Of a stretch of DNA of 64,000 nt, positions 1 through 64,000 are shown piece by piece (position 1 is the stretch's first letter; the number at the start of each line of letters is the position of its first letter). Where the stretch lies: the NCBI GenBank assembly GCA_003139695.1, contig PLJM01000005.1, forward strand, positions 1-64,000, given 5' to 3'. This stretch comes from Candidatus Dormiibacterota bacterium. Lineage in GTDB: Bacteria > Chloroflexota > Dormibacteria > Dormibacterales > Dormibacteraceae. Under the pieces are notes generated by a model. That model had not been told where the DNA came from and did no database searches. It saw only the letters and a list, made by a program, of their open reading frames with translations. The translations under genes and the position numbers were made by a program.

Positions 1-76
1 GCGGAGCTAACCGGATAGGCAGACAGCGGGCTTATCAACTTAGCTACGACGAGTGGATCGTTTTGAACTCGTAAAT

Positions 77-153
77 TGGTCGGGGGCCCGGGATTTGAAC
101 CCGGGGCCTCACGGTCCCGAACCGTGCGCGCTGCCAAACTGCGCCAGCCCCCG
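77..153 (-). tRNA. tRNA-Pro (anticodon CGG)
   Basis: The minus strand folds as a complete cloverleaf: 7-bp acceptor stem (CGGGGGC with GCCCCCG), D arm, anticodon stem CACGG/CCGTG around loop TTCGGGA (anticodon CGG, reads CCG), and T arm CCGGG-TTCAAAT-CCCGG. The discriminator A (position 80) is followed by an encoded CCA at 79-77. It lies just downstream of the thioesterase gene on the same strand, and its putative -10 box overlaps that gene's stop codon. Confidence 0.95.
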
Positions 154-165
154 ACTCGAGTGCTG

Positions 166-171
166 ATTCTA
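166..171 (-). promoter_or_regulatory. putative -10 box of tRNA-Pro
   Basis: TAGAAT on the minus strand, 12 nt before the tRNA 5' end. Its TAG is also the stop codon of the upstream thioesterase gene. No clear -35 element is visible. Confidence 0.4.
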
Positions 172-588
172 TCCGGCGGCGGTATCGACCCGGGTTTCGG
201 TCATCGACAAAATGGCCGTCGCATCCGCGACTCGCGAGCCGTCGTCCCTGTTCTCGATGAAGGCCGACGCATAGACCAGCGTGCGCCTCATCCTGTCCAC
301 CTTGCCCACAATGCGAATGGGCTCGCCCAGCTTCAGCGGCCTGCGGTAGCTGACCTGTAGGCGGCCCGTCACGCCTGGGTGGCCCGCATGCCACGCGGCC
401 CAACCAACGGCCTCATCGAGCAACAGCGCAACGATCCCTCCGTGCGCCATCCCCGCCCAGCTCTGGTACTTATCCGGCACCTCGAACTCGACGCTCGAAC
501 CTTCAGGGCCAGGCCCGAACACCAGGCGCAGGCCCTCCAAGTTGAGTGGACCGCAACCAAAACAGTGGCCGTCGAACCTGACTTCCAT
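169..588 (-). CDS. PaaI-like hotdog-fold thioesterase
   Basis: 139-aa protein of the 4HBT/PaaI hotdog superfamily, which hydrolyses acyl-CoA thioesters in the cytoplasm. The N-terminus carries CFGCGPLN, frequent in this subgroup. The hotdog helix motif HGGIVALLLDEA (about residues 50-61) supplies the catalytic acidic residue and His-Gly-Gly. Length is normal for a single-domain enzyme. The ATG is preceded by AGGAGA at good spacing. It follows the lipoprotein gene by 23 nt on the same strand, so the two are probably co-transcribed. The acyl substrate cannot be read from the sequence; many acyl-CoA enzymes nearby make a housekeeping acyl-CoA role plausible. Confidence 0.85.
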   Translation of the reverse strand: MEVRFDGHCFGCGPLNLEGLRLVFGPGPEGSSVEFEVPDKYQSWAGMAHGGIVALLLDEAVGWAAWHAGHPGVTGRLQVSYRRPLKLGEPIRIVGKVDRMRRTLVYASAFIENRDDGSRVADATAILSMTETRVDTAAG

Positions 589-611
589 CGGAATCTCCTA
601 TGTGCGGCGCA

Positions 612-1118
612 CTAGCCCCGGCAGTTCCACGTGCCTGTGACTTTGAGGGCCGGCTTGCCAGTGTTGGCATCTGTTAGGGCAGCGTTGATGGCCCCTGATT
701 GCTGGGTCGCGTCCATGGTGAAAGTCACCTTGTCGCGCGCGAGGTTCAACCACGCCTTGGTGTGGTCAAGACTGCGGACGACGAGCGCGGAATCGCGCGA
801 GCTGTACGTTCCGGCGCCGCGGAAGTTGTTGACGACAAACGCGATCTCCCATACGGTCGCGCCGCCGTCGGTCGATACATAGAACGTGTCGGCCCACTGC
901 TCGCCGGTGCGGGTATTGGACCCCGTGCACGCGCTGACCTGGTCCCCCGAGTCCGGCACGATCGCATTGATCTGGCCGGTTATCGCTCCCGTGAACGTGA
1001 GGTTCTGCGACCAGTTCCCCTGAGGAATCACCGGCGACGGCGACGCCACCGCGGGCGGGTTGTTCTGGGTGCAGGCTGTGAAAACGATGAGGGCGACGAT
1101 GCCCGCAGCACGGAGCAT
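612..1118 (-). CDS. putative secreted lipoprotein, unknown function
   Basis: 168-aa protein starting with a short hydrophobic signal (MLRAAGIVALIVFTAC) that ends in a plausible lipobox, FTAC, predicting lipidation at Cys16 and export. The mature part is a Pro/Asn-rich linker and a beta-rich domain with two further Cys (about 63 and 166) that could pair. No family is recognised. A longer reading from 1280 is possible, but only the start at 1118 places the signal peptide at the N-terminus. There is no Shine-Dalgarno; TAACAT lies 8 nt upstream, suggesting a near-leaderless mRNA. Confidence 0.6.
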   Translation of the reverse strand: MLRAAGIVALIVFTACTQNNPPAVASPSPVIPQGNWSQNLTFTGAITGQINAIVPDSGDQVSACTGSNTRTGEQWADTFYVSTDGGATVWEIAFVVNNFRGAGTYSSRDSALVVRSLDHTKAWLNLARDKVTFTMDATQQSGAINAALTDANTGKPALKVTGTWNCRG

Positions 1119-1126
1119 GTGGTCGA

Positions 1127-1132
1127 ATGTTA
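1127..1132 (-). promoter_or_regulatory. -10 box of the lipoprotein gene
   Basis: TAACAT on the minus strand, 8 nt before the ATG at 1118, with no ribosome binding site between. It fits the leaderless pattern seen elsewhere in the window. Confidence 0.4.
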
Positions 1133-1210
1133 GCCGTGGCAGAGGGTGCGGAGCGTTTGACCCAGGCCATGAGATCGCTCGAAGCCACCTTCCTGATCGG
1201 CGTAGAAGGC

Positions 1211-1723
1211 GTGACGACCATCTGGCTCGTGCGGCACGGCGATTGCTACGAGGGCATGACCGAAGGCTCCGATCCACCACTCAGCCCCCTCGGCCGCACT
1301 CAGGCAGCACGCCTCGCTGAGCGGGTCAAACACGTTGGCGCCACAGCGTTTTACGCGAGCCCCCTGCGCCGGGCGGTCGAGACCGCTCACATCATCGGCG
1401 GCGCCGACGTGCGCCAGGACGAGCGGCTTATAGAGATCGACCTCGAGCTCGACGAGGACCGCACGCTCCACTTCAAGGAGTCCACCGCGAGCGTCGTTGA
1501 AAGGATGCGTTCCGCCATCGACGACATCGTCGCGGCACATCCTGGCGAGCACGTGGTTGTAGTTACACATGGCATCGCCCTCATGGCTTACATCTCCAAC
1601 GTGCTTCATCTCGAACCCGGCCAGCTCCGCCTTCTTCCCTACTACACGAGCGTCAGCGCCGTCCGGGCGTTTGGTGACGTGCGCATGGTCGGCACCATCG
1701 CCGACACAGCCCACCTCGAATGA
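1211..1723 (+). CDS. histidine phosphatase family protein (phosphoglycerate mutase-like)
   Basis: About 170 aa. The phospho-acceptor motif LVRHGD lies near the N-terminus, SPLRRAVETA supplies the conserved Arg, and VVVTHGIALM carries the second catalytic His. These are the hallmarks of branch-1 histidine phosphatases. The start is uncertain: GTG at 1211, just before the first strand, fits the family; reading from 1127 adds 28 residues with no family resemblance. Its last codon overlaps the kinase gene by 4 nt (ATGA), so it belongs to a phosphatase-kinase-dehydrogenase unit. A phosphatase acting on the small molecule the kinase phosphorylates is a guess. Confidence 0.8.
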   Translation: MTTIWLVRHGDCYEGMTEGSDPPLSPLGRTQAARLAERVKHVGATAFYASPLRRAVETAHIIGGADVRQDERLIEIDLELDEDRTLHFKESTASVVERMRSAIDDIVAAHPGEHVVVVTHGIALMAYISNVLHLEPGQLRLLPYYTSVSAVRAFGDVRMVGTIADTAHLE

Positions 1724-2697
1724 CCAACCAGATTCAGTCGGATCTCGAGGCTCAGTGTCGCGTGCGGCTGGGACGCCCGCAGCTGCGAGTGATCTCGGTG
1801 GACCCCATCCCCGAAGGCCATTCCGGCTTCACCTACTTCGTGAGCATCGACGACGGCGATGGCCCGCGCCGCTTTGTCCTTCGCCTCCCCCCTCCCGGTG
1901 CCCGGATTGCCGGGCCCGCCGACGTCGTCCGTCAGGGCCGCATCATGGCCGCCCTCCACGCGGCGGGCCTGCCAGTTCCCGCCATCCCGGTCCTCACGTC
2001 AGACGCTGTGGTCGACGGCCGGCCGTTCGTCCTTATGGAAGCAGTCGCCGGCGAACGCATCGAGAAGGCCGGTGTCGAGCACCAACCACTCGACATCGCG
2101 CGCTCAGCGGTTGACGTTTTGAAACGAATCCACGCGCTTCCGCTGGACCAGACTGGCATCCGCGATGAGGCTCCCGTTGGCCTGAACGCCGAGATGCTTC
2201 GGTGGCTTTGGCTCATGGACCGTGCGCCTGAGGAGCTCACACTGCGTGCCGGCGAGCTCGGCGGCCTGCTGTCAGCGCGCGTCCCGGAAGAGCGTCCGCC
2301 GACCCTCGTCCACGGCGACTTCCACTACGGCAACATGCTGTTCCGCGGCCACGAGGTGGTGGCCGTGCTCGACTGGGAGATTGCCCAGGTCGGCCAGCCG
2401 CTGCTCGACCTGGGCTGCCTTTGCATCGTTTCCCACCGGCGCAGATACGAAGGCGCCCCCAACCCGGGAGGCTCGATCGACGTCCCGATCGAAGCCCTGT
2501 ACGAGCTCTACGGCGCCGATACGGACGAAATGCTGTGGTACCTCGCGATGAGCCTGTACAAGTACGCCGCGATCTTCGGTTACAACCTCATGCTGCACAG
2601 GCGCGGCAAACGCCCCGACCCCATGTACGAAGGTTTGACGGATACCATCACGGGCATGATCGACGAGGGCATCGCCCTTCTCGAGCCCGGTACGTAG
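1720..2697 (+). CDS. APH-fold kinase (phosphotransferase), ACAD10/11 or LvaA type
   Basis: 325-aa protein kinase-like phosphotransferase. VHGDFHYGNMLF (about residue 198) is the Brenner catalytic loop, and VLDWEIAQVGQP carries the metal-binding Asp. The N-terminal lobe has a Gly-rich EGHSGFTYF strand-turn. Followed 12 nt later by an acyl-CoA dehydrogenase with ACAD11-like features, it matches the bacterial split form of ACAD10/11 (LvaA/LvaC in Pseudomonas), where the kinase phosphorylates a 4-hydroxyacyl-CoA. The fold is certain; the substrate is inferred from gene order. It could also be a generic APH-family small-molecule kinase. Confidence 0.8.
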   Translation: MTNQIQSDLEAQCRVRLGRPQLRVISVDPIPEGHSGFTYFVSIDDGDGPRRFVLRLPPPGARIAGPADVVRQGRIMAALHAAGLPVPAIPVLTSDAVVDGRPFVLMEAVAGERIEKAGVEHQPLDIARSAVDVLKRIHALPLDQTGIRDEAPVGLNAEMLRWLWLMDRAPEELTLRAGELGGLLSARVPEERPPTLVHGDFHYGNMLFRGHEVVAVLDWEIAQVGQPLLDLGCLCIVSHRRRYEGAPNPGGSIDVPIEALYELYGADTDEMLWYLAMSLYKYAAIFGYNLMLHRRGKRPDPMYEGLTDTITGMIDEGIALLEPGT

Positions 2698-2709
2698 GAG
2701 ATTGACAAG

Positions 2710-3996
2710 ATGACCTGGGACTTCTCGACTGAGCCGGAGTTCGAAAGCAAGCTCGACTGGATGCGCGGCTTCATGCAGAAGGAGGTGTACCCGCTCGAGG
2801 TGCTGGACACCGACGAGGCAGGTTTCATGCGTGCCATCCGCCCTTTGCGCGATGAGGTTAAGAAGCAAAAGCTGTGGGCCACTCATCTGCCCCCCGAGTT
2901 GGGAGGGCAGGGTTACGGGCAGGTCAAGCTCGGGCTGATGCACGAGATCGAGGGCGCCTCGATGTGGGGGCCGATCATCTTCGGCAACCAGGCGCCCGAT
3001 TCTGGCAACTCCGAGGTGCTCGCCCACTTCGGCACCGAAGAGCAGAAGCAACGCTGGCTCCATCCGCTGCTCGAGGGCAGGATGCGCTCGGCCTTCTCGA
3101 TGACCGAGCCCAACACGGCGGGCTCCGACCCCACGCTCCTCTCCACCACCGCCGAGCTCAAGGGCGACGAATGGGTGATCAACGGCCACAAGTGGTTCAC
3201 GTCGAACGGGATGATCGCCGACTTCCTCATCGCAATGGTCGTGACCAACCCTGAAGCCGGCCCATACGAGCGCGCCTCGATGATCATCGTTCCAGGCGAC
3301 GCGCCGGGGCTCAAGAGGGTGCGCAACATTCCAACCATGGGCGGCGACGAGCGCTTCGGCTACGGCCATGCCGAGATCCTTTACGAGAACGTACGCGTGC
3401 CCAAGGAGAATCTCATCGGCAAACGAGGCCAGGGCTTCCTGATCGCTCAGGCCCGACTGGGACCCGGCCGCATCCACCACTGCATGCGCTGGCTCGGCCA
3501 GGCCCGCCGCGCCTTCGACATGCTCTGCGAGCGCTCACTCCAGCGCGAGGCCTTTGGCAAGAAGCTGGCCGGCCATGAGACGGTGCAGAACTGGATCGCC
3601 GACTCGGCGGCCGAAATGTCGGCGGCGCGTCTGATGACCCTTCATGCAGCCTGGGTGATCGACACCGAGGGCGCTGCGGCAGCGCGCAAAGAGATCTCGC
3701 TCATCAAGTTCTTCGGTGCCAAGGTCCTGCACGACGTCATCGACCGGGCCATCCAGATCCACGGGTCACTCGGCTATTCGTCCGACCTGCCCCTGGAGGA
3801 GATGTACCGGCACGCGCGCGCCGCGCGCATGTACGACGGTCCCGACGAGGTCCACCGCGTGTCGGTCGCCCGCCAGATTCTGTCCGGCTATGAGGCGCCG
3901 AAGGGCATATGGCCGCGCGAGCACATCCCCACTCGGCGCGAAGCCGCCCAGCGAAAGTTCGCCGCGTTATTGGAGGCGGCAACGACCGACGCCTAA
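2710..3996 (+). CDS. acyl-CoA dehydrogenase, ACAD11/LvaC-like
   Basis: 428-aa flavoprotein with the ACAD middle-domain motif FSMTEPNTAGSDPT (about residue 132) and the C-terminal four-helix domain ending MYDGPDEVHRVSVARQ. The Asp-containing YDGPDE in place of the classical YEGTNQ is typical of the ACAD10/11 and long FadE branch. Start ATG at 2710 follows GGAG at 2697-2700. In LvaC-type systems the partner dehydrogenase turns a 4-phosphoacyl-CoA, made by the kinase, into a 3-hydroxyacyl-CoA through an enoyl intermediate. The immediately upstream kinase supports that role. A plain acyl-CoA dehydrogenase is the alternative. Confidence 0.88.
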   Translation: MTWDFSTEPEFESKLDWMRGFMQKEVYPLEVLDTDEAGFMRAIRPLRDEVKKQKLWATHLPPELGGQGYGQVKLGLMHEIEGASMWGPIIFGNQAPDSGNSEVLAHFGTEEQKQRWLHPLLEGRMRSAFSMTEPNTAGSDPTLLSTTAELKGDEWVINGHKWFTSNGMIADFLIAMVVTNPEAGPYERASMIIVPGDAPGLKRVRNIPTMGGDERFGYGHAEILYENVRVPKENLIGKRGQGFLIAQARLGPGRIHHCMRWLGQARRAFDMLCERSLQREAFGKKLAGHETVQNWIADSAAEMSAARLMTLHAAWVIDTEGAAAARKEISLIKFFGAKVLHDVIDRAIQIHGSLGYSSDLPLEEMYRHARAARMYDGPDEVHRVSVARQILSGYEAPKGIWPREHIPTRREAAQRKFAALLEAATTDA

Positions 3997-5336
3997 GGCA
4001 CGGTCTCCGCGAGGTGCAGGCGGTCCCAGTCCGAGTAGGGACCGTTGACGTGGATGATCCGCTTCAGTCCGGCCTGCTCCAGGAGGCTGGCTGCGATACC
4101 GGCGCGATAGCCGGAAGCGCAGTGCACAGCGACTGGCGCCTCAGGCGGAATCTCGGGAGCGCGGTACGGCACGTCGGGCACGTAAATATGGACCGCGCCC
4201 GGGACGTGGCCGCCCGACCATTCGTGCTCGTCCCGAGCGTCGACGACAGTCATCGGTTCGGCGCTCAGGATCCAGGCCGCCAGGTCTTCGACATCGACGG
4301 TCAGGAAGGTGGACAGCTCCCGGCCGACGGCCTGCCATGCATCCATTCCACCGTCGAGGGCGCCGGCGACTGAATCGAACCCGATGCGGTGTAGCTGGCG
4401 CTGGGCCTCGTGATGCTGCGCGTCGGTGCCGCCGGCCAGCACGATCGTCCGGCCTCGGGGAACCAGCCAGCCGACCCACGCGCTGAAGGGACCGTCGAGA
4501 CCCACGCTGTAGCTGCCCGGGATGTGGCCGCGGTCGTAGTCGCGCCCCTGGCGGACGTCCACCACAGCGGCGCCCTCGCCGATGAGCGTTGCGACGGCGC
4601 CTGCGTTCAGCTTCGCCGGCGGTGGCGGATCGAGGCCCAACAGCTTTGGACCCGCCAGGTTGATCGCCGCCGTGTCGCGGTAGTACGCCGGGTAGCGTTG
4701 CTGGTTTAGAGCGCGCGCCAGGAACTGCATCACCTCAGTGGTCTGGAAGAACGGGTTCGTGGCGCGCTCGTGGCCGAGCGTTGTCTCGTGGCCGCTGTGT
4801 CCTCCAGTGCCGCAGAACGATCCGCTCCCGTGAGTCGGGAACACAGCGATGTCGTCGGGCAGGCCGCGCAGCCTCACCTGCAAGGTACGCAGCGCCTCGA
4901 GCGCGAGCTGCACTGCGAGGTGAGGGCCGAACAGGTCGGTGCGGGCAATGGCGCCGATCATCACGGCGCCGCCCGAGAAGAGCGCACGGGGTCGGCCGCG
5001 ATCGATCAGGAGGTAGCTCAGGTGGTCCGGCGTGTGACCGGGCGTATGAAGGGCCTGAAGGGTGATCTCCCCCAGGCGCAGGTCGTGGCCGGGCGCCAGC
5101 TCGGCGATGTCGGTCCCCGCCGCGGCCTGCAGCTCGCGGCGGCCGGACACGAAGTCGTTGTGGAGGTGTGTGTCTAAGGCGTTGGTGACCTTCACGCCGA
5201 GCCTATCGGCAATCCTCAGATAAGGGCCGACATCGCGGAATGGGTCGATGACGAGAGCCACCCCCGTCTCGCGGTCGGCGACAAAGAAGCTCGCGTTACC
5301 CAGCTCCTGCGCAGGGACTGCTTCGACTGTGAACAC
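3993..5336 (-). CDS. MBL-fold hydrolase with two rhodanese domains (CstB/ETHE1-like)
   Basis: About 447 aa. The N-terminal metallo-beta-lactamase domain shows THLHNDFVSG, HTPGHTPDH, a metal-bridging Asp in IARTDLFG and FPTHGSG, like persulfide dioxygenases. Two rhodanese domains follow: the first lacks a catalytic Cys (VLAGGTDAQ), the second has it in VHCASGYRAG. This layout is that of CstB-type enzymes, which oxidise persulfide and transfer sulfane sulfur. GTG at 5336 is chosen because GGTGAGG precedes it by 6 nt; it starts 7 nt after frdD on the same strand, so it is probably co-transcribed with frdABCD. The 3' end overlaps the convergent dehydrogenase gene by 4 nt. Confidence 0.8.
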   Translation of the reverse strand: MFTVEAVPAQELGNASFFVADRETGVALVIDPFRDVGPYLRIADRLGVKVTNALDTHLHNDFVSGRRELQAAAGTDIAELAPGHDLRLGEITLQALHTPGHTPDHLSYLLIDRGRPRALFSGGAVMIGAIARTDLFGPHLAVQLALEALRTLQVRLRGLPDDIAVFPTHGSGSFCGTGGHSGHETTLGHERATNPFFQTTEVMQFLARALNQQRYPAYYRDTAAINLAGPKLLGLDPPPPAKLNAGAVATLIGEGAAVVDVRQGRDYDRGHIPGSYSVGLDGPFSAWVGWLVPRGRTIVLAGGTDAQHHEAQRQLHRIGFDSVAGALDGGMDAWQAVGRELSTFLTVDVEDLAAWILSAEPMTVVDARDEHEWSGGHVPGAVHIYVPDVPYRAPEIPPEAPVAVHCASGYRAGIAASLLEQAGLKRIIHVNGPYSDWDRLHLAETVP

Positions 5337-5343
5337 TACTGCC

Positions 5344-5742
5344 TCACCCCAACGAGATCGGAGCGGTCGTGAAGAGCACATAGATCGTGAGCAGTGTCAC
5401 CACGACTGCAGCTCCGTAGAAGCCTGCCTGCGCCGGCACGGTCTTGGCGGCAGGCACTCCCAGATCGACGAGCAGGTAACGGAGGCGGTGCGCGAAATGG
5501 AAGAACGGCAGCGAGATCAGTACGAGTAGGTAAAGCTTCACGATCGGGTTGCCCAGGATGCTGATCCAGGTGTCGTAATGACGATCCACGACCGGCACGA
5601 TGCCCAGCGGCCCGAGGATCCCCTGGACCACGATGTGCACCGGGAGCAAGACCGCCGCGAAAAGGCCGCCCTGCGAGAACATGAACCACCAGAACAGGTG
5701 AGCCAGCGCCGGCTTCTGGACGGCTTTGGGCTTTGCGCTCAT
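5344..5742 (-). CDS. frdD: fumarate reductase/succinate dehydrogenase membrane subunit D
   Basis: 132-aa hydrophobic protein with three predicted transmembrane helices (about 22-43, 66-87, 107-127). It matches FrdD in length, in an N-terminal FWWFMFSQGG segment and in conserved His near FHFAHRLRYLL. With FrdC it anchors the FrdAB dimer and carries electrons to the quinone. The ATG overlaps the frdC stop by 4 nt (ATGA). Confidence 0.85.
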   Translation of the reverse strand: MSAKPKAVQKPALAHLFWWFMFSQGGLFAAVLLPVHIVVQGILGPLGIVPVVDRHYDTWISILGNPIVKLYLLVLISLPFFHFAHRLRYLLVDLGVPAAKTVPAQAGFYGAAVVVTLLTIYVLFTTAPISLG

Positions 5743-6152
5743 CTCCCGAACCCGATCAGAACGGCGCCGATGACTATCGATGCCACGAGCCACGCGCCAA
5801 ACTGCGAGGCAACGACTAGCCCCGACGGCACAGGTTTGTCCATCACCTTGAAGTGGAGAATCACACCTGCCAGCCGGAGGAACGTGATGCTGTGGTACAG
5901 CGCGAACAGCAGGCAAATAACGCTGAAAACGACGAAAGGTGTCGAGCTGGGCGGGTAGTAGCCGGACGGTCCCCGTCCGGCCCGCTGGATCTCGTAGAGG
6001 AGCCACAGCAGCCAGAGCGCCAGCGGCAGCGCCGTGAACTCGCGAACCATGTACCAGAAGTAGTGGCCCTTGCGCAGCCACCAGCCCGCCGGCATCGCCG
6101 GCTTGTAGGTGCGTGTCGCAACCCGCGACGAAGTTTCGGTCTCTGCGCTCAC
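5739..6152 (-). CDS. frdC: fumarate reductase/succinate dehydrogenase membrane subunit C
   Basis: 137-aa membrane anchor. GTG at 6152 overlaps the frdB stop (GTGA), which fixes the start; a longer upstream reading only runs antiparallel through frdB. The N-terminal tail leads into GHYFWYMVREFTALPLAL, the FrdC signature region, followed by three hydrophobic helices. Bound b heme is possible but cannot be decided from the few His visible. Confidence 0.85.
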   Translation of the reverse strand: MSAETETSSRVATRTYKPAMPAGWWLRKGHYFWYMVREFTALPLALWLLWLLYEIQRAGRGPSGYYPPSSTPFVVFSVICLLFALYHSITFLRLAGVILHFKVMDKPVPSGLVVASQFGAWLVASIVIGAVLIGFGR

Positions 6153-6889
6153 TCGCGATTTCCGTACGGAAGAATGAAGCGCACCGAAGTATCGAGCTTG
6201 GTTTGCTGGATGGCTTTGGCGGGGTCGACGCCTTTGGGGCAGACGACCGAGCACTCCCCGACGAAGCTGCACTCCCAGACGCCATCCGAGTGAGCTATCA
6301 CCGGCAGCCGCTCCTTGGTTCCCTGGTCGCGCGAATCCAGGTTGTAGCGCCGTGCAAGAGCGATTGCGGCGGGTCCGAGGAACTTGTCGTCAAGTCCATA
6401 GACCGGGCAGGCTGCGTAGCACAGCATGCAGTTGATGCACTGGCTGAACTGGCGGAAGTCGTCGATCTGCTCCATGGTCTGCCGGTGCTCGCCGGCGCCC
6501 AGCGGCATCTCCTGCTTGCGGATGATCCAGGGCTTGATGGATTTCAGCTTCTCCATGAAGTCCTCCATGTCCACGACCAGGTCGCGAACGATCGGAAAAT
6601 TGTTGAGCGGAGTGATCGTGATGGAGCCGGGCCAGTAATCACGCAGAAAGGCTGAGCAGGTCAGCTTCGGCGTCCCGTTCACGGTCATGCCACAGCTGCC
6701 GCAGATGCCCATGCGGCACGACCATCGATAGCTGAGGCTGCCGTCGACGTGCGACTTGATGTAGTTCAGCGCGTCCAGGACCACCATGCTGTCGTCGCTG
6801 AAGGGAATGTCGTAGGACTGCAGGCGCGGTTCGGAGTCCTTCGCAGGGTCGAACCTCGTCGCGCGAACAGTGATCCTCTTCTCGGCCAC
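6149..6889 (-). CDS. frdB: fumarate reductase/succinate dehydrogenase iron-sulfur subunit
   Basis: About 246 aa. It shows the plant-type [2Fe-2S] ligands in CRMGICGSCGM plus a distal Cys, a [4Fe-4S] motif CINCMLCYAACPVY and the [3Fe-4S]/third cluster CSFVGECSVVCPKG. These pass electrons from FAD in FrdA to quinone in FrdCD. GTG at 6889 is chosen because GGAGG lies 6 nt upstream; a reading from 6976 would run into frdA. It begins 13 nt after frdA. Confidence 0.93.
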   Translation of the reverse strand: MAEKRITVRATRFDPAKDSEPRLQSYDIPFSDDSMVVLDALNYIKSHVDGSLSYRWSCRMGICGSCGMTVNGTPKLTCSAFLRDYWPGSITITPLNNFPIVRDLVVDMEDFMEKLKSIKPWIIRKQEMPLGAGEHRQTMEQIDDFRQFSQCINCMLCYAACPVYGLDDKFLGPAAIALARRYNLDSRDQGTKERLPVIAHSDGVWECSFVGECSVVCPKGVDPAKAIQQTKLDTSVRFILPYGNRE

Positions 6890-6902
6890 TTGGATCCTCC
6901 CT

Positions 6903-8615
6903 TCAGTAAGCGCGCGCTTGCGGCTTGAAGTTGGTGATTCGAACGTCGCGGTACTCAAGCCGCGGGGAAATCTCATCAGTGCGAAATGCGATCGTATGCT
7001 TCAGGAACTTTTCATCGTCCCGCTCGGGAAAATCGCGACGCGCATGGGCGCCACGCGACTCCTCGCGCGCAAGCGCCGAGTACGTGATCACCTCGGCCAC
7101 CTCGAGCATGTAGTCGAGCTCGAGCACAGACATCAGCTCGGTATTGAAGGTACGGCTCGAGTCTTCGATCTTGATCCTGCCGAAACGGTCGCGCAGCTTG
7201 CCCAGCTGCTTCGTCAAGTTCTCTAGTCCCTCGCGGGTCCGGAAAACGCCGGCGCCGGCGTCCATGCTGAGCTGCATATCCTCGCGGATGGCGCCGATTC
7301 GCTCTTCCCCACTCTTCTTCTCGAGGTAGTCCATCTCGATGCGCTTGGTCTCGTCTTTGAGCATGCCTTCGATGGGATTCGCACTCACCGCTTTCGCCGA
7401 GCTGACGTAGTCGGCGGCCGCCCGTCCGGTCGCGGCGCCGAACACCAGGCACTCGGACAGTGAGTTGGAGCCCAGCCTGTTCCCTCCATTCAAACCGACG
7501 TTGGCGCACTCGCCGGCTGCATAGAGACCTGACACAGGCGTGGCTCCGGAGATGTTCGCGTCCACCCCGCCCATCATGTAGTGCATTACCGGCCGCACCG
7601 GTATCGGATCGTGGACGATGTCGATGCCGACGAACTCCCGGCCCAGCTCGCGCATGAACGGCAGCTTGCGATCGATGACCGCCTCGCCGAGGTGCCTGAC
7701 ATCGAGGTGCATGTACTTGCCGTGAGGGCCTTCGAACCCGCGGCCCGCTTCGAACTCGGTGATCATCGCTCGCGAGATGATGTCGCGCGGACCCAGCTCC
7801 ATCTTGTTGGGGACGTATCGCTTTAGGAAGCGCTCGCCGTCCTTGTTGGTCAGATACCCGCCCTCGCCGCGGACGGCCTCCGTGATCAGGATTCCAGTGA
7901 ACGGCAGCCCTGTCGGATGGAACTGGACCATCTCCATGTCCTTCAGCCCGACGCCCGCCCGATAAGCGAGCGCCATGCCGTCACCGGTGCAGATGTTGCC
8001 GTTCGTGGTGAAGGCATACACGCGACCCATGCCGCCAGTGGCCAGGATCACCGCCTTGGCGGTAATTGCATCGAACCGGCCGCTCCGCATGTCGATCGCC
8101 ACCACGCCGACGCACCGTCCATCCTCGACGAGGAGCTTGGTCACGAAGGCTTCGTCGTGGCGATGGATCTGCGGGTACTTGAGGGAGGTCTGGAACACGG
8201 TGTGCAGCATGTGGAACCCGGTCTTGTCAGCTGCAAAGCAAGTGCGCCACGTAGTCATCCCACCGAAGGGTCGGACCGAGATCTTCCCATCCGGGTCCCG
8301 GCTCCACGGGCAGCCCCAGTGCTCCATCTGGATCACCTCGATTGGCGCCTCGCGCACGAAGGCCTCGACCACGTCCTGGTCCGCCAGGTAGTCGGAACCC
8401 TTGATGGTGTCGTAGGCGTGGGTCTCGTAGCTGTCTTCCGGTCGCAGGACGGCTGCGGCGCCACCCTCGGCGGAGACTGTGTGGCTCCGCATCGGGTAGA
8501 CCTTCGAGACCATGCCGACCTTTAGGCTGGGATTGGTCTCCACCACCGCTATCGCTGCCCTGATGCCGGCGAGCCCCCCGCCGACAACCAGAACGTCGTA
8601 GCTCTCAAAATCCAT
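6903..8615 (-). CDS. frdA: fumarate reductase/succinate dehydrogenase flavoprotein subunit
   Basis: 570-aa flavoprotein: dinucleotide-binding VVGGGLAGIRAA near the N-terminus, covalent-FAD motif RSHTVSAEGGAA with the modified His, substrate-site HPTG and RGEGGYL, and the C-terminal helical domain. It oxidises succinate or reduces fumarate. Gene order A-B-C-D and the FrdC/D-like anchors give the E. coli frd layout, but direction in vivo cannot be read from sequence; in an otherwise aerobic fatty-acid-degrading gene set, succinate oxidation is more likely. ATG at 8615 has TAACAT 11 nt upstream and only weak AGGTG. Confidence 0.93.
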   Translation of the reverse strand: MDFESYDVLVVGGGLAGIRAAIAVVETNPSLKVGMVSKVYPMRSHTVSAEGGAAAVLRPEDSYETHAYDTIKGSDYLADQDVVEAFVREAPIEVIQMEHWGCPWSRDPDGKISVRPFGGMTTWRTCFAADKTGFHMLHTVFQTSLKYPQIHRHDEAFVTKLLVEDGRCVGVVAIDMRSGRFDAITAKAVILATGGMGRVYAFTTNGNICTGDGMALAYRAGVGLKDMEMVQFHPTGLPFTGILITEAVRGEGGYLTNKDGERFLKRYVPNKMELGPRDIISRAMITEFEAGRGFEGPHGKYMHLDVRHLGEAVIDRKLPFMRELGREFVGIDIVHDPIPVRPVMHYMMGGVDANISGATPVSGLYAAGECANVGLNGGNRLGSNSLSECLVFGAATGRAAADYVSSAKAVSANPIEGMLKDETKRIEMDYLEKKSGEERIGAIREDMQLSMDAGAGVFRTREGLENLTKQLGKLRDRFGRIKIEDSSRTFNTELMSVLELDYMLEVAEVITYSALAREESRGAHARRDFPERDDEKFLKHTIAFRTDEISPRLEYRDVRITNFKPQARAY

Positions 8616-8676
8616 GTGGCACCTAAATGTTATGCGGTCACATGATCCGACCGTCCGGCCGGGGCCCCCGGCTCCC
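8616..8676. promoter_or_regulatory. divergent promoter region frdA / FAD oxidoreductase
   Basis: About 60 bp between two divergent genes. On the minus strand TAACAT (8627-8632) serves frdA. On the plus strand TAAATG (8624-8629) overlaps it. Whether the plus-strand gene starts at 8632 or 8677 depends on transcript mapping. Confidence 0.35.
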
Positions 8677-9750
8677 GTGAGCACCGGCACGCCCTTCTGG
8701 CCCACGCCTCCCGATCGGTACCCGGGGCGGCTGCCCGAGCGCGCCGATGTGCTGGTCATCGGCGGTGGCATTACCGGGGTCAGCCTTATGCACCATCTCG
8801 GCAGGGCAGGCATCGACGCGGTGCTCGTGGAGCGAGATAACCTTGCGTCGGGCGCGAGCGGAAGGAACGCAGGATTTCTGCTGGCCGGCGTCGCCGATTG
8901 TTACGCGGAGGCGGTTCGGATCTTCGGACGGCCGCGGGCCCGCGACATCTGGACGATGACTGAGGAAAACCACATCGAGGAGATCGCGGCGGTTCGCGGA
9001 CACGAGATCGGCTACCGCCGCACGGGCAGCATCGTGCTTGCGTCAGGCCCCCGGGAAGCCGAGCAGCTCGCGGAATCTGCGGAGCTCATGACAGAGGACG
9101 GCTTCGAGTGCGCGTGGGACGGCAGCCGCCTCACGAACCCTGGCGACGGCGAAGTCACCCCCTCCCTGTTGGTCGCCGCCTTCGCCCGGCAGGCAGCTCC
9201 GGGATCAATCCGGGAGGGCGTGGCCGTGACGGCGATCGAAAAAGCCAACGGAGATGTGCTGGTGCACATGGGCGACGAGGAATGCCGCGCGGGCTGCGTG
9301 ATCCTGGCGACCAACGCTTACACCCCTCAGCTCCTGCCCCAGGTGCCCATCCAGCCTCGGCGGGCGCAGATGCTCGCGTCGGCGCATGAGGCCGCCCGCC
9401 TGTGCGACCAGCCTACCTACTCTCATTTCGGTTATCGCTACTGGCGGCAGCTGCCGACTGGGGAGGTCCTGATCGGCGGCTGGCGCGACACGGCGTTCGA
9501 GGTCGAGGTCGGCTACGACGAGCGCCCGACGCCTGAGATCCAGGGCCACCTGGAATCGCACCTGCGACAGCTAGGCGCCGACCGCGAGATCACCCACCGC
9601 TGGGCGGGAACGATGGGTTTCACGGAGTCGGGCCTCCCCCTAATCGGCCCTGTCGACGGCCTGCCCAACGTCTATCTGTGCGCCGGCTACAACGGGCACG
9701 GCATGGGCTTCGCCTTCATGGGCGCCAAACAGCTGGTCGACTCGCTGTAA
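8677..9750 (+). CDS. FAD-dependent oxidoreductase (DAO family)
   Basis: About 357 aa. The N-terminal Rossmann motif VLVIGGGITG and the second glycine stretch GASGRNAGFLL are typical of D-amino-acid/glycine-oxidase-like and GMC-independent DAO enzymes; the C-terminal FTESGLPLIGP and AGYNGHGMGFAF close the FAD site. The substrate is probably an amino acid or N-methyl amine, but this is not decidable here. GTG at 8677 places about 20 residues before the Rossmann strand; ATG at 8632 would add 15 residues and leave 16 bp to the divergent frdA. Confidence 0.82.
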   Translation: MSTGTPFWPTPPDRYPGRLPERADVLVIGGGITGVSLMHHLGRAGIDAVLVERDNLASGASGRNAGFLLAGVADCYAEAVRIFGRPRARDIWTMTEENHIEEIAAVRGHEIGYRRTGSIVLASGPREAEQLAESAELMTEDGFECAWDGSRLTNPGDGEVTPSLLVAAFARQAAPGSIREGVAVTAIEKANGDVLVHMGDEECRAGCVILATNAYTPQLLPQVPIQPRRAQMLASAHEAARLCDQPTYSHFGYRYWRQLPTGEVLIGGWRDTAFEVEVGYDERPTPEIQGHLESHLRQLGADREITHRWAGTMGFTESGLPLIGPVDGLPNVYLCAGYNGHGMGFAFMGAKQLVDSL

Positions 9751-9753
9751 TCC

Positions 9754-10716
9754 TTAGTCCGGTAGAGCGCGCCCCAGGAACCCGAGCCAGTTTGCTCCCA
9801 TGATGCCCTCGACCTGGGCGCGGGTGAAGTGCTTGTGGAGGCGCCCTCTGAGCTGCTTGAGCTGGTCCAGGTTCGAGATCGGAGCGTGCCTCGAGTCGAA
9901 TCCTCCGTCCAGGTCGGTGCCCAGGCCGATGTGCTCGGGGCCGCCAGCGGCGCGGGCGAGGTGCACGGCGTGACGCACGACATCGTCGAGTGACGCGCGT
10001 CCCGTCGTGCGTAGGTGGGGCTGGTAGAAGCTGATCCCGACAATGCCGCCTCGACGCGCGACTTCGGCCGCGGTCGCATCAGTGACCTGGCGGTCGCCCG
10101 GAGCAATGGCTCGAGCGTTGCTGTGGGACGCGATGATCGGGCCGCGCCACTGCTCGAAAGCATCCGTCACCGCCTGGTCGGCCATGTGGCTCAGATCGAG
10201 GATCATCCGCTGGCGCCTCATCGCCTTGAGGAGTTGAACCCCAAGCTCGGTCAACCCACCCGGGGCGCCGGTGCCACCGCTATAGCGGGTCGCGCCCCAG
10301 GCTGGGCCGACGATCCGCAGCCCTCGGTCGGTCCAGGCGCCCAGCTGGGATGGGGTTTCGATGGGGTCGGCGCCTTCCATGAGCAGGACAGCCGCCAGCT
10401 GCCCCCTTTTCCATCCGCTGACGTAAGCCTCGAGCTCGCCCTTCGTGCCGATCAGGTGAAGCCCGCAGCTCCGGTAGTAGTTCAGCTCCGCGAGGGCCAT
10501 GATGTGCGCCTCGTGCTCGTTTTCGTACACGAACCGGGTGCGCATCGCTCGCCCGGCCCGCGCCGGGGCGGTGTACAGGGTCGCGAAGACGAGGCCGACG
10601 CCCGCCGCCGTCAGCGACGAGCGGCTGATCAGGTAACCCGGAGCGGGCTCCGACTGGAAGCCTCGACCCGCCGAGATGGCGTTCCAGGCAATGTCCAGGT
10701 GGGCGTCGACGATCAC
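9754..10716 (-). CDS. membrane dipeptidase family protein (peptidase M19)
   Basis: 320-aa (beta/alpha)8 amidohydrolase-like zinc peptidase. DAHLD at the extreme N-terminus supplies His and Asp ligands, LLMEGAD the bridging Glu, LDLSHM and ASHSNARAI further His, and GLGTDLDGGF the substrate-site Asp. These identify the renal-dipeptidase family, which hydrolyses dipeptides, often with D-residues. No signal peptide is present, so it is probably cytoplasmic. Start is GTG immediately before the metal motif. The gene converges with the FAD oxidoreductase with a 3-nt gap. Confidence 0.9.
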   Translation of the reverse strand: MIVDAHLDIAWNAISAGRGFQSEPAPGYLISRSSLTAAGVGLVFATLYTAPARAGRAMRTRFVYENEHEAHIMALAELNYYRSCGLHLIGTKGELEAYVSGWKRGQLAAVLLMEGADPIETPSQLGAWTDRGLRIVGPAWGATRYSGGTGAPGGLTELGVQLLKAMRRQRMILDLSHMADQAVTDAFEQWRGPIIASHSNARAIAPGDRQVTDATAAEVARRGGIVGISFYQPHLRTTGRASLDDVVRHAVHLARAAGGPEHIGLGTDLDGGFDSRHAPISNLDQLKQLRGRLHKHFTRAQVEGIMGANWLGFLGRALPD

Positions 10717-10785
10717 GTCCGATCGAGGATAGCGCCGAGCCGGCAGCCGGATAGGGCCGGGTTCTCCAAACCGGTGCCAGTCGAG

Positions 10786-10872
10786 TTAAAATCGCCCCCG
10801 CAACGCTAGAGGGGGTAGACCGGTCAAATCCGCCCGGGCCTCTGAGCGACATATTTTGGGGGAGGCCAGACG
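10786..10872 (+). promoter_or_regulatory. promoter and structured leader of the zinc-ribbon gene
   Basis: TTAAAAT at 10786-10792 looks like a -10 box 80 nt before the gene. The leader contains CCCCC (10795-10799) and GGGGG (10810-10814), which can pair around an 11-nt loop, and ends in GGGGGAGG, a strong ribosome binding site 7 nt before the GTG. A long structured leader is unusual in this window. Confidence 0.4.
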
Positions 10873-11157
10873 GTGAGTTTCTCGGACAGGACGTTGCAGT
10901 GCCGTGACTGCGGTCGCGATTTCCTCTTCACGGCGGGGGAGCAGGAGTTCTATCAGTCTCGCGGGCTTCAGAACGAGCCCCGGCGCTGTCCCGAATGCAG
11001 GGCAGCACGGCGCACCACTGAGGGCAACGGCCGGACGCGCGCCATGCATGACGTCATCTGCTCGAACTGCGGCAAGCAGACCCAGGTGCCGTTCGTGCCG
11101 ACGGGCGCCCGCCCCGTCTACTGCCTCGACTGCTTCCAGACGGTGGGGCGCCGCTAA
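10873..11157 (+). CDS. small double zinc-ribbon protein
   Basis: 94 aa with four CxxC pairs: CRDC and CPEC in the first half, CSNC and CLDC in the second, so two four-cysteine zinc ribbons joined by a basic linker. The first resembles the 'probable zinc-ribbon domain' proteins of Chloroflexi and Actinobacteria; the second the CxxCxxC-type ribbon. The biochemical role is unknown; binding nucleic acid or a protein partner is possible. A strong GGGGGAGG ribosome site fixes the GTG start. Confidence 0.8.
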   Translation: MSFSDRTLQCRDCGRDFLFTAGEQEFYQSRGLQNEPRRCPECRAARRTTEGNGRTRAMHDVICSNCGKQTQVPFVPTGARPVYCLDCFQTVGRR

Positions 11158-11165
11158 GCGCAGCG

Positions 11166-11963
11166 CTACAGCCCGGCCAGGGCGATGGGGCGCACCGGGG
11201 ATCCGGTGGCGCCGCGCATCTTGAGCGGCAGGCACACGAAGCCGAACTCGTAGACCTTGGCCGCCGCCAGCTCCTCGAGATTGAGGTTCTCGATGATCGG
11301 GATGCCGGCCCGGACCAAGAGCAAGACATGGCCGGGCAGGGTCACACCAAGCTCGGGATCGGTGGGTCCGAGCACGTCCCATGCAATGTTGTCGGCGCCG
11401 ACCGCCTTGACCTTGAGCTCCGCCAGCCGGCGCGATGCCGCTCCGCTGACGCCGGCAGCGTGCAGGTACTGTTCGGGCTGGCTCCACAGCGCGCCGTAGC
11501 CGGTGCGGACGAGTACGACGTCGCCCTCGCGAATCTCAACGCTCGCGCCGGCCGCGGCGCGCTCCAGCTCTTCGATGGTGATGGCATGCTCCGGCTGGAG
11601 ACGGTTCGCGCCGGCGACATCGAGGAGAAGACCCCTGCCCACGATTGGAGCCATCTGGTCGATGCCGAGGACTTTGAACCCGGCCGACGTCTGTACGCCC
11701 GAGTCCACGTGGACTCCCCCATGCAGCATCAGATTCTCGGCCTGGTGGGCGAGGGCATCGATGTGGGTGCCCGAGTGCTCGGGCATGACCACGATGCCGG
11801 AGGCCCCAGTCCGCGCTTCGGGAGCGCCGGATGCGTGGTGGCGATGGAGGAAGTAGTTGAAACCGGGGGCGTGCGCGGGGTGCGATGGCGCGCCTGCATA
11901 ACGAAGCTGTTCTAGGTCGAAGACGCGGGCCGAGCTCAGGACGCCTGCGATGTCGGAGGTCAA
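11166..11963 (-). CDS. cyclase family protein (kynurenine formamidase-like)
   Basis: 265-aa protein with the metal-binding signature HSGTHIDALAH (about residues 63-73) of the cyclase/KynB family, plus a later EGDVVLVRTGYG and a conserved C-terminal MRGATGSPVRP. Members hydrolyse amides or lactones such as N-formylkynurenine. The canonical HxGTHxDxPxH has Ala at the Pro position. It ends 8 nt from the convergent zinc-ribbon gene and starts 1 nt after infA on the same strand. The substrate is unknown. Confidence 0.8.
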   Translation of the reverse strand: MTSDIAGVLSSARVFDLEQLRYAGAPSHPAHAPGFNYFLHRHHASGAPEARTGASGIVVMPEHSGTHIDALAHQAENLMLHGGVHVDSGVQTSAGFKVLGIDQMAPIVGRGLLLDVAGANRLQPEHAITIEELERAAAGASVEIREGDVVLVRTGYGALWSQPEQYLHAAGVSGAASRRLAELKVKAVGADNIAWDVLGPTDPELGVTLPGHVLLLVRAGIPIIENLNLEELAAAKVYEFGFVCLPLKMRGATGSPVRPIALAGL

Positions 11964-11964
11964 G

Positions 11965-12258
11965 CTACTCGCGATACCGGTAGACGATGCGTCCTCGTGA
12001 AAGGTCGTAGGGCGACAGCTCCACGCGGATGCGGTCGCCCGGCGTGATGCGGATGAAGTAGCGGCGCATGCGGCCCGCTGCGTAGGCGATGAGCTTGTGG
12101 CCGTTCTCGAGCTCGACCTCGAACATCGCGTTGGGCAACGCCTGCGCGACGACCGCGTCCATCACGACCGCTGCTTCTTTCTGGTCTCCATCGTCGCGAT
12201 CGACCTTCCGCGCTTTCGGCGTTCGCGGACCTCGACGTGGACCTTTCGATTTCCCCAA
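11965..12258 (-). CDS. infA: translation initiation factor IF-1
   Basis: 97 aa. Residues from about 28 onward match IF-1 throughout: [45 protein letters not shown]. It binds the 30S A site during initiation. Unlike the usual ~72 residues it has a Lys/Arg-rich extension of about 25 residues ([17 protein letters not shown]). TTG at 12258 is the only in-frame start that includes the conserved KEAAVVMDA segment; the ATG at M33 would truncate the domain. TAAACT lies 8 nt upstream. The gene is not in a ribosomal-protein cluster here. Confidence 0.9.
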
Positions 12259-12266
12259 GACCGAGA

Positions 12267-12303
12267 AGTTTACTTGGAGCGCGCCGAGGGCGATGCGTAT
12301 CGT
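12267..12303. promoter_or_regulatory. divergent -10 boxes of infA and the Ddn-like gene
   Basis: In the 53-bp divergent gap, minus-strand TAAACT (12267-12272) lies 8 nt before the infA TTG and plus-strand TATCGT (12298-12303) lies 8 nt before the ATG at 12312. Neither gene has a Shine-Dalgarno sequence. Confidence 0.4.
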
Positions 12304-12311
12304 GAAGTGCC

Positions 12312-12767
12312 ATGGCTTACTACCGCCGACCCGGTTGGTTCACCAAGAACGTCTTCAACGCTGCGGTCGCCGTCCTGACACGGGGCGGGATCAGCGTCTG
12401 GGGCTCTCGCGTCTTGCGCGTAAAAGGCCGCTCGTCAGGCGAGTGGCGAACCGCGCCGGTGAACCTCCTCACCTATGAGGGCAAACAGTACCTGGTGGCA
12501 CCGCGAGGCCAGACCCAGTGGGTCCGCAACATCCGCGTGTCAGGAACCGGCGAGCTGCACCTCGGCAGCAAGGCCCAGCCGTTCCGTGCGGTGGAGCTCC
12601 GCGACGACGAGAAGATCCCGATCCTGAAGGCTTACCTCAAGCGCTGGAAGGCCGAGGTGGGCGTCTTTTTCAGGGGTGTTTCGGCCGACTCGCCCGAGGC
12701 GGAGCTGCTGCGGATCGCGCCCGACCATCCGGTTTTTCGGGTGGAGCCGGCAACGCCCGCGCAGTAG
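12312..12767 (+). CDS. deazaflavin-dependent nitroreductase family protein (Ddn-like)
   Basis: 151 aa, split beta-barrel of the F420H2-dependent Ddn/nitroreductase family. Family landmarks visible are a hydrophobic N-terminus, [15 protein letters not shown] and [15 protein letters not shown], which contacts the deazaflavin in relatives. Members reduce quinones or other acceptors with F420H2, so the gene suggests the organism makes F420, although no F420 biosynthesis gene is in the window. Its last 98 bp overlap the convergent acyltransferase gene. Confidence 0.82.
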
Positions 12768-13716
12768 AAAGGGGGCGCTCCTTGCGGCCGGCCTTGACCG
12801 GCGGAGTGGTTGTCTCGACAGCCTGGACGGGCTCTGTGCTCTCCTCATATGGAAGCTCTCTGGGCTTCATCAAACGCCACCGCTCGATCCACGAACCCTG
12901 GATGTCCGGCTGGGCGGGCTCGAGCGCGAGCGCCCTCACCGCCTTCTCCACCCTGGCGGTGAACTGTCGGGAGCCCTCGTCGGGCTGGGGCGACATCGGT
13001 TTGCCGATGCGTACGCGCACCGGGCCGGGCAGCGGCAGCGACTGACCCTTCGGCATGATCTGGTACGCCCCGCGGATGTGCAGCGGCACGACTGGCGTCC
13101 CCGTCTCGTTCGCCAGATGGCCGACACCCGCCTTGAACTCGTGGATGCGCCCGTCGGGCGAGCGACTCCCCTCGGGAAACAGCACCAGGTTCCAGCCCGA
13201 CTTCAGCAGCTGACTGGAGCTGTGCAGCTGGGCCTGCGCGCCCCCCGTCCGCGAGAACGGGAACGTGTTGAGAAACAGACTGACGATGTTGCCGAGCAGC
13301 GGCCGCTTGAACCAGTAGTCGGCGGCTGCGGCCACCACCGTCCGGTCGCGGGCGCGGTCGCCGAGCGCGTGAAGGATCAGCGACGTGTCGGCGTGGCTCG
13401 AGTGGTTGGCTGCGAAGATCACAGGACGTTCGAGGTCCCGCACCCACTCGCGTCCCTCGACCTTCGGGTGCGCCATCGCCTCGGTGAAAGGGAGCAGCAG
13501 GCCACGCTGGATGAGGAAGCGGATGGTCCGGACGGGTTCCTGCCGGGCCCAGCTGAGGTCGCTCGCGCGCGCCGGCACCACCGATCCCTGCTCGGGCCAG
13601 GTGCGCGGGCGAGGCGAATCCCAATGCCAACCCCGTCGAACCTGGCGCACATCCCGAACCGCATCCCCAACGGCACCCGTGAGCCGCGAGAAGCCTTCGC
13701 CGGAGTACCAGGTCAT
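12670..13716 (-). CDS. lysophospholipid acyltransferase family protein (PlsC-like)
   Basis: 348 aa. NHSSHAD is the catalytic HX4D motif (about residue 98) and FPEGSRSPDG the glycerophosphate-binding motif; a hydrophobic segment FLIQRGLLLPF precedes them. The family transfers an acyl group from acyl-CoA/ACP to 1-acyl-glycerol-3-phosphate at the membrane. The tail beyond about residue 290 is Pro/Lys/Arg-rich and low complexity, and its coding sequence runs antiparallel into the Ddn-like gene, so it may be a recent extension. Neutral-lipid genes elsewhere in the window make a lipid role coherent. Confidence 0.85.
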   Translation of the reverse strand: MTWYSGEGFSRLTGAVGDAVRDVRQVRRGWHWDSPRPRTWPEQGSVVPARASDLSWARQEPVRTIRFLIQRGLLLPFTEAMAHPKVEGREWVRDLERPVIFAANHSSHADTSLILHALGDRARDRTVVAAAADYWFKRPLLGNIVSLFLNTFPFSRTGGAQAQLHSSSQLLKSGWNLVLFPEGSRSPDGRIHEFKAGVGHLANETGTPVVPLHIRGAYQIMPKGQSLPLPGPVRVRIGKPMSPQPDEGSRQFTARVEKAVRALALEPAQPDIQGSWIERWRLMKPRELPYEESTEPVQAVETTTPPVKAGRKERPLSTARALPAPPEKPDGRARSAAAPPRASRPKHP

Positions 13717-13753
13717 CGGCTAGATACCAGTCTCCCAGGGGCGGTCGGGGTTC

Positions 13754-15331
13754 TCATTCGACATCGGCCAGCAGGATCGGCGGCATGCGCAGGTGGGTCA
13801 CGCTTGGATAGCGGCCCACTGTTTGCTCCGCCATCTCAAAGGCATCCTCGAGCGTGGTCGCGCATTTGAAACCAAGCCGGTGCACGACGTCGCGATCGCC
13901 CCCGACGATGATGATGTCGCCCGCGTGATCCATCGCGTGAGCGGCCCAGTACCACGCGTAGAACGGATGCGCCCCGTGGTACGCGTGAGACTTCCGGTAC
14001 AACTGCCGGAACCACGGGTCCTCCGCGAACCGCAGCTCGTACTTGGTCTCGATCTCCTGCGGGTCGGTGGTGTCGGCGAGCACCTCGTCGTAGAAATCGA
14101 TATAGCTGGGGTGCTGGACCGCGTCGAACTCATACCGACATGGATGGGTGAGGATCGCCACGCCACCCTTCCTCAACACTGGCTTGTTCTTGTAGAAGTT
14201 GAATAGATACCCCAGCCCCATGCACACGACCAGCACCGGGTTCATGGGGGCGTTCACGTTGTAGGGGCCGAGGTAAGGCACGCCGATCGTGACGATGTCC
14301 GTCTGGCCTTCGACGCGAACACTGATCTGATTTCGCACAGCTTCCAGCGTCTTCTCATGCACCGCGTCGACCTGGCCCGCATGCACGCCGGTCAGCCCAT
14401 ACGGAGCACGCATCGCGTGAAAGACGCTGCGCTTGAAGGCGGGCGGAGCGATGTCGGTGAACTGCTTCATGCCGAGGAACATGGCCTGGTCTTGCGCCGT
14501 CCAATCGGTCTCGCGCTTCTGCATGAAGTTGGCGATCGATGGAAACGCGCGGTTGTTGACGGTGGTCTCGATGTGGAACACGCGGACCGTGTCCTCGATC
14601 AGCTGGCCCTGCCTGATGCATGAGTGATGAAGGGCGGAGTCCGGAGGGTTCATGTACGAAAGCGAGCTCATCAGCGTCTTGACGTTGTGGTGTTCGCGGA
14701 TCCCGCGATAGGTGGCGAGGCCGGTCGCCATCGACTTATGACCGCCGTCCATGGGCACCAGCGTGAGGTTCACGTAGATGACGAGGTCCGACTCGGCAGC
14801 GCGCCTGTGCAGGGTGACGTCCTCCCCCGCCGACGTCTTGCCGATGTACACGTTGGCCTCGGGATCCTCGCCGTCGTGCTGGTAAAGGCGATCCGGCCAG
14901 AACGTGCTGAAGATGCGGTCCCCCACGATGTGGCGGATCTCATCGGCGGTCATGCGCCGGTGTAGGCCGAGCGCTGCAATCAGATGGATATCCTCGACCC
15001 CGGCCTCCGCGGCCATGTCGATGACCTCCTCCATCACGAGCTGACGCACGTCAGGGGCCGCCATCGGCGGCAACGGGAGCGAGAGGTCGTCGAACGCGAT
15101 GGTCAGCTTCATGCCGCGACGAAGTAGCGACTTGAGAGGGTCGTCATCCAGCGGCTTCGCCAGCGCGCGCTTGATGGCGCGCTCAGGGTGGGCTATCGGA
15201 TCGAGCGGGTCGGGCGGATAAACGATGCGGGCTCCGAGCGGAAGCTTCTCCAGCCGCACGCCCTCGCCGAAATGAAAGAGCACAGGCGGAGTGTTGCGAT
15301 CGACCTCGATGACGGCACCCGGACGAGCCAC
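13754..15331 (-). CDS. LarA-like (lactate racemase family) protein
   Basis: 525 aa. LGLHRRMTADEIRHIVG (His, about residue 123) and MDGGHKSMATGL (His-Lys, about 197-200) match the LarA catalytic His residues and the lysine that carries the nickel-pincer cofactor. LarA homologues racemise or epimerise 2-hydroxyacids. At 525 aa it is about 100 residues longer than LarA. GTG at 15331 overlaps the stop of the dehydrogenase gene by 1 nt, so the two are translationally coupled. No larB/C/E is in the window; these would be needed for the pincer cofactor. Substrate unknown. Confidence 0.8.
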   Translation of the reverse strand: MARPGAVIEVDRNTPPVLFHFGEGVRLEKLPLGARIVYPPDPLDPIAHPERAIKRALAKPLDDDPLKSLLRRGMKLTIAFDDLSLPLPPMAAPDVRQLVMEEVIDMAAEAGVEDIHLIAALGLHRRMTADEIRHIVGDRIFSTFWPDRLYQHDGEDPEANVYIGKTSAGEDVTLHRRAAESDLVIYVNLTLVPMDGGHKSMATGLATYRGIREHHNVKTLMSSLSYMNPPDSALHHSCIRQGQLIEDTVRVFHIETTVNNRAFPSIANFMQKRETDWTAQDQAMFLGMKQFTDIAPPAFKRSVFHAMRAPYGLTGVHAGQVDAVHEKTLEAVRNQISVRVEGQTDIVTIGVPYLGPYNVNAPMNPVLVVCMGLGYLFNFYKNKPVLRKGGVAILTHPCRYEFDAVQHPSYIDFYDEVLADTTDPQEIETKYELRFAEDPWFRQLYRKSHAYHGAHPFYAWYWAAHAMDHAGDIIIVGGDRDVVHRLGFKCATTLEDAFEMAEQTVGRYPSVTHLRMPPILLADVE

Positions 15332-16509
15332 TAGCGCAATCCTCGCAGATCGAAAGCGACCTTCACGGCGCCGAGCCTGCCCGCGCTCATCGCGTACGCG
15401 ATGGCGTCGCGATATTCGCCGAGCCCGAACAGCGGCCCTGTCAGCTTCTCGAGGTGGAGCTCAGGCGCCGCTTCCAGGGCCAGCTCAAACGTCCGCCTGC
15501 CTTTGTGGGTGGGCTCCGAGCCATATGCGTACGCGCCCATCACCGTCAGCTCACGCTGCCAGATCGGCGCCCAATCCACCTTCTCCTCGCCGGGCATACC
15601 GACGGCGATTACCTTGCCGCCGCCTCGCGTGAAGCGCACCGCATCGTTGAGGCTCGCGGTGCTGCCCACACAGTCGAAGGTCACGTCAGCGCCGCCCAGC
15701 AGCAGTGGGCGGTCCATTCCGTCCAGGCGCCTCGCCGCGGTCCCGAAGCGCACGCGCTGGAACACGTCAGCGGGCGAGATGACCTGGTCGGCGCCGAGCT
15801 TTCGCGCCAGATCGCGCTGCGCCGGGTGCTTGGCCACGGCGACCAGCCGCTTGGGCGGCGTGAAGAGCTTGACCGCAGCGACAGTCAGCAGGCCGATCGT
15901 GCCCGCCCCCTGCACCACGACGTAGTCGTCCTTGGTCGCGCCACCGCGCAACGCCGCATGAATACAGCAGGCAAACGGCTCGATCAGCACGGCTGCGTCG
16001 TCGCTCAGCGCATCACCGACCGGATGCAGCTGGCTCGGGTGCGCGACCAGCATCTCTCCCCATCCTCCACCGGTGTCCGCGCAATATCCGGTCTGGAGGC
16101 CGACTTCGATCGGGCCCTCCGTAACGTTGTAGCAAAGGCCGGGCCGGCCCTCGGCGCAGCGCGGGCATGGCGGCTCGATGCCCCTTACCTTGCAGCCGAG
16201 CGCAGGTTCGATGACGACACGGCTGCCGTCGTCAAGGGTGCCCACCACTTCGTGCCCGGGAACGAAGGGATAGCTGGTGAGTGGGTCGAGGTAGAGCGAG
16301 GCGTGCCCTCCGATCGCGGCGAGGTCGGAGCCGCAGATGCCGCTCAGAGTCGGCAGCACGCGCACCCAATTGCGCGCGGGAAGCTCCGGCTCCGGGACGT
16401 CGCCCAGCTTGAGCATGGAGAGCGCGCTGGTGGCGACGTCGGGCCGCCCGCCTGACGCCTTCACGATGGCGAACGCGGGGATCGAGCGGTGGAAGGTTAG
16501 TGCCAGCAT
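15331..16509 (-). CDS. zinc-dependent alcohol dehydrogenase (MDR family)
   Basis: 392 aa. SGICGSDL (catalytic zinc Cys) and GHEVVGTL mark the catalytic domain; CPRCAEGRPGLCYN holds structural-zinc cysteines; VVVQGAGTIGLLT is the Rossmann motif. It oxidises a polyol or alcohol with NAD(P)+. The start at 16509 begins the family N-terminus; reading from 16599 would include the tandem repeat upstream. Coupled to the LarA-like gene, it may oxidise the hydroxyacid isomer made by that enzyme (inference). Confidence 0.87.
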   Translation of the reverse strand: MLALTFHRSIPAFAIVKASGGRPDVATSALSMLKLGDVPEPELPARNWVRVLPTLSGICGSDLAAIGGHASLYLDPLTSYPFVPGHEVVGTLDDGSRVVIEPALGCKVRGIEPPCPRCAEGRPGLCYNVTEGPIEVGLQTGYCADTGGGWGEMLVAHPSQLHPVGDALSDDAAVLIEPFACCIHAALRGGATKDDYVVVQGAGTIGLLTVAAVKLFTPPKRLVAVAKHPAQRDLARKLGADQVISPADVFQRVRFGTAARRLDGMDRPLLLGGADVTFDCVGSTASLNDAVRFTRGGGKVIAVGMPGEEKVDWAPIWQRELTVMGAYAYGSEPTHKGRRTFELALEAAPELHLEKLTGPLFGLGEYRDAIAYAMSAGRLGAVKVAFDLRGLR

Positions 16510-16533
16510 GGACGTCCCCTCCGGCCCTTCGGG

Positions 16534-16662
16534 CCACCTCCCCGGCGAGCGGGGAGGACAACGGTCGGCTGCTCGCCGACCATGCCACCTCCTCGGCAAG
16601 CGGGGAGGACAGTGGTCGGCTGCTCGCCGGCCTGGCCACCTCCTCGGCGAGCGGGGAGGACA
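16534..16662. repeat. three tandem 51-bp repeats with palindromic core
   Basis: Three units start at 16534, 16585 and 16636, exactly 51 bp apart. Each has a 27-nt core of the form CCACCTCC-YCGGCRAGC-GGGGAGGACA, in which CCTCC(CC) and (GG)GGAGG can form a stem; the 24-nt spacers are also alike (GTCGGCTGCTCGCC). They occupy the gap between the acyl-CoA reductase gene and the dehydrogenase start. The period is a multiple of three and the region is open on the minus strand, but I see no reason to call it coding. Confidence 0.85.
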
Positions 16663-16672
16663 CTTATCGATC

Positions 16673-19036
16673 TCACCTTCTCACGGCCTCCCGATATTCC
16701 GGAGAGCGCGGGTCTGGCATCGGGAGGCGCCAGTTTCCCGGCGCCATCCGCCAGCGCTCGATACGCCAGCCGCGCTGACCCGCGACCTGTGAGAGGCGCG
16801 CGTCCGGGTTGACCGCCACCGGCGTGCCCACGAGCTCGAGCATGCCCAGGTCCGACAACGAGTCCGCGTACGCAAAGCTCTCGGCCAGCACGATTCCGTT
16901 GCGCGTCGCGTACTCCTCGAGAAGCGTGCCACGTGCCTCACCAGCAGGCGGCGGCGACTGGAGGTCCCCGGTGAGGCGGCCGTCAGCATCGATGAGCAGG
17001 TGCGCGCAATCGACCTCGACCTCGAGCAGGTCGGCCAGCGGCTGCACGACGACGTCGAGCGCTCCTGTCAGGAGTAGAACGCGGTGCCCTGCCCGCTTGT
17101 GCTCGCGAATGCGGCGCATCCCTTCGGGATAGATGCGGCGCAACGTGACCGCATCTAGGGCCTCTCGCCCGAGTCCCTTCATCACCTCGTAATCGAGGCC
17201 CTTGTACTCGCGGTAGAAGGTGCGCTGGAAGTCGGCCCTGGACCGGCGCTCCAGGTAGAGCCATCGCGGCGCCTCGCGGAGCATCTGCGCCATGAACGAG
17301 GGCCAGTCCTCCAGCGGCTGCGCGCGAAGCCGCATCCACAGGAAGTATTCGACGATGTTCGTCTCGACCAGCGTGCCGTCCACGTCGAATACTGCGAGCA
17401 CATCCGCGCGACCGGTGCGCCTCTCGATGGCTGAGCGCACAGAACTACTCTCGGGCTTGACGGCGGTGCTGCCGGTGGGTTGCTTGCCCTTCCGCACCAC
17501 GGTCTCGGCGCGGGACATGCGAACGACGGTGGGGAGATGCACGTCCTGGAAGTAGTGGTCCCAGTCATACAGCGCTGGGTCGAACGGAAATTGTTTGCGT
17601 TCTTCCGACGGGACCTTGTCCCATATCTCCGTGACGTGGCGCGTATCGAAGATGCAGTCGACCTCGGTGTAGACGCCGTAGAGCTGGATGAGGTTGACGG
17701 CGCGTTCCAAGCGCTCGCGTTCCCCGTTGAGGTCATCGGAGACCTTTGCGACATCGGCGCCGAGGGGCAATCGCTCCACAACCCATTGCGCCGCTTCAAC
17801 GAAGCGCAAGGCGGTGGTGGCCTGGGCCGAGAGCTGGCCGCGAGTCGGATAAGTCCAGGTCGGGGTGCCTATGGCCTGCCCGTATTTGTCGCGCAGCGGA
17901 TTTTTGGTGAAGTACCGCCTGGACGCGTCCTCGACCTCGCGGAACCGCAGCGGATTCCGAGTGCCGGATGCGGCATGGTAGACGCGAGGCTTGTCATCGG
18001 GTGGAGGATTCGCGGCTACCGCCAGGACGGTGTTGACGACGAAGTCGGCCGGGATGATGTCGAGCAGGGCGTCGGGAAGGCCCGAGAAGTCCTGCAGGAT
18101 GCCGCGCCCGAAAGCCAGGATCAGTGGCTCGGCCATGCGGAAGCCTTCGAGCCAGCCAGGGAACGGCTCGGCCAGCGCGCTCTCGATGATGGACGGTCGC
18201 ACGATCGATAGCGGGATGTCGCCATGCAGCTCAACGATGGCGTGCTCGGCCATCGCCTTGGTGAACGAATAGATGTCGGCGAAACCCATCGCGTTGGCGT
18301 GGACGCGGCCGCGCTCGATGAGCTTGTCCTTGACCCAACGGTCGCGAAGGCGTTCCGTCGTTCGTGCGACAGCCGGCGTGCCGGCCGGACCCATCTTCGC
18401 GCCCGCCTCGCGGCGCAGGCGCTTCAGGATCTCCGGTCTTCGCGACTCCTCTTCCACCACTGGGCGTAGGTTCGACAGGACGGCCGCTTCATGACGCCAG
18501 TTGAGCCCTGGGTCGTGAGGAGCCTGCTCGCGGACGAGGCCGCGGAGCATCCCACCCACGTACGCGGTCGACACGTGCACGAGATGCGGCCGGCTCCCGG
18601 CTGCCTTGAGCGCCTCCACCATCCGCGCCGCGCCGAGCAGGTTGGTCTGGGCCGAGAGGTCTGCCGGATTGTCGAACTCGACGGCGGCGGCCGAATGGAT
18701 CACGATCTCGCACTCTCGAAGCTGCTCGCGACCCGCGTCGCTGAGGCCGAGCCCGTCGCGGCCGAGGTCCAGCTCGAGCACCGCCAGCTTTTCCTTCACG
18801 AGCTTTGAGAAAGTCTCTTCGCCAAGCTCCTCTCTGAGGCGCTTGAACGCGGGGCTCGCCAGCACCTCGCGCTCCAGCCTTTCGGCGGCGGGACGGCGGG
18901 TGCTGGAACGAATCGCCAGGTTGATCCGACCGACTTCGGGGATCGAGCGCAGACACTTCTCGACTATCGACTTGCCCAGGAAGCCGGTCGTGCCGGTGAC
19001 CAGGATGGTCTTACCCCTGAAGGCCTCAACAATCAA
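16673..19036 (-). CDS. fatty acyl-CoA reductase fused to HAD-IB hydrolase
   Basis: 787 aa. The N-terminal half (about 8-400) is an extended SDR of the male-sterility/FAR type: ILVTGTTGFLGKSIVE, VIHSAAAVEF, VSTAYVGG and YSFTKAMAE (catalytic Tyr-x3-Lys). It would reduce acyl-CoA or acyl-ACP to aldehyde or alcohol with NADPH. The C-terminal ~240 residues are a SerB-like HAD phosphatase: DVDGTLVETN (nucleophile Asp), LLLTGALD and ADSLSDLGML. SDR-HAD fusions are known in Actinobacteria. With the WS/DGAT at 59 kb it suggests wax-ester synthesis. TTG start with TAGAAT 9 nt upstream. Confidence 0.85.
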   Translation of the reverse strand: MIVEAFRGKTILVTGTTGFLGKSIVEKCLRSIPEVGRINLAIRSSTRRPAAERLEREVLASPAFKRLREELGEETFSKLVKEKLAVLELDLGRDGLGLSDAGREQLRECEIVIHSAAAVEFDNPADLSAQTNLLGAARMVEALKAAGSRPHLVHVSTAYVGGMLRGLVREQAPHDPGLNWRHEAAVLSNLRPVVEEESRRPEILKRLRREAGAKMGPAGTPAVARTTERLRDRWVKDKLIERGRVHANAMGFADIYSFTKAMAEHAIVELHGDIPLSIVRPSIIESALAEPFPGWLEGFRMAEPLILAFGRGILQDFSGLPDALLDIIPADFVVNTVLAVAANPPPDDKPRVYHAASGTRNPLRFREVEDASRRYFTKNPLRDKYGQAIGTPTWTYPTRGQLSAQATTALRFVEAAQWVVERLPLGADVAKVSDDLNGERERLERAVNLIQLYGVYTEVDCIFDTRHVTEIWDKVPSEERKQFPFDPALYDWDHYFQDVHLPTVVRMSRAETVVRKGKQPTGSTAVKPESSSVRSAIERRTGRADVLAVFDVDGTLVETNIVEYFLWMRLRAQPLEDWPSFMAQMLREAPRWLYLERRSRADFQRTFYREYKGLDYEVMKGLGREALDAVTLRRIYPEGMRRIREHKRAGHRVLLLTGALDVVVQPLADLLEVEVDCAHLLIDADGRLTGDLQSPPPAGEARGTLLEEYATRNGIVLAESFAYADSLSDLGMLELVGTPVAVNPDARLSQVAGQRGWRIERWRMAPGNWRLPMPDPRSPEYREAVRR

Positions 19037-19045
19037 GACCGCCTG

Positions 19046-19051
19046 ATTCTA
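19046..19051 (-). promoter_or_regulatory. -10 box of the acyl-CoA reductase gene
   Basis: TAGAAT on the minus strand, 9 nt before the TTG start at 19036, with no Shine-Dalgarno between. Confidence 0.4.
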
Positions 19052-19290
19052 GTGTCCGGCTCCGGAGGGTCGGCCGAAAGTCGCCGGATCGGCGCCCGAT
19101 ATCAAGGCGCCGGCGAGCAACGCAGCGCGCATGTCGATAGACCTGTAAGCGAGTAGCGGAGCCGTCAACGCAGAGATCGGGCGCCTAGCCGGATGAACCC
19201 GAAGGGTGCCTCGGGCACCGCGCAGCGCTGCCCCTGGCATTTCGGTTGAACCTTCCGGAGTCGGACACTGAGTTGGAGCCTCCGAGCCGC
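19052..19290. other. intergenic region without a recognised gene
   Basis: About 240 bp between the M23 peptidase stop and the reductase promoter. Frames across it show no family resemblance and mostly continue antiparallel into the peptidase gene. A small hairpin, GTGCC-TCG-GGCAC near 19207-19219, could end the peptidase transcript, but no T-run follows. Confidence 0.5.
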
Positions 19291-20361
19291 CTACTGCTGC
19301 GTACGGGGGGCGCCTGGGAGCCGAACGACTGAAGAGCCGTTCGCATCCTTCCAGCCGAGATCGGTTGTCACGGTCGCCCAGAACCAGTAATGCTGGCCCG
19401 CCTCGCCTTGAAAGACCTTCTTGCCTGCGGCCACCCTGCCGGTCCAATTCCTGAAAACCCCATCCGGTCCGACCACGTAGACGACGAACGCGTCGCTGCC
19501 ACCGGGGCTCGACCACGAGACGTCGATCGCTGTCGGGTCGCGCTGGCTCTGCACCGCACTGATCGCGACCTTGGGCATGGGGACGTTCGCGTAACGGGGC
19601 GACCCTGTCAGCCACAGGTCACCGACGTCCTTCGAGTAGGGGTCGGGATATGACCCTGACCAACCGAAAGGATCGATCGGGCCACCGCCGTCGACGCGGT
19701 AAACGCCGAAGTGGAGGTGCGGCCCGGTCGCGGTGCCTGTGCTGCCCGAGAGCGCGATGACCTGGCCGCGGCGCACCGGTTGCCCAACGGAGACGTCCAA
19801 CCTGGACAGATGGCCGTAGTACGTCATCAAGCCGTTGCTGTGGTTGATCTCGATCGTCAATCCGCTCGAGCAGGTGTGGCAGGAAGGCACCGCCCACCCG
19901 GCGAGCATCACCACGCCCCCCGCCGCGGCTGCCACCGGCTCGTAGTAGAGGCCGTAGTCGTAGCCGTCGTGCCCGTCGTAGTAGACGTAGTCCTGGCCGC
20001 CTGGAGTCTGGGCATAGCCGGCATCAAACGTTGGATCCGGGCCGCCCACTCGTGACGATGCGATGACCCCGTCGTACCGGCAGGTCTTGCCGTTGATCGA
20101 ATAATCCGGCGAGCAGTGATCGAAGATCGAGGTGATGTATTGAGGGCCCATGAAAGGCAGCGTCAGGAATGCGCCGGCGGCTGGGGCCATCCCCGTATTG
20201 CCTGTGCCATTCTCGATCGGCCCGTAAGTCATCTGGCTCGGGTAGCTCCAGCGAACGTAGGGGCCTGCCTGGTGGCCCGGAGGGAGGGCGTCGGCCGCCA
20301 GCACGGGGACCGCGTGCAGCATCAGCGTCAGGAGGGTGAGGGTCGGTACCAGGATCCGCAT
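19291..20361 (-). CDS. secreted M23-family metallopeptidase
   Basis: 356 aa with a clear Sec signal (hydrophobic core LVPTLTLLTLMLHAVPVLA, cleavage after ALA-like site). The LytM/M23 fold is shown by HDGYDYG (His/Asp zinc ligands), TYYGHLSRLDV and GPHLHFGVY (His-x-His). It probably cleaves peptidoglycan cross-bridges outside the membrane. A C-terminal fibronectin-like beta domain of about 90 residues follows. Two Cys pairs (HCSPDYSINGKTC and CHTC) may form disulfides. TAGACT lies 21 nt before the ATG; no ribosome site is seen. Confidence 0.88.
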   Translation of the reverse strand: MRILVPTLTLLTLMLHAVPVLAADALPPGHQAGPYVRWSYPSQMTYGPIENGTGNTGMAPAAGAFLTLPFMGPQYITSIFDHCSPDYSINGKTCRYDGVIASSRVGGPDPTFDAGYAQTPGGQDYVYYDGHDGYDYGLYYEPVAAAAGGVVMLAGWAVPSCHTCSSGLTIEINHSNGLMTYYGHLSRLDVSVGQPVRRGQVIALSGSTGTATGPHLHFGVYRVDGGGPIDPFGWSGSYPDPYSKDVGDLWLTGSPRYANVPMPKVAISAVQSQRDPTAIDVSWSSPGGSDAFVVYVVGPDGVFRNWTGRVAAGKKVFQGEAGQHYWFWATVTTDLGWKDANGSSVVRLPGAPRTQQ

Positions 20362-20423
20362 AGCCGTTGAACGCGAAAACCCAGTCTATTGGTATCACTC
20401 GTCCAGTGTCCCGCCGATCTTGT

Positions 20424-20429
20424 TAACTT
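20424..20429 (+). promoter_or_regulatory. -10 box of the MDR oxidoreductase gene (leaderless)
   Basis: TAACTT ends 6 nt before the GTG at 20436, so transcription would begin at the start codon itself. Confidence 0.5.
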
Positions 20430-20435
20430 TCGCAA

Positions 20436-21491
20436 GTGGCTCGTGCTGAGGCGAACTTTATGGAGGTACTGAGCCAGGGGCGCGCCGCGGTTTACGAGGA
20501 GCCCATCGGCCCGGCTGGGGTGCGGATCCGCGAGCGGCCTCGAACCGACCCCAAGCCCGGCACTGTGGCCGTGGCGATCAAGGCGGCCTCCATCAACCAC
20601 CTGGATCTCTGGCTCGCCCACGGCGCACAACGCGTCACGCCCCCGCGAGTGATCGCCGCGGACGGCGCCGGGATCGTCCATGCGTCCGCCGACCCGTCAT
20701 GGAAGGCGGGTGACGAGGTCGTCATCTTTCCCACCCTCTGCTGCTGGGAATGCGAATGGTGCCGAGCCGGTGAGAATGTCAAGTGCGCCAGCTTTGGCGT
20801 CCTCGGCGAGCACTCGGACGGTACGGCGTGCGAGCTGATCCACATCGACGCCCGCAACGTTTTTCGCAAGCCCAAGACTCTGTCTTGGGAAGAGGCGGCC
20901 GCTTTCCCGCTGACCTTTCTCACTGCCTGGCGGATGCTGACCACGAGAGCCCGCCTGCGCGCGGGCGAGACCGTGCTGGTCGTCGGGGCCGGGGCAGGAG
21001 TGGCCGTCGCTGCCATCAGCATCGCCAGGCATCTGGGTGCCCGTGTGCTCGCGACGAGCCGTTCAGAGGAGAAGCGCAAGCGGGCCCTGGAGCTGGGCGC
21101 GGACGCCGCCTTCGATTCAAGCGCCTTCAGCAAGGGCGTCCGAGGGGCGACCAAGGACGGGGTTGACGTGGTGTTCGAGCACGTCGGGCCGGCCACCCTT
21201 GACGAGTCGTTGCGTTCCCTCGCAATGGGCGGACGGATAGTGACCTGCGGCTCCACGTCGGGAGTCAAAGCCGAGATCACGATGCCGCGACTCTTCTTCC
21301 GCCAGGCGGACCTGCTGGGATCGACGATGGGCAACGCGTCGGAGTTCGAAGCGGTCCTGAGAGCGATCGACGACGGCCTCCGACCGGTGGTCGACACGGT
21401 GTACCCACTCGATCGGGTGCAAGATGCTCTGACGCGCGTTGACAATACGGAGCAGTTCGGGAAAGTCGTGCTGTCGGTCAGTGATGCTTAA
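20436..21491 (+). CDS. zinc-containing alcohol dehydrogenase/quinone oxidoreductase (MDR)
   Basis: 351-aa MDR protein. SINHLDLWLAHG and a four-Cys cluster CCWECEWCRAGENVKC indicate a structural zinc; VLVVGAGAGVAVAA is the nucleotide-binding motif; the tail KVVLSV is typical of the quinone oxidoreductase branch. It reduces or oxidises a carbonyl or alcohol with NAD(P)H; substrate unknown. GTG at 20436 has a perfect leaderless arrangement; ATG at 20460 is the alternative. Confidence 0.85.
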   Translation: MARAEANFMEVLSQGRAAVYEEPIGPAGVRIRERPRTDPKPGTVAVAIKAASINHLDLWLAHGAQRVTPPRVIAADGAGIVHASADPSWKAGDEVVIFPTLCCWECEWCRAGENVKCASFGVLGEHSDGTACELIHIDARNVFRKPKTLSWEEAAAFPLTFLTAWRMLTTRARLRAGETVLVVGAGAGVAVAAISIARHLGARVLATSRSEEKRKRALELGADAAFDSSAFSKGVRGATKDGVDVVFEHVGPATLDESLRSLAMGGRIVTCGSTSGVKAEITMPRLFFRQADLLGSTMGNASEFEAVLRAIDDGLRPVVDTVYPLDRVQDALTRVDNTEQFGKVVLSVSDA

Positions 21492-21506
21492 GCGAGGAGT
21501 TGGGTG

Positions 21507-21932
21507 GTGAGAGGATTCAAGGCTTTCCTGCTGCGAGGCAATGTTGTCGAGCTTGCGACCGCGGTCGTGATCGGCGTCGCATTCGGGGTGGTGATCACTG
21601 CCTTCGTCAAGGACCTCGTGACTCCGCTGATCGCCGCCATCGGCGGCCAACCTGACTTCTCGTCTCTGTCGTTCACGGTGAACAACAGCAAGTTCCTGTA
21701 CGGGGATTTCCTCAACGGTCTGCTCGCGTTCGTCCTCATTGCGGCGGTCATCTACTTCCTGGTGATCGTTCCGTACACGGCACTGATGGCGCGGTATAAG
21801 AAAGAGCCTCCGGAGGACCCGACGACCAAGAAGTGTCCGGAATGCCTGAGCGAGATCCCGATCGGCGCGAGACGCTGTGCCTTCTGCGGCCAGAGCGTCG
21901 CCACCGCGGTCGGAGAGACGCCGATCCGCTAG
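21507..21932 (+). CDS. mscL: large-conductance mechanosensitive channel with C-terminal zinc ribbon
   Basis: 141 aa. RGFKAFLLRGNVVELATAVVIG is broken here as RGFKAFLLRGNVVELA plus TAVVIG, the MscL amphipathic helix and TM1; a second TM lies at about 70-92 (LLAFVLIAAVIYFLVI). It relieves osmotic downshock as a homopentamer. The usual C-terminal helix is replaced by a zinc ribbon, CPECLSEIP...CAFCG. The GTG at 21507 has GAGGAG 7 nt upstream; GTG at 21504 is too close. The 3' end overlaps the convergent DinB gene by 4 nt. Confidence 0.9.
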   Translation: MRGFKAFLLRGNVVELATAVVIGVAFGVVITAFVKDLVTPLIAAIGGQPDFSSLSFTVNNSKFLYGDFLNGLLAFVLIAAVIYFLVIVPYTALMARYKKEPPEDPTTKKCPECLSEIPIGARRCAFCGQSVATAVGETPIR

Positions 21933-22489
21933 CCCAGGCCGGACAGCTGTCCGATGTGCTCCTCGAGGTGGCCGACAACCAGATTCTGAAGCAGCTCGCC
22001 GACCCTCGCCTGGCGGTTGCCCTCGCGATTGTGGAAGTCGACGGTCCGCTCCAGGTCATCGGGACTCATGGCCGCCAGCAAGACGAGGACGCGTCCGATC
22101 TTCTCGTCGATAGCTCGTCTGAGCTCAACTTCGGAGGCAGCGTTGCCGTGGTCGATGCCCTGCCGGCGGAGCGCGGCGCCCTGCTCGTCCCGGCCCATCG
22201 TGGCCGACCCCTCGATCGCGCCCTGAATCTGCGCCGTCCAGTAGTCAAGCATCTCGCTCATGTGGCCGAGGACGTTTCCACGATGCCACGCCTCGCCGGT
22301 TGCCGGATCAACGGGGCCGGCGCCACGATCAACTTCCACGGGCAGACAGGCCAGGCCGGCCCGCGTGGCTGCAACTCGCTCACGCAACGCCTGCAGGTCG
22401 TGGCTGTCGTTCTGAGGGGGGACGTCCCCCCTCGAGGCATCCGGCCTGGCGGCGCCAGCTCCAGATGCACCCCCCTCGATCTCGCTCAT
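21929..22489 (-). CDS. DinB-like four-helix protein
   Basis: About 186 aa. NVLGHMSEMLDYW and VVGHLEEHIGQL place the three metal-binding His of the DinB/YfiT-like superfamily, whose members are metal-dependent transferases (often thiol-dependent) or unknown. ATG at 22489 overlaps the stop of the metal-regulator gene (ATGA), fixing the start. The first ~30 residues are Gly/Ala/Asp-rich and encode a GC palindrome also found in the mutase gene at 56.9 kb. Co-transcription with the regulator suggests a link to metal homeostasis, not proved. Confidence 0.75.
   Translation of the reverse strand: MSEIEGGASGAGAARPDASRGDVPPQNDSHDLQALRERVAATRAGLACLPVEVDRGAGPVDPATGEAWHRGNVLGHMSEMLDYWTAQIQGAIEGSATMGRDEQGAALRRQGIDHGNAASEVELRRAIDEKIGRVLVLLAAMSPDDLERTVDFHNREGNRQARVGELLQNLVVGHLEEHIGQLSGLG
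22405..22432. repeat. 28-nt GC-palindrome repeat inside the DinB gene (copy 1)
   Basis: TGTCGTT followed within 4 nt by GGGGGG-ACGT-CCCCCC. It matches 56895-56922 at 22 of 28 positions with no gap, and is read in the same frame there (Arg-Gly-Asp-x-Pro-x-x-Asn-Asp). Confidence 0.55.
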
Positions 22490-23187
22490 TTCGGGACCAC
22501 CCATAGCTTCGCAGCGGTGTCATGGCTCAGCGTCACCGAGCGCTTTCCCGCGCGGACTGTGATGGTGCGGGCGACACCGTCGACCTCGAGCACCGCAATG
22601 TCCCGGCCTGGAGTGAGCCCGCGCTCGTGCAGGTAATTGAGCAGGGTCGGCGCTTCACGCTCCGCAACCTCTGACACCCGCGACACCGACGCATGCGTCC
22701 GAGGCTCGAGGCTCGCGAGCCTGACCTCTCTCGGCACGGCCTTGGAGTACCCCGGAATCGGGTTGCCGTGGGGGCAGGTTGTCGGCCTGCCCAACACCTC
22801 GTAAAGGCGCCGCTCGACGACCTCGGAGACGGCGTGCTCCAACCGCGCGGCCTCTTCGTCGGCGGTCACCCAATCCAGGCCGAGCCCATCGGTGAGCCAG
22901 CGCTCCATGATGCGATGCCGCCTGACGATGGCCTCGGCGGCCCGACGGCCGGCGGCGGTCAGCTCGATCTCCTTGCGCTTGTTCATGCGCACCATGCCGT
23001 AGCCGGCCATCCGCCGCACCGCCACGGTGACCGTCGGCCGGCTCACCCCCAGCCAGTCGGCGAGGCGCGCGCTGCGCAGCGGCTCTCCCTCCGACCACAT
23101 GTAGTAGATGGCCTCGAGGTAGTGCGCAACCACCTCCGAAGGGGGCCTCGAGCCCGCGTTAGACTTATCTAATTGCGCCTTTTGCAC
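22486..23187 (-). CDS. DtxR/IdeR-family metal-dependent transcriptional regulator
   Basis: 233 aa with the full DtxR layout: winged HTH (about 20-75, ARLADWLGVSRPTVTVAVRRM), dimerisation and metal domain (HRIMERWLTD, EEAARLEHAVSE, TTCPHGNPIPG, all close to IdeR/MntR) and a C-terminal FeoA/SH3 domain (about 155-233). It would bind Mn(II) or Fe(II) and repress metal-uptake genes. It starts (GTG) 22 bp from the divergent ZIP transporter gene. A palindrome inside codons 6-10 is a candidate operator. Confidence 0.9.
   Translation of the reverse strand: MQKAQLDKSNAGSRPPSEVVAHYLEAIYYMWSEGEPLRSARLADWLGVSRPTVTVAVRRMAGYGMVRMNKRKEIELTAAGRRAAEAIVRRHRIMERWLTDGLGLDWVTADEEAARLEHAVSEVVERRLYEVLGRPTTCPHGNPIPGYSKAVPREVRLASLEPRTHASVSRVSEVAEREAPTLLNYLHERGLTPGRDIAVLEVDGVARTITVRAGKRSVTLSHDTAAKLWVVPK
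23159..23172. promoter_or_regulatory. candidate metal-regulator operator (palindrome)
   Basis: TTAGA-CTTA-TCTAA is a perfect inverted repeat, with ends resembling DtxR-family half-sites (TTAG...CTAA). It lies 38-51 bp upstream of the ZIP transporter ATG and just inside the regulator gene, so a bound repressor could control both directions. Confidence 0.5.
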
Positions 23188-23209
23188 GTACTAATCCTGT
23201 GAGCCCACT

Positions 23210-23998
23210 ATGAGCCAAACCACTGCCGTTTTACTGGGAGCCTTCGCCGGCGCCACCATTTTCCTAGGCTTGCCGGTGGCGCGCCTGCGCGGCCTGCCGA
23301 AGTCGGTCCAGGGCTTCCTCAACGCGTTCGCGACCGGGATCCTCGTGTTCCTCCTCTGGGACATCCTGAGCCACGCCGGGGACAGCGTGCAGCTCACCGT
23401 TGCCGGCGCTCGCGCGGGCGACAGCGGGCCGTTCGTGATCATCGCCGTGATCTTTGCGGTCGGCGTCGGGGCCGGCCTTTTGGGCCTCGTTTACTTCAAC
23501 CGCGCGATCTTCGGGCGCTTGAAGCACGGCGCCCACAGCCCAAGCCCCAAGTCGCTCTCCCTAGCCATTGCCACGGGGCTTGGCCTGCACAACCTCTCGG
23601 AAGGCCTGGCCATCGGGCAGTCCGCGCACACGGGTGCGATCGCCTTCGCGGGCGTCCTGGTCGTCGGCTTCGCCCTCCACAACGTGACCGAGGGCTTTGG
23701 GATCGCCGCCCCGATGACGATGGAGCCGAAGCCTGCCTCTTGGGGCTTTCTGGGGCTGGCCGGGTTGATCGGCGGCGGCCCCACCTTCATCGGCGCCTGG
23801 ATCGGCTATCTGGCCAGCTCGAACTACTTCTACGTGGCGTTCCTCGCCATCGCGGCCGGGGCACTGTTGTACGTGGTCAACGAGCTGTTCAACGTGGGCC
23901 GCAAGCTGAGCTCGCCACCGGCCTTCGCCTGGGGCCTGCTGCTGGGCTTCCTGACCGCGTACGCAACGGACCTGATCCTTACGTTCGCGTCGGCCTAG
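23210..23998 (+). CDS. ZIP-family metal transporter
   Basis: 262-aa membrane protein with about eight hydrophobic segments. TM4 and TM5 carry the metal-site motifs HNLSEGLAIG and HNVTEGFGIA typical of ZIP (ZupT/GufA-like) proteins, which import Zn, Mn or Fe. The divergent IdeR/MntR-type regulator and the palindrome between them suggest metal-responsive control. TACTAAT at 23189-23195 is a possible -10 box. Confidence 0.92.
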   Translation: MSQTTAVLLGAFAGATIFLGLPVARLRGLPKSVQGFLNAFATGILVFLLWDILSHAGDSVQLTVAGARAGDSGPFVIIAVIFAVGVGAGLLGLVYFNRAIFGRLKHGAHSPSPKSLSLAIATGLGLHNLSEGLAIGQSAHTGAIAFAGVLVVGFALHNVTEGFGIAAPMTMEPKPASWGFLGLAGLIGGGPTFIGAWIGYLASSNYFYVAFLAIAAGALLYVVNELFNVGRKLSSPPAFAWGLLLGFLTAYATDLILTFASA

Positions 23999-24028
23999 CA
24001 ACCGGGAATACCCGACCCAACATCAAGC

Positions 24029-24192
24029 TAGCGTCGCAGGGTTGGCCGGGGTCCCCCCGGCCATAACTTTGTCTCCCCGGCCGCCAAACGTGGCGTGGAG
24101 AAACCAATTCGTAATAAATCCAATCCCGGGAGGAGGAGCAGGCGCGCGCGAAGCGCCCGCCGATGAGGGGGAACCGACTGGTTCCCTCTCAT
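24029..24192. repeat. 165-nt structured dispersed element, copy A
   Basis: Described 5' to 3' on the plus strand. Block GCAGGGTTGG leads into hairpin 1 (24044-24062, GGCCGGGG with CCCCGGCC), then AACTTTGTCT, AATTCGTAAT, CCGGGAGGAGGAGC, hairpin 2 (24141-24161, GCGC-GAA-GCGC core) and hairpin 3 (24163-24192, ATGAG...CTCAT, 13-bp stem). The same order and length recur at 40493, 47402 and 49402. Hairpin 3 faces the stop codon of the minus-strand gene at 24297. No reading frame is conserved among the copies. Confidence 0.9.
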
Positions 24193-24198
24193 ATTTTT

Positions 24199-24274
24199 AA
24201 TCCAATCCCGGGAAGGAGAGCAGCCACGCGCGAAGCGCCTGGCGATGAGAGGGAACAGTCTGGTTCCCTCTCAT
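24199..24274. repeat. tandem half copy of the element (copy A2)
   Basis: Repeats only the 3' module of copy A (AATCC block, GGGAAGGAGAGC, hairpin 2 at 24223-24243, hairpin 3 at 24245-24274), offset by 82 nt. It is followed by a further small hairpin (GGCGGA with TCCGCC) ending at the stop codon at 24297. Confidence 0.85.
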
Positions 24275-24296
24275 AAGGCGGATCGAAGGTCCGCCG

Positions 24297-24641
24297 CTAG
24301 CTCGCGTAGTCGAAGTCGTCGGGTTCGGTGTCGTCCCAGTCGGGGAAGCGCCAGCGGAACAGGCGCTCCTGGATCTCAAAAAGGCTGTCGAGGGTGTCCT
24401 GGACGATCCCCCGGTCGCGCAGCGGCTCCCGAACGTGGTTCGGCATCGTCTCGACGACCTCCCGGAGCTCGGCTCGCACGGGCGCGGGCACGGTCTTGAC
24501 GCCGTCCCGGTTCATCTCCTCGAGGCGCCACAGGACCCTGTCGCTGGCCTCCAGCATCCGCTGGAAGGCGTAGCGGCGCCGGTTGTGCCGGCGGAGCGCC
24601 GTCTCCTGCTGCTCGATACGCGTGCTTGTTCGGTCGATCAT
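24297..24641 (-). CDS. conserved-looking small helical protein, unknown function
   Basis: 114 aa, almost entirely charged alpha-helix (RIEQQETALRRHNRRR, DTLDSLFEIQERLFRWR) with an acidic tail DWDDTEPDDFDYAS. ATG at 24641 follows GAAAGG at good spacing; the frame stays open upstream to 25193 but that part is antiparallel to the NUDIX gene. Divergent from the NUDIX gene. Its stop is followed by the structured element A2/A. No family recognised. Confidence 0.6.
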   Translation of the reverse strand: MIDRTSTRIEQQETALRRHNRRRYAFQRMLEASDRVLWRLEEMNRDGVKTVPAPVRAELREVVETMPNHVREPLRDRGIVQDTLDSLFEIQERLFRWRFPDWDDTEPDDFDYAS

Positions 24642-24797
24642 CTCAGCTACCTTTCTTAGCTTACTGGCTCGCGGAGCCAATGACCAATTGGGAGGGCTTC
24701 TGAGATCGGCAACGTCGACTTCCTGGCTCGCCTCGAACGCCTGTTCCGCCCAATCGACGGCTGGGGCGAGTTCCGCCGGGGCGCCAGGAAGGCGGCC

Positions 24798-25292
24798 GTG
24801 GTCTTCGTCCTGTACGAAGCCAATGGGCGCTGGGAGGTGCCTTTCGTCAGACGCCGGGCCGATCTCCGGGATCACCCCGGGCAGGTCGCGCTGCCTGGAG
24901 GGGGCGTCCATGAAGGCGAGTCGGCGTGGGAGGCAGCCCAGCGCGAGGTGACCGAGGAGATCGGCGTACCGAGTGGCAGCCTGGTTCCCCTGGGCGCCGG
25001 AGAGCCCATATATGCGGCGGTCTCCAACTTCTCTGTCGTTCCCTTCGTCGCCCACCTGCCAGGCCAGGTTGCCCAATTCGTGCACGAGCCAAGCGAGCTG
25101 GAAGGCGTTCTCCAGATACCGCTCGCAACGCTGCTCGACGACAGCGCCTGGCTGGAGTCTTCCAACCCCTGGCGCTTTCGCTACCTCGCCCATGAGGAGA
25201 GCGTGGTCTGGGGCCTGACCGAGCGCATAGTCGCCGGTCTGGCGCCAAAGTTGCGCGAGGCGCTCGATCCGCCCCCCGGCGCCGGGAGCTAG
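24798..25292 (+). CDS. NUDIX hydrolase, CoA diphosphatase type
   Basis: At least 164 aa. The NUDIX box is complete (GGVHEGE...REVTEEIGV), and the preceding FVRRRADLRDHPGQVALPGG matches the UPF0035 motif of CoA diphosphatases (NudL), which split CoA and its derivatives. GTG at 24798 is the first standard start, but the frame stays open back to 24684 and encodes a plausible N-terminus (LARLERLF, then WGEFRRGARKAA) beginning just after GGGAGGG at 24690-24696. The true start may be a rare ATC (24705) or ATT codon. Confidence 0.8.
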   Translation: MVFVLYEANGRWEVPFVRRRADLRDHPGQVALPGGGVHEGESAWEAAQREVTEEIGVPSGSLVPLGAGEPIYAAVSNFSVVPFVAHLPGQVAQFVHEPSELEGVLQIPLATLLDDSAWLESSNPWRFRYLAHEESVVWGLTERIVAGLAPKLREALDPPPGAGS

Positions 25293-25333
25293 GACTCAAA
25301 TCGACCCGGAGAGGCCGAATTGAATCGGAGAGC

Positions 25334-25447
25334 CTATTTTTGTCCTGACGCCCTTGCTGACAGCTTGCGCAATGTGCCCAGAGACAGCCAGAGGAAGCCG
25401 CCCAGGATGAGAACGGCGACGGCGTACGCAACGACGAGATAAATCAT
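25334..25447 (-). CDS. ccmD: heme exporter protein D-like small membrane protein
   Basis: 37 aa: one transmembrane helix (YLVVAYAVAVLILGGFLW) followed by a basic tail (LRKLSARASGQK), the usual build of CcmD. ATG at 25447 overlaps the ccmC stop (ATGA), and it is the last gene of the ccm operon. CcmD stabilises the CcmABC-heme-CcmE complex. The assignment rests on size, topology and position, since CcmD sequences are poorly conserved. Confidence 0.75.
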   Translation of the reverse strand: MIYLVVAYAVAVLILGGFLWLSLGTLRKLSARASGQK

Positions 25448-26136
25448 CGGGCCGGCTCCGGCTCTCGCTGCGCGCCGACAAGCTGGACGACTGGCGACGG
25501 CACTTCATCCGTAAGCGTCTCGATCTGGTAGCGGATGGCGACCATCACGGCGGCCAAGAACAGCGTGCAGGCCATCGTAACCAGGAACACGAACAGCATC
25601 TGCGGAGGCAGCGCGTCGCTGATGATCACCGGCCCAGGATGCTGGGTGCGCCACCACGTGACGCTGAAGTACACGATGGGCACGTCGACGAAGCCGAAGA
25701 TCCCGACCACCGCCGCAAAGCGCGCGGCCTGTCGTCCTGGCTCGGCCAGGCGGCGAAGGAGCAGATAGCCCGCGTAGATGATCCAGAGCACCAACGTCGA
25801 CGTGAGCCGTGCGTCCCAGGTCCAGAACGTTCCCCATATCGGCTTCGCGTACAGCATCCCCATGACGAGGGTGACGGTGGTCAGCACCACGCCGACCAAC
25901 GCGGCCGCCCTCGCCAGGCGATCGGCCCGTAGGCTCTCGGTTCGCAGGTAGGCGATGCTCGCACCCAACACAACTGCGAAACAGGCGAAGGCAGCGATCG
26001 CTGCGCTGACGTGCAGATAGAAGATTCGCTGCGGCTCCTTCTGAAGGAAATCCTCAGGCGCGTAGAAGAAGATCAGCGCTCCGGCGACGAGCATGAGCAG
26101 CACAGCCGCCGCTACCAGCCTCGTGTACCTAGTCAT
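25444..26136 (-). CDS. ccmC: heme exporter/cytochrome c maturation protein CcmC
   Basis: About 230 aa with six hydrophobic segments and the tryptophan-rich WGTFWTWDARLTS periplasmic loop that presents heme to CcmE. Axial His lie in FYLHVSA and near the C-terminal half. ATG at 26136 overlaps the ccmB stop by 8 nt; the longer reading upstream has no family resemblance. Confidence 0.92.
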   Translation of the reverse strand: MTRYTRLVAAAVLLMLVAGALIFFYAPEDFLQKEPQRIFYLHVSAAIAAFACFAVVLGASIAYLRTESLRADRLARAAALVGVVLTTVTLVMGMLYAKPIWGTFWTWDARLTSTLVLWIIYAGYLLLRRLAEPGRQAARFAAVVGIFGFVDVPIVYFSVTWWRTQHPGPVIISDALPPQMLFVFLVTMACTLFLAAVMVAIRYQIETLTDEVPSPVVQLVGAQREPEPAR

Positions 26137-26794
26137 CCAGGACAAACCTCGCCGCGAGCGACGTGAGCACGACAAACAGTATGTCGAAGTCGATGAGCAG
26201 GGCCACGGCCTGGTTGTAACTGCCGCTTGCGCCCATCGCCACCTGGACGGCCTGGCCTCCGGCAACGATGAACGGAATCCATAGCGGCAGAGTAAGAAGC
26301 GGCAGCAGCACCTCCCTCGAGCGCACGCGCGCCACCATGGCGGCGAACAGGCAACCGAGAGCCGCCATGCCGACTGTCGCGATGAGGACAGCGGCGACCA
26401 GCTCTGCGTTGAACGGAGTTCCGAACATCAGCGCGAGCGCCGGCAGCAGGACCGCTTCGCACGCGATCAGCAACAGGGCAGCGGCGATGGCCTTGCCCGC
26501 GAAGATCGCGGCCGCGGACGCAGGCGTGAGCAGCATCGCTTCCAGTGAGGCCTGCTCGCGCTCGGCGGCGAACGCGCGACCGAAGGCGACCAAGCCTGCA
26601 AACACAAGCGCCAGCCACAGCACGCCTGGCGCGATAACCGTCGCGTTCTGCGAGTCGATCTGGAACCCAAAGTTGGCGATCACCAGCGCCAGCACGACGA
26701 ACTGGCCGAGCGCGGGCACGAGCTCGCGCGTGCGCCATTCCGACGTGAGGTCCTTCCTGGCGACCGCATAGGCGACTGCGATCGATCGGGTCAA
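26129..26794 (-). CDS. ccmB: heme exporter permease CcmB
   Basis: 221-aa ABC-2-like permease with six transmembrane segments; FAAEREQASLEAMLLTPAS matches the conserved coupling region. With CcmA it forms the ATPase that releases holo-CcmE from CcmC. TTG start overlaps the ccmA stop by 4 nt (TTGA). Confidence 0.9.
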   Translation of the reverse strand: MTRSIAVAYAVARKDLTSEWRTRELVPALGQFVVLALVIANFGFQIDSQNATVIAPGVLWLALVFAGLVAFGRAFAAEREQASLEAMLLTPASAAAIFAGKAIAAALLLIACEAVLLPALALMFGTPFNAELVAAVLIATVGMAALGCLFAAMVARVRSREVLLPLLTLPLWIPFIVAGGQAVQVAMGASGSYNQAVALLIDFDILFVVLTSLAARFVLDD

Positions 26795-27435
26795 CGGACC
26801 ACCCGCAACCTGGTGCCCGCACCGAGCGACCTGCCGTTGCGCAACATCACAGTTCGCTGGCAGAGGCGGTTCGCGAGTGCGTGATCGTGGGTGGCGAGCA
26901 CCACAGAGCGCCCGCGCATCACGCTCGCCAACAGGTCGGGGCCGTCCGAGTCGAGACTCGCGTCAGGCTCGTCGAGGACCAGGAGGCGCGGACTGTGCAG
27001 AACCGCACGTCCGATCGCAAGCCGTTGCTGCTCACCGCGCGAGAGCCGTCCTGCCGGCCGCCGCGCGACGTCGCTGAGCCCAACCAAGGCCAGCGCCTCA
27101 GGCACGCGCTTGCGGTCGACGTCGTGCAGCGAGCAGAAGAATTCGAGATTCTCCGCCGCCGAAAGAGCTGGGTACAACCCAGGCGCATGGGCGACATAGC
27201 CGATTTGCGCCCGAAGCGCCTTGCGCTCACGCACTGCGTCGAGCCCGAAGATCGCAAGCTGTCCGGAAGTCGGACGGGCCGCGGTGGCGAGGATGCGAAG
27301 CAGCGTGGTCTTGCCGGCGCCGTTGTCCCCCAGGACCGCAAGGTGCTCTCCCTCGTCGAGCGCAAGGTCGACGGCGTCGAGGGCAACGTCCGAACCGAAC
27401 CGCTGAGTGATCTCGTGGGCGACGATCGCGCTCAC
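26791..27435 (-). CDS. ccmA: heme exporter ATP-binding protein CcmA
   Basis: 214-aa ABC ATPase: Walker A GDNGAGKTTLL, signature LSRGEQQRLAIGRA, Walker B LLVLDEPDASLD and switch His in ATHDHA. Placed between the small ORF and ccmB with GTGA/TTGA overlaps, which identifies it as the CcmA subunit. Confidence 0.92.
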   Translation of the reverse strand: MSAIVAHEITQRFGSDVALDAVDLALDEGEHLAVLGDNGAGKTTLLRILATAARPTSGQLAIFGLDAVRERKALRAQIGYVAHAPGLYPALSAAENLEFFCSLHDVDRKRVPEALALVGLSDVARRPAGRLSRGEQQRLAIGRAVLHSPRLLVLDEPDASLDSDGPDLLASVMRGRSVVLATHDHALANRLCQRTVMLRNGRSLGAGTRLRVVR

Positions 27436-27548
27436 TTTGTTTTCTCGGTGATCGCCGGCGCGGGTTCATCAGCCGGTGTCTTGATCAGCGGCCAGAGCAC
27501 GAACGGGCCCGACGCGAACAAAAGGAGCGTCGCAACGATCAGCGCCAT
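27432..27548 (-). CDS. small membrane protein within the ccm operon
   Basis: 38 aa, one helix (LIVATLLLFASGPFVLW) and a short acidic/Thr tail. ATG directly follows the ccmF TAG, and its stop overlaps the ccmA GTG (GTGA), so it is fully embedded in the operon. No family recognised; it is too short for CcmH or CcmI. It could be a CcmD-like accessory subunit. Confidence 0.6.
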   Translation of the reverse strand: MALIVATLLLFASGPFVLWPLIKTPADEPAPAITEKTK

Positions 27549-29510
27549 CTAAGCCGGCAACGGGCTCGCGACACGCGCCACCTGGAGCTCGAACACCCTC
27601 TGCCTCTCCCCCACGTTGCCCAGGATCACGCCCAGGATGATGATCGCGCCGCCGGCCCAGATCCAGCTGACCAACGGGTTGACGAAGATTACAAATGCCG
27701 CTGAGCCGTCAGTGTTCAGGCCGGCGAGGACGACATAGACGTCGGCAATCGGCGTGCTGCTTATCGCCACGTGCGTGAGCGACTGGCCACCAAGCCCCGC
27801 GTAGGTCGCGCGCGCCGGCTCCAATGTCTGGTCGCCGAGGCGCATCGCGCCGACCAGCTCGGTGTGATCGGCGAGCTGTCTCTGCTCAGCACCCGTATAG
27901 GTCAGCGTGTATCCAGCGACGGACACCTGGTCCCCTGGCATGAGGGAGATGTCCTTCTCCTGCTGCCAGAAGTGTGACCCCGCGATACCCACGACCAGCA
28001 CCACCATCCCGAGGTGCGCAAGGTAGGCCCCGTAGCGCCGCCGTTTTCGCACGACCACGGCGGCCGCCTGTGCCCAGCCCTGACGCGATCTGCGCAGCTT
28101 CAGGCCCATCCGCGAGTACTCGACCAGGCACGTCGTCCCCGCGGCGGCGGCAAGGGGAATGGCAAGGAGCGCCGGCACTGACCGCACGCCCGCCACGAGG
28201 AAAGCGGCCGCAACGATGGCGGCCACGGCTAGTGGCCACCGCAGCGACTGCAACGACGCGAAGCCCGCATGGCGCCATGGCAGCAGAGGTCCGGCTGCCA
28301 TCAACGCCAGGAGCACCACGAAGAGCGGTCCTGCCGCGCGTTCGTAATAAGGGGCGCCGACCACCCGCTCCTGGCCGAGCATGCCTGAGACGAGCGGCAG
28401 CACGGTTCCCCAGAAGACCACCGCTATCACTCCGATCAGGACGAGGTTCTGCAGCACGAAAGCGCTCTCGCGCGATACGGTAGGCGCGGCGCGGGCGGTA
28501 CTCGCAAGCGAGCCGGCGCGGAACGCCAGCAGGCCGATTGAGAACACAAGGCAAACGAAAAGAAACCCGAAGAACCAGGGACCGATGGCGCTGACCGCGA
28601 ACGTGTGCACCGACGGCACGACACCGCTACGAACGATGAAGGTGCCGAAAACGACCAGCAGGAAAGCCAGGATCACGAGGGCGAAGTTCCATGCCTTCAA
28701 CCTGCCTCGCCGCTCCTGGACCTGCGATGAGTGCAGGTAGGCAGTCGTCGCGAGCCACGGCATCAGTGCCACGTTTTCGACTGGATCCCAACCCCAGTAG
28801 CCCCCCCAACCGAGTACGTGGTACGCCCACCACATGCCGAGCACCAGCCCGGTGCTCTGCAGCGCCCAGGCCATCAACGCGAAGCGGCGCGTATGGGCTA
28901 TCCAGGCGGCGTCCGACCGGCCGGCCAGGAGAGCCGCGGCGGCAAAGCTGAACGGGATCGCGAACGACGCGAAGCCCGCGAGCACCACCGGCGGGTGGAT
29001 GAGCATCCCCATGTCGCGAAGGACGGGATTGAGGCCCAGGCCGTCCGGCGGTGTGACTGGTAAGAGGTCGAATGGGCTCGCGACTATGACCAGGACCACC
29101 AGCAAGAAGGTCTCAATCGCGGCCAGGATCCCGGCGGCATACGCGGAAAGGCGCACCCCGAGCGAGGAGCTGGCGACCAGCGAGGCGCTGCCGAGGAGCC
29201 CGAGCACGAGCGCCCAGTAGAGGAGAGAGCCCTCCTGGCCGCCGTAGAAAGCAGCGGCGATCAGCGGTATCGGCGTCGAGAGGTCGGTGTGCTCGGTCAC
29301 GTAGGCGAGCGAGAAGTCGTGCGACAGAAGGCCGAGCTCGAGCAGGGCGGCTGCGACCAGGATCATCGCCGCGCTCGCGTAAAAGGCGCGCCGGCCGATC
29401 TGGACGAACACCGGGTTCTCGCGCCAGCCGGCCCAGAAGGACAGCACGGCCGAAAACCCGCCCATCACGAGCCCCGCAAGCAGGGCGCCGGCGCCGAGGT
29501 AGCCGATCAT
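27549..29510 (-). CDS. ccmF: cytochrome c heme lyase subunit CcmF
   Basis: About 653 aa, some 14-15 hydrophobic segments. The WWD domain GWGGYWGWDPVENVALMPW and flanking His (LIHPPVVLAG, YLHSSQ, PSVHTF) form the heme-handling site that attaches heme to apocytochrome c. ATG at 29510 starts 7 nt after ccmE; the longer reading would overlap ccmE. Confidence 0.93.
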   Translation of the reverse strand: MIGYLGAGALLAGLVMGGFSAVLSFWAGWRENPVFVQIGRRAFYASAAMILVAAALLELGLLSHDFSLAYVTEHTDLSTPIPLIAAAFYGGQEGSLLYWALVLGLLGSASLVASSSLGVRLSAYAAGILAAIETFLLVVLVIVASPFDLLPVTPPDGLGLNPVLRDMGMLIHPPVVLAGFASFAIPFSFAAAALLAGRSDAAWIAHTRRFALMAWALQSTGLVLGMWWAYHVLGWGGYWGWDPVENVALMPWLATTAYLHSSQVQERRGRLKAWNFALVILAFLLVVFGTFIVRSGVVPSVHTFAVSAIGPWFFGFLFVCLVFSIGLLAFRAGSLASTARAAPTVSRESAFVLQNLVLIGVIAVVFWGTVLPLVSGMLGQERVVGAPYYERAAGPLFVVLLALMAAGPLLPWRHAGFASLQSLRWPLAVAAIVAAAFLVAGVRSVPALLAIPLAAAAGTTCLVEYSRMGLKLRRSRQGWAQAAAVVVRKRRRYGAYLAHLGMVVLVVGIAGSHFWQQEKDISLMPGDQVSVAGYTLTYTGAEQRQLADHTELVGAMRLGDQTLEPARATYAGLGGQSLTHVAISSTPIADVYVVLAGLNTDGSAAFVIFVNPLVSWIWAGGAIIILGVILGNVGERQRVFELQVARVASPLPA

Positions 29511-29517
29511 TGGTGGT

Positions 29518-29916
29518 TCACTGTGTATACGGAGTCGTTGAGAAGCGCGACGGGCATTTCGCCAAGACCGCGCTTGCGTGGAAGACGCCATCGGTGCCTA
29601 GCCTTCCCTCGGCGACCACCGTTATCCCCGGCTGGAAGATGTCCGGGAGCGTGCCGTGATACTCGACGGGGATCGATGCGGTCCCATCCTTCTCCGTGAA
29701 GAGGACCTGGAGCCCGCCCTCGCTACGCTGCACGTCGTTCTGCACGACGCCAGCCACCCGCACGTCACCGCTGTTCGCGTGGGCACGGAGCTCCGACACC
29801 GTCAGGTAGTACTCTGACGACCCGCCGGAAGCGGAGTAAACGAGGTAGGCGACACAGGCAGCGACGACCGCGCCCAAGAGCGCCCATTTCACTCCCGGAA
29901 GCATGCCAAGGATCAT
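29518..29916 (-). CDS. ccmE: cytochrome c maturation heme chaperone CcmE, Cys variant
   Basis: 132 aa: N-terminal anchor (WALLGAVVAACVAYLVY), then the OB-fold core (VRVAGVV, IPVEYHGTLPDIFQPG, VVAEGRLG, FHASAVLAKC). The canonical heme-binding HxxxY is replaced by Cys121 with CPSRF, as in the CxxxY CcmE proteins of 'System I*' organisms; even the Tyr is Phe. It carries heme from CcmC to CcmF. Overlaps the ccmG-like gene by ATGA. Confidence 0.9.
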   Translation of the reverse strand: MILGMLPGVKWALLGAVVAACVAYLVYSASGGSSEYYLTVSELRAHANSGDVRVAGVVQNDVQRSEGGLQVLFTEKDGTASIPVEYHGTLPDIFQPGITVVAEGRLGTDGVFHASAVLAKCPSRFSTTPYTQ

Positions 29917-30425
29917 GCGATGAGCCCCAGGTAATGATCGATGGTCGGCGTATCGAGCGGCCCTTCGAACGATGCGACAACCATGCCGCTCGAGTCGATG
30001 AAGACGGTCACGGGAGGTGCCACCACGCCGTAAGACTGGTAGTCACCGTCGACGATCTGGCCGACTGGGTAAGGGTGCGGATGCCGCTGCTCGAACGCAT
30101 GCAGCGAGCCCGCGGTGTCCTGCATCGCAGCCCCGACGAAAGCGACGCCGGGGTGGGAGCTGGCAGCGCTCGCGAGGACTGGTAGGTCCAGGGCGCAGCT
30201 CACGCACCAGGATGCCCAGAAATCCAGGACCACCGGCTTGCCGCGGAGGTCCGAGACCTGTAAGGTGCTCCCGTCGGACTGCTGGATCGCCAGCCGAGGC
30301 GCCGCATTGCCGATGAGAGCCGGCCGCTGCATGGCCGCATGCTGGAGGCCCCAGGCCAGCGAGAGCATCAAGGCGGAACCCAGGACTATCGCAACCGCCG
30401 CGATCGATCCCGACCTTCGATTCAC
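29913..30425 (-). CDS. membrane-anchored thioredoxin (CcmG/TlpA/ResA-like)
   Basis: About 170 aa: N-terminal membrane anchor, then a thioredoxin fold with active site FWASWCVSC and cis-Pro loop VAPPVTVFIDSSG. It would keep apocytochrome cysteines reduced for heme attachment. GTG at 30425 overlaps the GH1 stop (GTGA), fixing the start. No ccmH is present, so this is the only thiol-reducing ccm component visible. Confidence 0.88.
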   Translation of the reverse strand: MNRRSGSIAAVAIVLGSALMLSLAWGLQHAAMQRPALIGNAAPRLAIQQSDGSTLQVSDLRGKPVVLDFWASWCVSCALDLPVLASAASSHPGVAFVGAAMQDTAGSLHAFEQRHPHPYPVGQIVDGDYQSYGVVAPPVTVFIDSSGMVVASFEGPLDTPTIDHYLGLIA

Positions 30426-31672
30426 TGGGCTGAGTCTAGTGGGAGAGAGTTGGCCTGCGCGATACGGGCATAGAGCCTCCCGCTGGGCTTGATCCGCCGC
30501 TCCAGAGTCTTGCGATCGACGTCGATGAGTCCGAACCGCATTGCGTAGCCGCGAGCCCACTCGAAGTTGTCCATGGTCGTCCAGTGGAAGTAGCCGCGAA
30601 CGTCGACCCCATCTGCGATCGCAAGTTGCACGTTGGAAAGGATTTCCTTGAGGTAGCGCTGACGCCACTCGTCGTCGTTGCTGGCCAGCCCGTTTTCGGT
30701 GACGAATACCGGCTTGCCGAGAGACTTCAACTCATTGAGCACAACGCGCATCCATGTCGGGTCCGATGTCCATCCCATGTCGGTCACAGGCGTGTCCGGG
30801 ACGTTGAAGCGCCTGATGAACTGATGCTGTGGCAGGCGAGGATCAAACGCGCACATCTGCCCCCAGTAGTGGGCGATGCCCACATAATCCGCGGACGCCT
30901 CAACGACTTTGCTCAACCGGCCTGGAGCGACCGGCCACCGGTCAAGCGCCAGCTGCGCGGTTTTCGTCGCCCATAGGTCGCGCCGCTTCTCCGTGGCGGG
31001 GAGCATCAGGAACTTGTGATGCGAGAGACCGACCAGCGCATCCGGCCAGCGGCGCTTGATGGCGCTGTAGGCCAGCTCGTGCGCGCGTCGCATGTTGCTC
31101 GTGACTCGGTACAGACCGGCAAGGTCGCCTCGAAGCGCCGGCGGAAATTCGCCGACCACCCAGCCGTTCGCGGCATAGATGTTCGGCTCGTTGATGGTGC
31201 ACCACAATCCGATCAGGTCCCCAAGCTCATCGATAACTCGATGCACAAAAGGCATGAATGCGTGCGCCGCGCCGGAGGCCGCCCACCCGCCCTTGCGGGT
31301 GAACCACAGCGGGCTCGTGAAATGGTGCAGCGTGACCATGGGCTGCATGCCCTGCTCGCGCAGCTCGCCCAGGACGTCGCGGTAATGCCGGATCTGGCGC
31401 GAGTCGAACTCGCCCGGGGACGGCTCGATGCGCGACCACTCGAGCGACAGCCGATGGGCGTTCTGTTGCATCTCGCGAAGGAGCGCGAAATCCTCGCGGT
31501 ACCGGTGGTAGTGATCGCAGGCGATCGCGGAGGAATCGCCGTTCGCGATCCGGCCCGGCTGCTGTTCGAACTCCCACCAATCGCTGTTGCGATTGTCTCC
31601 CTCGACCTGGTGGGCGGCACTGGCGGTACCCCACAGGAACCCGTCTGGGAATCGCCCAGCCGCTGTAGTCAC
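30422..31672 (-). CDS. glycoside hydrolase family 1 beta-glucosidase-like enzyme
   Basis: 416-aa GH1 barrel. TINEPN holds the acid/base Glu and VTENGLAS the nucleophile Glu; the N-terminal FLWGTASAAHQVEG is the family signature. It hydrolyses beta-glycosides in the cytoplasm. It is coupled by GTGA overlaps to a histidine phosphatase upstream and the thioredoxin gene downstream, so it is co-transcribed with cytochrome c maturation genes without an obvious functional link. Confidence 0.92.
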   Translation of the reverse strand: MTTAAGRFPDGFLWGTASAAHQVEGDNRNSDWWEFEQQPGRIANGDSSAIACDHYHRYREDFALLREMQQNAHRLSLEWSRIEPSPGEFDSRQIRHYRDVLGELREQGMQPMVTLHHFTSPLWFTRKGGWAASGAAHAFMPFVHRVIDELGDLIGLWCTINEPNIYAANGWVVGEFPPALRGDLAGLYRVTSNMRRAHELAYSAIKRRWPDALVGLSHHKFLMLPATEKRRDLWATKTAQLALDRWPVAPGRLSKVVEASADYVGIAHYWGQMCAFDPRLPQHQFIRRFNVPDTPVTDMGWTSDPTWMRVVLNELKSLGKPVFVTENGLASNDDEWRQRYLKEILSNVQLAIADGVDVRGYFHWTTMDNFEWARGYAMRFGLIDVDRKTLERRIKPSGRLYARIAQANSLPLDSAQ

Positions 31673-32310
31673 GAGGTTACGGCGCTCGCCGGGGTCGAGA
31701 TTTTAGGCGGGGGGAAATACTCCCAGGCCACGGGCTTGTCCCCTTCGAGGTCGACCTGGAGCAGGCCGGCGCGGTCGACCACCTTGCGATACAGCTCACG
31801 CTCGTTGTGGGCGCGGCCGTCGAGCAGGATCCACGCGGCCTGCAGGGGGTCGGCGTGGCTCACGATCGCCATCGTTTCGCCAGGGTGCTCGCGGGCGATG
31901 CGCTTCATCACCTCGAGCACGCGTCCGCCAAGCGCGCCGATCGCCTCGTCGCCCGGCAGCAGGCCACGTTTGGCCTTGTGGACGAACCAGAGCGGGCGGC
32001 GGACGGGGATCTGCCAGTACGGCAGGCCCTGGAGATAGCGGCTGAACTCGGCTTCACGCAGCTCGGGATCTGCTTCGAGGATCGCGGGCGATGCAAGTCG
32101 GGAATTGATCAGCTCTGCAGTCTCGTGCGCCCTCGCGAGCGGGCTGTGCACGATCCGTTTGAGACCCGATGAGCTCAATCGATCGCCGACGGCGAGCGCC
32201 TGCGCGCGCCCGAGGGCGCTGAGCTGGAAGCCGTCGAGGTGGCCATAGAGCAGACGGCGCGGATTCTCGACGTCTGCGTGACGGATCAGGTAGACGCGAG
32301 TGGATCCCAA
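31669..32310 (-). CDS. histidine phosphatase family protein
   Basis: 213 aa. YLIRHADVENP carries the catalytic His in an RHA variant of the usual RHG; SPLARAHETA the Arg; AIVSHADPL the second His. A substrate-specificity insert lies at about 95-125. TTG at 32310 follows TAGCAT by 10 nt. First gene of the GH1-ccm operon. Substrate unknown. Confidence 0.82.
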   Translation of the reverse strand: MGSTRVYLIRHADVENPRRLLYGHLDGFQLSALGRAQALAVGDRLSSSGLKRIVHSPLARAHETAELINSRLASPAILEADPELREAEFSRYLQGLPYWQIPVRRPLWFVHKAKRGLLPGDEAIGALGGRVLEVMKRIAREHPGETMAIVSHADPLQAAWILLDGRAHNERELYRKVVDRAGLLQVDLEGDKPVAWEYFPPPKISTPASAVTS

Positions 32311-32343
32311 GTCAGATGTGATGCTACGGAAGCGGCCGCTCTC

Positions 32344-32991
32344 CTACGAGCGGAAGGCGCCGACCGAGGTGCGGTTGGTGCCCGCAGAACGGCCCGCCTC
32401 CAGGGCGTGGTACGCCTCGCGGAGCAGGTTGCCTGTGTACTCGCGGCGGTTCATCAGACCAGCCTCTTCCTCGCCCGCCGGCATAACGCCGATGGTGGCG
32501 GCGCCGCAGCTGACGGTGATCCGCTGCCAGTTGCCGCCTGTCGCGAAGTCGTGGGCGGCGATCCCGCGCCTGATCTTGTCAGCGGCCAGAGTGGCGCCCT
32601 GCTCGTTGGTTTCCGGAAGCACGATGGCGAAGTGCGGCGGGCCCTCGGCGTCGAGGAAGGCGACAGTGTCGGTGTCGCGGATGGACACGCCGAGCCGTTC
32701 CGATATCTCCCGCAGAAGGCCCTCGAGCTGGATGTGGCCCAACTCCTTGTCGATGTGCTCGGCGTGGTCGAGCTCAACCACGAGCACCGACAGCGGTCGG
32801 TGGTAGCGCACCGCGCGGTTGGCTTCCTGGCCGACCAGGGCATTGATGAACTTGGAGTTCCAGATCCCGGTGACCGGGTCGACGACTCCAAAGAGGGGAC
32901 TCGAAGACCGGTCCGTCTGACTGTGCCCGCAGGCGTGGCAGTACTGAGATCCGTCAGGCAGCTCGGAGTTGCAATACCAGCAGGTGGACAT
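32344..32991 (-). CDS. zinc ribbon plus degenerate GGDEF domain protein
   Basis: 215 aa. An N-terminal zinc ribbon (CWYCNSELPDGSQYCHACG) is joined to a GGDEF-type cyclase fold (DPVTGIWNSKFINALV, ELDHAEHIDKELGH). The catalytic GGDEF stretch has become LDAEGPPHFAIVLPE, so diguanylate cyclase activity is unlikely; it may bind nucleotide or act structurally. Leaderless: TAGACT ends 6 nt before the ATG. Confidence 0.78.
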   Translation of the reverse strand: MSTCWYCNSELPDGSQYCHACGHSQTDRSSSPLFGVVDPVTGIWNSKFINALVGQEANRAVRYHRPLSVLVVELDHAEHIDKELGHIQLEGLLREISERLGVSIRDTDTVAFLDAEGPPHFAIVLPETNEQGATLAADKIRRGIAAHDFATGGNWQRITVSCGAATIGVMPAGEEEAGLMNRREYTGNLLREAYHALEAGRSAGTNRTSVGAFRS

Positions 32992-32997
32992 GGGGGC

Positions 32998-33003
32998 AGT
33001 CTA
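32998..33003 (-). promoter_or_regulatory. -10 box of the degenerate GGDEF gene (leaderless)
   Basis: TAGACT (within TATAGACT) ends exactly 6 nt before the ATG at 32991. Confidence 0.5.
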
Positions 33004-33064
33004 TATGAGGGAAATCCAACCTGTTTCCGGGCACGACCGCGGCGTCTCTTCTCAAACTTGGGTT

Positions 33065-33070
33065 CAGAAT
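33065..33070 (+). promoter_or_regulatory. -10-like box of rarA
   Basis: CAGAAT ends 6 nt before the ATG at 33077; no ribosome binding site is present. Confidence 0.35.
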
Positions 33071-33076
33071 CAGGGC

Positions 33077-34324
33077 ATGGCCGGGCAGGGAGAGCTGTTC
33101 GAGGCCGTGGCCGGGAATGAGCCAAGCGCTCCACTGGCCACGCGCATGCGGCCGCGCACCTTCGACCAGCTCGTCGGCCAGCGGAAGGTCGTCGACGTCC
33201 TCCGCGAGCTGACGCGCTCCGGGCACCTGCCGAGCATCGTCCTGTGGGGTCCCCCGGGCAGCGGCAAGACCACCCTGGCGGGCCTCCTCGCCAGTGAGAC
33301 GAAGGCGCGCCTGGTCGGGATCTCGGCGGTGACGGCCGGTGTGGCCGACCTGCGGAAGCAAGTGGCCGAGGCGAAGATTCACCGCCGGGCCGGACTGCGC
33401 ACGATCCTTTTCATCGACGAGATCCACCGATTCAACAAGGCCCAGCAGGACGCCATCCTGCCCCACGTCGAGGACGGGACGGTGACCCTTATCGGCGCGA
33501 CCACCGAGAATCCGTCGTTCGAGGTCATCGCGCCTCTTCTCTCGCGCAGTCGCGTGTTCCGTCTCGAGGCGCTGGAGCCCCCGGAGCTCCAGACGGTGGT
33601 CGAGCGGGCCCTCGGCGAGATCGGGGCGCAGATCAGTCCCGAGGCGCTCGACAGCCTTCTCGAGAGCGCGCGCGGCGACGCGCGGGTGGCACTCAACGGC
33701 CTAGAGGCGGCCGCCGCGCTAGCGGGTGAAGGCACGATCGAGGTCGGCCACATCGAGAGCGCCCTGCAGCAGCGACACCTTCTATACGACCGCGCCGGCG
33801 ACCAGCACTACGACATCGTGTCTGCCCTCATCAAGAGCGTGCGTGGCAGCGACCCTGATGCGGCGGTCTACTGGCTGGCTCGCATGCTGGAGGCCGGCGA
33901 GGATCCGCTTTTCGTTGCCCGCAGGCTCGTCATCTCGGCTGCCGAGGATGTCGGGCTTGCCGATCCGCAAGCGCTTCAGGTCGCCATTGCGGCGCAGCAG
34001 GCCGCGCATTTCGTCGGCATGCCGGAAGCAGTGCTTCCGTTGACCGAAGCGGCGCTGTACCTGGCCCTGGCACCGAAGTCCAACTCGGCGCTCATGTCGT
34101 ATGGGGCCGCTCGCGAGCTGATCGAGCAGACGGGCAACGAAGCGGTGCCGCTTCATCTTCGCAATGCTCCGACCGGCCTCATGAAGTCGATGGGCTACGG
34201 CAAGGGCTACAAGTACGCGCACGACTTCGAGGGCGGCGTCGCGGACCAGGTGCACATGCCAGAGAAGCTCAAGGGCCGCAAGGTCTACAAGCCAGGCGCG
34301 AGAGACAAGAAGCCCGAACGATAG
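33077..34324 (+). CDS. rarA: replication-associated recombination protein A (MgsA/RarA AAA+ ATPase)
   Basis: About 415 aa. RMRPRTFDQLVGQ opening, Walker A GPPGSGKTT, Walker B LFIDEIHRFNKAQQD, sensor ATTENPSFE and the C-terminal tetramerisation region (GMPEAVLPLTEAALYLALAPKS broken here as GMPEAVLPL and YLALAPKS). It acts at stalled replication forks as a clamp-loader-like ATPase. ATG at 33077 begins the family N-terminus; upstream readings add unrelated residues. Confidence 0.95.
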   Translation: MAGQGELFEAVAGNEPSAPLATRMRPRTFDQLVGQRKVVDVLRELTRSGHLPSIVLWGPPGSGKTTLAGLLASETKARLVGISAVTAGVADLRKQVAEAKIHRRAGLRTILFIDEIHRFNKAQQDAILPHVEDGTVTLIGATTENPSFEVIAPLLSRSRVFRLEALEPPELQTVVERALGEIGAQISPEALDSLLESARGDARVALNGLEAAAALAGEGTIEVGHIESALQQRHLLYDRAGDQHYDIVSALIKSVRGSDPDAAVYWLARMLEAGEDPLFVARRLVISAAEDVGLADPQALQVAIAAQQAAHFVGMPEAVLPLTEAALYLALAPKSNSALMSYGAARELIEQTGNEAVPLHLRNAPTGLMKSMGYGKGYKYAHDFEGGVADQVHMPEKLKGRKVYKPGARDKKPER

Positions 34325-34336
34325 AATTCACGGCTT

Positions 34337-34957
34337 ATGGCTAACGCCCTTCTCATCTTCAAACCCGATGCTTCTTACCGGCTCGCCGCGCGCGCCGGCA
34401 TCTGGGGCTGGTTGTCGACCGAGCGCGATTGGAAGATCGAATCGCTCGCCTGGTTCCAGCCGCCTGCCTCTCTAATCGAGAGCCACTACGACTTTCTGCA
34501 GGGCAGACCGTTCTTCCCCTGGCTGGTGGACTTCATGACCGCACTGCCCCTGGCGGTCGGCCGCATCACCGCTTCGGGCGAAGCGCTGGAACAGATGCGC
34601 CACGACCTCGGCGAGACTCGCATCGCCCAGTCGCGACCAGGATCCCTACGTGAGCGCTACGGCATCTTCGGCGGTGTGAACTGCCTGCACCTCTCCGACT
34701 CGCCAGAGTCGGGCAGCGCAGAGGTCGCCCGCTGGGCGAAGTTCGTGCAGCTGGACCAGTTGAGCGCGCACCTTGCCGTGGAGACAGACAAGCCCGACCA
34801 CACGTACCACCTGAGATCGCTGGCCACTCAGGCGTCGGCAGGGATCCACGTTGAGCTTGCCTCTCAAATGATCCGCGAGCTGATGGCCGAGGAGACGGAG
34901 ATCGACGGGGAGCAGCTTCAGGCGCTCTGGCGGATCACGCTCGGGGCGCTGGCTTAG
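34337..34957 (+). CDS. divergent nucleoside-diphosphate kinase family protein
   Basis: 206 aa. LLIFKPDA (active-site Lys), FLQGRPFFPWLVDFMT, LGETR, SRPGSLRERYG and NCLHLSDSPESGSAEV align with NDK motifs; the phospho-His (HGSD in NDK, HLSD here) and the catalytic Asn/Arg/Thr residues are kept. A C-terminal ~60-residue helical extension is extra. NDK converts NDP to NTP; activity is plausible but not certain, given the Gly-to-Leu change beside the His and the insertions in the first 40 residues. Its end overlaps the convergent MscS gene by 23 bp. Confidence 0.72.
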   Translation: MANALLIFKPDASYRLAARAGIWGWLSTERDWKIESLAWFQPPASLIESHYDFLQGRPFFPWLVDFMTALPLAVGRITASGEALEQMRHDLGETRIAQSRPGSLRERYGIFGGVNCLHLSDSPESGSAEVARWAKFVQLDQLSAHLAVETDKPDHTYHLRSLATQASAGIHVELASQMIRELMAEETEIDGEQLQALWRITLGALA

Positions 34958-35483
34958 GCTTCTTCTCCGGCACGCTTGCCGAGCCAGGCTCCGGACGCGC
35001 GTGAATGGTGACCGGACGCGTGAACAGCTCCGAGTTGGGTACGATCACGACGTCGCCGGCCTCGTTGCGTAGCAAGGTCACCCGCAACCGCACCTCTGAA
35101 ACGACGCCGCTGCCACGCTCCAGCGAGATGTTGTCGCCGACCTTGATGTTCCGCTCCAACAGGATGTAGTACCCGGACACGTAATCCTTGAGGAGGTCCT
35201 GGGCGCCGAAGCTCGTGATGACGACAGCCGCCACGATGCCGAGGATCGTGACGTTGTCGCTATGCACAGCGATGCCGAACGCGAAAAGAGCACCGATGAC
35301 GATAAGGGCGACAGTGATGACACGGCTTCCCACGACCACGACGTTTTCTCGGAGCCCGCGGCGGCGCAGCGCTTCGGCCACCTGCTGTGCAACGAACCTG
35401 GCTGCGACGACAAAGAGGACGAAGACCAGCCCCGCCAGCAAGATGTAGAGCAGCGGGCTCGACGCGATGTCGCGAAGCGACAT
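34935..35483 (-). CDS. small MscS-family mechanosensitive channel
   Basis: 182 aa. Two or three N-terminal transmembrane helices, then FGAQDLLKDYVSGYYILLE (pore helix to beta-domain junction) and ERNIKVGDNISLERGSGVV, typical of MscS. The C-terminal alpha/beta domain is largely missing, giving a minimal form. The ATG follows the L25 stop directly (TAGATG), so the two are co-transcribed. Confidence 0.87.
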   Translation of the reverse strand: MSLRDIASSPLLYILLAGLVFVLFVVAARFVAQQVAEALRRRGLRENVVVVGSRVITVALIVIGALFAFGIAVHSDNVTILGIVAAVVITSFGAQDLLKDYVSGYYILLERNIKVGDNISLERGSGVVSEVRLRVTLLRNEAGDVVIVPNSELFTRPVTIHARPEPGSASVPEKKPKPAPRA

Positions 35484-36143
35484 CTACTTCTCGGTCTCGG
35501 CTTCCTCGGCGGCCTCAGCCCCTGCCTCAGCCCCTTCCTCGCCCTCTCCAACGAGAGCTGTCTCCAGTGCCGGGGCTTCCTCTTCGACCTTGAGCTCTCG
35601 GCGGTGAACGATCTTGACCACGAGCTCTTCCGGGTCCATGAGCACTGTGACGCCCTTGGGCACCTTCAGCTCAGAGATTCGGAACTCCGACTCGACGTCC
35701 TCGAGCGGGGTGAGGTCGACCTCGAAGGCCTCCGGGATGTCGGTGGGCAGGCACTCCACCCGCACCGCGTGAATCGGCTGCAAGACGTCCGCATCTCCGC
35801 GCTTGACAGCGGCAGACTCGCCGACGAGGTGGACCGGCACGTCGACCGTGATCTTCTCCTCGAGGCTCACCTGGTAAAAGTCCACGTGGATCGGACCCAG
35901 GCGGCGGGGATGGGTCTGGATCTCGCGGACCAGCACTTTTTCGGTGCGGTCGCCATCGACCACCAGGTCGACGAGGTGGGTTCGCCCGGACTTGATGAAC
36001 ACCCTCTGGAACTCGAGGCGATCGAGGACCAGCGGCGTTGGGGTGGCGTTGTGGCCGTAGACGATCCCAGCGAGCTTGCCTTCGCCGTGCAGACGGCGAG
36101 AAGCCTTGCCGAGAAGCGTGCGGGTAGAAGCTTTCAGTTGCAT
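35484..36143 (-). CDS. rplY: 50S ribosomal protein L25/general stress protein Ctc
   Basis: 219 aa. The N-terminal L25 5S-rRNA-binding domain (KASRRLHGEGKLAGIVYGH) is followed by the Ctc/TL5 beta domain (VDFYQVSLEEKITVDVPVH) and an acidic Glu/Ala tail. ATG at 36143 begins the family N-terminus. A possible promoter TTCGCG-17-TATCAT lies at 36174-36202. Confidence 0.92.
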   Translation of the reverse strand: MQLKASTRTLLGKASRRLHGEGKLAGIVYGHNATPTPLVLDRLEFQRVFIKSGRTHLVDLVVDGDRTEKVLVREIQTHPRRLGPIHVDFYQVSLEEKITVDVPVHLVGESAAVKRGDADVLQPIHAVRVECLPTDIPEAFEVDLTPLEDVESEFRISELKVPKGVTVLMDPEELVVKIVHRRELKVEEEAPALETALVGEGEEGAEAGAEAAEEAETEK

Positions 36144-36173
36144 GGTTGGGCCTCGGAGTGGAGAGGCGTCGTT

Positions 36174-36202
36174 ATGATACCGCGGAGAGCGATTTCCGCG
36201 AA
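36174..36202 (-). promoter_or_regulatory. putative promoter of rplY-mscS
   Basis: Minus-strand -35-like TTCGCG and -10 TATCAT (36174-36179) spaced 17 bp, 30 nt before the ATG at 36143. Confidence 0.35.
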
Positions 36203-36230
36203 CCGGTCCAGCCAACAGGAGGTTTCAGGA

Positions 36231-36821
36231 ATGCAGAACCCACCGCCTCCGCCGCCTCCACCCGGTAGCTCCTACCAACCCCAGCCCTCGGCGCCGTCTG
36301 TCTACTCGCCCCCACAGGCACCCATCCAGTACGCGGCGCCCCAGTACCAGGGCCCGCAGCCGACGTATGCCGGCTTCTGGATCCGCCTGGTCGCCAGGCT
36401 GGTCGACGGCCTGCTCCTGGGCATACCGTTTGCGGTTTTGTTCGGTATTTTCGCTGTGGCCGGCGGCGTCTTTGCCAACAGCGCAAGCTCGAGCAACCAG
36501 AACTCTCAAAACGCCGCCGCCGCCGCTGTCTTCGGGGGAGGTTTCCTGCTTCTGTACCTGATCGCCTCGGCGGTGCAGATCGGGTACTGGATCTACTTTT
36601 GGGGCTCGAGCGGCGCAACCCTGGGCATGAGATTGCTTCACTTGAGGGTCGTCGACGCGACCACCGGCGCCCCCATTGGTTACGCGCGGGCCACGGTTCG
36701 ATTCCTCATGAGCATTGTCAACACCTGGGCCTGCTACATCGGATGGATCTGGGTCGCTTTCGACCCGCGGAAGCAGGGCTGGCATGACAAGGTCGCCAAC
36801 TCTGTCGTGCTCCAGTACTGA
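36231..36821 (+). CDS. RDD-family membrane protein with proline-rich N-terminus (1)
   Basis: 196 aa. A Pro/Gln/Tyr-rich cytosolic N-terminus of about 45 residues precedes the RDD domain: GFWIRLVARLVDGLLL (Arg-Asp in TM1), a second and third TM, TLGMRLLHLRVVD and DPRKQGWHDKVANSVV. Function of RDD proteins is mostly unknown; some act in ion exchange. AGGAGG 8 nt before the ATG fixes the start. Confidence 0.88.
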   Translation: MQNPPPPPPPPGSSYQPQPSAPSVYSPPQAPIQYAAPQYQGPQPTYAGFWIRLVARLVDGLLLGIPFAVLFGIFAVAGGVFANSASSSNQNSQNAAAAAVFGGGFLLLYLIASAVQIGYWIYFWGSSGATLGMRLLHLRVVDATTGAPIGYARATVRFLMSIVNTWACYIGWIWVAFDPRKQGWHDKVANSVVLQY

Positions 36822-36854
36822 CGGAAGAATCACATCTCCAAGGAGAATCCAGAA

Positions 36855-37361
36855 ATGCAGAGTCCACCGCCTCCGCCGCCAAGCTACGCACCGCCCCCGC
36901 CACCGCAGATGCCTGGCAGCTACGCGCCGGTCGCCGTCGCATCGCCGGGTTCCTACGGAGGCTTCTGGATCCGGGTCGTCGGCTACATCATCGACGGCAT
37001 CATCCTCGCCATCATCGGTGGCATTTTCAGCGTGCCGCTTGGGGTCAATTACAGCGACGTAAACAGCCTGAGCACTGCGTCAGCACGGGCTTCAAACGGG
37101 ATCGACCTCTTGCTCAGCCTCGTGTACTTCGTCGGCTTGTGGACCTACATGGGAGGATCGATCGGCCAGCGCATCCTCGGCATGCGTGTGGTCGACGCGG
37201 CGACGGGACAGCCAATCGGCCTCGGCAAAGCAGTCGTGCGCTGGCTCGGCCTCCTGCTGTCTTTTTTTGTCTGTTTCATCGGCGTGATCTGGGTCGCGTT
37301 CGATCCACGCAAGCAGGGATGGATGGACAAGATTGCCGGCACCGTGGTCGTGCGCAGGTAA
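36855..37361 (+). CDS. RDD-family membrane protein with proline-rich N-terminus (2)
   Basis: 168 aa, paralogue of the preceding gene: Pro-rich start, GFWIRVVGYIIDGIIL, ILGMRVVDAATGQPIG, DPRKQGWMDKIAGTVV. AGGAGA 8 nt before the ATG. The pair lies 33 nt apart and arose by tandem duplication; the central loops differ most. Confidence 0.88.
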   Translation: MQSPPPPPPSYAPPPPPQMPGSYAPVAVASPGSYGGFWIRVVGYIIDGIILAIIGGIFSVPLGVNYSDVNSLSTASARASNGIDLLLSLVYFVGLWTYMGGSIGQRILGMRVVDAATGQPIGLGKAVVRWLGLLLSFFVCFIGVIWVAFDPRKQGWMDKIAGTVVVRR

Positions 37362-37379
37362 GCGAACGGAGGTCTGCGG

Positions 37380-37799
37380 TCAGCCCCCTCCTTGGGGGAA
37401 GCGCTTCCGCAGCCAGTCGACGATTTCCTGGAGTGGCGTGCCCGGGGTGAAGAGCTCGGCTACGCCCTTCTTCTTCAGGGCGACGATGTCGTCCTCGGGG
37501 ATGATGCCGCCTCCGAACACGACGATGTCCGTGGCCTTGCGCCGCTTCAATTCCTGAACCACGGCCGGAAACAGGGTCATGTGGGCGCCGGAATGGATGG
37601 ACAGCCCGATCACCTGGGCGTCCTCCTGCAGCGCTGCGTCGACAACCATCTCAGGCGTCTGTCGCAGGCCGGTGTAGATGACCTCGTACCCTGCGTCGCG
37701 CAGCGCCCGGGCGACGACCTTGACGCCGCGGTCGTGTCCGTCGAGCCCAACTTTGGCGACCAGGATGCGCACCGGCCTCACCGCCGTATCGACCGGCAT
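37380..37799 (-). CDS. B12-binding small subunit of acyl-CoA mutase (IcmB-like)
   Basis: 139 aa. [15 protein letters not shown] carries the DxHxxG cobalamin motif, GLSIHSGAH and [12 protein letters not shown] complete the site. It matches the separate B12 subunit of isobutyryl-CoA mutase or the C-terminal domain of methylmalonyl-CoA mutase. ATG overlaps the large-subunit TAA by 1 nt, so the partner is the upstream gene; it may also serve the second mutase at 55-57 kb, which has no small subunit nearby. Confidence 0.9.
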
Positions 37800-39442
37800 T
37801 AGATGACGGCCGTTTCGGTGTAGATGCCGAAGACCTCGATCAACGTGTTCATGATCTCGCCCTCGGTCGCGTACGCGCGTACTGATTCCAGGATGTAAGG
37901 CATGAGGTTGTCGGTACCCGTAGCCGCTTTTCGCAGCGCCGCCAGGGCTTTCGAGCACCTCGCCTGATCGCGTGTGCGCCGCACCTCCTGGACCCGCGCG
38001 ACCTGCTCGCCCTCCAGCTTCGGATCGATCCTGAGGATCTCCATCGGCTCTTCGTCGTCGACTGTGAACTCGTTGACGCCGACCATCAGCCTTCGCTTCT
38101 GCTCCAGCTCCTGCTGATACCTGAAAGCGGAGTCGGCGATCTCTTTCTGGAAGAAGCTCGCCTCGATCGCCGGGATCACGCCGCCCAGCTCCTCGATCCG
38201 CTTGAAATACACCTCGGCCTGCCGCTCGATCTCATCGGTGAGCGCCTCGACGAAGTAGCTGCCGCCAAGCGGGTCGATCGTGTTGGCAACACCTGTTTCA
38301 TACGCGAGCAGCTGTTGCGTTCGCAGCGCAAGGCGCGCGGCCTTGTCTGTGGGAAGGGCAAGCACCTCGTCCATCGCATTCGTGTGCAGCGACTGCGTAC
38401 CGCCAAGAACTGCAGCGAGCGCCTCGATCGCGGTCCGGGCGATGTTCAGCTCCGGCTGCTGCGCTGTGAGCGAGACTCCCGCCGTCTGCGTGTGAAAGCG
38501 CAGCTTCAGCGACCGTTCGTCTTGCGCTCCATATCGCTCACGCATCCACCTAGCCCAGATGCGGCGCGCCGCTCGGAACTTCGCGATCTCTTCGAAGAAA
38601 TCGATGTGGGCGTCGAAGAAGAATGAAAGGCGAGACGCGAAATCGTCGATCCGCATTCCCCGTTCCAGGCACGCGTCGACGTATGCCATTCCATCGGCGA
38701 GGGTGAAGGCGAGCTCCTGGGCTGCAGTGGAACCGGCTTCGCGGATGTGGTAGCCCGAGATGGAGATGGTGTTCCATTTCGGCACCTCTTTGGCGCAGTA
38801 CTCGATGGAGTCCACCACCAGGCGCATGGAAGGCTCAGGAGGAAAGATGAACTCTTTCTGCGCGATGAACTCTTTGAGGATGTCGTTCTGCAAAGTGCCG
38901 CCGAGCGCCGACGCCGGCACGCCCTGCTTCTCAGCCACCGCGATGTACATGCAGAGCAGGATCGCGGCCGGAGAGTTGATTGTCATCGAGGTCGTAATCT
39001 CGCCGAGCGGGATCCCGTCGAACAGAGTTTCCATATCCGCCAGGGAATCGATGGCGACGCCGCAGTGACCGATCTCGCCGCGGCTGGTCGGAGCGTCCGA
39101 GTCCTGACCCATCAGGGTGGGCATGTCGAACGCGACCGACAGGCCCGTCTGCCCGTTCGCAAGCAGGTACTTGTAGCGCCGGTTGGTCTCTTCGGCCGTG
39201 GCGAAGCCCGAGAACTGGCGCATCGTCCACAGCCGGCCGCGGTAGCCGCCTGGGTGGATGCCGCGCGTGTAAGGGAAGGCTCCCGGCATCTCCTCGTCAC
39301 GCTTGGGCAGGTCGTCGGCGGTGTAGAGAGGCTTGAGCGGGATCCCGGAGATCGTCGAGGTCTCTACGCCGTCGTCACGCGTCGGGCTGGATTCGAACTC
39401 CTCCTTCCAAACCTCTTTGGCGTCGCGGGCGCGGACTTTCAT
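37799..39442 (-). CDS. acyl-CoA mutase large subunit, isobutyryl-CoA mutase type
   Basis: 547-aa (beta/alpha)8 mutase domain ([49 protein letters not shown]). Substrate residues read Phe77 and Gln195, the pair that marks isobutyryl-CoA mutase; methylmalonyl-CoA mutase has Tyr and Arg at these positions. [16 protein letters not shown] also follows IcmA. It would interconvert isobutyryl- and n-butyryl-CoA. CATAAT ends 7 nt before the ATG, although meaB lies 29 nt upstream on the same strand. Confidence 0.85.
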
Positions 39443-39449
39443 TTAATCC

Positions 39450-39455
39450 ATTATG
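39450..39455 (-). promoter_or_regulatory. -10 box of the IcmA-like gene (leaderless)
   Basis: CATAAT ends 7 nt before the ATG at 39442, inside the 29-nt gap after meaB, giving the mutase its own promoter. Confidence 0.45.
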
Positions 39456-39471
39456 TGGGGCGGGTCTGAAG

Positions 39472-40464
39472 TCAGCCTCGCCCACGCTTCCGGCCATCGC
39501 TGCCGATGCGGTTCAAGATCTCCTCGGCAGCTCGGTACGGGGAGCCGTCTTTCAGGAGCTGCTCGGTCAGCGCGCCATCCTCGCCGAGCGCCAGCCTGGC
39601 CTGCTGCCGGGCCAGGTCCGCCACGACCTCCGCCGTCTCGTCCTTGAGCCTTTTCGCGGCCAGCTCCTGTGCGCGACCGCTCGTTTCGAGATAACGCCGG
39701 TGGGATTCGATGGCCGCCCAGAGCTCGTCGATCCCCTCCTGACGAGCGGCCACGGTGGTGATGATCGGCGGCTTCCAGGGCTTCGAGGCGGCGGCGCCAG
39801 TGGCGCCAGGCGCATTGAGGCTGAGCATGGCGCGGAGCTCCATAGCAACCCGCTGGTAGCCGTCGAGGTCAGCCTTGTTGACAACGAAGATGTCGGCGAT
39901 CTCCAGGATGCCGGCCTTGATCATCTGCACGCCGTCTCCGAGGTTTGGGGTCATGACCACGACTGTGGTATCCGCGACGGCCGCCACCTCGAGCTCGGAT
40001 TGGCCGACACCGACCGTCTCCAGGATCACCTGGTCGAAGCCGAAGGCGCCGAGCAATCTGATCGCCTCGCGCGTGGCCAGCGAGAGCCCACCGAGATGAC
40101 CTCGGGCGCCCATGCTGCGGATGAAGACCTTCGGGTCCAGCGCATGGCGCTGCATCCTTATCCTGTCGCCAAGGATCGCTCCGCCGGTGAAGGGGGAGTT
40201 GGGGTCGGTGGCGATTACGGAGACTGACTTGCCCTGTTTCCGCAACAAGGTCACGAGCGCGTCGACTAGCGTCGATTTCCCGGTCCCGGGCGCGCCGGTG
40301 AACCCGACGACGGCAGCCGAGCCCTCCCCTCCCTTGGGCGGCGTCTCCAGAGCTCGGACCGACGGGTCGCGACGTTCGACGAGGCTGATCGCACGAGCCA
40401 GGGCGCGTATGTCACCGGCCCGAAAACGCGCCGCCAGCTCGCTTTCGCCATCCATGTTCGCCAC
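39472..40464 (-). CDS. meaB: MeaB/ArgK-family GTPase, mutase chaperone
   Basis: About 330 aa. Walker A GFTGAPGTGKST, Walker B LETVGVGQSE, base-specificity NKADL, and a C-terminal dimerisation arm. MeaB gates cobalamin delivery to and protects B12-dependent mutases; position beside the mutase subunits supports this. GTG at 40464 has TAAGTT 7 nt upstream; ATG at 40455 is an alternative start. Confidence 0.92.
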   Translation of the reverse strand: MANMDGESELAARFRAGDIRALARAISLVERRDPSVRALETPPKGGEGSAAVVGFTGAPGTGKSTLVDALVTLLRKQGKSVSVIATDPNSPFTGGAILGDRIRMQRHALDPKVFIRSMGARGHLGGLSLATREAIRLLGAFGFDQVILETVGVGQSELEVAAVADTTVVVMTPNLGDGVQMIKAGILEIADIFVVNKADLDGYQRVAMELRAMLSLNAPGATGAAASKPWKPPIITTVAARQEGIDELWAAIESHRRYLETSGRAQELAAKRLKDETAEVVADLARQQARLALGEDGALTEQLLKDGSPYRAAEEILNRIGSDGRKRGRG

Positions 40465-40471
40465 TCGGCAC

Positions 40472-40477
40472 AACTTA
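40472..40477 (-). promoter_or_regulatory. -10 box of meaB
   Basis: TAAGTT ends 7 nt before the GTG at 40464. It lies between that start and the structured element B. Confidence 0.4.
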
Positions 40478-40492
40478 ACAGTGCGTTAGCGC

Positions 40493-40655
40493 CAGCGCGG
40501 CAGGGTTGGCCGGGGTCCCCCTGGCCATGACTTTGTCTTTACTTCCTCCCCGCCTGGCAAGGAGATACTAATTCGTAATTAATCCCGGGAAGGAGAGCAG
40601 AGCCTGCGGCGAAGCCGCACGCTCGATGAGAGGGAACAGTCTGGTTCCCTCTCAT
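40493..40655. repeat. 165-nt structured dispersed element, copy B
   Basis: Same order as copy A on the plus strand: CAGGGTTGG, hairpin 1 (40508-40526), ACTTTGTCTT, AATTCGTAAT, CGGGAAGGAGAGC, hairpin 2 (40600-40624, GCGGC-GAA-GCCGC core with GAGC/GCTC base) and hairpin 3 (40626-40655). A further 22 nt hairpin leads to the LCP stop codon at 40678. The element separates the LCP gene from the meaB promoter. Confidence 0.9.
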
Positions 40656-40677
40656 ACGGCTGGGCCGAAGCCCGCCG

Positions 40678-42126
40678 CTATTGGCCCAAGAAGCGGGCGG
40701 CGAAGTCGTGGCCCAGGATGACCACCAGACCAAAGGTCTGCTGGTGGCGGGCCGGAGCGGGTTTGGTGGGTGTGGCCTCGACTATGGTCGCGCCGAAGTA
40801 GGTCGCCAGCCACTTCGCGGTCAGCGGAAACTGCCCGCCCGAGTAGTCGAGCACGATCGTCTTCGAGGACGGCGCGTGCGGAATCGGGTCCGTGAGCATC
40901 AGACCGGTCGGGTCCAACATCTGGGTGACTCGGCTGTCGAGGCCCACGAAGTTGTTGGATCCGTTCGCGATCTGGACCGGCGCTTTTTCCGCCAGCACGC
41001 TGGGGGCGATCAACACGTACTTGATGTAGCGGTGGATCATCGAGTAGCTCGGGTCGAGCGGACAGAGCTGCGAGACGTACGGCCCCATGCCGCAGTCCGC
41101 GAAGTCGAGGAGGTTTCCATCAGTGCCTGGCTGCGGTGCCGTCAGCGCCACCCTGATGATCGAGCTGTTCGGCAGGTTCTTTCCCCAGTCGTAGATGGCC
41201 TTCATATCGGACAGCGTCATGTCGGTTGTGATGTTCTTCTGAAGGGCGTTCAAGAGCTGGGGCGCCTTGGAGAAACCGTTCACCGAGGTCGCCTTCTGCT
41301 TGACCGCTTCCATGATGTCCTGCTGGCGGCGAGCGCGAGCGAAGTCGGACGACTGCGCAGCCTGGATCGCATGCCGGGACCTTGCGATCTCGAGCGCCTG
41401 CTCCCCGTTGAGGTGCTGGCAGCCGGCCTTGAAGTGGATCGGGTGGTAACCGCCGGTGTAGTCGGGATACGAGGTGTCATCGAGATTGGTCGCCAGGCAG
41501 ACGTCAACGCCACCAAGCGCGTTCACCATGTCGCGAAATGCGATGAAGTCGACTGCGACGTACCGGTCGAAGGTCAGGCCGGTGACCATGCTCACCTCAT
41601 GTTCGGCGGCGTGACCGCCGCCGTCGTGGCCCGTGTACGCCTTGGCGACGCAACAGATGATGTTGGTGTAAGGGACCTCGTAGGCCGCGTTGATCTTGTT
41701 GGCCCAGGTTCTCGTCGATGGATTCTGAAGGTTCATCCGCACCACCAGGTCCCGCGGGATCGATGCAAGCACCACGCGGTCGCTGGTTGGATCGATCGAC
41801 ACCGCCATGATCGAGTCGGTCAGATACGGCGCGTCGTTCTCATAGCCGCCCCTGCCCAGCAGAAGGATGTTGACGCGCTGCCCGTGCTTGAGCTTGTAGG
41901 CGATCGTGCCCGGCGCCGGTTCGAGCGCTTGCACAACCTCACCGATTGGATTGAGGTGGTGACCAGTGGTGGCGGTAATGAAATCGTCCAGGCGCTTATA
42001 GGTCAGGGTCGCCCCGACGAGCACGACAATCAGCAGGGCAGCAACGATCATCGCCGGGACCGACCGAGTCAGGCGGTAGGTGACGTTGTAGCGGGATCGC
42101 CTGGCCCTTGGCCTGGCCCTAAGCAT
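40678..42126 (-). CDS. LytR-CpsA-Psr (LCP) family protein
   Basis: About 482 aa: short basic N-terminus, one transmembrane helix (VPAMIVAALLIVVLVGA), the LCP catalytic domain (NILLLGRGG, LTDSIMAVSID, LASIPRDLVV, ARSRHA) and a C-terminal LytR_C-like domain. LCP enzymes attach polymers such as teichoic acid or arabinogalactan-like glycans to the wall. ATG at 42126 sits 10 nt after TAAAAT. Confidence 0.92.
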   Translation of the reverse strand: MLRARPRARRSRYNVTYRLTRSVPAMIVAALLIVVLVGATLTYKRLDDFITATTGHHLNPIGEVVQALEPAPGTIAYKLKHGQRVNILLLGRGGYENDAPYLTDSIMAVSIDPTSDRVVLASIPRDLVVRMNLQNPSTRTWANKINAAYEVPYTNIICCVAKAYTGHDGGGHAAEHEVSMVTGLTFDRYVAVDFIAFRDMVNALGGVDVCLATNLDDTSYPDYTGGYHPIHFKAGCQHLNGEQALEIARSRHAIQAAQSSDFARARRQQDIMEAVKQKATSVNGFSKAPQLLNALQKNITTDMTLSDMKAIYDWGKNLPNSSIIRVALTAPQPGTDGNLLDFADCGMGPYVSQLCPLDPSYSMIHRYIKYVLIAPSVLAEKAPVQIANGSNNFVGLDSRVTQMLDPTGLMLTDPIPHAPSSKTIVLDYSGGQFPLTAKWLATYFGATIVEATPTKPAPARHQQTFGLVVILGHDFAARFLGQ

Positions 42127-42167
42127 GCGCACGGGGATTTTAGCGTCCAGGCCCTATGAAACGAGGA

Positions 42168-42201
42168 TGAGGCCCGGGGGGTTACGAAACCACGGGCCTC
42201 A
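42168..42201. terminator. inverted repeat, possible terminator after the DUF4190 gene
   Basis: TGAGGCCCG (42168-42176) pairs with CGGGCCTCA (42193-42201) around a 16-nt loop. It lies 26 nt beyond the stop of the minus-strand gene at 42228; no strong T-run follows, so it may be a Rho-independent-like or stabilising hairpin. Confidence 0.5.
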
Positions 42202-42227
42202 CAAAAGAAGCTAAAGCCGGCGCCGCA

Positions 42228-42725
42228 TCAAGGAGTGATCGTATTGCTGCCGGAGTGCGAGGCAAGGAAGATCGAGAAAATCGCCCACGCTGCGCTGGCG
42301 ACGAAGCCAATGATCCCGACGATCAAGCCGGCGAGGGCCAGACCGCCCCCGGTGACGGTGCCGCCGCTCGCGGCGATCCGCTGTCGGGATATGAATCCCA
42401 TGATCGCGGCGGCAGGACCGAGGATGATGCCAAGGCACAGCGGCCAGAAACAGACCAATGACAGGATGCCGGCGATCAGAGCGCCGATCGCCAGACCGTC
42501 GGTCCGAGGGCCCGCGACAGCGGCTCCCGTGTAGCCAACCGGCGCCGGCGGCACGTAGCCTCCAGGGGGCGGCGACGGCGTGAAGCCTCCACCCGGAGGG
42601 GGCGGTGGCGGTGTGAAGCCTCCACCCGGAGGAGGCGGCGGGGGCGGCGGTGGCGTAAACCCTCCACCCGGCGGCGGCGGAGTAAACCCTCCACCCGGAG
42701 GCGGTGGCGGCGGCAAATCGGACAT
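42228..42725 (-). CDS. DUF4190 membrane protein with PPPPGGGFTP repeats
   Basis: 165 aa. The first ~65 residues are four to five imperfect copies of a Pro4-Gly3-Phe-Thr-Pro unit; the C-terminal half has two hydrophobic helices of the DUF4190 type (ALIAGILSLVCFWPLCLG, GLALAGLIVGIIGFVASA). Function unknown. AGGAGGAGTT before the ATG is a strong ribosome site. Confidence 0.82.
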   Translation of the reverse strand: MSDLPPPPPPGGGFTPPPPGGGFTPPPPPPPPPGGGFTPPPPPPGGGFTPSPPPGGYVPPAPVGYTGAAVAGPRTDGLAIGALIAGILSLVCFWPLCLGIILGPAAAIMGFISRQRIAASGGTVTGGGLALAGLIVGIIGFVASAAWAIFSIFLASHSGSNTITP

Positions 42726-42757
42726 CTAACTCCTCCTTACGCCGCTTCCGCGGCGCA

Positions 42758-43396
42758 CTACCCCTTGTCGAAGCTGCGGATGATCCATGCCTGCATCGCC
42801 AGCGCGTACGCCGATGTGACGAGAACACCGACGCCGCACGCAATCGAGCCAATTGAGCCGACGAAGCTGGCGGCGATCAGCATAAGGCCGGCGATCAGGG
42901 TGTGGTTCAGATTCGCGCGAGATCGGCGAAGCACCGCGCGAACATCGATTCCGGCGCCCAGTCCCGCCCTGTCGGTGGCGAGCACGATGGCGGGCATCAT
43001 GAACGTGAGGGCCAGGCTCAGCACGGTGATCACGCTGAAGCCGACAAGGTTCAAGAGCACCGCGGCCGCAATCAGGCCGCTGTTGGCGGAACCTTGTCCC
43101 TGGTTCACCGACAGCGCGAGCGCAGGAACGAAGATTGCGAGGGCGATCACCACGATCACCAGCGTGTAGATCAATTCCACCGCGAAGAGTCGAAGGCCTC
43201 GGCCGATGTAGCTCAGGTTGGCCGGCGCAAGCCTCTCCTCTCCCGCCCGCAGCCTGTCGATCGTCGCGAGCATCCAGCCCAGCCCATTGATCGAGCCGAT
43301 GATTGGAATCAAAAGGGTGAGCGCGATGATCAGCAGCTTGGAGACCCAGTCGGGATCGCGAAACGGCCAGATGAAGGCCTCGGTGATTCGGTCCAA
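42758..43396 (-). CDS. DUF4013 membrane protein
   Basis: 212 aa with five to six hydrophobic helices and the DUF4013 start FIWPFRDPDWVSKLLI. Function unknown; often next to other small membrane proteins. It lies 32 nt upstream of the DUF4190 gene on the same strand. Confidence 0.8.
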   Translation of the reverse strand: MDRITEAFIWPFRDPDWVSKLLIIALTLLIPIIGSINGLGWMLATIDRLRAGEERLAPANLSYIGRGLRLFAVELIYTLVIVVIALAIFVPALALSVNQGQGSANSGLIAAAVLLNLVGFSVITVLSLALTFMMPAIVLATDRAGLGAGIDVRAVLRRSRANLNHTLIAGLMLIAASFVGSIGSIACGVGVLVTSAYALAMQAWIIRSFDKG

Positions 43397-43464
43397 GCGT
43401 TGCTACCCCAAGGTCGGAGTGGCCGATGCGGCCGCAAGCACGGGCGCCTCCGGCCTGAGCAGGC

Positions 43465-44604
43465 TCACCGCAGCAAGGATCTCGCGATGACCACCCGCTG
43501 GATCTGATTTGTCCCTTCGTAAATCTGCGTGATTTTGGCGTCGCGCATCATGCGTTCGACCGGGTAGTCGCTTATGTAGCCGTAGCCGCCGAGCAGCTGC
43601 ACGCAGTCGGTGGTCACCTTCATCGCCATGTCCGATGCGAAGAGCTTGGCCATCGCCGCGATCTTGGTGAGGTCCGGCGCTTTCTCGTCCACCTTGGTGG
43701 CGGCTCGATAAACCAGGTGCCGTGCCGCTTCGATCTGGGTGGCGATGTCCGCGAGCATGAATTGAATGCCCTGGAAGCTGGCGATCGGCTGCCCGAACTG
43801 GTGCCTTTCCTTGACGTAATTCAGCGCGTAATCGAACGCGCCCTCCGCGATGCCGAGGGCTTGCGCTCCGATGCCGGGGCGAGAACGATCGAGCACGGCC
43901 AACGCGAGCTTGAAGCCCGAGCCCTCATCGCCGAGCCGGTTGGCAACCGGAACCTTGAGGTCCTCGAAAACCAGCTGCGCTGTCGGAAAGCCGCGAATGC
44001 CCAGCTTGTGCTCGAGCTTGTCCGACTTCCATGGACTGGTCTCGCGTTCGAGCACGAAAGCGGAGATGCCGCGCTGCTTCGCTTCAGGATCGGTCTGTGC
44101 GAAAACGACAAGCGTTCCGGCAATGCTGCCTCCGCTGATGAACTGCTTGGTGCCATTCAGCACGTACTCGTTGCCATGGCGAACGGCGCGCGTTTTCATC
44201 GCTGCGGCGTCGGAGCCGCTACCTGTCTCCGATAGGGCGTAGGCGGCGACCTTCTCTCCAGAGGCCAGCGGCGGGCACAGCCGCTTCTTCTGCTCCTCCG
44301 TGCCCGCGACCAGGATGGGATATGCGCCGAGGGCCTGGACAGCCAGGATCAGCGATGAGGTCGCGCACGCCTTGGCGATCTCCTCGATGCCCATGCAGAT
44401 CGACACGCTAGAGCCGGAGATCCCGCCGTACTGCTCCGGAAAGGGGATGCCCAGGATGCCGTTATCCGCAAACAGCTTCTCGATGTCCTTCGGGTATTCA
44501 GACCTCTCGTCGATTTCCGCGGCCCGGGGGGCGACTTTGTCCTGGACGAGCTCCCGGATGGTATCCCTGATCGCAATCTGTTCTTCCGAGAACTCGAAAT
44601 CCAC
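43465..44604 (-). CDS. acyl-CoA dehydrogenase
   Basis: 379 aa, short/branched-chain type: YALSETGSGSDAAAMKT, FVLERETSPW, LGIRGFPTAQL, and the catalytic Glu in IYEGTNQIQR. It oxidises an acyl-CoA to the enoyl-CoA, passing electrons to ETF. GTG start lies 9 nt after the next dehydrogenase gene, so the two are one transcription unit. Confidence 0.93.
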   Translation of the reverse strand: MDFEFSEEQIAIRDTIRELVQDKVAPRAAEIDERSEYPKDIEKLFADNGILGIPFPEQYGGISGSSVSICMGIEEIAKACATSSLILAVQALGAYPILVAGTEEQKKRLCPPLASGEKVAAYALSETGSGSDAAAMKTRAVRHGNEYVLNGTKQFISGGSIAGTLVVFAQTDPEAKQRGISAFVLERETSPWKSDKLEHKLGIRGFPTAQLVFEDLKVPVANRLGDEGSGFKLALAVLDRSRPGIGAQALGIAEGAFDYALNYVKERHQFGQPIASFQGIQFMLADIATQIEAARHLVYRAATKVDEKAPDLTKIAAMAKLFASDMAMKVTTDCVQLLGGYGYISDYPVERMMRDAKITQIYEGTNQIQRVVIARSLLR

Positions 44605-44613
44605 GGGGTGAGC

Positions 44614-45735
44614 TTAGCTGAGCAACTCGCGGGCGATGACGATGCGCTGGACCTGGTTTGAACCCTCGTAGATCTGCAGGGCTTTGGCGTCGCGGACGTG
44701 GCGCTCGAGCGGGCTGCCCCCGGCAGCGCCTACCTCGCCTGCAAGCTGGACTCCGTCGAGTGCGATCTGCATTGCGGCGTCGGTGCTATGCAGCTTGGCC
44801 ATCGACGCCTGCCGCGTGAACGGCAGGCCGCGGCTGCACAGCCATGCGGCGTGGTAGGCGAGCAGGCGCGCCGCCTCCAACCGTGTCGCCATGTCGGCGA
44901 GCATGAACTCGTCACCCTGCGCCGCTTCCCGCTCCCGCAGTAATGAGCACGACTCATCGACCGCAGCCTGCGCGATCCCCAGCGCCTGGCCGGAGATACC
45001 GATGCGGCCAGAGTCGAGCGCCCGCATCGCGACAGTGAAGCCCTGGCCTTCAGCCGCGAGCCGGTTGGCCGCCGGCACCACCACGTCCTCGAGCACCAGC
45101 TCGCCCGTGGGTGAGCCGCGCAATCCCATCTTCTTGAACAGCTGGCCAACGCGAACGCCCGGAGTGTCCGCAGGCACAATAAAAGCGCTGACTCCGGCTG
45201 CGCGCTGATCCTCTCGTCCGGTCCGAGCAAAGACGATGTACAGGCCGGCCCGGCCAATTGTGGTGATGAAAACCTTGGTCCCGTTGAGGATGTAGTGGTC
45301 CCCGTCTCGACGAGCACTCATCTTCAGGGATGCGGCATCCGAGCCGGATGCGGGCTCGGTCAGCGCGAAAGCGCCGAGCAGCTCGCCCGACGCCAGTGGC
45401 GGCAGCCACCGTTTCTTCTGCTCCTCATTGCCAAACAGCAGAATCGGTTCGCTCCCGACGCTCGTGTGTACGTCGACAATGACCGAGGTCGACGCGCAGG
45501 CCTGCGCCAGCTCTTCGATGCAAACGGCAAAGGCGACCGCATCCAGGCCTGCCCCGCCGTACTCGCGAGGTATGAGGACTCCGAGCAGCCCTGCAGCCCT
45601 GGCCGCTTCGATGGCTTCGTCGGGGAATCGATGGTCGCGGTCGACCTCTTCGGCATGCTGCCGGACCACCCCCTGCGCAAGTTCGCGGACGGCGTCTCGG
45701 AAGCTCGCGTGATGGGGCGCCAAATCCAGGTCCAC
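44614..45735 (-). CDS. acyl-CoA dehydrogenase
   Basis: About 373 aa. [28 protein letters not shown] and the catalytic Glu in [10 protein letters not shown]. Sequence differs clearly from its neighbour, so the two probably have different chain specificities or form a heteromer. GTG at 45735 fits the -10 box TATTCT 12 nt upstream; TTG at 45744 would be too close to it. Confidence 0.92.
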
Positions 45736-45746
45736 TGACGGCAAAC

Positions 45747-45753
45747 TAGAATA
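45747..45753. promoter_or_regulatory. overlapping divergent -10 boxes
   Basis: TAGAAT (plus, 45747-45752) and TATTCT (minus, 45753-45748) occupy nearly the same bases. They serve divergent genes starting at 45762 and 45735, so initiation in one direction would exclude the other. Confidence 0.5.
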
Positions 45754-45761
45754 GGCAATCG

Positions 45762-46187
45762 GTGATGGAAGCAGGACCTCGATATCTCGAAGGCACCACG
45801 GTTGGGAGCGGGCGCGACATCATCGGGGTGCGGCGTGACCGGATCGCAGACATCATCAGCACCGGTCGCGAGATCATCTCGAGGGCGAAGGGTGAGAAGC
45901 TTCTGCCCGAAACGATCACCGGCGCCACTGCCGCGCTGCTCGTCACCATCGCCGGCTATGGCGAGCCGCTGTCTGAAGGCCAGTGGCGCGAGCTCGCCGG
46001 CGTTGTTGGCGGGATCATGCGCGACAACACGTATGCGGACCTTGCCCGCCTTCGAACGTTGATTACGCAGGAGCAGTTCTTCAACGTGGCCCGAAATCAG
46101 GGTTACGGTCGCTTCATCCGGCGCCTCGATGATGGTCGCTGGGTGTGCGAGCTGGCCCCCAAGCTGGAAGACCTCCCTGACGAATAA
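45762..46187 (+). CDS. hypothetical protein
   Basis: 141 aa, mixed alpha/beta, no signal or membrane helix. Visible features: a repeated Ile-rich helix (RDRIADIISTGREIISRA), a hydrophobic Thr/Ala helix (ITGATAALLVTIAGYG) and an aromatic GRFIRRLDDGRWVCEL segment. No family recognised. GTG at 45762 or ATG at 45765; TAGAAT lies 9 nt upstream. It precedes the beta-propeller gene by 31 nt. Confidence 0.6.
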   Translation: MMEAGPRYLEGTTVGSGRDIIGVRRDRIADIISTGREIISRAKGEKLLPETITGATAALLVTIAGYGEPLSEGQWRELAGVVGGIMRDNTYADLARLRTLITQEQFFNVARNQGYGRFIRRLDDGRWVCELAPKLEDLPDE

Positions 46188-46218
46188 TTCCCTGGTCTCA
46201 CTCCTGCGGTCGCGACCA

Positions 46219-47394
46219 ATGCGAATTGTGGTCGCGGCGCTCTTCACGCTGGTGATACTCAGCCCCGCCGGAGTGGTCTTCGCCGTGGTCTGGACAACTC
46301 CATACCTCGGCCCGGCGACATCGGCCGAAGAAGCGGCACCGACGGGACCGGTAAGCGTCCTCCCGGCTCCCGATGTCCAGCCGGGCACCCTGCCTGCGAC
46401 ACCTGTGAACGTGTATGCCAACATCATGTCGGGCACCGTCCCATGTCCGCTCTGCAAGATCCCTCCACGCGTTTACGTCCCCAACAGCGGAGCCGGTACG
46501 GTTGATGTAATCGATCCATTGACCTTCAAGGTGATCGACCACTTCGCGGTCGGTTCGATTCCCCACCACATCGCCCCTGCCTGGGACATGAGCGCGCTGT
46601 ACGTCGACAACGAAGGATCCAGCAGCCTGACGGTGATCAACATCCACACCGGCAAGCCCAGCGGAACGATCTCGATGCCGTATCCCTACAACCTCTACTT
46701 CACTCCTGACGGCACCAAGGCGATTGATGTCGTCGAACGGCTGCAGAAGATCGTGTTTCTTGATCCGCACCACGGATGGAAGCAGCTCGGGTCGGTCGCC
46801 ATCCCATGGGCCGGGGCGGATCACCTCGACTTCAGCGCGGATGGCAGCTACCTCATGATCTCGACCGAGTACACCGGGATGGTCGCCAAGGTCGACGTCA
46901 TTCACATGAAGCTCGTCGGCGCTGTGCACGTAGGTGGATTGCCGATCGACGTCAAGCTTTCGCCCGACGGCACTGTCTTCTACGTGAGCAACCAGGGCCG
47001 CATGGGAGTGTCGGTGATCGACCCCATCGCGATGAAGGAGATCCAGTTCATACCCACCGGGAAGGGTGCGCACGGGTTCCAGATTTCACGTGACACCCAG
47101 TACCTGTACGTGTCGAACCGGCTGGAAGGGTCCTTCTCGGTCATCTCTTTCGCCACTCGCAAGGTGGTCGCCAAGTGGTGGATCCCTGGTGGCGGCAGCC
47201 CCGACATGCTCCAGCTCAACCCTGCCGGCACGCAGCTGTGGGCCTCAGGCCGTTACAACGGCACGGTCTACGTGATGAACACCATCACCGGGAAGCTGCT
47301 CGCCAAGATCCCGGTCGGGTTGGAAGACCACGGCCTGACCTACTTCCCGAACGTAGGCCTGCACAGCTTGGGCCACAACGGCGTTTATCGCTAG
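46219..47394 (+). CDS. exported beta-propeller (YVTN-repeat) protein
   Basis: About 391 aa: N-terminal hydrophobic anchor or signal (VVAALFTLVILSPAGVVFAVV), a Pro/Thr linker with CPLC, then six to seven YVTN/NHL-like blades (RVYVPNSGAGTVDVID, ALYVDNEGSSSLTVIN, VFYVSNQGRMGVSVID, YLYVSNRLEGSFSVIS). Such proteins act as surface-exposed or secreted binding scaffolds. The stop at 47394 is followed 7 nt later by structured element C. Confidence 0.83.
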   Translation: MRIVVAALFTLVILSPAGVVFAVVWTTPYLGPATSAEEAAPTGPVSVLPAPDVQPGTLPATPVNVYANIMSGTVPCPLCKIPPRVYVPNSGAGTVDVIDPLTFKVIDHFAVGSIPHHIAPAWDMSALYVDNEGSSSLTVINIHTGKPSGTISMPYPYNLYFTPDGTKAIDVVERLQKIVFLDPHHGWKQLGSVAIPWAGADHLDFSADGSYLMISTEYTGMVAKVDVIHMKLVGAVHVGGLPIDVKLSPDGTVFYVSNQGRMGVSVIDPIAMKEIQFIPTGKGAHGFQISRDTQYLYVSNRLEGSFSVISFATRKVVAKWWIPGGGSPDMLQLNPAGTQLWASGRYNGTVYVMNTITGKLLAKIPVGLEDHGLTYFPNVGLHSLGHNGVYR

Positions 47395-47401
47395 CGCGAT
47401 T

Positions 47402-47570
47402 ATGAGATGGAACCAGTCGGTTCCCTCTCATCGAGCGTGCGGCTCCGCCGCAGGCTCTGCTCTCCTTCCCGGGATTGGATTTATTACGAATTAGTCGCTC
47501 CACGCCACGATTGGGGGTGATTAAGACAAAGTCTTGGCCGGGGGGGACCCCGGCCAACCCTGCCACGCTA
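47402..47570. repeat. 165-nt structured dispersed element, copy C (inverted)
   Basis: Inverted relative to A, B and D, so read on the plus strand it begins with hairpin 3 (47402-47431), then hairpin 2 (47433-47457), CTCTCCTTCCCGGGATT, ATTACGAATTAG, AAGAC/GTCTT and hairpin 1 (47536-47555), ending CCACGCTA. It begins 7 nt after the beta-propeller stop. One stem mismatch is present in hairpin 3. Confidence 0.9.
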
Positions 47571-47605
47571 GCCCGCTGCTCTCCATGCAAGCCTGGTGTC
47601 AGGTA

Positions 47606-48880
47606 ATGCATACCGCGCTCGCTGCCCTCATCTTCATGGTCACCCTCGTCGTCATCGTCGTCCGTCCGCGACAGATCAGCGAGGCCTGGTCGGCCGCCGC
47701 CGGAGCCGTCCTGATGCTGGCGACCGGCGTGGTGAGTCCTCTCGGCGCACTGACCGCCGTCGCCTCCGAGTGGAACCTGTTCCTGTTCTTCTTCGGCCTC
47801 ATGCTGACGGCCGCGATCGCCGACATGGCTGGGTTCTTCGATTGGGCGGCGGACCTGGCGGCGGCAGCGGCGGGGGGCAGCGGCCGGCGGCTGCTGTTCA
47901 ACGTCTTCGTCCTCGGCGCGGTTATCACAACATTCCTCTCCAACGACGCGACCGCGATCATCCTGACCCCGGTCGTCTACACGATCACCACTCGCCTTCG
48001 GCTTCGTGTGATGCCTTACCTCTTCGCGGTCAGCTTCATGGCCAATGCAGCGTCAATGACGCTGCCGATATCGAATCCGATCAATGTCCTCACCGGGGAT
48101 CACCTGCGTGCAGCACTCGCCGTGTACGAGGGCCATCTGCTCCTGGCATCGCTCGCCTCGATCGCCATCACCACCGCGGTCCTCATGGTGTTCTTCTGGC
48201 GATCGGCCGCGGGCCGCTTCGAATTTGACTGGAGGTCCGCCATCAGGTCGGCCGTCAGCGACCGAGGATTCTTCGTGGCGACCGTTGTCGGCCTCGTCCT
48301 GCTAGCTGTCGCCTACATCGTCGGGTCCGCGTTGCTGTGGCCGCTCGGAGTCGTCGCGATTGCCGGCGGGGCCGGCTTGATGGCTGTGGCTGTGGCGCGG
48401 CGCCGCCTCTCCCGTGACCGTCTGAACACCCACATCAGTCCGGCTCTTTTTGTCTACATTGCCGCGCTTTTCATTCTCGTTCGCGGCGTGCAGGACGCCG
48501 GCATCACGCCGGCCCTCGTCTCGACTGCCGTCAGCCAGGCTAGCGACGCCGGCAGCGCGGTGGTGGCCGGATTGATCGGTTCCGCCATCGCCTCCAACCT
48601 GATCAACAACCTTCCGGCTGTGCTTGTCTTCATTTCGGGCGCGCAAGCGGGCGGAGTGCCGACCAGCCTGCACACTCCGTTTCTATTCGGAGCCCTCGTC
48701 GGGGCTGACCTGGGTCCCAACCTGACTCCGGTGGGAGCGCTCTCGACAATGCTCTGGCTCGTTATCGTCCGCCGCCGCGGGGTGCAGGTTTCGGCGTGGG
48801 ACTTCCTCAAGATTGGCGCGGTGGTGGCCCCTCTGACGCTGATTTCGGCCGCCGTGATTGTGGCCGCGAGCTTCCGTTGA
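47606..48880 (+). CDS. ArsB/NhaD-type anion permease
   Basis: About 424 aa, 11-12 transmembrane segments. FLSNDATAIILTPVVY and GADLGPNLTPVGALST are the two re-entrant motifs of the ArsB/SLC13-like family, which exports arsenite or transports other anions. No arsR or arsA is adjacent, so arsenic as substrate is unproved. ATG at 47606 is preceded by CAGG; ATG at 47585 is an alternative. Confidence 0.87.
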   Translation: MHTALAALIFMVTLVVIVVRPRQISEAWSAAAGAVLMLATGVVSPLGALTAVASEWNLFLFFFGLMLTAAIADMAGFFDWAADLAAAAAGGSGRRLLFNVFVLGAVITTFLSNDATAIILTPVVYTITTRLRLRVMPYLFAVSFMANAASMTLPISNPINVLTGDHLRAALAVYEGHLLLASLASIAITTAVLMVFFWRSAAGRFEFDWRSAIRSAVSDRGFFVATVVGLVLLAVAYIVGSALLWPLGVVAIAGGAGLMAVAVARRRLSRDRLNTHISPALFVYIAALFILVRGVQDAGITPALVSTAVSQASDAGSAVVAGLIGSAIASNLINNLPAVLVFISGAQAGGVPTSLHTPFLFGALVGADLGPNLTPVGALSTMLWLVIVRRRGVQVSAWDFLKIGAVVAPLTLISAAVIVAASFR

Positions 48881-49371
48881 CAGATGCGCAGAATGTGTTG
48901 AACCAGTTGCGTATCCTCATGCTCGTAGACGGCTTCGACACCGAAGGGCTGTTCGATTCGCTGGCGCGCCTGCTTCAGCTTCGAGAGGCCGAGCTCCTAC
49001 TCGTCTTCGTTCATAGGACCGGGCCGAGGCCAGGGCTCGAGCTGGCGCCGCGCAGGCCTGGCGGTCACGACCTGGCGCCGCATCGTGAGCGCGAGCTCGC
49101 CAACGCGGAGGTCGAGGGCGGCAACCAAGCCCTCGCCGAGGCGGAAAAGATAGCGCGCCAGCTGGGGGCGCGAGTCGAGTCGCGGCACCTGGACGGTGAG
49201 CCTGGCCACGTTGTGTGCGAGCTCGCGAAAGCTGAGCGTGCGGACCTGGTCGCCGTGCGAGGCACTGGGCACGGGCGGCCGCAAGTAGGTCCTGGGTCCC
49301 TAGGGCCGACCGCCCGCTTCATCGTCGACCACAGCCCCTGCCCGGTTCTACTGCTGCGCGACAGCGGCTAG
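48877..49371 (+). CDS. universal stress protein family
   Basis: About 164 aa, UspA Rossmann-like fold: LRILMLVDGF strand, and C-terminal RGTGHGRPQVGPGSLGPTAR with VDHSPCPVLLL, the ATP-loop region (GxxG...GS) of nucleotide-binding USPs. TTG overlaps the permease stop by 4 nt (TTGA), so the two are coupled. GTG at 48892 is another possible start. Confidence 0.8.
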   Translation: MTDAQNVLNQLRILMLVDGFDTEGLFDSLARLLQLREAELLLVFVHRTGPRPGLELAPRRPGGHDLAPHRERELANAEVEGGNQALAEAEKIARQLGARVESRHLDGEPGHVVCELAKAERADLVAVRGTGHGRPQVGPGSLGPTARFIVDHSPCPVLLLRDSG

Positions 49372-49401
49372 GTCTTGGTGCAGGCGTTCTTTTCGAGACG
49401 C

Positions 49402-49565
49402 CAGCGTGGCAGGGTTGGCCGGGTCTCCCCGGCCATGTCTTTGTCTTGATCACACCAATCGTGGCGGGGAGTGCCTCTTAAACAATCCCATCGATATACC
49501 GGAGGAGGAGCAGGCGCGCGCGCAGCGCCCGCCGATGAGGGGGGACCATCCGGGTCCCCTCTCAT
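49402..49565. repeat. 165-nt structured dispersed element, copy D
   Basis: Plus-strand order as copy A: hairpin 1 (49417-49434), CTTTGTCTTG, CGTGGCGGGGAG, CGGAGGAGGAGC, hairpin 2 (49513-49533) and hairpin 3 (49535-49565). Hairpin 3 has paired G and C where A, B and C have paired A and T. It ends 4 nt from the stop of the dehydrogenase gene at 49570. The AATTCGTAAT box seen in A-C is not clear here. Confidence 0.88.
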
Positions 49566-49569
49566 TCGT

Positions 49570-50733
49570 TTAGCAGCCCAACAAGCGCGCGATCAGCATT
49601 CGTTGCACCTCTGAGGTGCCCTCGCCGATCTCGTTGATCTTCACGTCTCGCCAGTAGCGCGCAACCGGGTAGTCCTCCATGAAGCCGTACCCGCCATGGA
49701 TCTGCACGGCCTGGTCCGCAGCTCGCTTCGAAGTCTCCGAGGCGTACAGCTTGCACATTGCGGCGAGCATCCTTGCCTCGTCGGTGGTTTCGCCGTCCGT
49801 TTTCATATAGGTCACCGCGGCGCGGTAAACCATCGTTCGGGCGATCTCGGTTTCCATCGCCATGTCGGCGAGCTTGAACTGCACGGCCTGGTGCTTCGAG
49901 ATAGGGACGCCAAAAGACCTGCGCTCCTTGGCGTACGAGAGGGATGCGTCAAGGCAAGCCTGGGCCAGGCCCACCGATAAGGCAGCGATGGCGATGCGAC
50001 CGCCCAAAAGCGTGTGCAGGAACTGGCGGAAGCCACCCCCACGCTCTCCGAGAAGGTACTCGTCTGGGACGGCGCAGTCTTCGAAGCTGAGCGGGTGCGT
50101 GTCCGAAGAGTGCCAACCCAATTTCCGATACGACTCGAGGATGTGATACCCAGGCGTGCCGGTGGGCACCATGATGGCGCTGATCTCCGGTCTGCCGCCA
50201 TTGGCCTTGGCTGTGACCGCGGTGACAGTCACTCCCGCGGAAATATCGGTGCCGCAGTTGGTGATGAACTGCTTCGCGCCGTTGACGACCCACTTTCCGT
50301 CGCGCAGCTCAGCGCGCGTCTTCGTCGCACCAGCGTCTGAACCCGCCTCGGGCTCGGTCAGCCCGAATGACCACAGCTTGCGGCCCGCGAGCAGATCCGG
50401 TAGCCACCTCTCCTTTTGCTCTTTGCTGCCGAAGTCATGAATCGGCGCGGCGCCGAGGCAGACCGCCGCCTCGAGCGTGATCCCGACGCCGGTGTCCGCT
50501 CGCGAGATCTCCTCGATCGCCAGGCACAACGAGAGAAAGTCGCCACCCGCACCGCCGTACTCCTCGGAGAACGGGAGGCCGAACAGTCCAAGCTCCCCCA
50601 TCTGGCGAACGATGTCGTAGCCGAACTTGTGGTTCCGGTCCAACTCCTCTGCGGCCGGAGCCACAACCTCACGGGCGAAATCGCGACACACGTCGCGAAT
50701 CGCCTGCTGCTCAGAGGTCAGCTGAAAGTCCAA
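49570..50733 (-). CDS. acyl-CoA dehydrogenase
   Basis: 387 aa, short-chain type: FGLTEPEAGSDAGATKT, GWHSSDTHPLSFEDC and the catalytic Glu in IGEGTSEVQR. Start TTG at 50733 begins the family N-terminus MDFQLTSEQQAIRD. Last gene on the minus strand before element D. Confidence 0.92.
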   Translation of the reverse strand: MDFQLTSEQQAIRDVCRDFAREVVAPAAEELDRNHKFGYDIVRQMGELGLFGLPFSEEYGGAGGDFLSLCLAIEEISRADTGVGITLEAAVCLGAAPIHDFGSKEQKERWLPDLLAGRKLWSFGLTEPEAGSDAGATKTRAELRDGKWVVNGAKQFITNCGTDISAGVTVTAVTAKANGGRPEISAIMVPTGTPGYHILESYRKLGWHSSDTHPLSFEDCAVPDEYLLGERGGGFRQFLHTLLGGRIAIAALSVGLAQACLDASLSYAKERRSFGVPISKHQAVQFKLADMAMETEIARTMVYRAAVTYMKTDGETTDEARMLAAMCKLYASETSKRAADQAVQIHGGYGFMEDYPVARYWRDVKINEIGEGTSEVQRMLIARLLGC

Positions 50734-50775
50734 CCCGCCAATCCTTACACGGCTTGGCGGGTGCGCGCTGCGACG

Positions 50776-51225
50776 CTAGTTACCGAGGACGAAAACCTTT
50801 AGAGCCCAGCTGAGCGCCAGCAGGACCACTATCCAGATCGTGACGAGGCGCCATTGGCGCGAGCTGAGGTTCAGCGACCAGCTTCGGCCGGTGACCATGC
50901 CTGCCGCCAGTCCGACCACCCCCACCACGCTGCCCGCAAACAGCGCCGGACCCAGCGGGTAGAGCCGGACAGCATCGGTCATGTCGCCCTGCCACATGTA
51001 GGCGAACGCACGGGTGCCGCCGCAGAAAGGACATGGGTGCCCGGTGAGGTAGAAGAAGGGGCAGGGCGGCAGCACCCAGTGGCCTACGTGAAGGGCCCAG
51101 TAGACACGCGTGTAGACCAACCACAGCAGCAGGCCGCCGATGAGCGAGATGTCGCGCAGGCGGTCGCCAGGTCCAGGCCTCGTGATCGAGATCGGTATCA
51201 CCAGGCGGTTGAAGTGGCTAACCAC
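50776..51225 (-). CDS. DUF2752 membrane protein
   Basis: 149 aa with three to four hydrophobic helices and the DUF2752 signature: CPFFYLTGHPCPFCGGTRAF followed by GDMTDAVRLYPLGP. The three conserved Cys suggest metal or redox binding; function unknown. GTG start lies 9 nt after sucD on the same strand. Confidence 0.85.
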   Translation of the reverse strand: MVSHFNRLVIPISITRPGPGDRLRDISLIGGLLLWLVYTRVYWALHVGHWVLPPCPFFYLTGHPCPFCGGTRAFAYMWQGDMTDAVRLYPLGPALFAGSVVGVVGLAAGMVTGRSWSLNLSSRQWRLVTIWIVVLLALSWALKVFVLGN

Positions 51226-51234
51226 CGAAGGAGC

Positions 51235-52095
51235 CTAGCGCAGCAGACCGACGATATCGTCGGTGGTCTCGGCGACGGCGACGCCGGCCTTCTGAAACGC
51301 CTCCACCTTGCTCTTGGCGGTGCCGCGGTTGCCCGAGACGATCGCGCCGGCGTGGCCCATCCGCTTGCCCTCTGGTGCAGTCCGCCCCGAGACGAAGGCC
51401 ACGGTCTTGAGCCTGGTGCCTGCGCCCAATAGCTCGGCCGCGCGCTCCTCGTCGCTACCCCCTATCTCGCCGATCAGCACGAGGTGTGTTGTGGTCGGGT
51501 CCTTTTCGAAGAGCTCGACGACATCTTTGAAGGTCAGGCCCAGAACCGGATCGCCGCCGATGCCCACGATCGTGGACTGGCCCATGCCGGCCGCCGTCAG
51601 GGCGGATGCCACCTCGTAGGTCAAGGTGCCGCTTCGCGAGACCAGCCCGACCGACCCGGCGCTGGTGATGCGTTGGGGAATGATGCCGATCTTGCCCACG
51701 CCTGGTGTGATGAGACCGGGGCAGTTGGCGCCGATCAATCGCGCGGAAGAGTAGCCATGCAGGAAGTCCTTGACCTTGATCATCTCCTGGATCGGAATCC
51801 CTTCGGTGATGCACACGATCAACGAGATGCCGCCGGCGGCCGCCTCCATGATCGCGTCGGCGGCAAAAGGAGGAGGCACGAAGATGCCGGACGCATTCGC
51901 GCCGGTCGCCTTGACCGCGTCGGCCACTGTGTTGAACACGGGAAGTCCGAGGTGCGTCGTCCCTCCCTTTCCCGGGCTGGTCCCGCCGACCACTTTCGTG
52001 CCCATCTCCAGCATCTGTCCCGCGTGGAAAGTGCCCTCCCTGCCTGTGATGCCCTGGACGATGACGCGCGTCGAAGCGTCGAGAAGGATGCTCAT
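51235..52095 (-). CDS. sucD: succinyl-CoA synthetase alpha subunit
   Basis: 286 aa. CoA-binding N-domain (VQGITGREGTFHAGQM), IGANCPGLITPG, and the phosphorylated His in GKRMGHAGAIVSG. With SucC it makes ATP or GTP from succinyl-CoA. ATG overlaps the sucC stop (ATGA). Confidence 0.96.
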   Translation of the reverse strand: MSILLDASTRVIVQGITGREGTFHAGQMLEMGTKVVGGTSPGKGGTTHLGLPVFNTVADAVKATGANASGIFVPPPFAADAIMEAAAGGISLIVCITEGIPIQEMIKVKDFLHGYSSARLIGANCPGLITPGVGKIGIIPQRITSAGSVGLVSRSGTLTYEVASALTAAGMGQSTIVGIGGDPVLGLTFKDVVELFEKDPTTTHLVLIGEIGGSDEERAAELLGAGTRLKTVAFVSGRTAPEGKRMGHAGAIVSGNRGTAKSKVEAFQKAGVAVAETTDDIVGLLR

Positions 52096-53234
52096 CGCGG
52101 CGCCGCAGCCTTGGTGAGCTCGACGATTTTCTGCGCGGCCTCCCAGGCACTGGCGCCCGGCTCGATCCCGTTCTGCTTGAGAATCGCTCGACCCTCCTCC
52201 TCGTTGGTGCCGCTCATCCGCACCACCAGGGGAAGCTTCATCTTCAGGTTGTCTCGCGCTGTGACGAGGCCCTTGGCGACCTCGTCGCCTCGCGTGATGC
52301 CGCCGAAAACGTTCATCAGCACGCCCCGCACGCGCGGGTTCATGAGGATCACGGCCAGCGCGTTCTCGACCACCTCGGCTTTGGCCCCACCACCGATATC
52401 GCAAAAGTTGGCCGCTCGCCCGCCGGCCTTGGCGACAAGGTCGAGCGTGTTCATGCAAAGTCCCGCGCCGTTTCCGATGATGCCGATGTCGCCGTCCAGC
52501 GAGACGTAGGTCAGACCACGCTTCTTGGCCTCCACCTCGTAGGGGTCGCCCTCCAGGACCGAGCCGTAACGCTCCTCGAGGTCCCTGTGTCGCCACGCGG
52601 CGTTCTCATCCGTCTCCAGCTTCGCGTCACCGGCGATGATCTCGCCCTTCGTCGTGACGACAAGCGGGTTGATCTCGGCCGTCACCGCATCGAGCTCCGG
52701 GATCGCTCTGTACAGCTTCCGGATGAGTGCTGTGAGCGGTCGTGCCAGCTCGCCGAGGCCGGCATCGAAAGCGAGCTGGTTGAGCTCGAAGTCAAGCGGC
52801 CCTCTCCAGGGGTTTGGGTGCAAACGGGCAATCGATTCGGGCGCCTCCTCGGCAACCTGCTCGATGTCCATACCGCCTTTGGCCGAGAGCATGAGGATGT
52901 TGTTGCGCGCGTCGCGATCGACAGTGAAGCCGAGGTAGATCTCTCGCTGGATGTCCAGCGCCGCTTCGCAGTACACGAGCGGCACCTTGAAGCCCTTGAT
53001 GTCCATGCCGATGATCTGAGCCGCAGCCTTGCGTGCCTCGTCGGGTGTTTTCACGACCTTGATGCCGCCGGCTTTGCCGCGACCGCCAACGGGGACCTGG
53101 GCCTTGATTGCCACCGGCCCCAGCTCCTCGCAGGCCTTCGCCGCCTCGTCTGGAGTTCGAGCGACCTTGCCAGGCGGGATTTGAATTCCTAGCGACGCCA
53201 GCACCTCTTTCGCCTGGTACTCGAGTAGCTTCAC
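52092..53234 (-). CDS. sucC: succinyl-CoA synthetase beta subunit
   Basis: 380 aa. ATP-grasp domain (PVGGRGKAGGIKV, AEINPLVVT) and C-domain (FCDIGGGAKAEVVENA, GGITRGDEVA, MSGTNEEEGRAIL). GTG at 53234 has GGGGG a few nt upstream and starts the family N-terminus VKLLEYQAKE. Placed in the same minus-strand block as the methylmalonyl-CoA pathway genes, it would conserve energy from succinyl-CoA. Confidence 0.96.
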   Translation of the reverse strand: MKLLEYQAKEVLASLGIQIPPGKVARTPDEAAKACEELGPVAIKAQVPVGGRGKAGGIKVVKTPDEARKAAAQIIGMDIKGFKVPLVYCEAALDIQREIYLGFTVDRDARNNILMLSAKGGMDIEQVAEEAPESIARLHPNPWRGPLDFELNQLAFDAGLGELARPLTALIRKLYRAIPELDAVTAEINPLVVTTKGEIIAGDAKLETDENAAWRHRDLEERYGSVLEGDPYEVEAKKRGLTYVSLDGDIGIIGNGAGLCMNTLDLVAKAGGRAANFCDIGGGAKAEVVENALAVILMNPRVRGVLMNVFGGITRGDEVAKGLVTARDNLKMKLPLVVRMSGTNEEEGRAILKQNGIEPGASAWEAAQKIVELTKAAAPR

Positions 53235-53268
53235 GGCGCCCCCTGCGGTAGGCGAATGCGGGCTGCGG

Positions 53269-53577
53269 TCAAGGGGAAGACGGATGAAATGGGCAAACGA
53301 GGTTTGGATCGGAGTTCGTGTAGCTGTTGCAGAAGCTGCGCTGAAAGTCAGGGCTTCCAATTAGAGCAAACGTCCCAACGATGCCGAGGACGATGACCAC
53401 CACCAAGGCGACTCCACAGCCGATCAGGATTGCCGGCCAGGGTGATTTAGCCTTCGCCGTCGGGGTGTTGCCGGCCGGAGCGACCGGCGGGCCGCCGATC
53501 GGGCGCCAGGTCGCACCGTCCCAGTAGCTGAGGCCGTCATCCGAGATCCAACGACCCTGAGCGTCCTGGCGAGGCAC
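53269..53577 (-). CDS. small DUF2510-like membrane protein
   Basis: 102 aa. The N-terminal GLSYWDGATWRP motif is that of DUF2510 (SHOCT/WW-like) segments; a Pro-rich linker and one transmembrane helix (AILIGCGVALVVVIVLGIVG) follow, with a short extracytoplasmic tail containing two Cys. Function unknown. Confidence 0.7.
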   Translation of the reverse strand: MPRQDAQGRWISDDGLSYWDGATWRPIGGPPVAPAGNTPTAKAKSPWPAILIGCGVALVVVIVLGIVGTFALIGSPDFQRSFCNSYTNSDPNLVCPFHPSSP

Positions 53578-53697
53578 AGCGAAAGTCTAAAGCTGCCCTG
53601 GAACTGGATGTTGCCTTGCGGAGCTGCCGCTTGGACTACTGCGAAGGCCGTGGTCTGAAAGCCACCACCCTGAACAGTCCACCGACCATGACGCTGC

Positions 53698-55260
53698 TCA
53701 CAGCGGGATGTTGCCGTGCCAGCGCGGGCTTCGGCGGCGCTCCTTTCGCAGCGCGATCTTCAGCGCGCGGATGAGCTCGCCGCGAGTACGACCTGGCTCG
53801 ATCACGTCATCGATGTAGCCGCGCTCGGCCGCGATGTACGGATTGGCAAAACGCTCCGTGTAGTCGGTAACGAGCTCGCGCCTTCGTGCGACCGGGTCGG
53901 CGGCGGCCGCCAGCTCGCGGTGGAAAACGATGTTCACGGCGCCCTCCGGCCCCATCACTGCAATTTCGGCGGTCGGCCACGCGACGTTGAAATCCGCACG
54001 GATGTGTTTGGAGCACATGACGCAGTAGGCGCCGCCGTATGCCTTACGCGTGATGACGGTGAGCTTGGGCACGGTCGCCTCGCTATACGCGTAGAGGAGC
54101 TTGGCGCCGTGCCTGATGATGCCGCCGTACTCCTGAGCGGTGCCGGGGAGAAAACCCGGCACGTCGACGAACGTGACCAGCGGGATGTTGAAGGCGTCGC
54201 AAAAGCGAACGAACCGCGCGGCTTTCACTGACGCGTTGATGTCAAGGGCGCCCGCCATGACCTTTGGCTGGTTGGCGACCACACCGACCGAGTGGCCGTC
54301 CAGGTGGGCGAAGCCCACCACCATGTTCATGGCGAAGTACGGCTGCACCTCGAAAAAGTCGCCATGGTCGACGACCATGGTGATGACGTCTTTGATGTCG
54401 TACGGCTCTTTTGGGTTGTCCGGAATCACCGTCGCGAGGCCAGGCGCAACGCGCTCAGGGTCGTCCGTTGCGGGAACGCTCGGCGGCTGCTCCTCGCAGT
54501 TCTGCGGGATGTACTTGAACATTCGCCGCACCTGCGCGAAGCATTCGTCCTCGGTTTCGGCAAGGAAGTGCGCGACGCCTGACTTGACGTTGTGGACCTC
54601 CGCTCCGCCAAGTGAGTCGAAGGTCACCTCCTCGCCGGTCGTGACGCGGATTACCTCCGGTCCCGTAATGAACATGTAGCCGACGCCGTGGACCATGAAA
54701 GTAAAGTCGGTCATCGCGGGTGAATAAACGGCGCCCCCGGTGCAGGGGCCGAGGATGAGGCTCAGCTGCGGGATGAGCCCGCTGGATTCGACATTGCGCC
54801 AGAAAATCTCGGCATAGCCCGCAAGCGAGACGACCCCCTCCTGGATGCGCGCGCCCCCAGAGTCATTGATGCCGATGATCGGAATGCGGTTGCGAAGCGC
54901 GAGGTCCATCACCTTGATCACCTTCTCCGCAAAGACCTCGCCGAGGGAGCCGCCAAACACCGAGGCGTCGTGGCTGAAGAGCATCACGTCTCGGCCGTCG
55001 ATCTTTCCCATCCCGGTCACCACGCCGTCTCCCGGCACGCGCTTTGCGTCCATGCCGGCGCCTTCGGCCCGATGGGTGGCGAAGATGTCGAGCTCCTCGA
55101 ACGAGTTGCGATCGACCAGCCGGGCTATGCGCTCGCGCGCGGTCAGCTTGCCTTTCGCGTGCTGCCGGTTGAACGCCTCGGCATCTCCGTGGCCGGCTTC
55201 GTATTTGCGCTGGCGCAGCTGGTTAAGCGGGTCGACCTTCTTGGCTTTGGGTTCAGTCAC
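53698..55260 (-). CDS. pccB: acyl-CoA carboxylase beta subunit (propionyl-CoA carboxylase type)
   Basis: 520-aa carboxyltransferase: GKLTARERIARLVD, SHDASVFGGSLGEVFAEK, GGARIQEGV (oxyanion) and VPGFLPGTAQEYGGIIRHG. The position that separates propionyl-CoA (Asp) from acetyl-CoA (Ile) carboxylases in Streptomyces (GGAYDVM) is Cys413 here. Neighbouring mutase and epimerase argue for propionyl-CoA. GTG overlaps the small ORF stop (GTGA). The biotin-carrying alpha subunit is not in the window. Confidence 0.9.
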   Translation of the reverse strand: MTEPKAKKVDPLNQLRQRKYEAGHGDAEAFNRQHAKGKLTARERIARLVDRNSFEELDIFATHRAEGAGMDAKRVPGDGVVTGMGKIDGRDVMLFSHDASVFGGSLGEVFAEKVIKVMDLALRNRIPIIGINDSGGARIQEGVVSLAGYAEIFWRNVESSGLIPQLSLILGPCTGGAVYSPAMTDFTFMVHGVGYMFITGPEVIRVTTGEEVTFDSLGGAEVHNVKSGVAHFLAETEDECFAQVRRMFKYIPQNCEEQPPSVPATDDPERVAPGLATVIPDNPKEPYDIKDVITMVVDHGDFFEVQPYFAMNMVVGFAHLDGHSVGVVANQPKVMAGALDINASVKAARFVRFCDAFNIPLVTFVDVPGFLPGTAQEYGGIIRHGAKLLYAYSEATVPKLTVITRKAYGGAYCVMCSKHIRADFNVAWPTAEIAVMGPEGAVNIVFHRELAAAADPVARRRELVTDYTERFANPYIAAERGYIDDVIEPGRTRGELIRALKIALRKERRRSPRWHGNIPL

Positions 55261-55328
55261 TCGCCAGCCAACCAGTCCATGGCCGCGTTCCCGTCCTCAT
55301 CGGCGATCGTCGGGACCACAAAAGTCAT
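55257..55328 (-). CDS. 23-aa open reading frame between mcm and pccB
   Basis: MTFVVPTIADEDGNAAMDW plus LAGE. It has AGAGGAG before its ATG and its stop overlaps the pccB GTG (GTGA), so it looks like a genuine translated unit or a coupling leader for pccB. Shorter than the known AccE/PccE epsilon subunits. No family. Confidence 0.5.
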   Translation of the reverse strand: MTFVVPTIADEDGNAAMDWLAGE

Positions 55329-55347
55329 GCTGTCGTCTCCTCTTTCT

Positions 55348-56982
55348 TCAGGTGACCTGTGAAGGTTGGTATTCGCCAAACACACCTCGAAGCACGTTGC
55401 AACATTCGCCGATAGTGATGTAGTCGGCCAGCGCTGCCTTGAGTGGTGGCAACAAGTTCTCCGTGCCTCGGGCCGCTTTTTCGATGGCTTTCTGGTGACG
55501 TTCCAGCGTCCCTTTGGGCCGGCTGGCGCGCAGGCGCCCGAGCGCGCGGGCCTGCGCCGCCTGATGGCGAGGGCTGATTTTCATGATCTCCACCGCGTCA
55601 GAGTCCGCACTTTCGAACCGGTTGACGCCCACCACCACCCGCTCGCCCGACTCGATCCTCTTCTGCAGACGGTAAGAGCTCTCGGCGATCCGCCGCTGGG
55701 TCCACCCCGATTCGATGCAGGCCACCGCGCCGCCGCCTTCGTCCATCTCGGCCATGATCGCCAGCGCCTCCTCCTCCACCTTGTCGGTGAGGCTCTCCAC
55801 GTAATAGGAGCCGCCTAGCGGATCGGCCACCAGCGGCACCGCCGTCTCGTAGCCAATGACCTGTTGGGTTCTGAGCGCTACCTCAGCCGCCCCTTGCGAT
55901 GGCAGGCCCAAAGCTTCGTCGAATGCATTCGTATGCAGCGATTGGGTGCCGCCAAGCACCGCGCTCATCGCTTCGAGCGCTGTTCGGACCACGTTGTTCA
56001 GCGGCTGCTGCGCGGTGAGCGTGACGCCGCCTGTTTGCGTGTGAAAGCGCAGAGCCTGCGATCGCTGATCCTTCGCCTGAAACCGGTCGCGCATGATCCG
56101 CGCCCAGATGCGGCGGGCTGCACGGAACTTCGCGACCTCTTCGAAGAAGTCCATGTGAGCGGCGAAGAAGAACGACACGCGCGGCGCGAAATCATCAACC
56201 GCGAGCCCGGCCGCCTGCGCCGCGTCCACGTAGGCGATCGCATGGCTGAGCGTAAGCGCAATCTCCTCCGCTGCCGTCGAGCCGGCCTCCCTTATGTGAT
56301 AGCCGGAGATCGAGATCGTGTTCCAGCTGGGGAGGTTCGACTGGCAATAAGCGAACAGGTCGGTCACCAGCCTCATCGATGGCTTCGGCGGGAAGATGTA
56401 GGTGCCGCGCGCCGCGTACTCCTTGAGGATGTCGTTCTGCACGGTCCCGGTGATCTTCTCGGGTGGGCAGCCCTGCTTCTCTGCGACGAGCTGATACAGG
56501 AGCAGCAACATCGTCGCACTCGCGTTGATCGTCATCGAGGTCGAGACTTTGTCGAGGGGAATCCCATCCAGCAGGGTCTCCATGTCCTCGAGCGAGTCGA
56601 TCGCTACGCCGACCTTGCCCACCTCGCCATTGGCCATCGGGTCGTCCGAGTCGTATCCGATCTGCGTTGGCAGGTCGAAGGCTACCGAGAGGCCCGTCTG
56701 GCCCTGCTTCAACAAGAACTTGTAGCGCTTGTTGGACTCCGCTGCGGTGCCAAATCCCGCGTACTGCCGCATAGTCCACAGCCGCCCGCGATACATGTCC
56801 TTGTGGATGCCCCGCGTGAACGGGAACGTGCCAGGAAGCGGCTCTTCCGCCTGGCGATCCTCGCCCGAATAAACTGGTTTGAGCGGCAAGCCGTTGTCGT
56901 TTGAAAGGGGGGTGTCCCCCCTGTCGCGAGGGCCGGGCAGAGCCCTTCCCCCGTCGCTACCCCCCTGGATCACCTCGGTCAT
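55348..56982 (-). CDS. methylmalonyl-CoA mutase large subunit
   Basis: 544 aa: [51 protein letters not shown]. Substrate residues are Tyr74 and Arg192, the methylmalonyl-CoA mutase pair. It lacks the B12 domain, which must come from a separate subunit such as that at 37.4 kb. ATG overlaps the epimerase stop (ATGA). The N-terminal linker encodes a GC palindrome shared with the DinB gene. Confidence 0.92.
   Translation of the reverse strand: MTEVIQGGSDGGRALPGPRDRGDTPLSNDNGLPLKPVYSGEDRQAEEPLPGTFPFTRGIHKDMYRGRLWTMRQYAGFGTAAESNKRYKFLLKQGQTGLSVAFDLPTQIGYDSDDPMANGEVGKVGVAIDSLEDMETLLDGIPLDKVSTSMTINASATMLLLLYQLVAEKQGCPPEKITGTVQNDILKEYAARGTYIFPPKPSMRLVTDLFAYCQSNLPSWNTISISGYHIREAGSTAAEEIALTLSHAIAYVDAAQAAGLAVDDFAPRVSFFFAAHMDFFEEVAKFRAARRIWARIMRDRFQAKDQRSQALRFHTQTGGVTLTAQQPLNNVVRTALEAMSAVLGGTQSLHTNAFDEALGLPSQGAAEVALRTQQVIGYETAVPLVADPLGGSYYVESLTDKVEEEALAIMAEMDEGGGAVACIESGWTQRRIAESSYRLQKRIESGERVVVGVNRFESADSDAVEIMKISPRHQAAQARALGRLRASRPKGTLERHQKAIEKAARGTENLLPPLKAALADYITIGECCNVLRGVFGEYQPSQVT
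56895..56922. repeat. 28-nt GC-palindrome repeat inside the mutase gene (copy 2)
   Basis: TGTCGTT then GGGGGG-TGT-CCCCCC. Same length and frame as the copy at 22405-22432; it encodes Arg-Gly-Asp-Thr-Pro-Leu-Ser-Asn-Asp in a linker before the conserved fold. Confidence 0.55.
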
Positions 56983-57377
56983 ATTTCGACGAACTCGGTC
57001 AGGACACCGCCCAGGCTCTTGGGGTGCACGAAGGCGATGAGCGAGCCGTGCATGCCCATCCGCGGTTCGGCGTCGATCAGCTCGCAGCCGGCCGCGCGCG
57101 CATCGGCCAGCGCTTGCCCGATATCCGTGACCCCAAAAGCCACGTGATGCAGCCCGGGTCCGCGCTTCGCCAGGAACTTGCCGACCGGAGAATCCGGCCG
57201 GAGTGCGCTCATCAGCTCAACCTCCCCGTCGCCGGTGCGTAGGAACGCCGCCTCGAGGCCCTCCCTTTCATTGACCTCTCGGTGAACTAGATCTGCGCCC
57301 AGGGCTGCTCGGTAGAGACCTATCGATTCGTCGAGGTCCGCAACCGCGACGCCTACATGATGGATCCGCGTCAGCAC
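56979..57377 (-). CDS. mce: methylmalonyl-CoA epimerase
   Basis: 132-aa VOC-fold protein. IHHVGVAVADLDESI, VELMSALRPDSPVGKFL, GLHHVAFGVTD and the C-terminal GVLTEFVE give the metal-binding His and Glu. It converts (S)- to (R)-methylmalonyl-CoA, linking the carboxylase to the mutase. GTG starts 1 nt after the upstream SCP2 stop. Confidence 0.94.
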   Translation of the reverse strand: MLTRIHHVGVAVADLDESIGLYRAALGADLVHREVNEREGLEAAFLRTGDGEVELMSALRPDSPVGKFLAKRGPGLHHVAFGVTDIGQALADARAAGCELIDAEPRMGMHGSLIAFVHPKSLGGVLTEFVEI

Positions 57378-57378
57378 G

Positions 57379-57846
57379 TCACTGGACTGAGAAGATGCGC
57401 GTCACCGCGTTCAGCGTCATCACGTTGGGCAGCAGGCCGTCGATCTTGAGCTTGCCGCTGAGCAGCTTGGCGGCCACCCCTCGGCCCACCTCGTCGTAGT
57501 AGATGGGCAACCCGAACACTCCAATCTTCAAATTGCTCAGGCTCATCACGGTCTCCGCGTCTGTCCGGATTGTGAGTGTGCGATTGGGCACGAGGCCGTT
57601 GTGAACGGTCAGCCAGCCGCCTGTGCCCTTGAAGTCCAGGGTGACGCCCTCGTCGATGTCGTTGACCCAGATCCCGACCCGTGCGACGAGCGTCGAGAAG
57701 TCTTTCCTTTTCTCAATGCGGCTCTTGACGTTGGCCTCGATCAAGCCCCCCAGCATCGACGCAAAGGCGCTGGGCTCGTCATTCGCGTAGTCGACGAGCC
57801 CCTCCTTTTTGGGCTCCGGTTTCAACTTGTCGCTTCGTCGGGCCAT
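57379..57846 (-). CDS. SCP2 sterol-binding domain protein (1)
   Basis: 155 aa: a charged N-terminus, then an SCP2-like fold (VTLDFKGTGGWLTV, LTIRTDAETVMSL, LLSGKLKIDGLLPN). SCP2 domains bind acyl-CoA or lipids. In this operon it may carry acyl chains for the mutase/epimerase pathway (inference). Its start overlaps the next SCP2 gene by 25 nt. Confidence 0.8.
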   Translation of the reverse strand: MARRSDKLKPEPKKEGLVDYANDEPSAFASMLGGLIEANVKSRIEKRKDFSTLVARVGIWVNDIDEGVTLDFKGTGGWLTVHNGLVPNRTLTIRTDAETVMSLSNLKIGVFGLPIYYDEVGRGVAAKLLSGKLKIDGLLPNVMTLNAVTRIFSVQ

Positions 57847-58250
57847 TCAACAGGAATCCGAGTCGTGCATTCGGTCATCTCCTGAGATGCCTTCGTGTAA
57901 CGGACGATCGTCGGGAGATCCCCCTTCAGCTTGAGCTTGCCCTGGAGCATGCCCTTGGTGGCATCGAGCTCTTTGGTCGCCACCTGCTTCCAGCGCGAAT
58001 ACGGGGCAGTGATGACGAAATCGCATTTCTGCGCGTCGGCGGCAGGGCCGACCTTGATGTCGCGAGCCTCACCGTCGAATAGGTCCATGACGATTCCTCT
58101 GGACTCGGCAAAATGCTTGTCGGGCTCGGCTTCCACCACGAGGCCGACCGTCCACTTCCAGCCCTTGCCCGCGGCCTTGTAGGCAGTGGATTTGTTGACC
58201 TCGTCCTTGAAGGCGTCAGCCCATTCCGCCGAGAAAGCCTTGACCGTCAT
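57822..58250 (-). CDS. SCP2 sterol-binding domain protein (2)
   Basis: 142 aa, compact SCP2 fold (KWTVGLVVEAEPD, CDFVITAPYSRWKQV, MLQGKLKLKGDL). ATG at 58250 follows AGGAGGAG. First gene of the SCP2-SCP2-mce-mcm-pccB unit; the two SCP2 proteins are only distantly alike. Confidence 0.8.
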   Translation of the reverse strand: MTVKAFSAEWADAFKDEVNKSTAYKAAGKGWKWTVGLVVEAEPDKHFAESRGIVMDLFDGEARDIKVGPAADAQKCDFVITAPYSRWKQVATKELDATKGMLQGKLKLKGDLPTIVRYTKASQEMTECTTRIPVEWPDEATS

Positions 58251-58295
58251 GTTCTCCTCCTCGTAACCCGGGAACGCGTCGTTTGAGAGGCTACG

Positions 58296-58973
58296 CTACA
58301 CCGGACCACACAGATCGCCCGTGGACACCTCGCCAGGGCGGACGACGCGGCAGTAGACCCCCATGCACGTGTCGGAGGTCTTGGCCAAGACGCGAAGGAG
58401 GGCCGGAGTCGTCGCGGTGGTGTCGGGGTCAAAAGTGATGACCACACACCGTTCGCACCGCTTGACCACCTCTAGCTGAGCCGAGCCCGCCTCGAGGCGC
58501 CGGCCGACCCAGCGCAGCTCCGCCTCCGGTTCCAGGCCCTCGATGTACAGGTTGGCGCGGAACCGGCGATGGTCGACCGGCACGCCAGCCGCCAGGGCAA
58601 ACGCCGCGACAGTCGAGAGATTCACGACCAACACCGGCGAGTCATCGAAATTCGCGCCGGCGAGGTCGCGCAAAGTCAATGGCCGCCCGCTCGCGTGGCC
58701 GAGATCCGATACCAGGGCGTCGTCAAGTCGTCGAGCGTCACCACCAGGGACGGCGACCTCAACGTCGTCGCCTTTCAATCGGGCGCGGTAGTTCATGAGC
58801 CGCTTGTCTTCGGTGGCGGTCAGAAGCTTTCCAGCGCGGTTGGCAGTGCCGTCGACAAGCGCCCATCGACGATCGCCCTCAAAGCCAGTTTCCGTGAGCG
58901 CGACGGACTCCACCATCTCGCCAGCCATGGATTTGACGGGATAGCGCCAGATCTCGGAGATGGATCCAACCAC
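58296..58973 (-). CDS. MOSC domain protein
   Basis: About 225 aa: MOSC_N-like strand region (ISEIWRYPVKSMAGE, FEGDRRWALVD) and the MOSC core (RFRANLYIEGL, VKRCERCVVI, TCMGVYCRVVRPGEVSTGD) with the conserved Cys. MOSC proteins carry sulfur or molybdenum cofactor chemistry. GTG at 58973 has TAGTCT 7 nt upstream; ATG at 59012 is an alternative that would lie upstream of that box. Confidence 0.85.
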   Translation of the reverse strand: MVGSISEIWRYPVKSMAGEMVESVALTETGFEGDRRWALVDGTANRAGKLLTATEDKRLMNYRARLKGDDVEVAVPGGDARRLDDALVSDLGHASGRPLTLRDLAGANFDDSPVLVVNLSTVAAFALAAGVPVDHRRFRANLYIEGLEPEAELRWVGRRLEAGSAQLEVVKRCERCVVITFDPDTTATTPALLRVLAKTSDTCMGVYCRVVRPGEVSTGDLCGPV

Positions 58974-58980
58974 GGGAGAA

Positions 58981-58986
58981 AGACTA
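58981..58986 (-). promoter_or_regulatory. -10 box of the MOSC gene (leaderless)
   Basis: TAGTCT on the minus strand ends 7 nt before the GTG at 58973. Confidence 0.45.
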
Positions 58987-59011
58987 CCGATCCACCGCGT
59001 CTGTCCGGCCA

Positions 59012-59017
59012 TAAGAT
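59012..59017 (+). promoter_or_regulatory. -10 box of the WS/DGAT gene (leaderless)
   Basis: TAAGAT ends 6 nt before the GTG at 59024; no Shine-Dalgarno. It faces the divergent MOSC promoter 26 bp away. Confidence 0.5.
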
Positions 59018-59023
59018 CACCTC

Positions 59024-60427
59024 GTGACGGCGAACGGCTCCACTTTCTACGAGCCCCTGTCGGCACGCGACGCCTGGTTTCTGTATGCCGAGCGGCCGTC
59101 GACTCCGCTCGACCTCGGCACTGTGTACGTATTCGAAGGCGGCTCGCGCGTGCCGGGTGGGCGCGGCGCCCTCGGCATCGAGGAGACGATCAGGGAGCGC
59201 ATCCACCTGGTACCGCGCTACCGCCAGCGGATTCTTCGGGCGCCGATGAACCTGGCGCACCCGGTGTGGGTCGACGACACCAACTTCGACCTCGGCGCTC
59301 ACGTACGCCGCGAAGTGCTCCCGCCACCAGGGGATGGCGCCGCGGTCCGCAAGCTGGTGATGCGAATCCTGTCCCGCCCTCTCGACATGCGCCGTCCGTT
59401 GTGGGAGGTGACCATCGTCACGGGTCTCAGCAACGACCGCGTCGTCATCGTGAACCGCGCCCACCACGCCATGGTCGACGGAGTCTCGTCAGTCGACATC
59501 ATCACGCTCCTACTCGACACGACCGAGGAGATCTACGTGCCTGAGCCACCTGAGGCGGAATGGAAACCACGCCCGGCGCCCACCCGCTGGCAGCTCATAA
59601 GACCCGTGTTGTGGAACGTTGGCACTCAGCGCAAAGACGAGAGGACCATGGTTCCCGCAGTCTGGAGCACAACCCGCGTCCCCTGGAAAAGCCTTTTCTC
59701 GCTGAGCGGCAAGATGGTCAGCCCCCGGCCCGACCTCTTCTTCAACCGAAGGATTGGAACGCAGCGGAGCGGACGCGGCCTGAAGGTACCGCTGTCCGCT
59801 TTCAAAGCGCTCAAGGTGCAATTCGGCTGCACCGTGAACGACGCGGTGCTGGCCGTGGTGTCCGACGGATTGCATAGATGGTTCAAGGCACGTGGCGAGC
59901 GCGTGCCCGAGAAAGTGCGTGTCTTCTGTCCGGTAAGCGTTCGGGGCGAATCGCCGGGGCGGCTCGGAAACCAGATAAGCGGCATGGTGCTGGAGCTACC
60001 GACCGGTGACCTCACCATCGAGCAGCGCTTGCGAAAGATCAAGGTCACGACCGGCGATCTCAAGCGGACGCGGCAGGCAGTGGCCGCCGACAAGCTCGCC
60101 GGCCTTGCGGACTGGGCCCCGCCAACGCTTCTTGTCCTGGCTGGACGCCTCATGTCCAATCCACAGGGCGGCGCCAACATCAACGTCACCAACGTGCCTG
60201 GCCCACAGTTTCCACTCTATTCAGGCGGGGCTCAGCTGCTCGAGGTGTGGCCGTTCGCTCCGCTCTATCCCTCGATGGGCTTGGGCATCGCCATCGTTTC
60301 GTATAACGGCGAGGCTTACTTCGGCCTGACGGCCGACCCGGGCATCGTTCCGGATGTGGAACAGTTCACGGCGATGCTCCGGGAAGCGGCCGACGAATGC
60401 GCAGCCCTCGCTGCCGGACCTGCCTAG
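59024..60427 (+). CDS. wax ester synthase/diacylglycerol acyltransferase (WS/DGAT)
   Basis: 467 aa. AHHAMVDG is the catalytic HHxxxDG motif (about residue 146), RRPLWEV the conserved PLW region, and NVTNVPGPQFPLY the C-terminal signature. WS/DGAT joins acyl-CoA to a fatty alcohol or diacylglycerol to make storage lipid. Together with the acyl-CoA reductase at 16.7-19 kb this suggests wax esters. Its last 4 nt overlap the convergent S9-FHA gene. Confidence 0.94.
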   Translation: MTANGSTFYEPLSARDAWFLYAERPSTPLDLGTVYVFEGGSRVPGGRGALGIEETIRERIHLVPRYRQRILRAPMNLAHPVWVDDTNFDLGAHVRREVLPPPGDGAAVRKLVMRILSRPLDMRRPLWEVTIVTGLSNDRVVIVNRAHHAMVDGVSSVDIITLLLDTTEEIYVPEPPEAEWKPRPAPTRWQLIRPVLWNVGTQRKDERTMVPAVWSTTRVPWKSLFSLSGKMVSPRPDLFFNRRIGTQRSGRGLKVPLSAFKALKVQFGCTVNDAVLAVVSDGLHRWFKARGERVPEKVRVFCPVSVRGESPGRLGNQISGMVLELPTGDLTIEQRLRKIKVTTGDLKRTRQAVAADKLAGLADWAPPTLLVLAGRLMSNPQGGANINVTNVPGPQFPLYSGGAQLLEVWPFAPLYPSMGLGIAIVSYNGEAYFGLTADPGIVPDVEQFTAMLREAADECAALAAGPA

Positions 60428-63400
60428 CTTTCCAGCGTGAAGCGGATCGTGTTCTGGCCGATGGCGATCAGGTCGCCGTGGCCGAGCTGCCTTTCGATGA
60501 CCGGCTCGCCGTTCACGAGCGTGCCGTTGGTGCTGCCCAGGTCGCTGATCCAGAACGCCCCACCGCGCACCTCAATGCGCCCGTGACGGCCTGAAGTGGC
60601 GGCGTCGCCGACGACCACATCGTTGTCGGGAGCTCGACCGAACGTCACCGTCTGGTTGGGGAGCGCAACCATCCGTCCGGCGAATGGGCCGGTTTCGAAG
60701 GTCAGCTTGGCCGGAAAGCCGCCGCCCGCCGCAATGATCTCGGGCGGAACCGCCTGAAGGGACACCGTGCGTTTCGACTCCGACAACGCGTCGGCCGGCT
60801 GCCACGCCGGAATGATCGACGTCGCCTCCTCCGAAAACGCGGACTGAGAAGGGGGTGCGCCATTGCTCGGCGCTTCGGTTGGACCGCTGTGCGGCCAGGC
60901 GACGATCGTCTGAGCCACGGGGTCCTGGCTTGGAGCGGCGGCCGAGGCCGAAACCGGCGCCGGCTGAACCTCGGGCTCCGGCTCCGGCGTGGGCGCCGGC
61001 GCGGCAGCAGCCACCGGCTCCTGCGCTGCGACCTCAGGCGGGGGAATCAGCGGTTCGGGCTCGGGGAACACGGGCGCAAGCTCTTCGATTGCCGGCTCGA
61101 CCTGCGGCGGGACGGTCGCCTTCCACTCGTCGGCGGGCGGGGCGGGCGCCGGCACGGCCTGCTGCCAGAGGTCGGCCACCGTAGGCACGCGCTCCGGCGC
61201 GACCATGGGCTCTGGCTCGGCAGCAGGCGGAGGCGAAGCAGCGTCGATGGCCTCGGGCCCAGCGGCAAGCACAGGCTCCGGGGCCGGCTCAGGCTCGGTG
61301 ACGGCCACCTGTTCTGCGGCCTCGACCGGCTCCGCCTCGGCAGCAGGCGCCATCGGCTCCTCGGACTCGACTGCCTGCGCCTCGTCGGCTGCAAGACCGG
61401 AAACCGCCAGCCCCTCCAACTCCAACGTGTCAAGGCTTCGGGTGGCCAGCACCTGGGTGGCGGCCTCCGTCTCGACCGGCGGCGCGTTGGCCTCGAGCGG
61501 CTGCGCAGAAGCTTCGACCGGCTGGGCGGACCCTTCCACTGGCTGAGCAGACGTTTCGACCGGCTCGGCCACAGCTTCGGCGGCCTCGACCGGTCGGTCG
61601 GCGGCCGCAGTGCCGAGGAATCGCTCAAACCAGCCCGCAATGCGTCGGAGACGCTCGACCCGGCGATCGGGCCGGCCGCTCCGCGAGAGGTCGTGCGACT
61701 CCTCGGGGAATCGAGCCAGCTCGACGGTCTTGCCGAGCAGCCGCATGGCGCCAAACATCTCCTCCGACTGCGAGATTGCACAGCGAAGGTCCATCTCGCC
61801 ACAGGTCAGGAGCAGCGGGGTCTTGATGTTGTTGACATATCGAATCGGCGATCTTCGCCACAGCTCATCGAGATCGGGGTAAGGCGGGGGACCCAGCTCC
61901 AGCGAGCCCCAGATAACGATGTCGTGCTGCGCGAACTCGCTGACCAGGTTGGAGATCGAACGCATCGCGACAGCGGCAGCGAAGCGGTCGGTCTGGCCGA
62001 TCGCCCAGTTGGTCATGTAGCCGCCATAAGAACCGCCGCCGATGCCCATGCGGCTGGTGTCGATCGCGCCCGAGCGCTCGATCATCTGGTCGACCGCAGT
62101 CATCAGGTCGACGTAATCCTTGCCGCCCCAGTCCCGAACCACCTCACCCCTGAAGCGCTCGCCATATCCGTCAGAGCCGCGGGGGTTGGCGTACAGGACC
62201 AGGTATCCCATCCCGGCCAGCACCTGTAGCTCGTGGAAGAATGCCCATCCGTACTGTCCGTGCGGACCCCCGTGAACCTCGAGGACCAGCGGATACAGAC
62301 GGCCGGGGTCGAAGTTCTCCGGCTTGAGCAGCCAGCCTTCGATTCCCCACCCGTCCGGTGCGGTGAACTGGTGGCGCTCCGGATGCGCGACATAGCGATC
62401 GCGAAGCCAGGGATTCAAGTCGGTCAGCCGGGCCTCGGCGCCATTGGCGACGATATGAAGCTCTCCGGGATTGCTTGGGTCGGAGGCGCAGAACGCAAAG
62501 ATCCCCGAGGTGACGTCGAAGTCGAAGATCCGGCGCGCGCCGCCGACCTCCGGCCCGAGGTTGCCATCGAGGTCGCACGAGTAAAGCCCGGTGACGCCAG
62601 GTCCGCTGGAGAGAAAGTAAAGACGGCCGCCGTCTTTGGACCAGCGGACGCGGACGCCATGGCCCCCGCGCATGTCGGTGATGATGCTGTCGCCGACCGA
62701 TTGATCGAGCGAGAGGGTCAAGCAGCGTGGCACTCCGCCGCTCGATGGCACCACCCACAACCGCTCGATGAGGCCGGCCTCGAGGCCGTTGGGAGCCACG
62801 AAAGCGATGGCGTCGCCTCGAGGCGACCACGATGGCGAGCCCAGGTAGAGCCCGCCTGCAATCTTGGTTCGCTCGCCCGCCAGGTCGACGACATAGAGGT
62901 CGAGCTCACGCTGCAGGTCGGAGTCCGGCGCGGCGTTTCCTGTAACTGCGAGCCTGGAGCTGTCAGGCGACCAGTCAAAACCCGTGGCGTCCCAGACGCC
63001 GCTAGTCAGCTGCTTGGCCTCGCCGCCTTGCGCAGGCACCACGAACAGGTGGTGATTGCGCCCATCGACGAAACCTTGACCGTCATGCTTGTAGTCGAGG
63101 CGGCGCGCAACCCTGACTACGGGCGATCGCCGTAATTGCTCCTTGCTGTCAGGCGGCCTTGGGTCATCCACCACTGCGTCCGGATCGGAGACCACCACGC
63201 CGATGAAGGCGACACTCTTGCCGTCTGGCGACCATGCCGGGCTCGATGCGCCCTCAGGTATCGAGGTCAGCTGCCTCGCTTCGCCGCCCGTCGAGACGTC
63301 GAGCACGAAAACCTGATCGGTCGCACCTCGGCGGCTGACGAACGCGATCCTGCGGCCGTCGGGTGACCACTCGGGGGAGTGATCCCGCCGGGCGGCGCCT

Positions 63401-63579
63401 GTCGCGTCGACCGGCTCCCGGTCCAGCAGGCGCCTGATCACTATGCGGCTCCTAGTCTGGCGCGACTCTGCGTCCGGTGAGCTCAGCTGGTAGGCAACTC
63501 GTTCGCCGTCGGGGCTCAGACGGACGTGGTCGATCCAGCAGAAGCGGTACAGATCATCAGCGCCAATCGGTGGGGGCAC
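60424..63579 (-). CDS. S9-family peptidase fused to a C-terminal FHA domain
   Basis: About 1051 aa. A beta-propeller (residues ~10-380, repeated SPDGKR-type blades) is followed by a prolyl-oligopeptidase hydrolase: Ser517 in GGGSYGGYM, Asp597 in CGEMDLRC and His629 in ESHDLS. An acidic Pro/Ala/Glu linker of about 300 residues leads to a complete FHA domain (~970-1051: VTFGRAPDND, SGRHGRIE, STNGTLVNG). S9 enzymes cleave short peptides; FHA binds phosphothreonine. No signal peptide. GTG at 63579 fits the TACAAT box 12 nt upstream. Confidence 0.9.
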   Translation of the reverse strand: MPPPIGADDLYRFCWIDHVRLSPDGERVAYQLSSPDAESRQTRSRIVIRRLLDREPVDATGAARRDHSPEWSPDGRRIAFVSRRGATDQVFVLDVSTGGEARQLTSIPEGASSPAWSPDGKSVAFIGVVVSDPDAVVDDPRPPDSKEQLRRSPVVRVARRLDYKHDGQGFVDGRNHHLFVVPAQGGEAKQLTSGVWDATGFDWSPDSSRLAVTGNAAPDSDLQRELDLYVVDLAGERTKIAGGLYLGSPSWSPRGDAIAFVAPNGLEAGLIERLWVVPSSGGVPRCLTLSLDQSVGDSIITDMRGGHGVRVRWSKDGGRLYFLSSGPGVTGLYSCDLDGNLGPEVGGARRIFDFDVTSGIFAFCASDPSNPGELHIVANGAEARLTDLNPWLRDRYVAHPERHQFTAPDGWGIEGWLLKPENFDPGRLYPLVLEVHGGPHGQYGWAFFHELQVLAGMGYLVLYANPRGSDGYGERFRGEVVRDWGGKDYVDLMTAVDQMIERSGAIDTSRMGIGGGSYGGYMTNWAIGQTDRFAAAVAMRSISNLVSEFAQHDIVIWGSLELGPPPYPDLDELWRRSPIRYVNNIKTPLLLTCGEMDLRCAISQSEEMFGAMRLLGKTVELARFPEESHDLSRSGRPDRRVERLRRIAGWFERFLGTAAADRPVEAAEAVAEPVETSAQPVEGSAQPVEASAQPLEANAPPVETEAATQVLATRSLDTLELEGLAVSGLAADEAQAVESEEPMAPAAEAEPVEAAEQVAVTEPEPAPEPVLAAGPEAIDAASPPPAAEPEPMVAPERVPTVADLWQQAVPAPAPPADEWKATVPPQVEPAIEELAPVFPEPEPLIPPPEVAAQEPVAAAAPAPTPEPEPEVQPAPVSASAAAPSQDPVAQTIVAWPHSGPTEAPSNGAPPSQSAFSEEATSIIPAWQPADALSESKRTVSLQAVPPEIIAAGGGFPAKLTFETGPFAGRMVALPNQTVTFGRAPDNDVVVGDAATSGRHGRIEVRGGAFWISDLGSTNGTLVNGEPVIERQLGHGDLIAIGQNTIRFTLES

Positions 63580-63591
63580 GAGCGTCAACCG

Positions 63592-63597
63592 ATTGTA
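63592..63597 (-). promoter_or_regulatory. -10 box of the S9-FHA gene
   Basis: TACAAT on the minus strand, 12 nt before the GTG at 63579. Confidence 0.4.
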
Positions 63598-63675
63598 TTG
63601 CCCACGGCCGCCCACCGGCTAGCACGCGAGTTATTGAAAGGCGCCGAAGTATCTTCAGGTGGTAAACCAGTCGAC

Positions 63676-64000
63676 ATGAGCAACACAGCCGGAGGCCGAC
63701 AGGCAGCACTTCGCGGCATGGGATGGGGCGTGCTCGCGGGCGTTGTGCTCGTGACCCTGATGTACCTGGCAAACCTCTTGCTGGGCTTGAAACCGCTCCC
63801 GCAGCTGCTGAACGAGCCCCTCCTGGCTGTGATGCCGGGGTTCGTTTTCGGATTTCTTATCGACACGCTTCAGCACGCGGGCAAGGTCGTGGAGGAGGTG
63901 GGGCTGATCGTCGCCATGGTGATTGGCCTTGGAGTGCTGGGAGCGGCCTGGGGCTGGACGAGCCGCATCTGGCATTCGCAACATTCGGCCCTGGCTTTTG
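63676..64000 (+). CDS. membrane protein N-terminus (cut by window edge)
   Basis: The frame from ATG 63676 stays open to the window end (108 codons). It has three to four hydrophobic helices: GVLAGVVLVTLMYLANLLLG, LLAVMPGFVFGFLI and GLIVAMVIGLGVLGAAWGW. This spacing resembles the membrane-anchoring N-terminal region of some Chloroflexi-type molybdopterin-dependent oxidoreductases, but the catalytic part is beyond the window, so the identity is open. Confidence 0.55.
   Translation, partial: MSNTAGGRQAALRGMGWGVLAGVVLVTLMYLANLLLGLKPLPQLLNEPLLAVMPGFVFGFLIDTLQHAGKVVEEVGLIVAMVIGLGVLGAAWGWTSRIWHSQHSALAF

Follow-up and report, generated by a model that had tools for sequence, protein, structure and literature searches.

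Our analysis of 64,000 nucleotides of DNA from a Candidatus Dormiibacterota bacterium (the whole stretch is hereafter called the window) indicates that this soil organism probably matures its c-type cytochromes with a functional System I of the Cys-type CcmE kind ('System I*'), and that a 38-aa protein encoded between ccmF and ccmA is most likely what remains of CcmI, namely its membrane helix. A Cys-type CcmE without CcmH is already known as System I*, and neither trait is news. The observation is real and mostly known; what is new is the conserved single-helix CcmI remnant in a CcmH-free operon, CcmI seeming, from the sequences compared, to have been reduced to a single conserved transmembrane peptide some 30 residues long.

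Re-reading of the sequence placed the ccm cluster on the minus strand at 25334-30425, where the earlier note had reported it and where all of its genes are present. It comprises eight genes arranged head to tail in a compact run (Table 1), with neighbours that mostly overlap by a few bases, including the thioredoxin stop and the ccmE start (4 nt) and the ccmB stop, which is overlapped by the ATG of ccmC at 26136. Family matches to CcmA, CcmB, CcmC, CcmE and CcmF are all present together, which identifies the cluster as System I (Ccm), and CcmF aligns with Thermus CcmF (6zmq; E 2e-89) over residues 2-629, that is nearly its full length including the WWD region. Among its named relatives, those with 72-84% identity are from genomes of soil metagenomes that bear the label Chloroflexi or Candidatus Dormiibacterota; Candidatus Dormiibacter inghamiae and Ca. 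D. spiritus are among those with 56-58%. The thioredoxin matches PF00578 (E 5e-13), PF08534 (E 4e-12) and the ResA model NF002854 (E 6e-19, under that model's cut-off); against the CcmG/DsbE model TIGR00385 it scored 45.6 bits and did not reach the cut-off of 123, the better ResA-like score being sub-cut-off as well. Both tiny genes pointed out in the earlier note are real, as the 38-aa ORF is conserved in the family and relatives of the 37-aa CcmD occupy the same position behind ccmC, one of them matching with 60% over 30 aa at E 3e-7.

Table 1. Genes of the ccm cluster in their order along the minus strand, with window positions and family matches.
Gene	Position	Strand	Remarks
TlpA/ResA/CcmG-like membrane-anchored thioredoxin	29913..30425	-	WCVSC active site; GTG start
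ccmE, Cys-type	29518..29916	-	PF03100 E 3e-24
ccmF, cytochrome c heme lyase, WWD domain	27549..29510	-	PF16327 E 3e-55, PF01578 E 7e-35
38-aa single-helix protein	27432..27548	-	slot between ccmF and ccmA
ccmA, heme exporter ATPase	26791..27435	-	TIGR01189 150.7 bits (cut-off 131.6)
ccmB, heme exporter permease	26129..26794	-	PF03379 E 2e-28
ccmC, heme delivery to CcmE	25444..26136	-	PF01578 E 2.5e-36; TIGR01191 E 1e-40
ccmD, 37 aa	25334..25447	-	TIGR03141 E 0.003, PF04995 E 0.015, both below curated cut-offs

The stop of the ORF upstream of the thioredoxin gene (30422-31672), which we take from its sequence to be a family-1 glycosidase, overlaps the thioredoxin start. Elsewhere in the window lie a divergent pair (22486-23998) formed by a DtxR-type metal repressor with a FeoA domain (minus strand) and a ZIP-type metal transporter (plus strand, below cut-off), and a 787-aa protein (16673-19036) in which a HAD phosphatase domain is fused to a fatty acyl-CoA reductase-like (male sterility) domain.

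The CcmE motif reads CPSRF, with Cys121 encoded at 29554-29556 (TGC) and Phe125 at 29542-29544 (TTC). When searched with phmmer against E. coli CcmE (1sr3, 8ce8), the stretch LAKCPSRFS was aligned on LAKHDENYT, and Cys121 thus corresponds to E. coli His130 and Phe125 to Tyr134. The alignment and the codons bear out both residues as first described, and the Cys at the heme-binding position is that of System I*, although published work disagrees on covalent heme binding by Cys-type CcmE (PMC3884852). A tyrosine near the C-terminus (Tyr130) was considered as a stand-in for the absent Tyr and rejected, as it is not conserved in the family. For a wider view, CcmE genes were fetched from a sample of the phylum, found with an iterated profile, and the ligand position was read: it is Cys in 93 of 128 CcmE-bearing genomes and His in the other 35. 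The last motif position is divided almost evenly between Phe and Tyr in the Cys-type rows (47 vs 46) and, among His-type rows, is Phe in 20 and Tyr in 15; no motif of the phylum, CcmH-bearing genomes included, is more frequent than CPSKF and CPSRF. The remark that 'even the Tyr is Phe' is therefore right as to the residue but not as to its oddity, and we reject the idea that Phe for Tyr is exceptional. The earlier description, which placed the Cys type in archaea and a few bacteria, Desulfovibrio among them, was likewise an understatement, since Cys is the majority state in this phylum and Cys-type CcmE in chloroflexi, together with four Phe cases, had already been reported (Stevens et al., 2011; PMC3601427). 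Two genomes of the survey (G002 and G015; loci L003 and L004) each carry two adjacent CcmE genes, one with CPSKY and one with CPHSY or CPHRY.

The window genome measures 3.3 Mb and is 93.9% complete, and absence was judged there from family searches, which returned one CcmE, no match to CcmH (PF03918) and no full CcmI domain (TIGR03142). Neither a second, His-type CcmE nor a CcmH gene elsewhere in the genome was thus found, in agreement with the lack of CcmH first noted. This absence is not an assembly gap, because 37 relatives of the same Dormibacterota family (f1) are also without CcmH, which was found in 4 of its 42 genomes and is wanting from 38. Across the phylum CcmH is present in 70 of 93 Cys-type and in all 35 His-type genomes, so that its loss is seen only among Cys-type genomes (23/93 vs 0/35; Fisher p 5e-4, a value that is descriptive only since the genomes are related). 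The proposition that Cys-CcmE implies CcmH loss is rejected by the same 70 genomes, and with it the claim that CcmH absence defines the Cys type; the review by Stevens et al. (2011; PMC3601427) puts the share of Cys-type bacteria that have CcmH at about one third. The System I* label is nonetheless right for the window genome, which combines a Cys-type CcmE with missing CcmH, even if the latter trait is not strictly defining. CcmH absence is a derived state of this family. On the CcmF tree the four CcmH-bearing members (support 98) are sister to the ten CcmH-less rows (support 98), and the outgroup rows come mostly from CcmH-bearing genomes, which makes loss the simpler direction.

The 38-aa ORF begins with the very next base behind the ccmF stop, shares 4 nt with the start of ccmA and shows a coding-like GC content by codon position. 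In the four CcmH-bearing family genomes (G175, G233, G217 and G232) the order is ccmF, ccmH and a gene for a 73-91 aa protein that consists of one membrane helix plus a helical stretch, and the CcmI N-terminal domain model TIGR03142 matches three of these four long forms, one of them above the cut-off (30.7 vs 29.3 bits). The long forms share both the slot and the 4-nt ccmA overlap with the ORF of the window. In 33 other genomes of the family, including that of the window and all without CcmH, the slot is occupied by a helix-only ORF of 27-60 aa, mostly of the form MxxIVATLLLFxAGPFVLWPL[IL][KR]TP followed by a free tail, and nearly all of these end in the same 4-nt overlap. Short and long proteins have a core resembling VATxxxLLxxxPFxLWPLLxxP in common, although twenty-odd hydrophobic residues can look alike through convergence. 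Direct Pfam and NCBIfam searches with the window's 38-aa protein returned nothing, and with no match to TIGR03142 it falls short of that model's cut-off for CcmI, so its assignment rests on its relatives, among which the copy of a genus-mate gave E 0.03 against the same model. When an HMM built from the 33 short forms was searched against the 25,216 six-frame segments of all fetched loci, the hits next in rank to its own members were CcmI-type proteins, with E 3e-4 to 3e-3 for those of three CcmH-bearing family members and of G194.

By position and shared helix core the ORF is thus akin to the CcmI N-terminal domain, and its 38-aa product most likely represents the membrane helix left over from CcmI (a 'mini-CcmI'), a probable remnant that we do not file as CcmI itself. 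The earlier note had listed it as an unassigned membrane protein, a designation that needs correcting in view of its slot, its overlap and the profile ranking, and had stated that CcmI is absent, which holds for the full domain but most likely not for the helix. The simplest reading of the family is one loss of CcmH together with the helical domain of CcmI, the helix being retained and disappearing later in at least one instance. Since the co-occurrence of CcmH and long CcmI forms amounts to one event on the tree, it provides no statistical argument for a functional link between them.

An unlikely though not negligible alternative is that the ORF serves only as a translational coupler of ccmF to ccmA and that its peptide does nothing. 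In favour of this, the TAG of ccmF is directly followed by the ATG and the ORF, ending in its 4-nt overlap, fills the gap exactly, while the C-terminal tail is free in length and sequence; moreover, in G036 and G222 the ORF is gone and ccmF overlaps ccmA directly, so that coupling is kept. This same exchange also speaks against the coupler, since it shows that the peptide is unnecessary for coupling, and over roughly the first 25 residues the protein sequence is strongly conserved although its synonymous sites vary. The short forms are under purifying selection, with a pN/pS of 0.29 pooled over 22 codons of the 33 sequences and of about 0.1 for near pairs, low values that in membrane helices come partly from hydrophobicity alone. 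The peptide is not essential everywhere, being absent from G036 and G222. Less probable still is that an unrelated membrane protein, e.g. a CcmF assembly peptide, took the slot upon loss of ccmH and ccmI; the window copy has no direct family match, which fits this reading, but the core in common with the long CcmI forms, the same slot, the same overlap and the profile ranking all favour descent from CcmI. That the operon is decaying, with CcmH and CcmI on their way out for want of much use of cytochrome c and with the Cys/Phe motif as part of the decay, would fit the single PF13442-type cytochrome found in the window genome but is highly improbable, given eight intact genes, an operon conserved in about 40 genomes, a CPSRF/CPSKF motif commonest in the phylum even where CcmH is present, and a cytochrome c kept in every family genome listed.

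The thioredoxin gene adjoins ccmE in all ten CcmH-less family members in which that side is covered and is not beside ccmE in the four CcmH-bearing members, a distribution from which TlpA could be thought to replace CcmH. We rejected this idea, as a copy with 45-50% identity is present at another place in the genomes of the four CcmH-bearing members, which reduces its absence beside ccmE to a difference in gene order, and as thioredoxins are also found in many ccm loci of the phylum, including those of genomes with CcmH. A search of the window genome for a CcdA/DsbD reductant (PF02683) gave no match; this does not establish that the gene is missing, since most members of the family do give matches, of which several are weak.

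At least one client for the pathway is encoded in the window genome, a cytochrome c that is anchored in the membrane and has the motif CTSCH (locus L206, 7174-7758), and no System II ResB (PF05140) was found there. The weak ResB matches seen in a few family members fall, at least in some cases, on the ccmF frame itself (e.g. G027:C17). At the level of the class, families f2 and f3 mostly have System II (ResB) and the window's family f1 has System I, and in f4 neither maturation system nor a cytochrome of this type was found in the genomes sampled, which suggests that the maturation system was switched, or was gained horizontally, within one class. A YncE-like beta-propeller encoded at 46129-47394 of the window is weakly similar to the cytochrome d1 heme domain.

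By analogy with characterized systems, CcmABCD would move heme out and load it onto Cys121 of CcmE, the TlpA/CcmG-like thioredoxin would keep the CXXCH thiols reduced, and CcmF would attach heme to the apocytochromes (CXXCH), working without CcmH. Precedents exist in a Cys-type Desulfovibrio operon, which in E. coli supports cytochrome maturation with neither CcmH nor CcmG (PMC3601427), and in Methanosarcina, where CcmABCEF suffice and the Cys of CcmE is needed (PMC9084895). The CcmI helix would have been kept after CcmH and the CcmI helical domain were lost, and CcmF is its likely partner because CcmF, CcmH and CcmI form one membrane complex in R. capsulatus (reviewed in PMC3884852); the 38-aa peptide would then most likely be a small subunit packed against CcmF. 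That this ~30-residue single-helix CcmI microprotein is a true subunit of a CcmH-free CcmF synthase is a tentative proposal, to which we give somewhat less than even chances. If true, what CcmF needs of CcmI would be one membrane helix and not the apocytochrome-binding domain.

The phylum-wide count splits traits that have often been bundled as 'System I*', in that Cys-CcmE, Phe for Tyr and CcmH loss do not form one package, although CcmH loss is confined to Cys-type genomes in this sample. The family itself forms a natural deletion series, from CcmH with the CcmI N-terminal protein of 73-91 aa (L039, L172, L177 and L178), through the helix only, of 27-60 aa (the window, 27432-27548), to nothing (L174 and L176), and should be useful in working out how CcmH and CcmI serve CcmF.

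With the canonical System I of E. coli the window operon shares the CcmABCDEF protein families and the presumed order of action, whereas its CcmE has Cys and Phe in place of His130 and Tyr134 and CcmH is absent. Compared to the System I* of Desulfovibrio, also with a Cys-type CcmE (Allen, 2006; Goddard, 2010; as reviewed in PMC3601427), it has a CcmG-like thioredoxin, a CcmI cut to one helix and Phe for Tyr in the ligand motif. It resembles the streamlined Ccm of Methanosarcina acetivorans (PMC9084895) in its Cys-type CcmE and in the lack of CcmH and of a full CcmI, but archaea are without CcmD and the CcmF of M. acetivorans is split, whereas in the window CcmD is present and CcmF is whole. 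As for the peptide, it has neither the TPR domain of proteobacterial CcmI nor the helical region found in the 73-91 aa proteins of its CcmH-bearing relatives, and it is like the CcmI N-terminal domain (TIGR03142) in its membrane helix, its LWPLL core and its slot in the ccm operon before ccmA.
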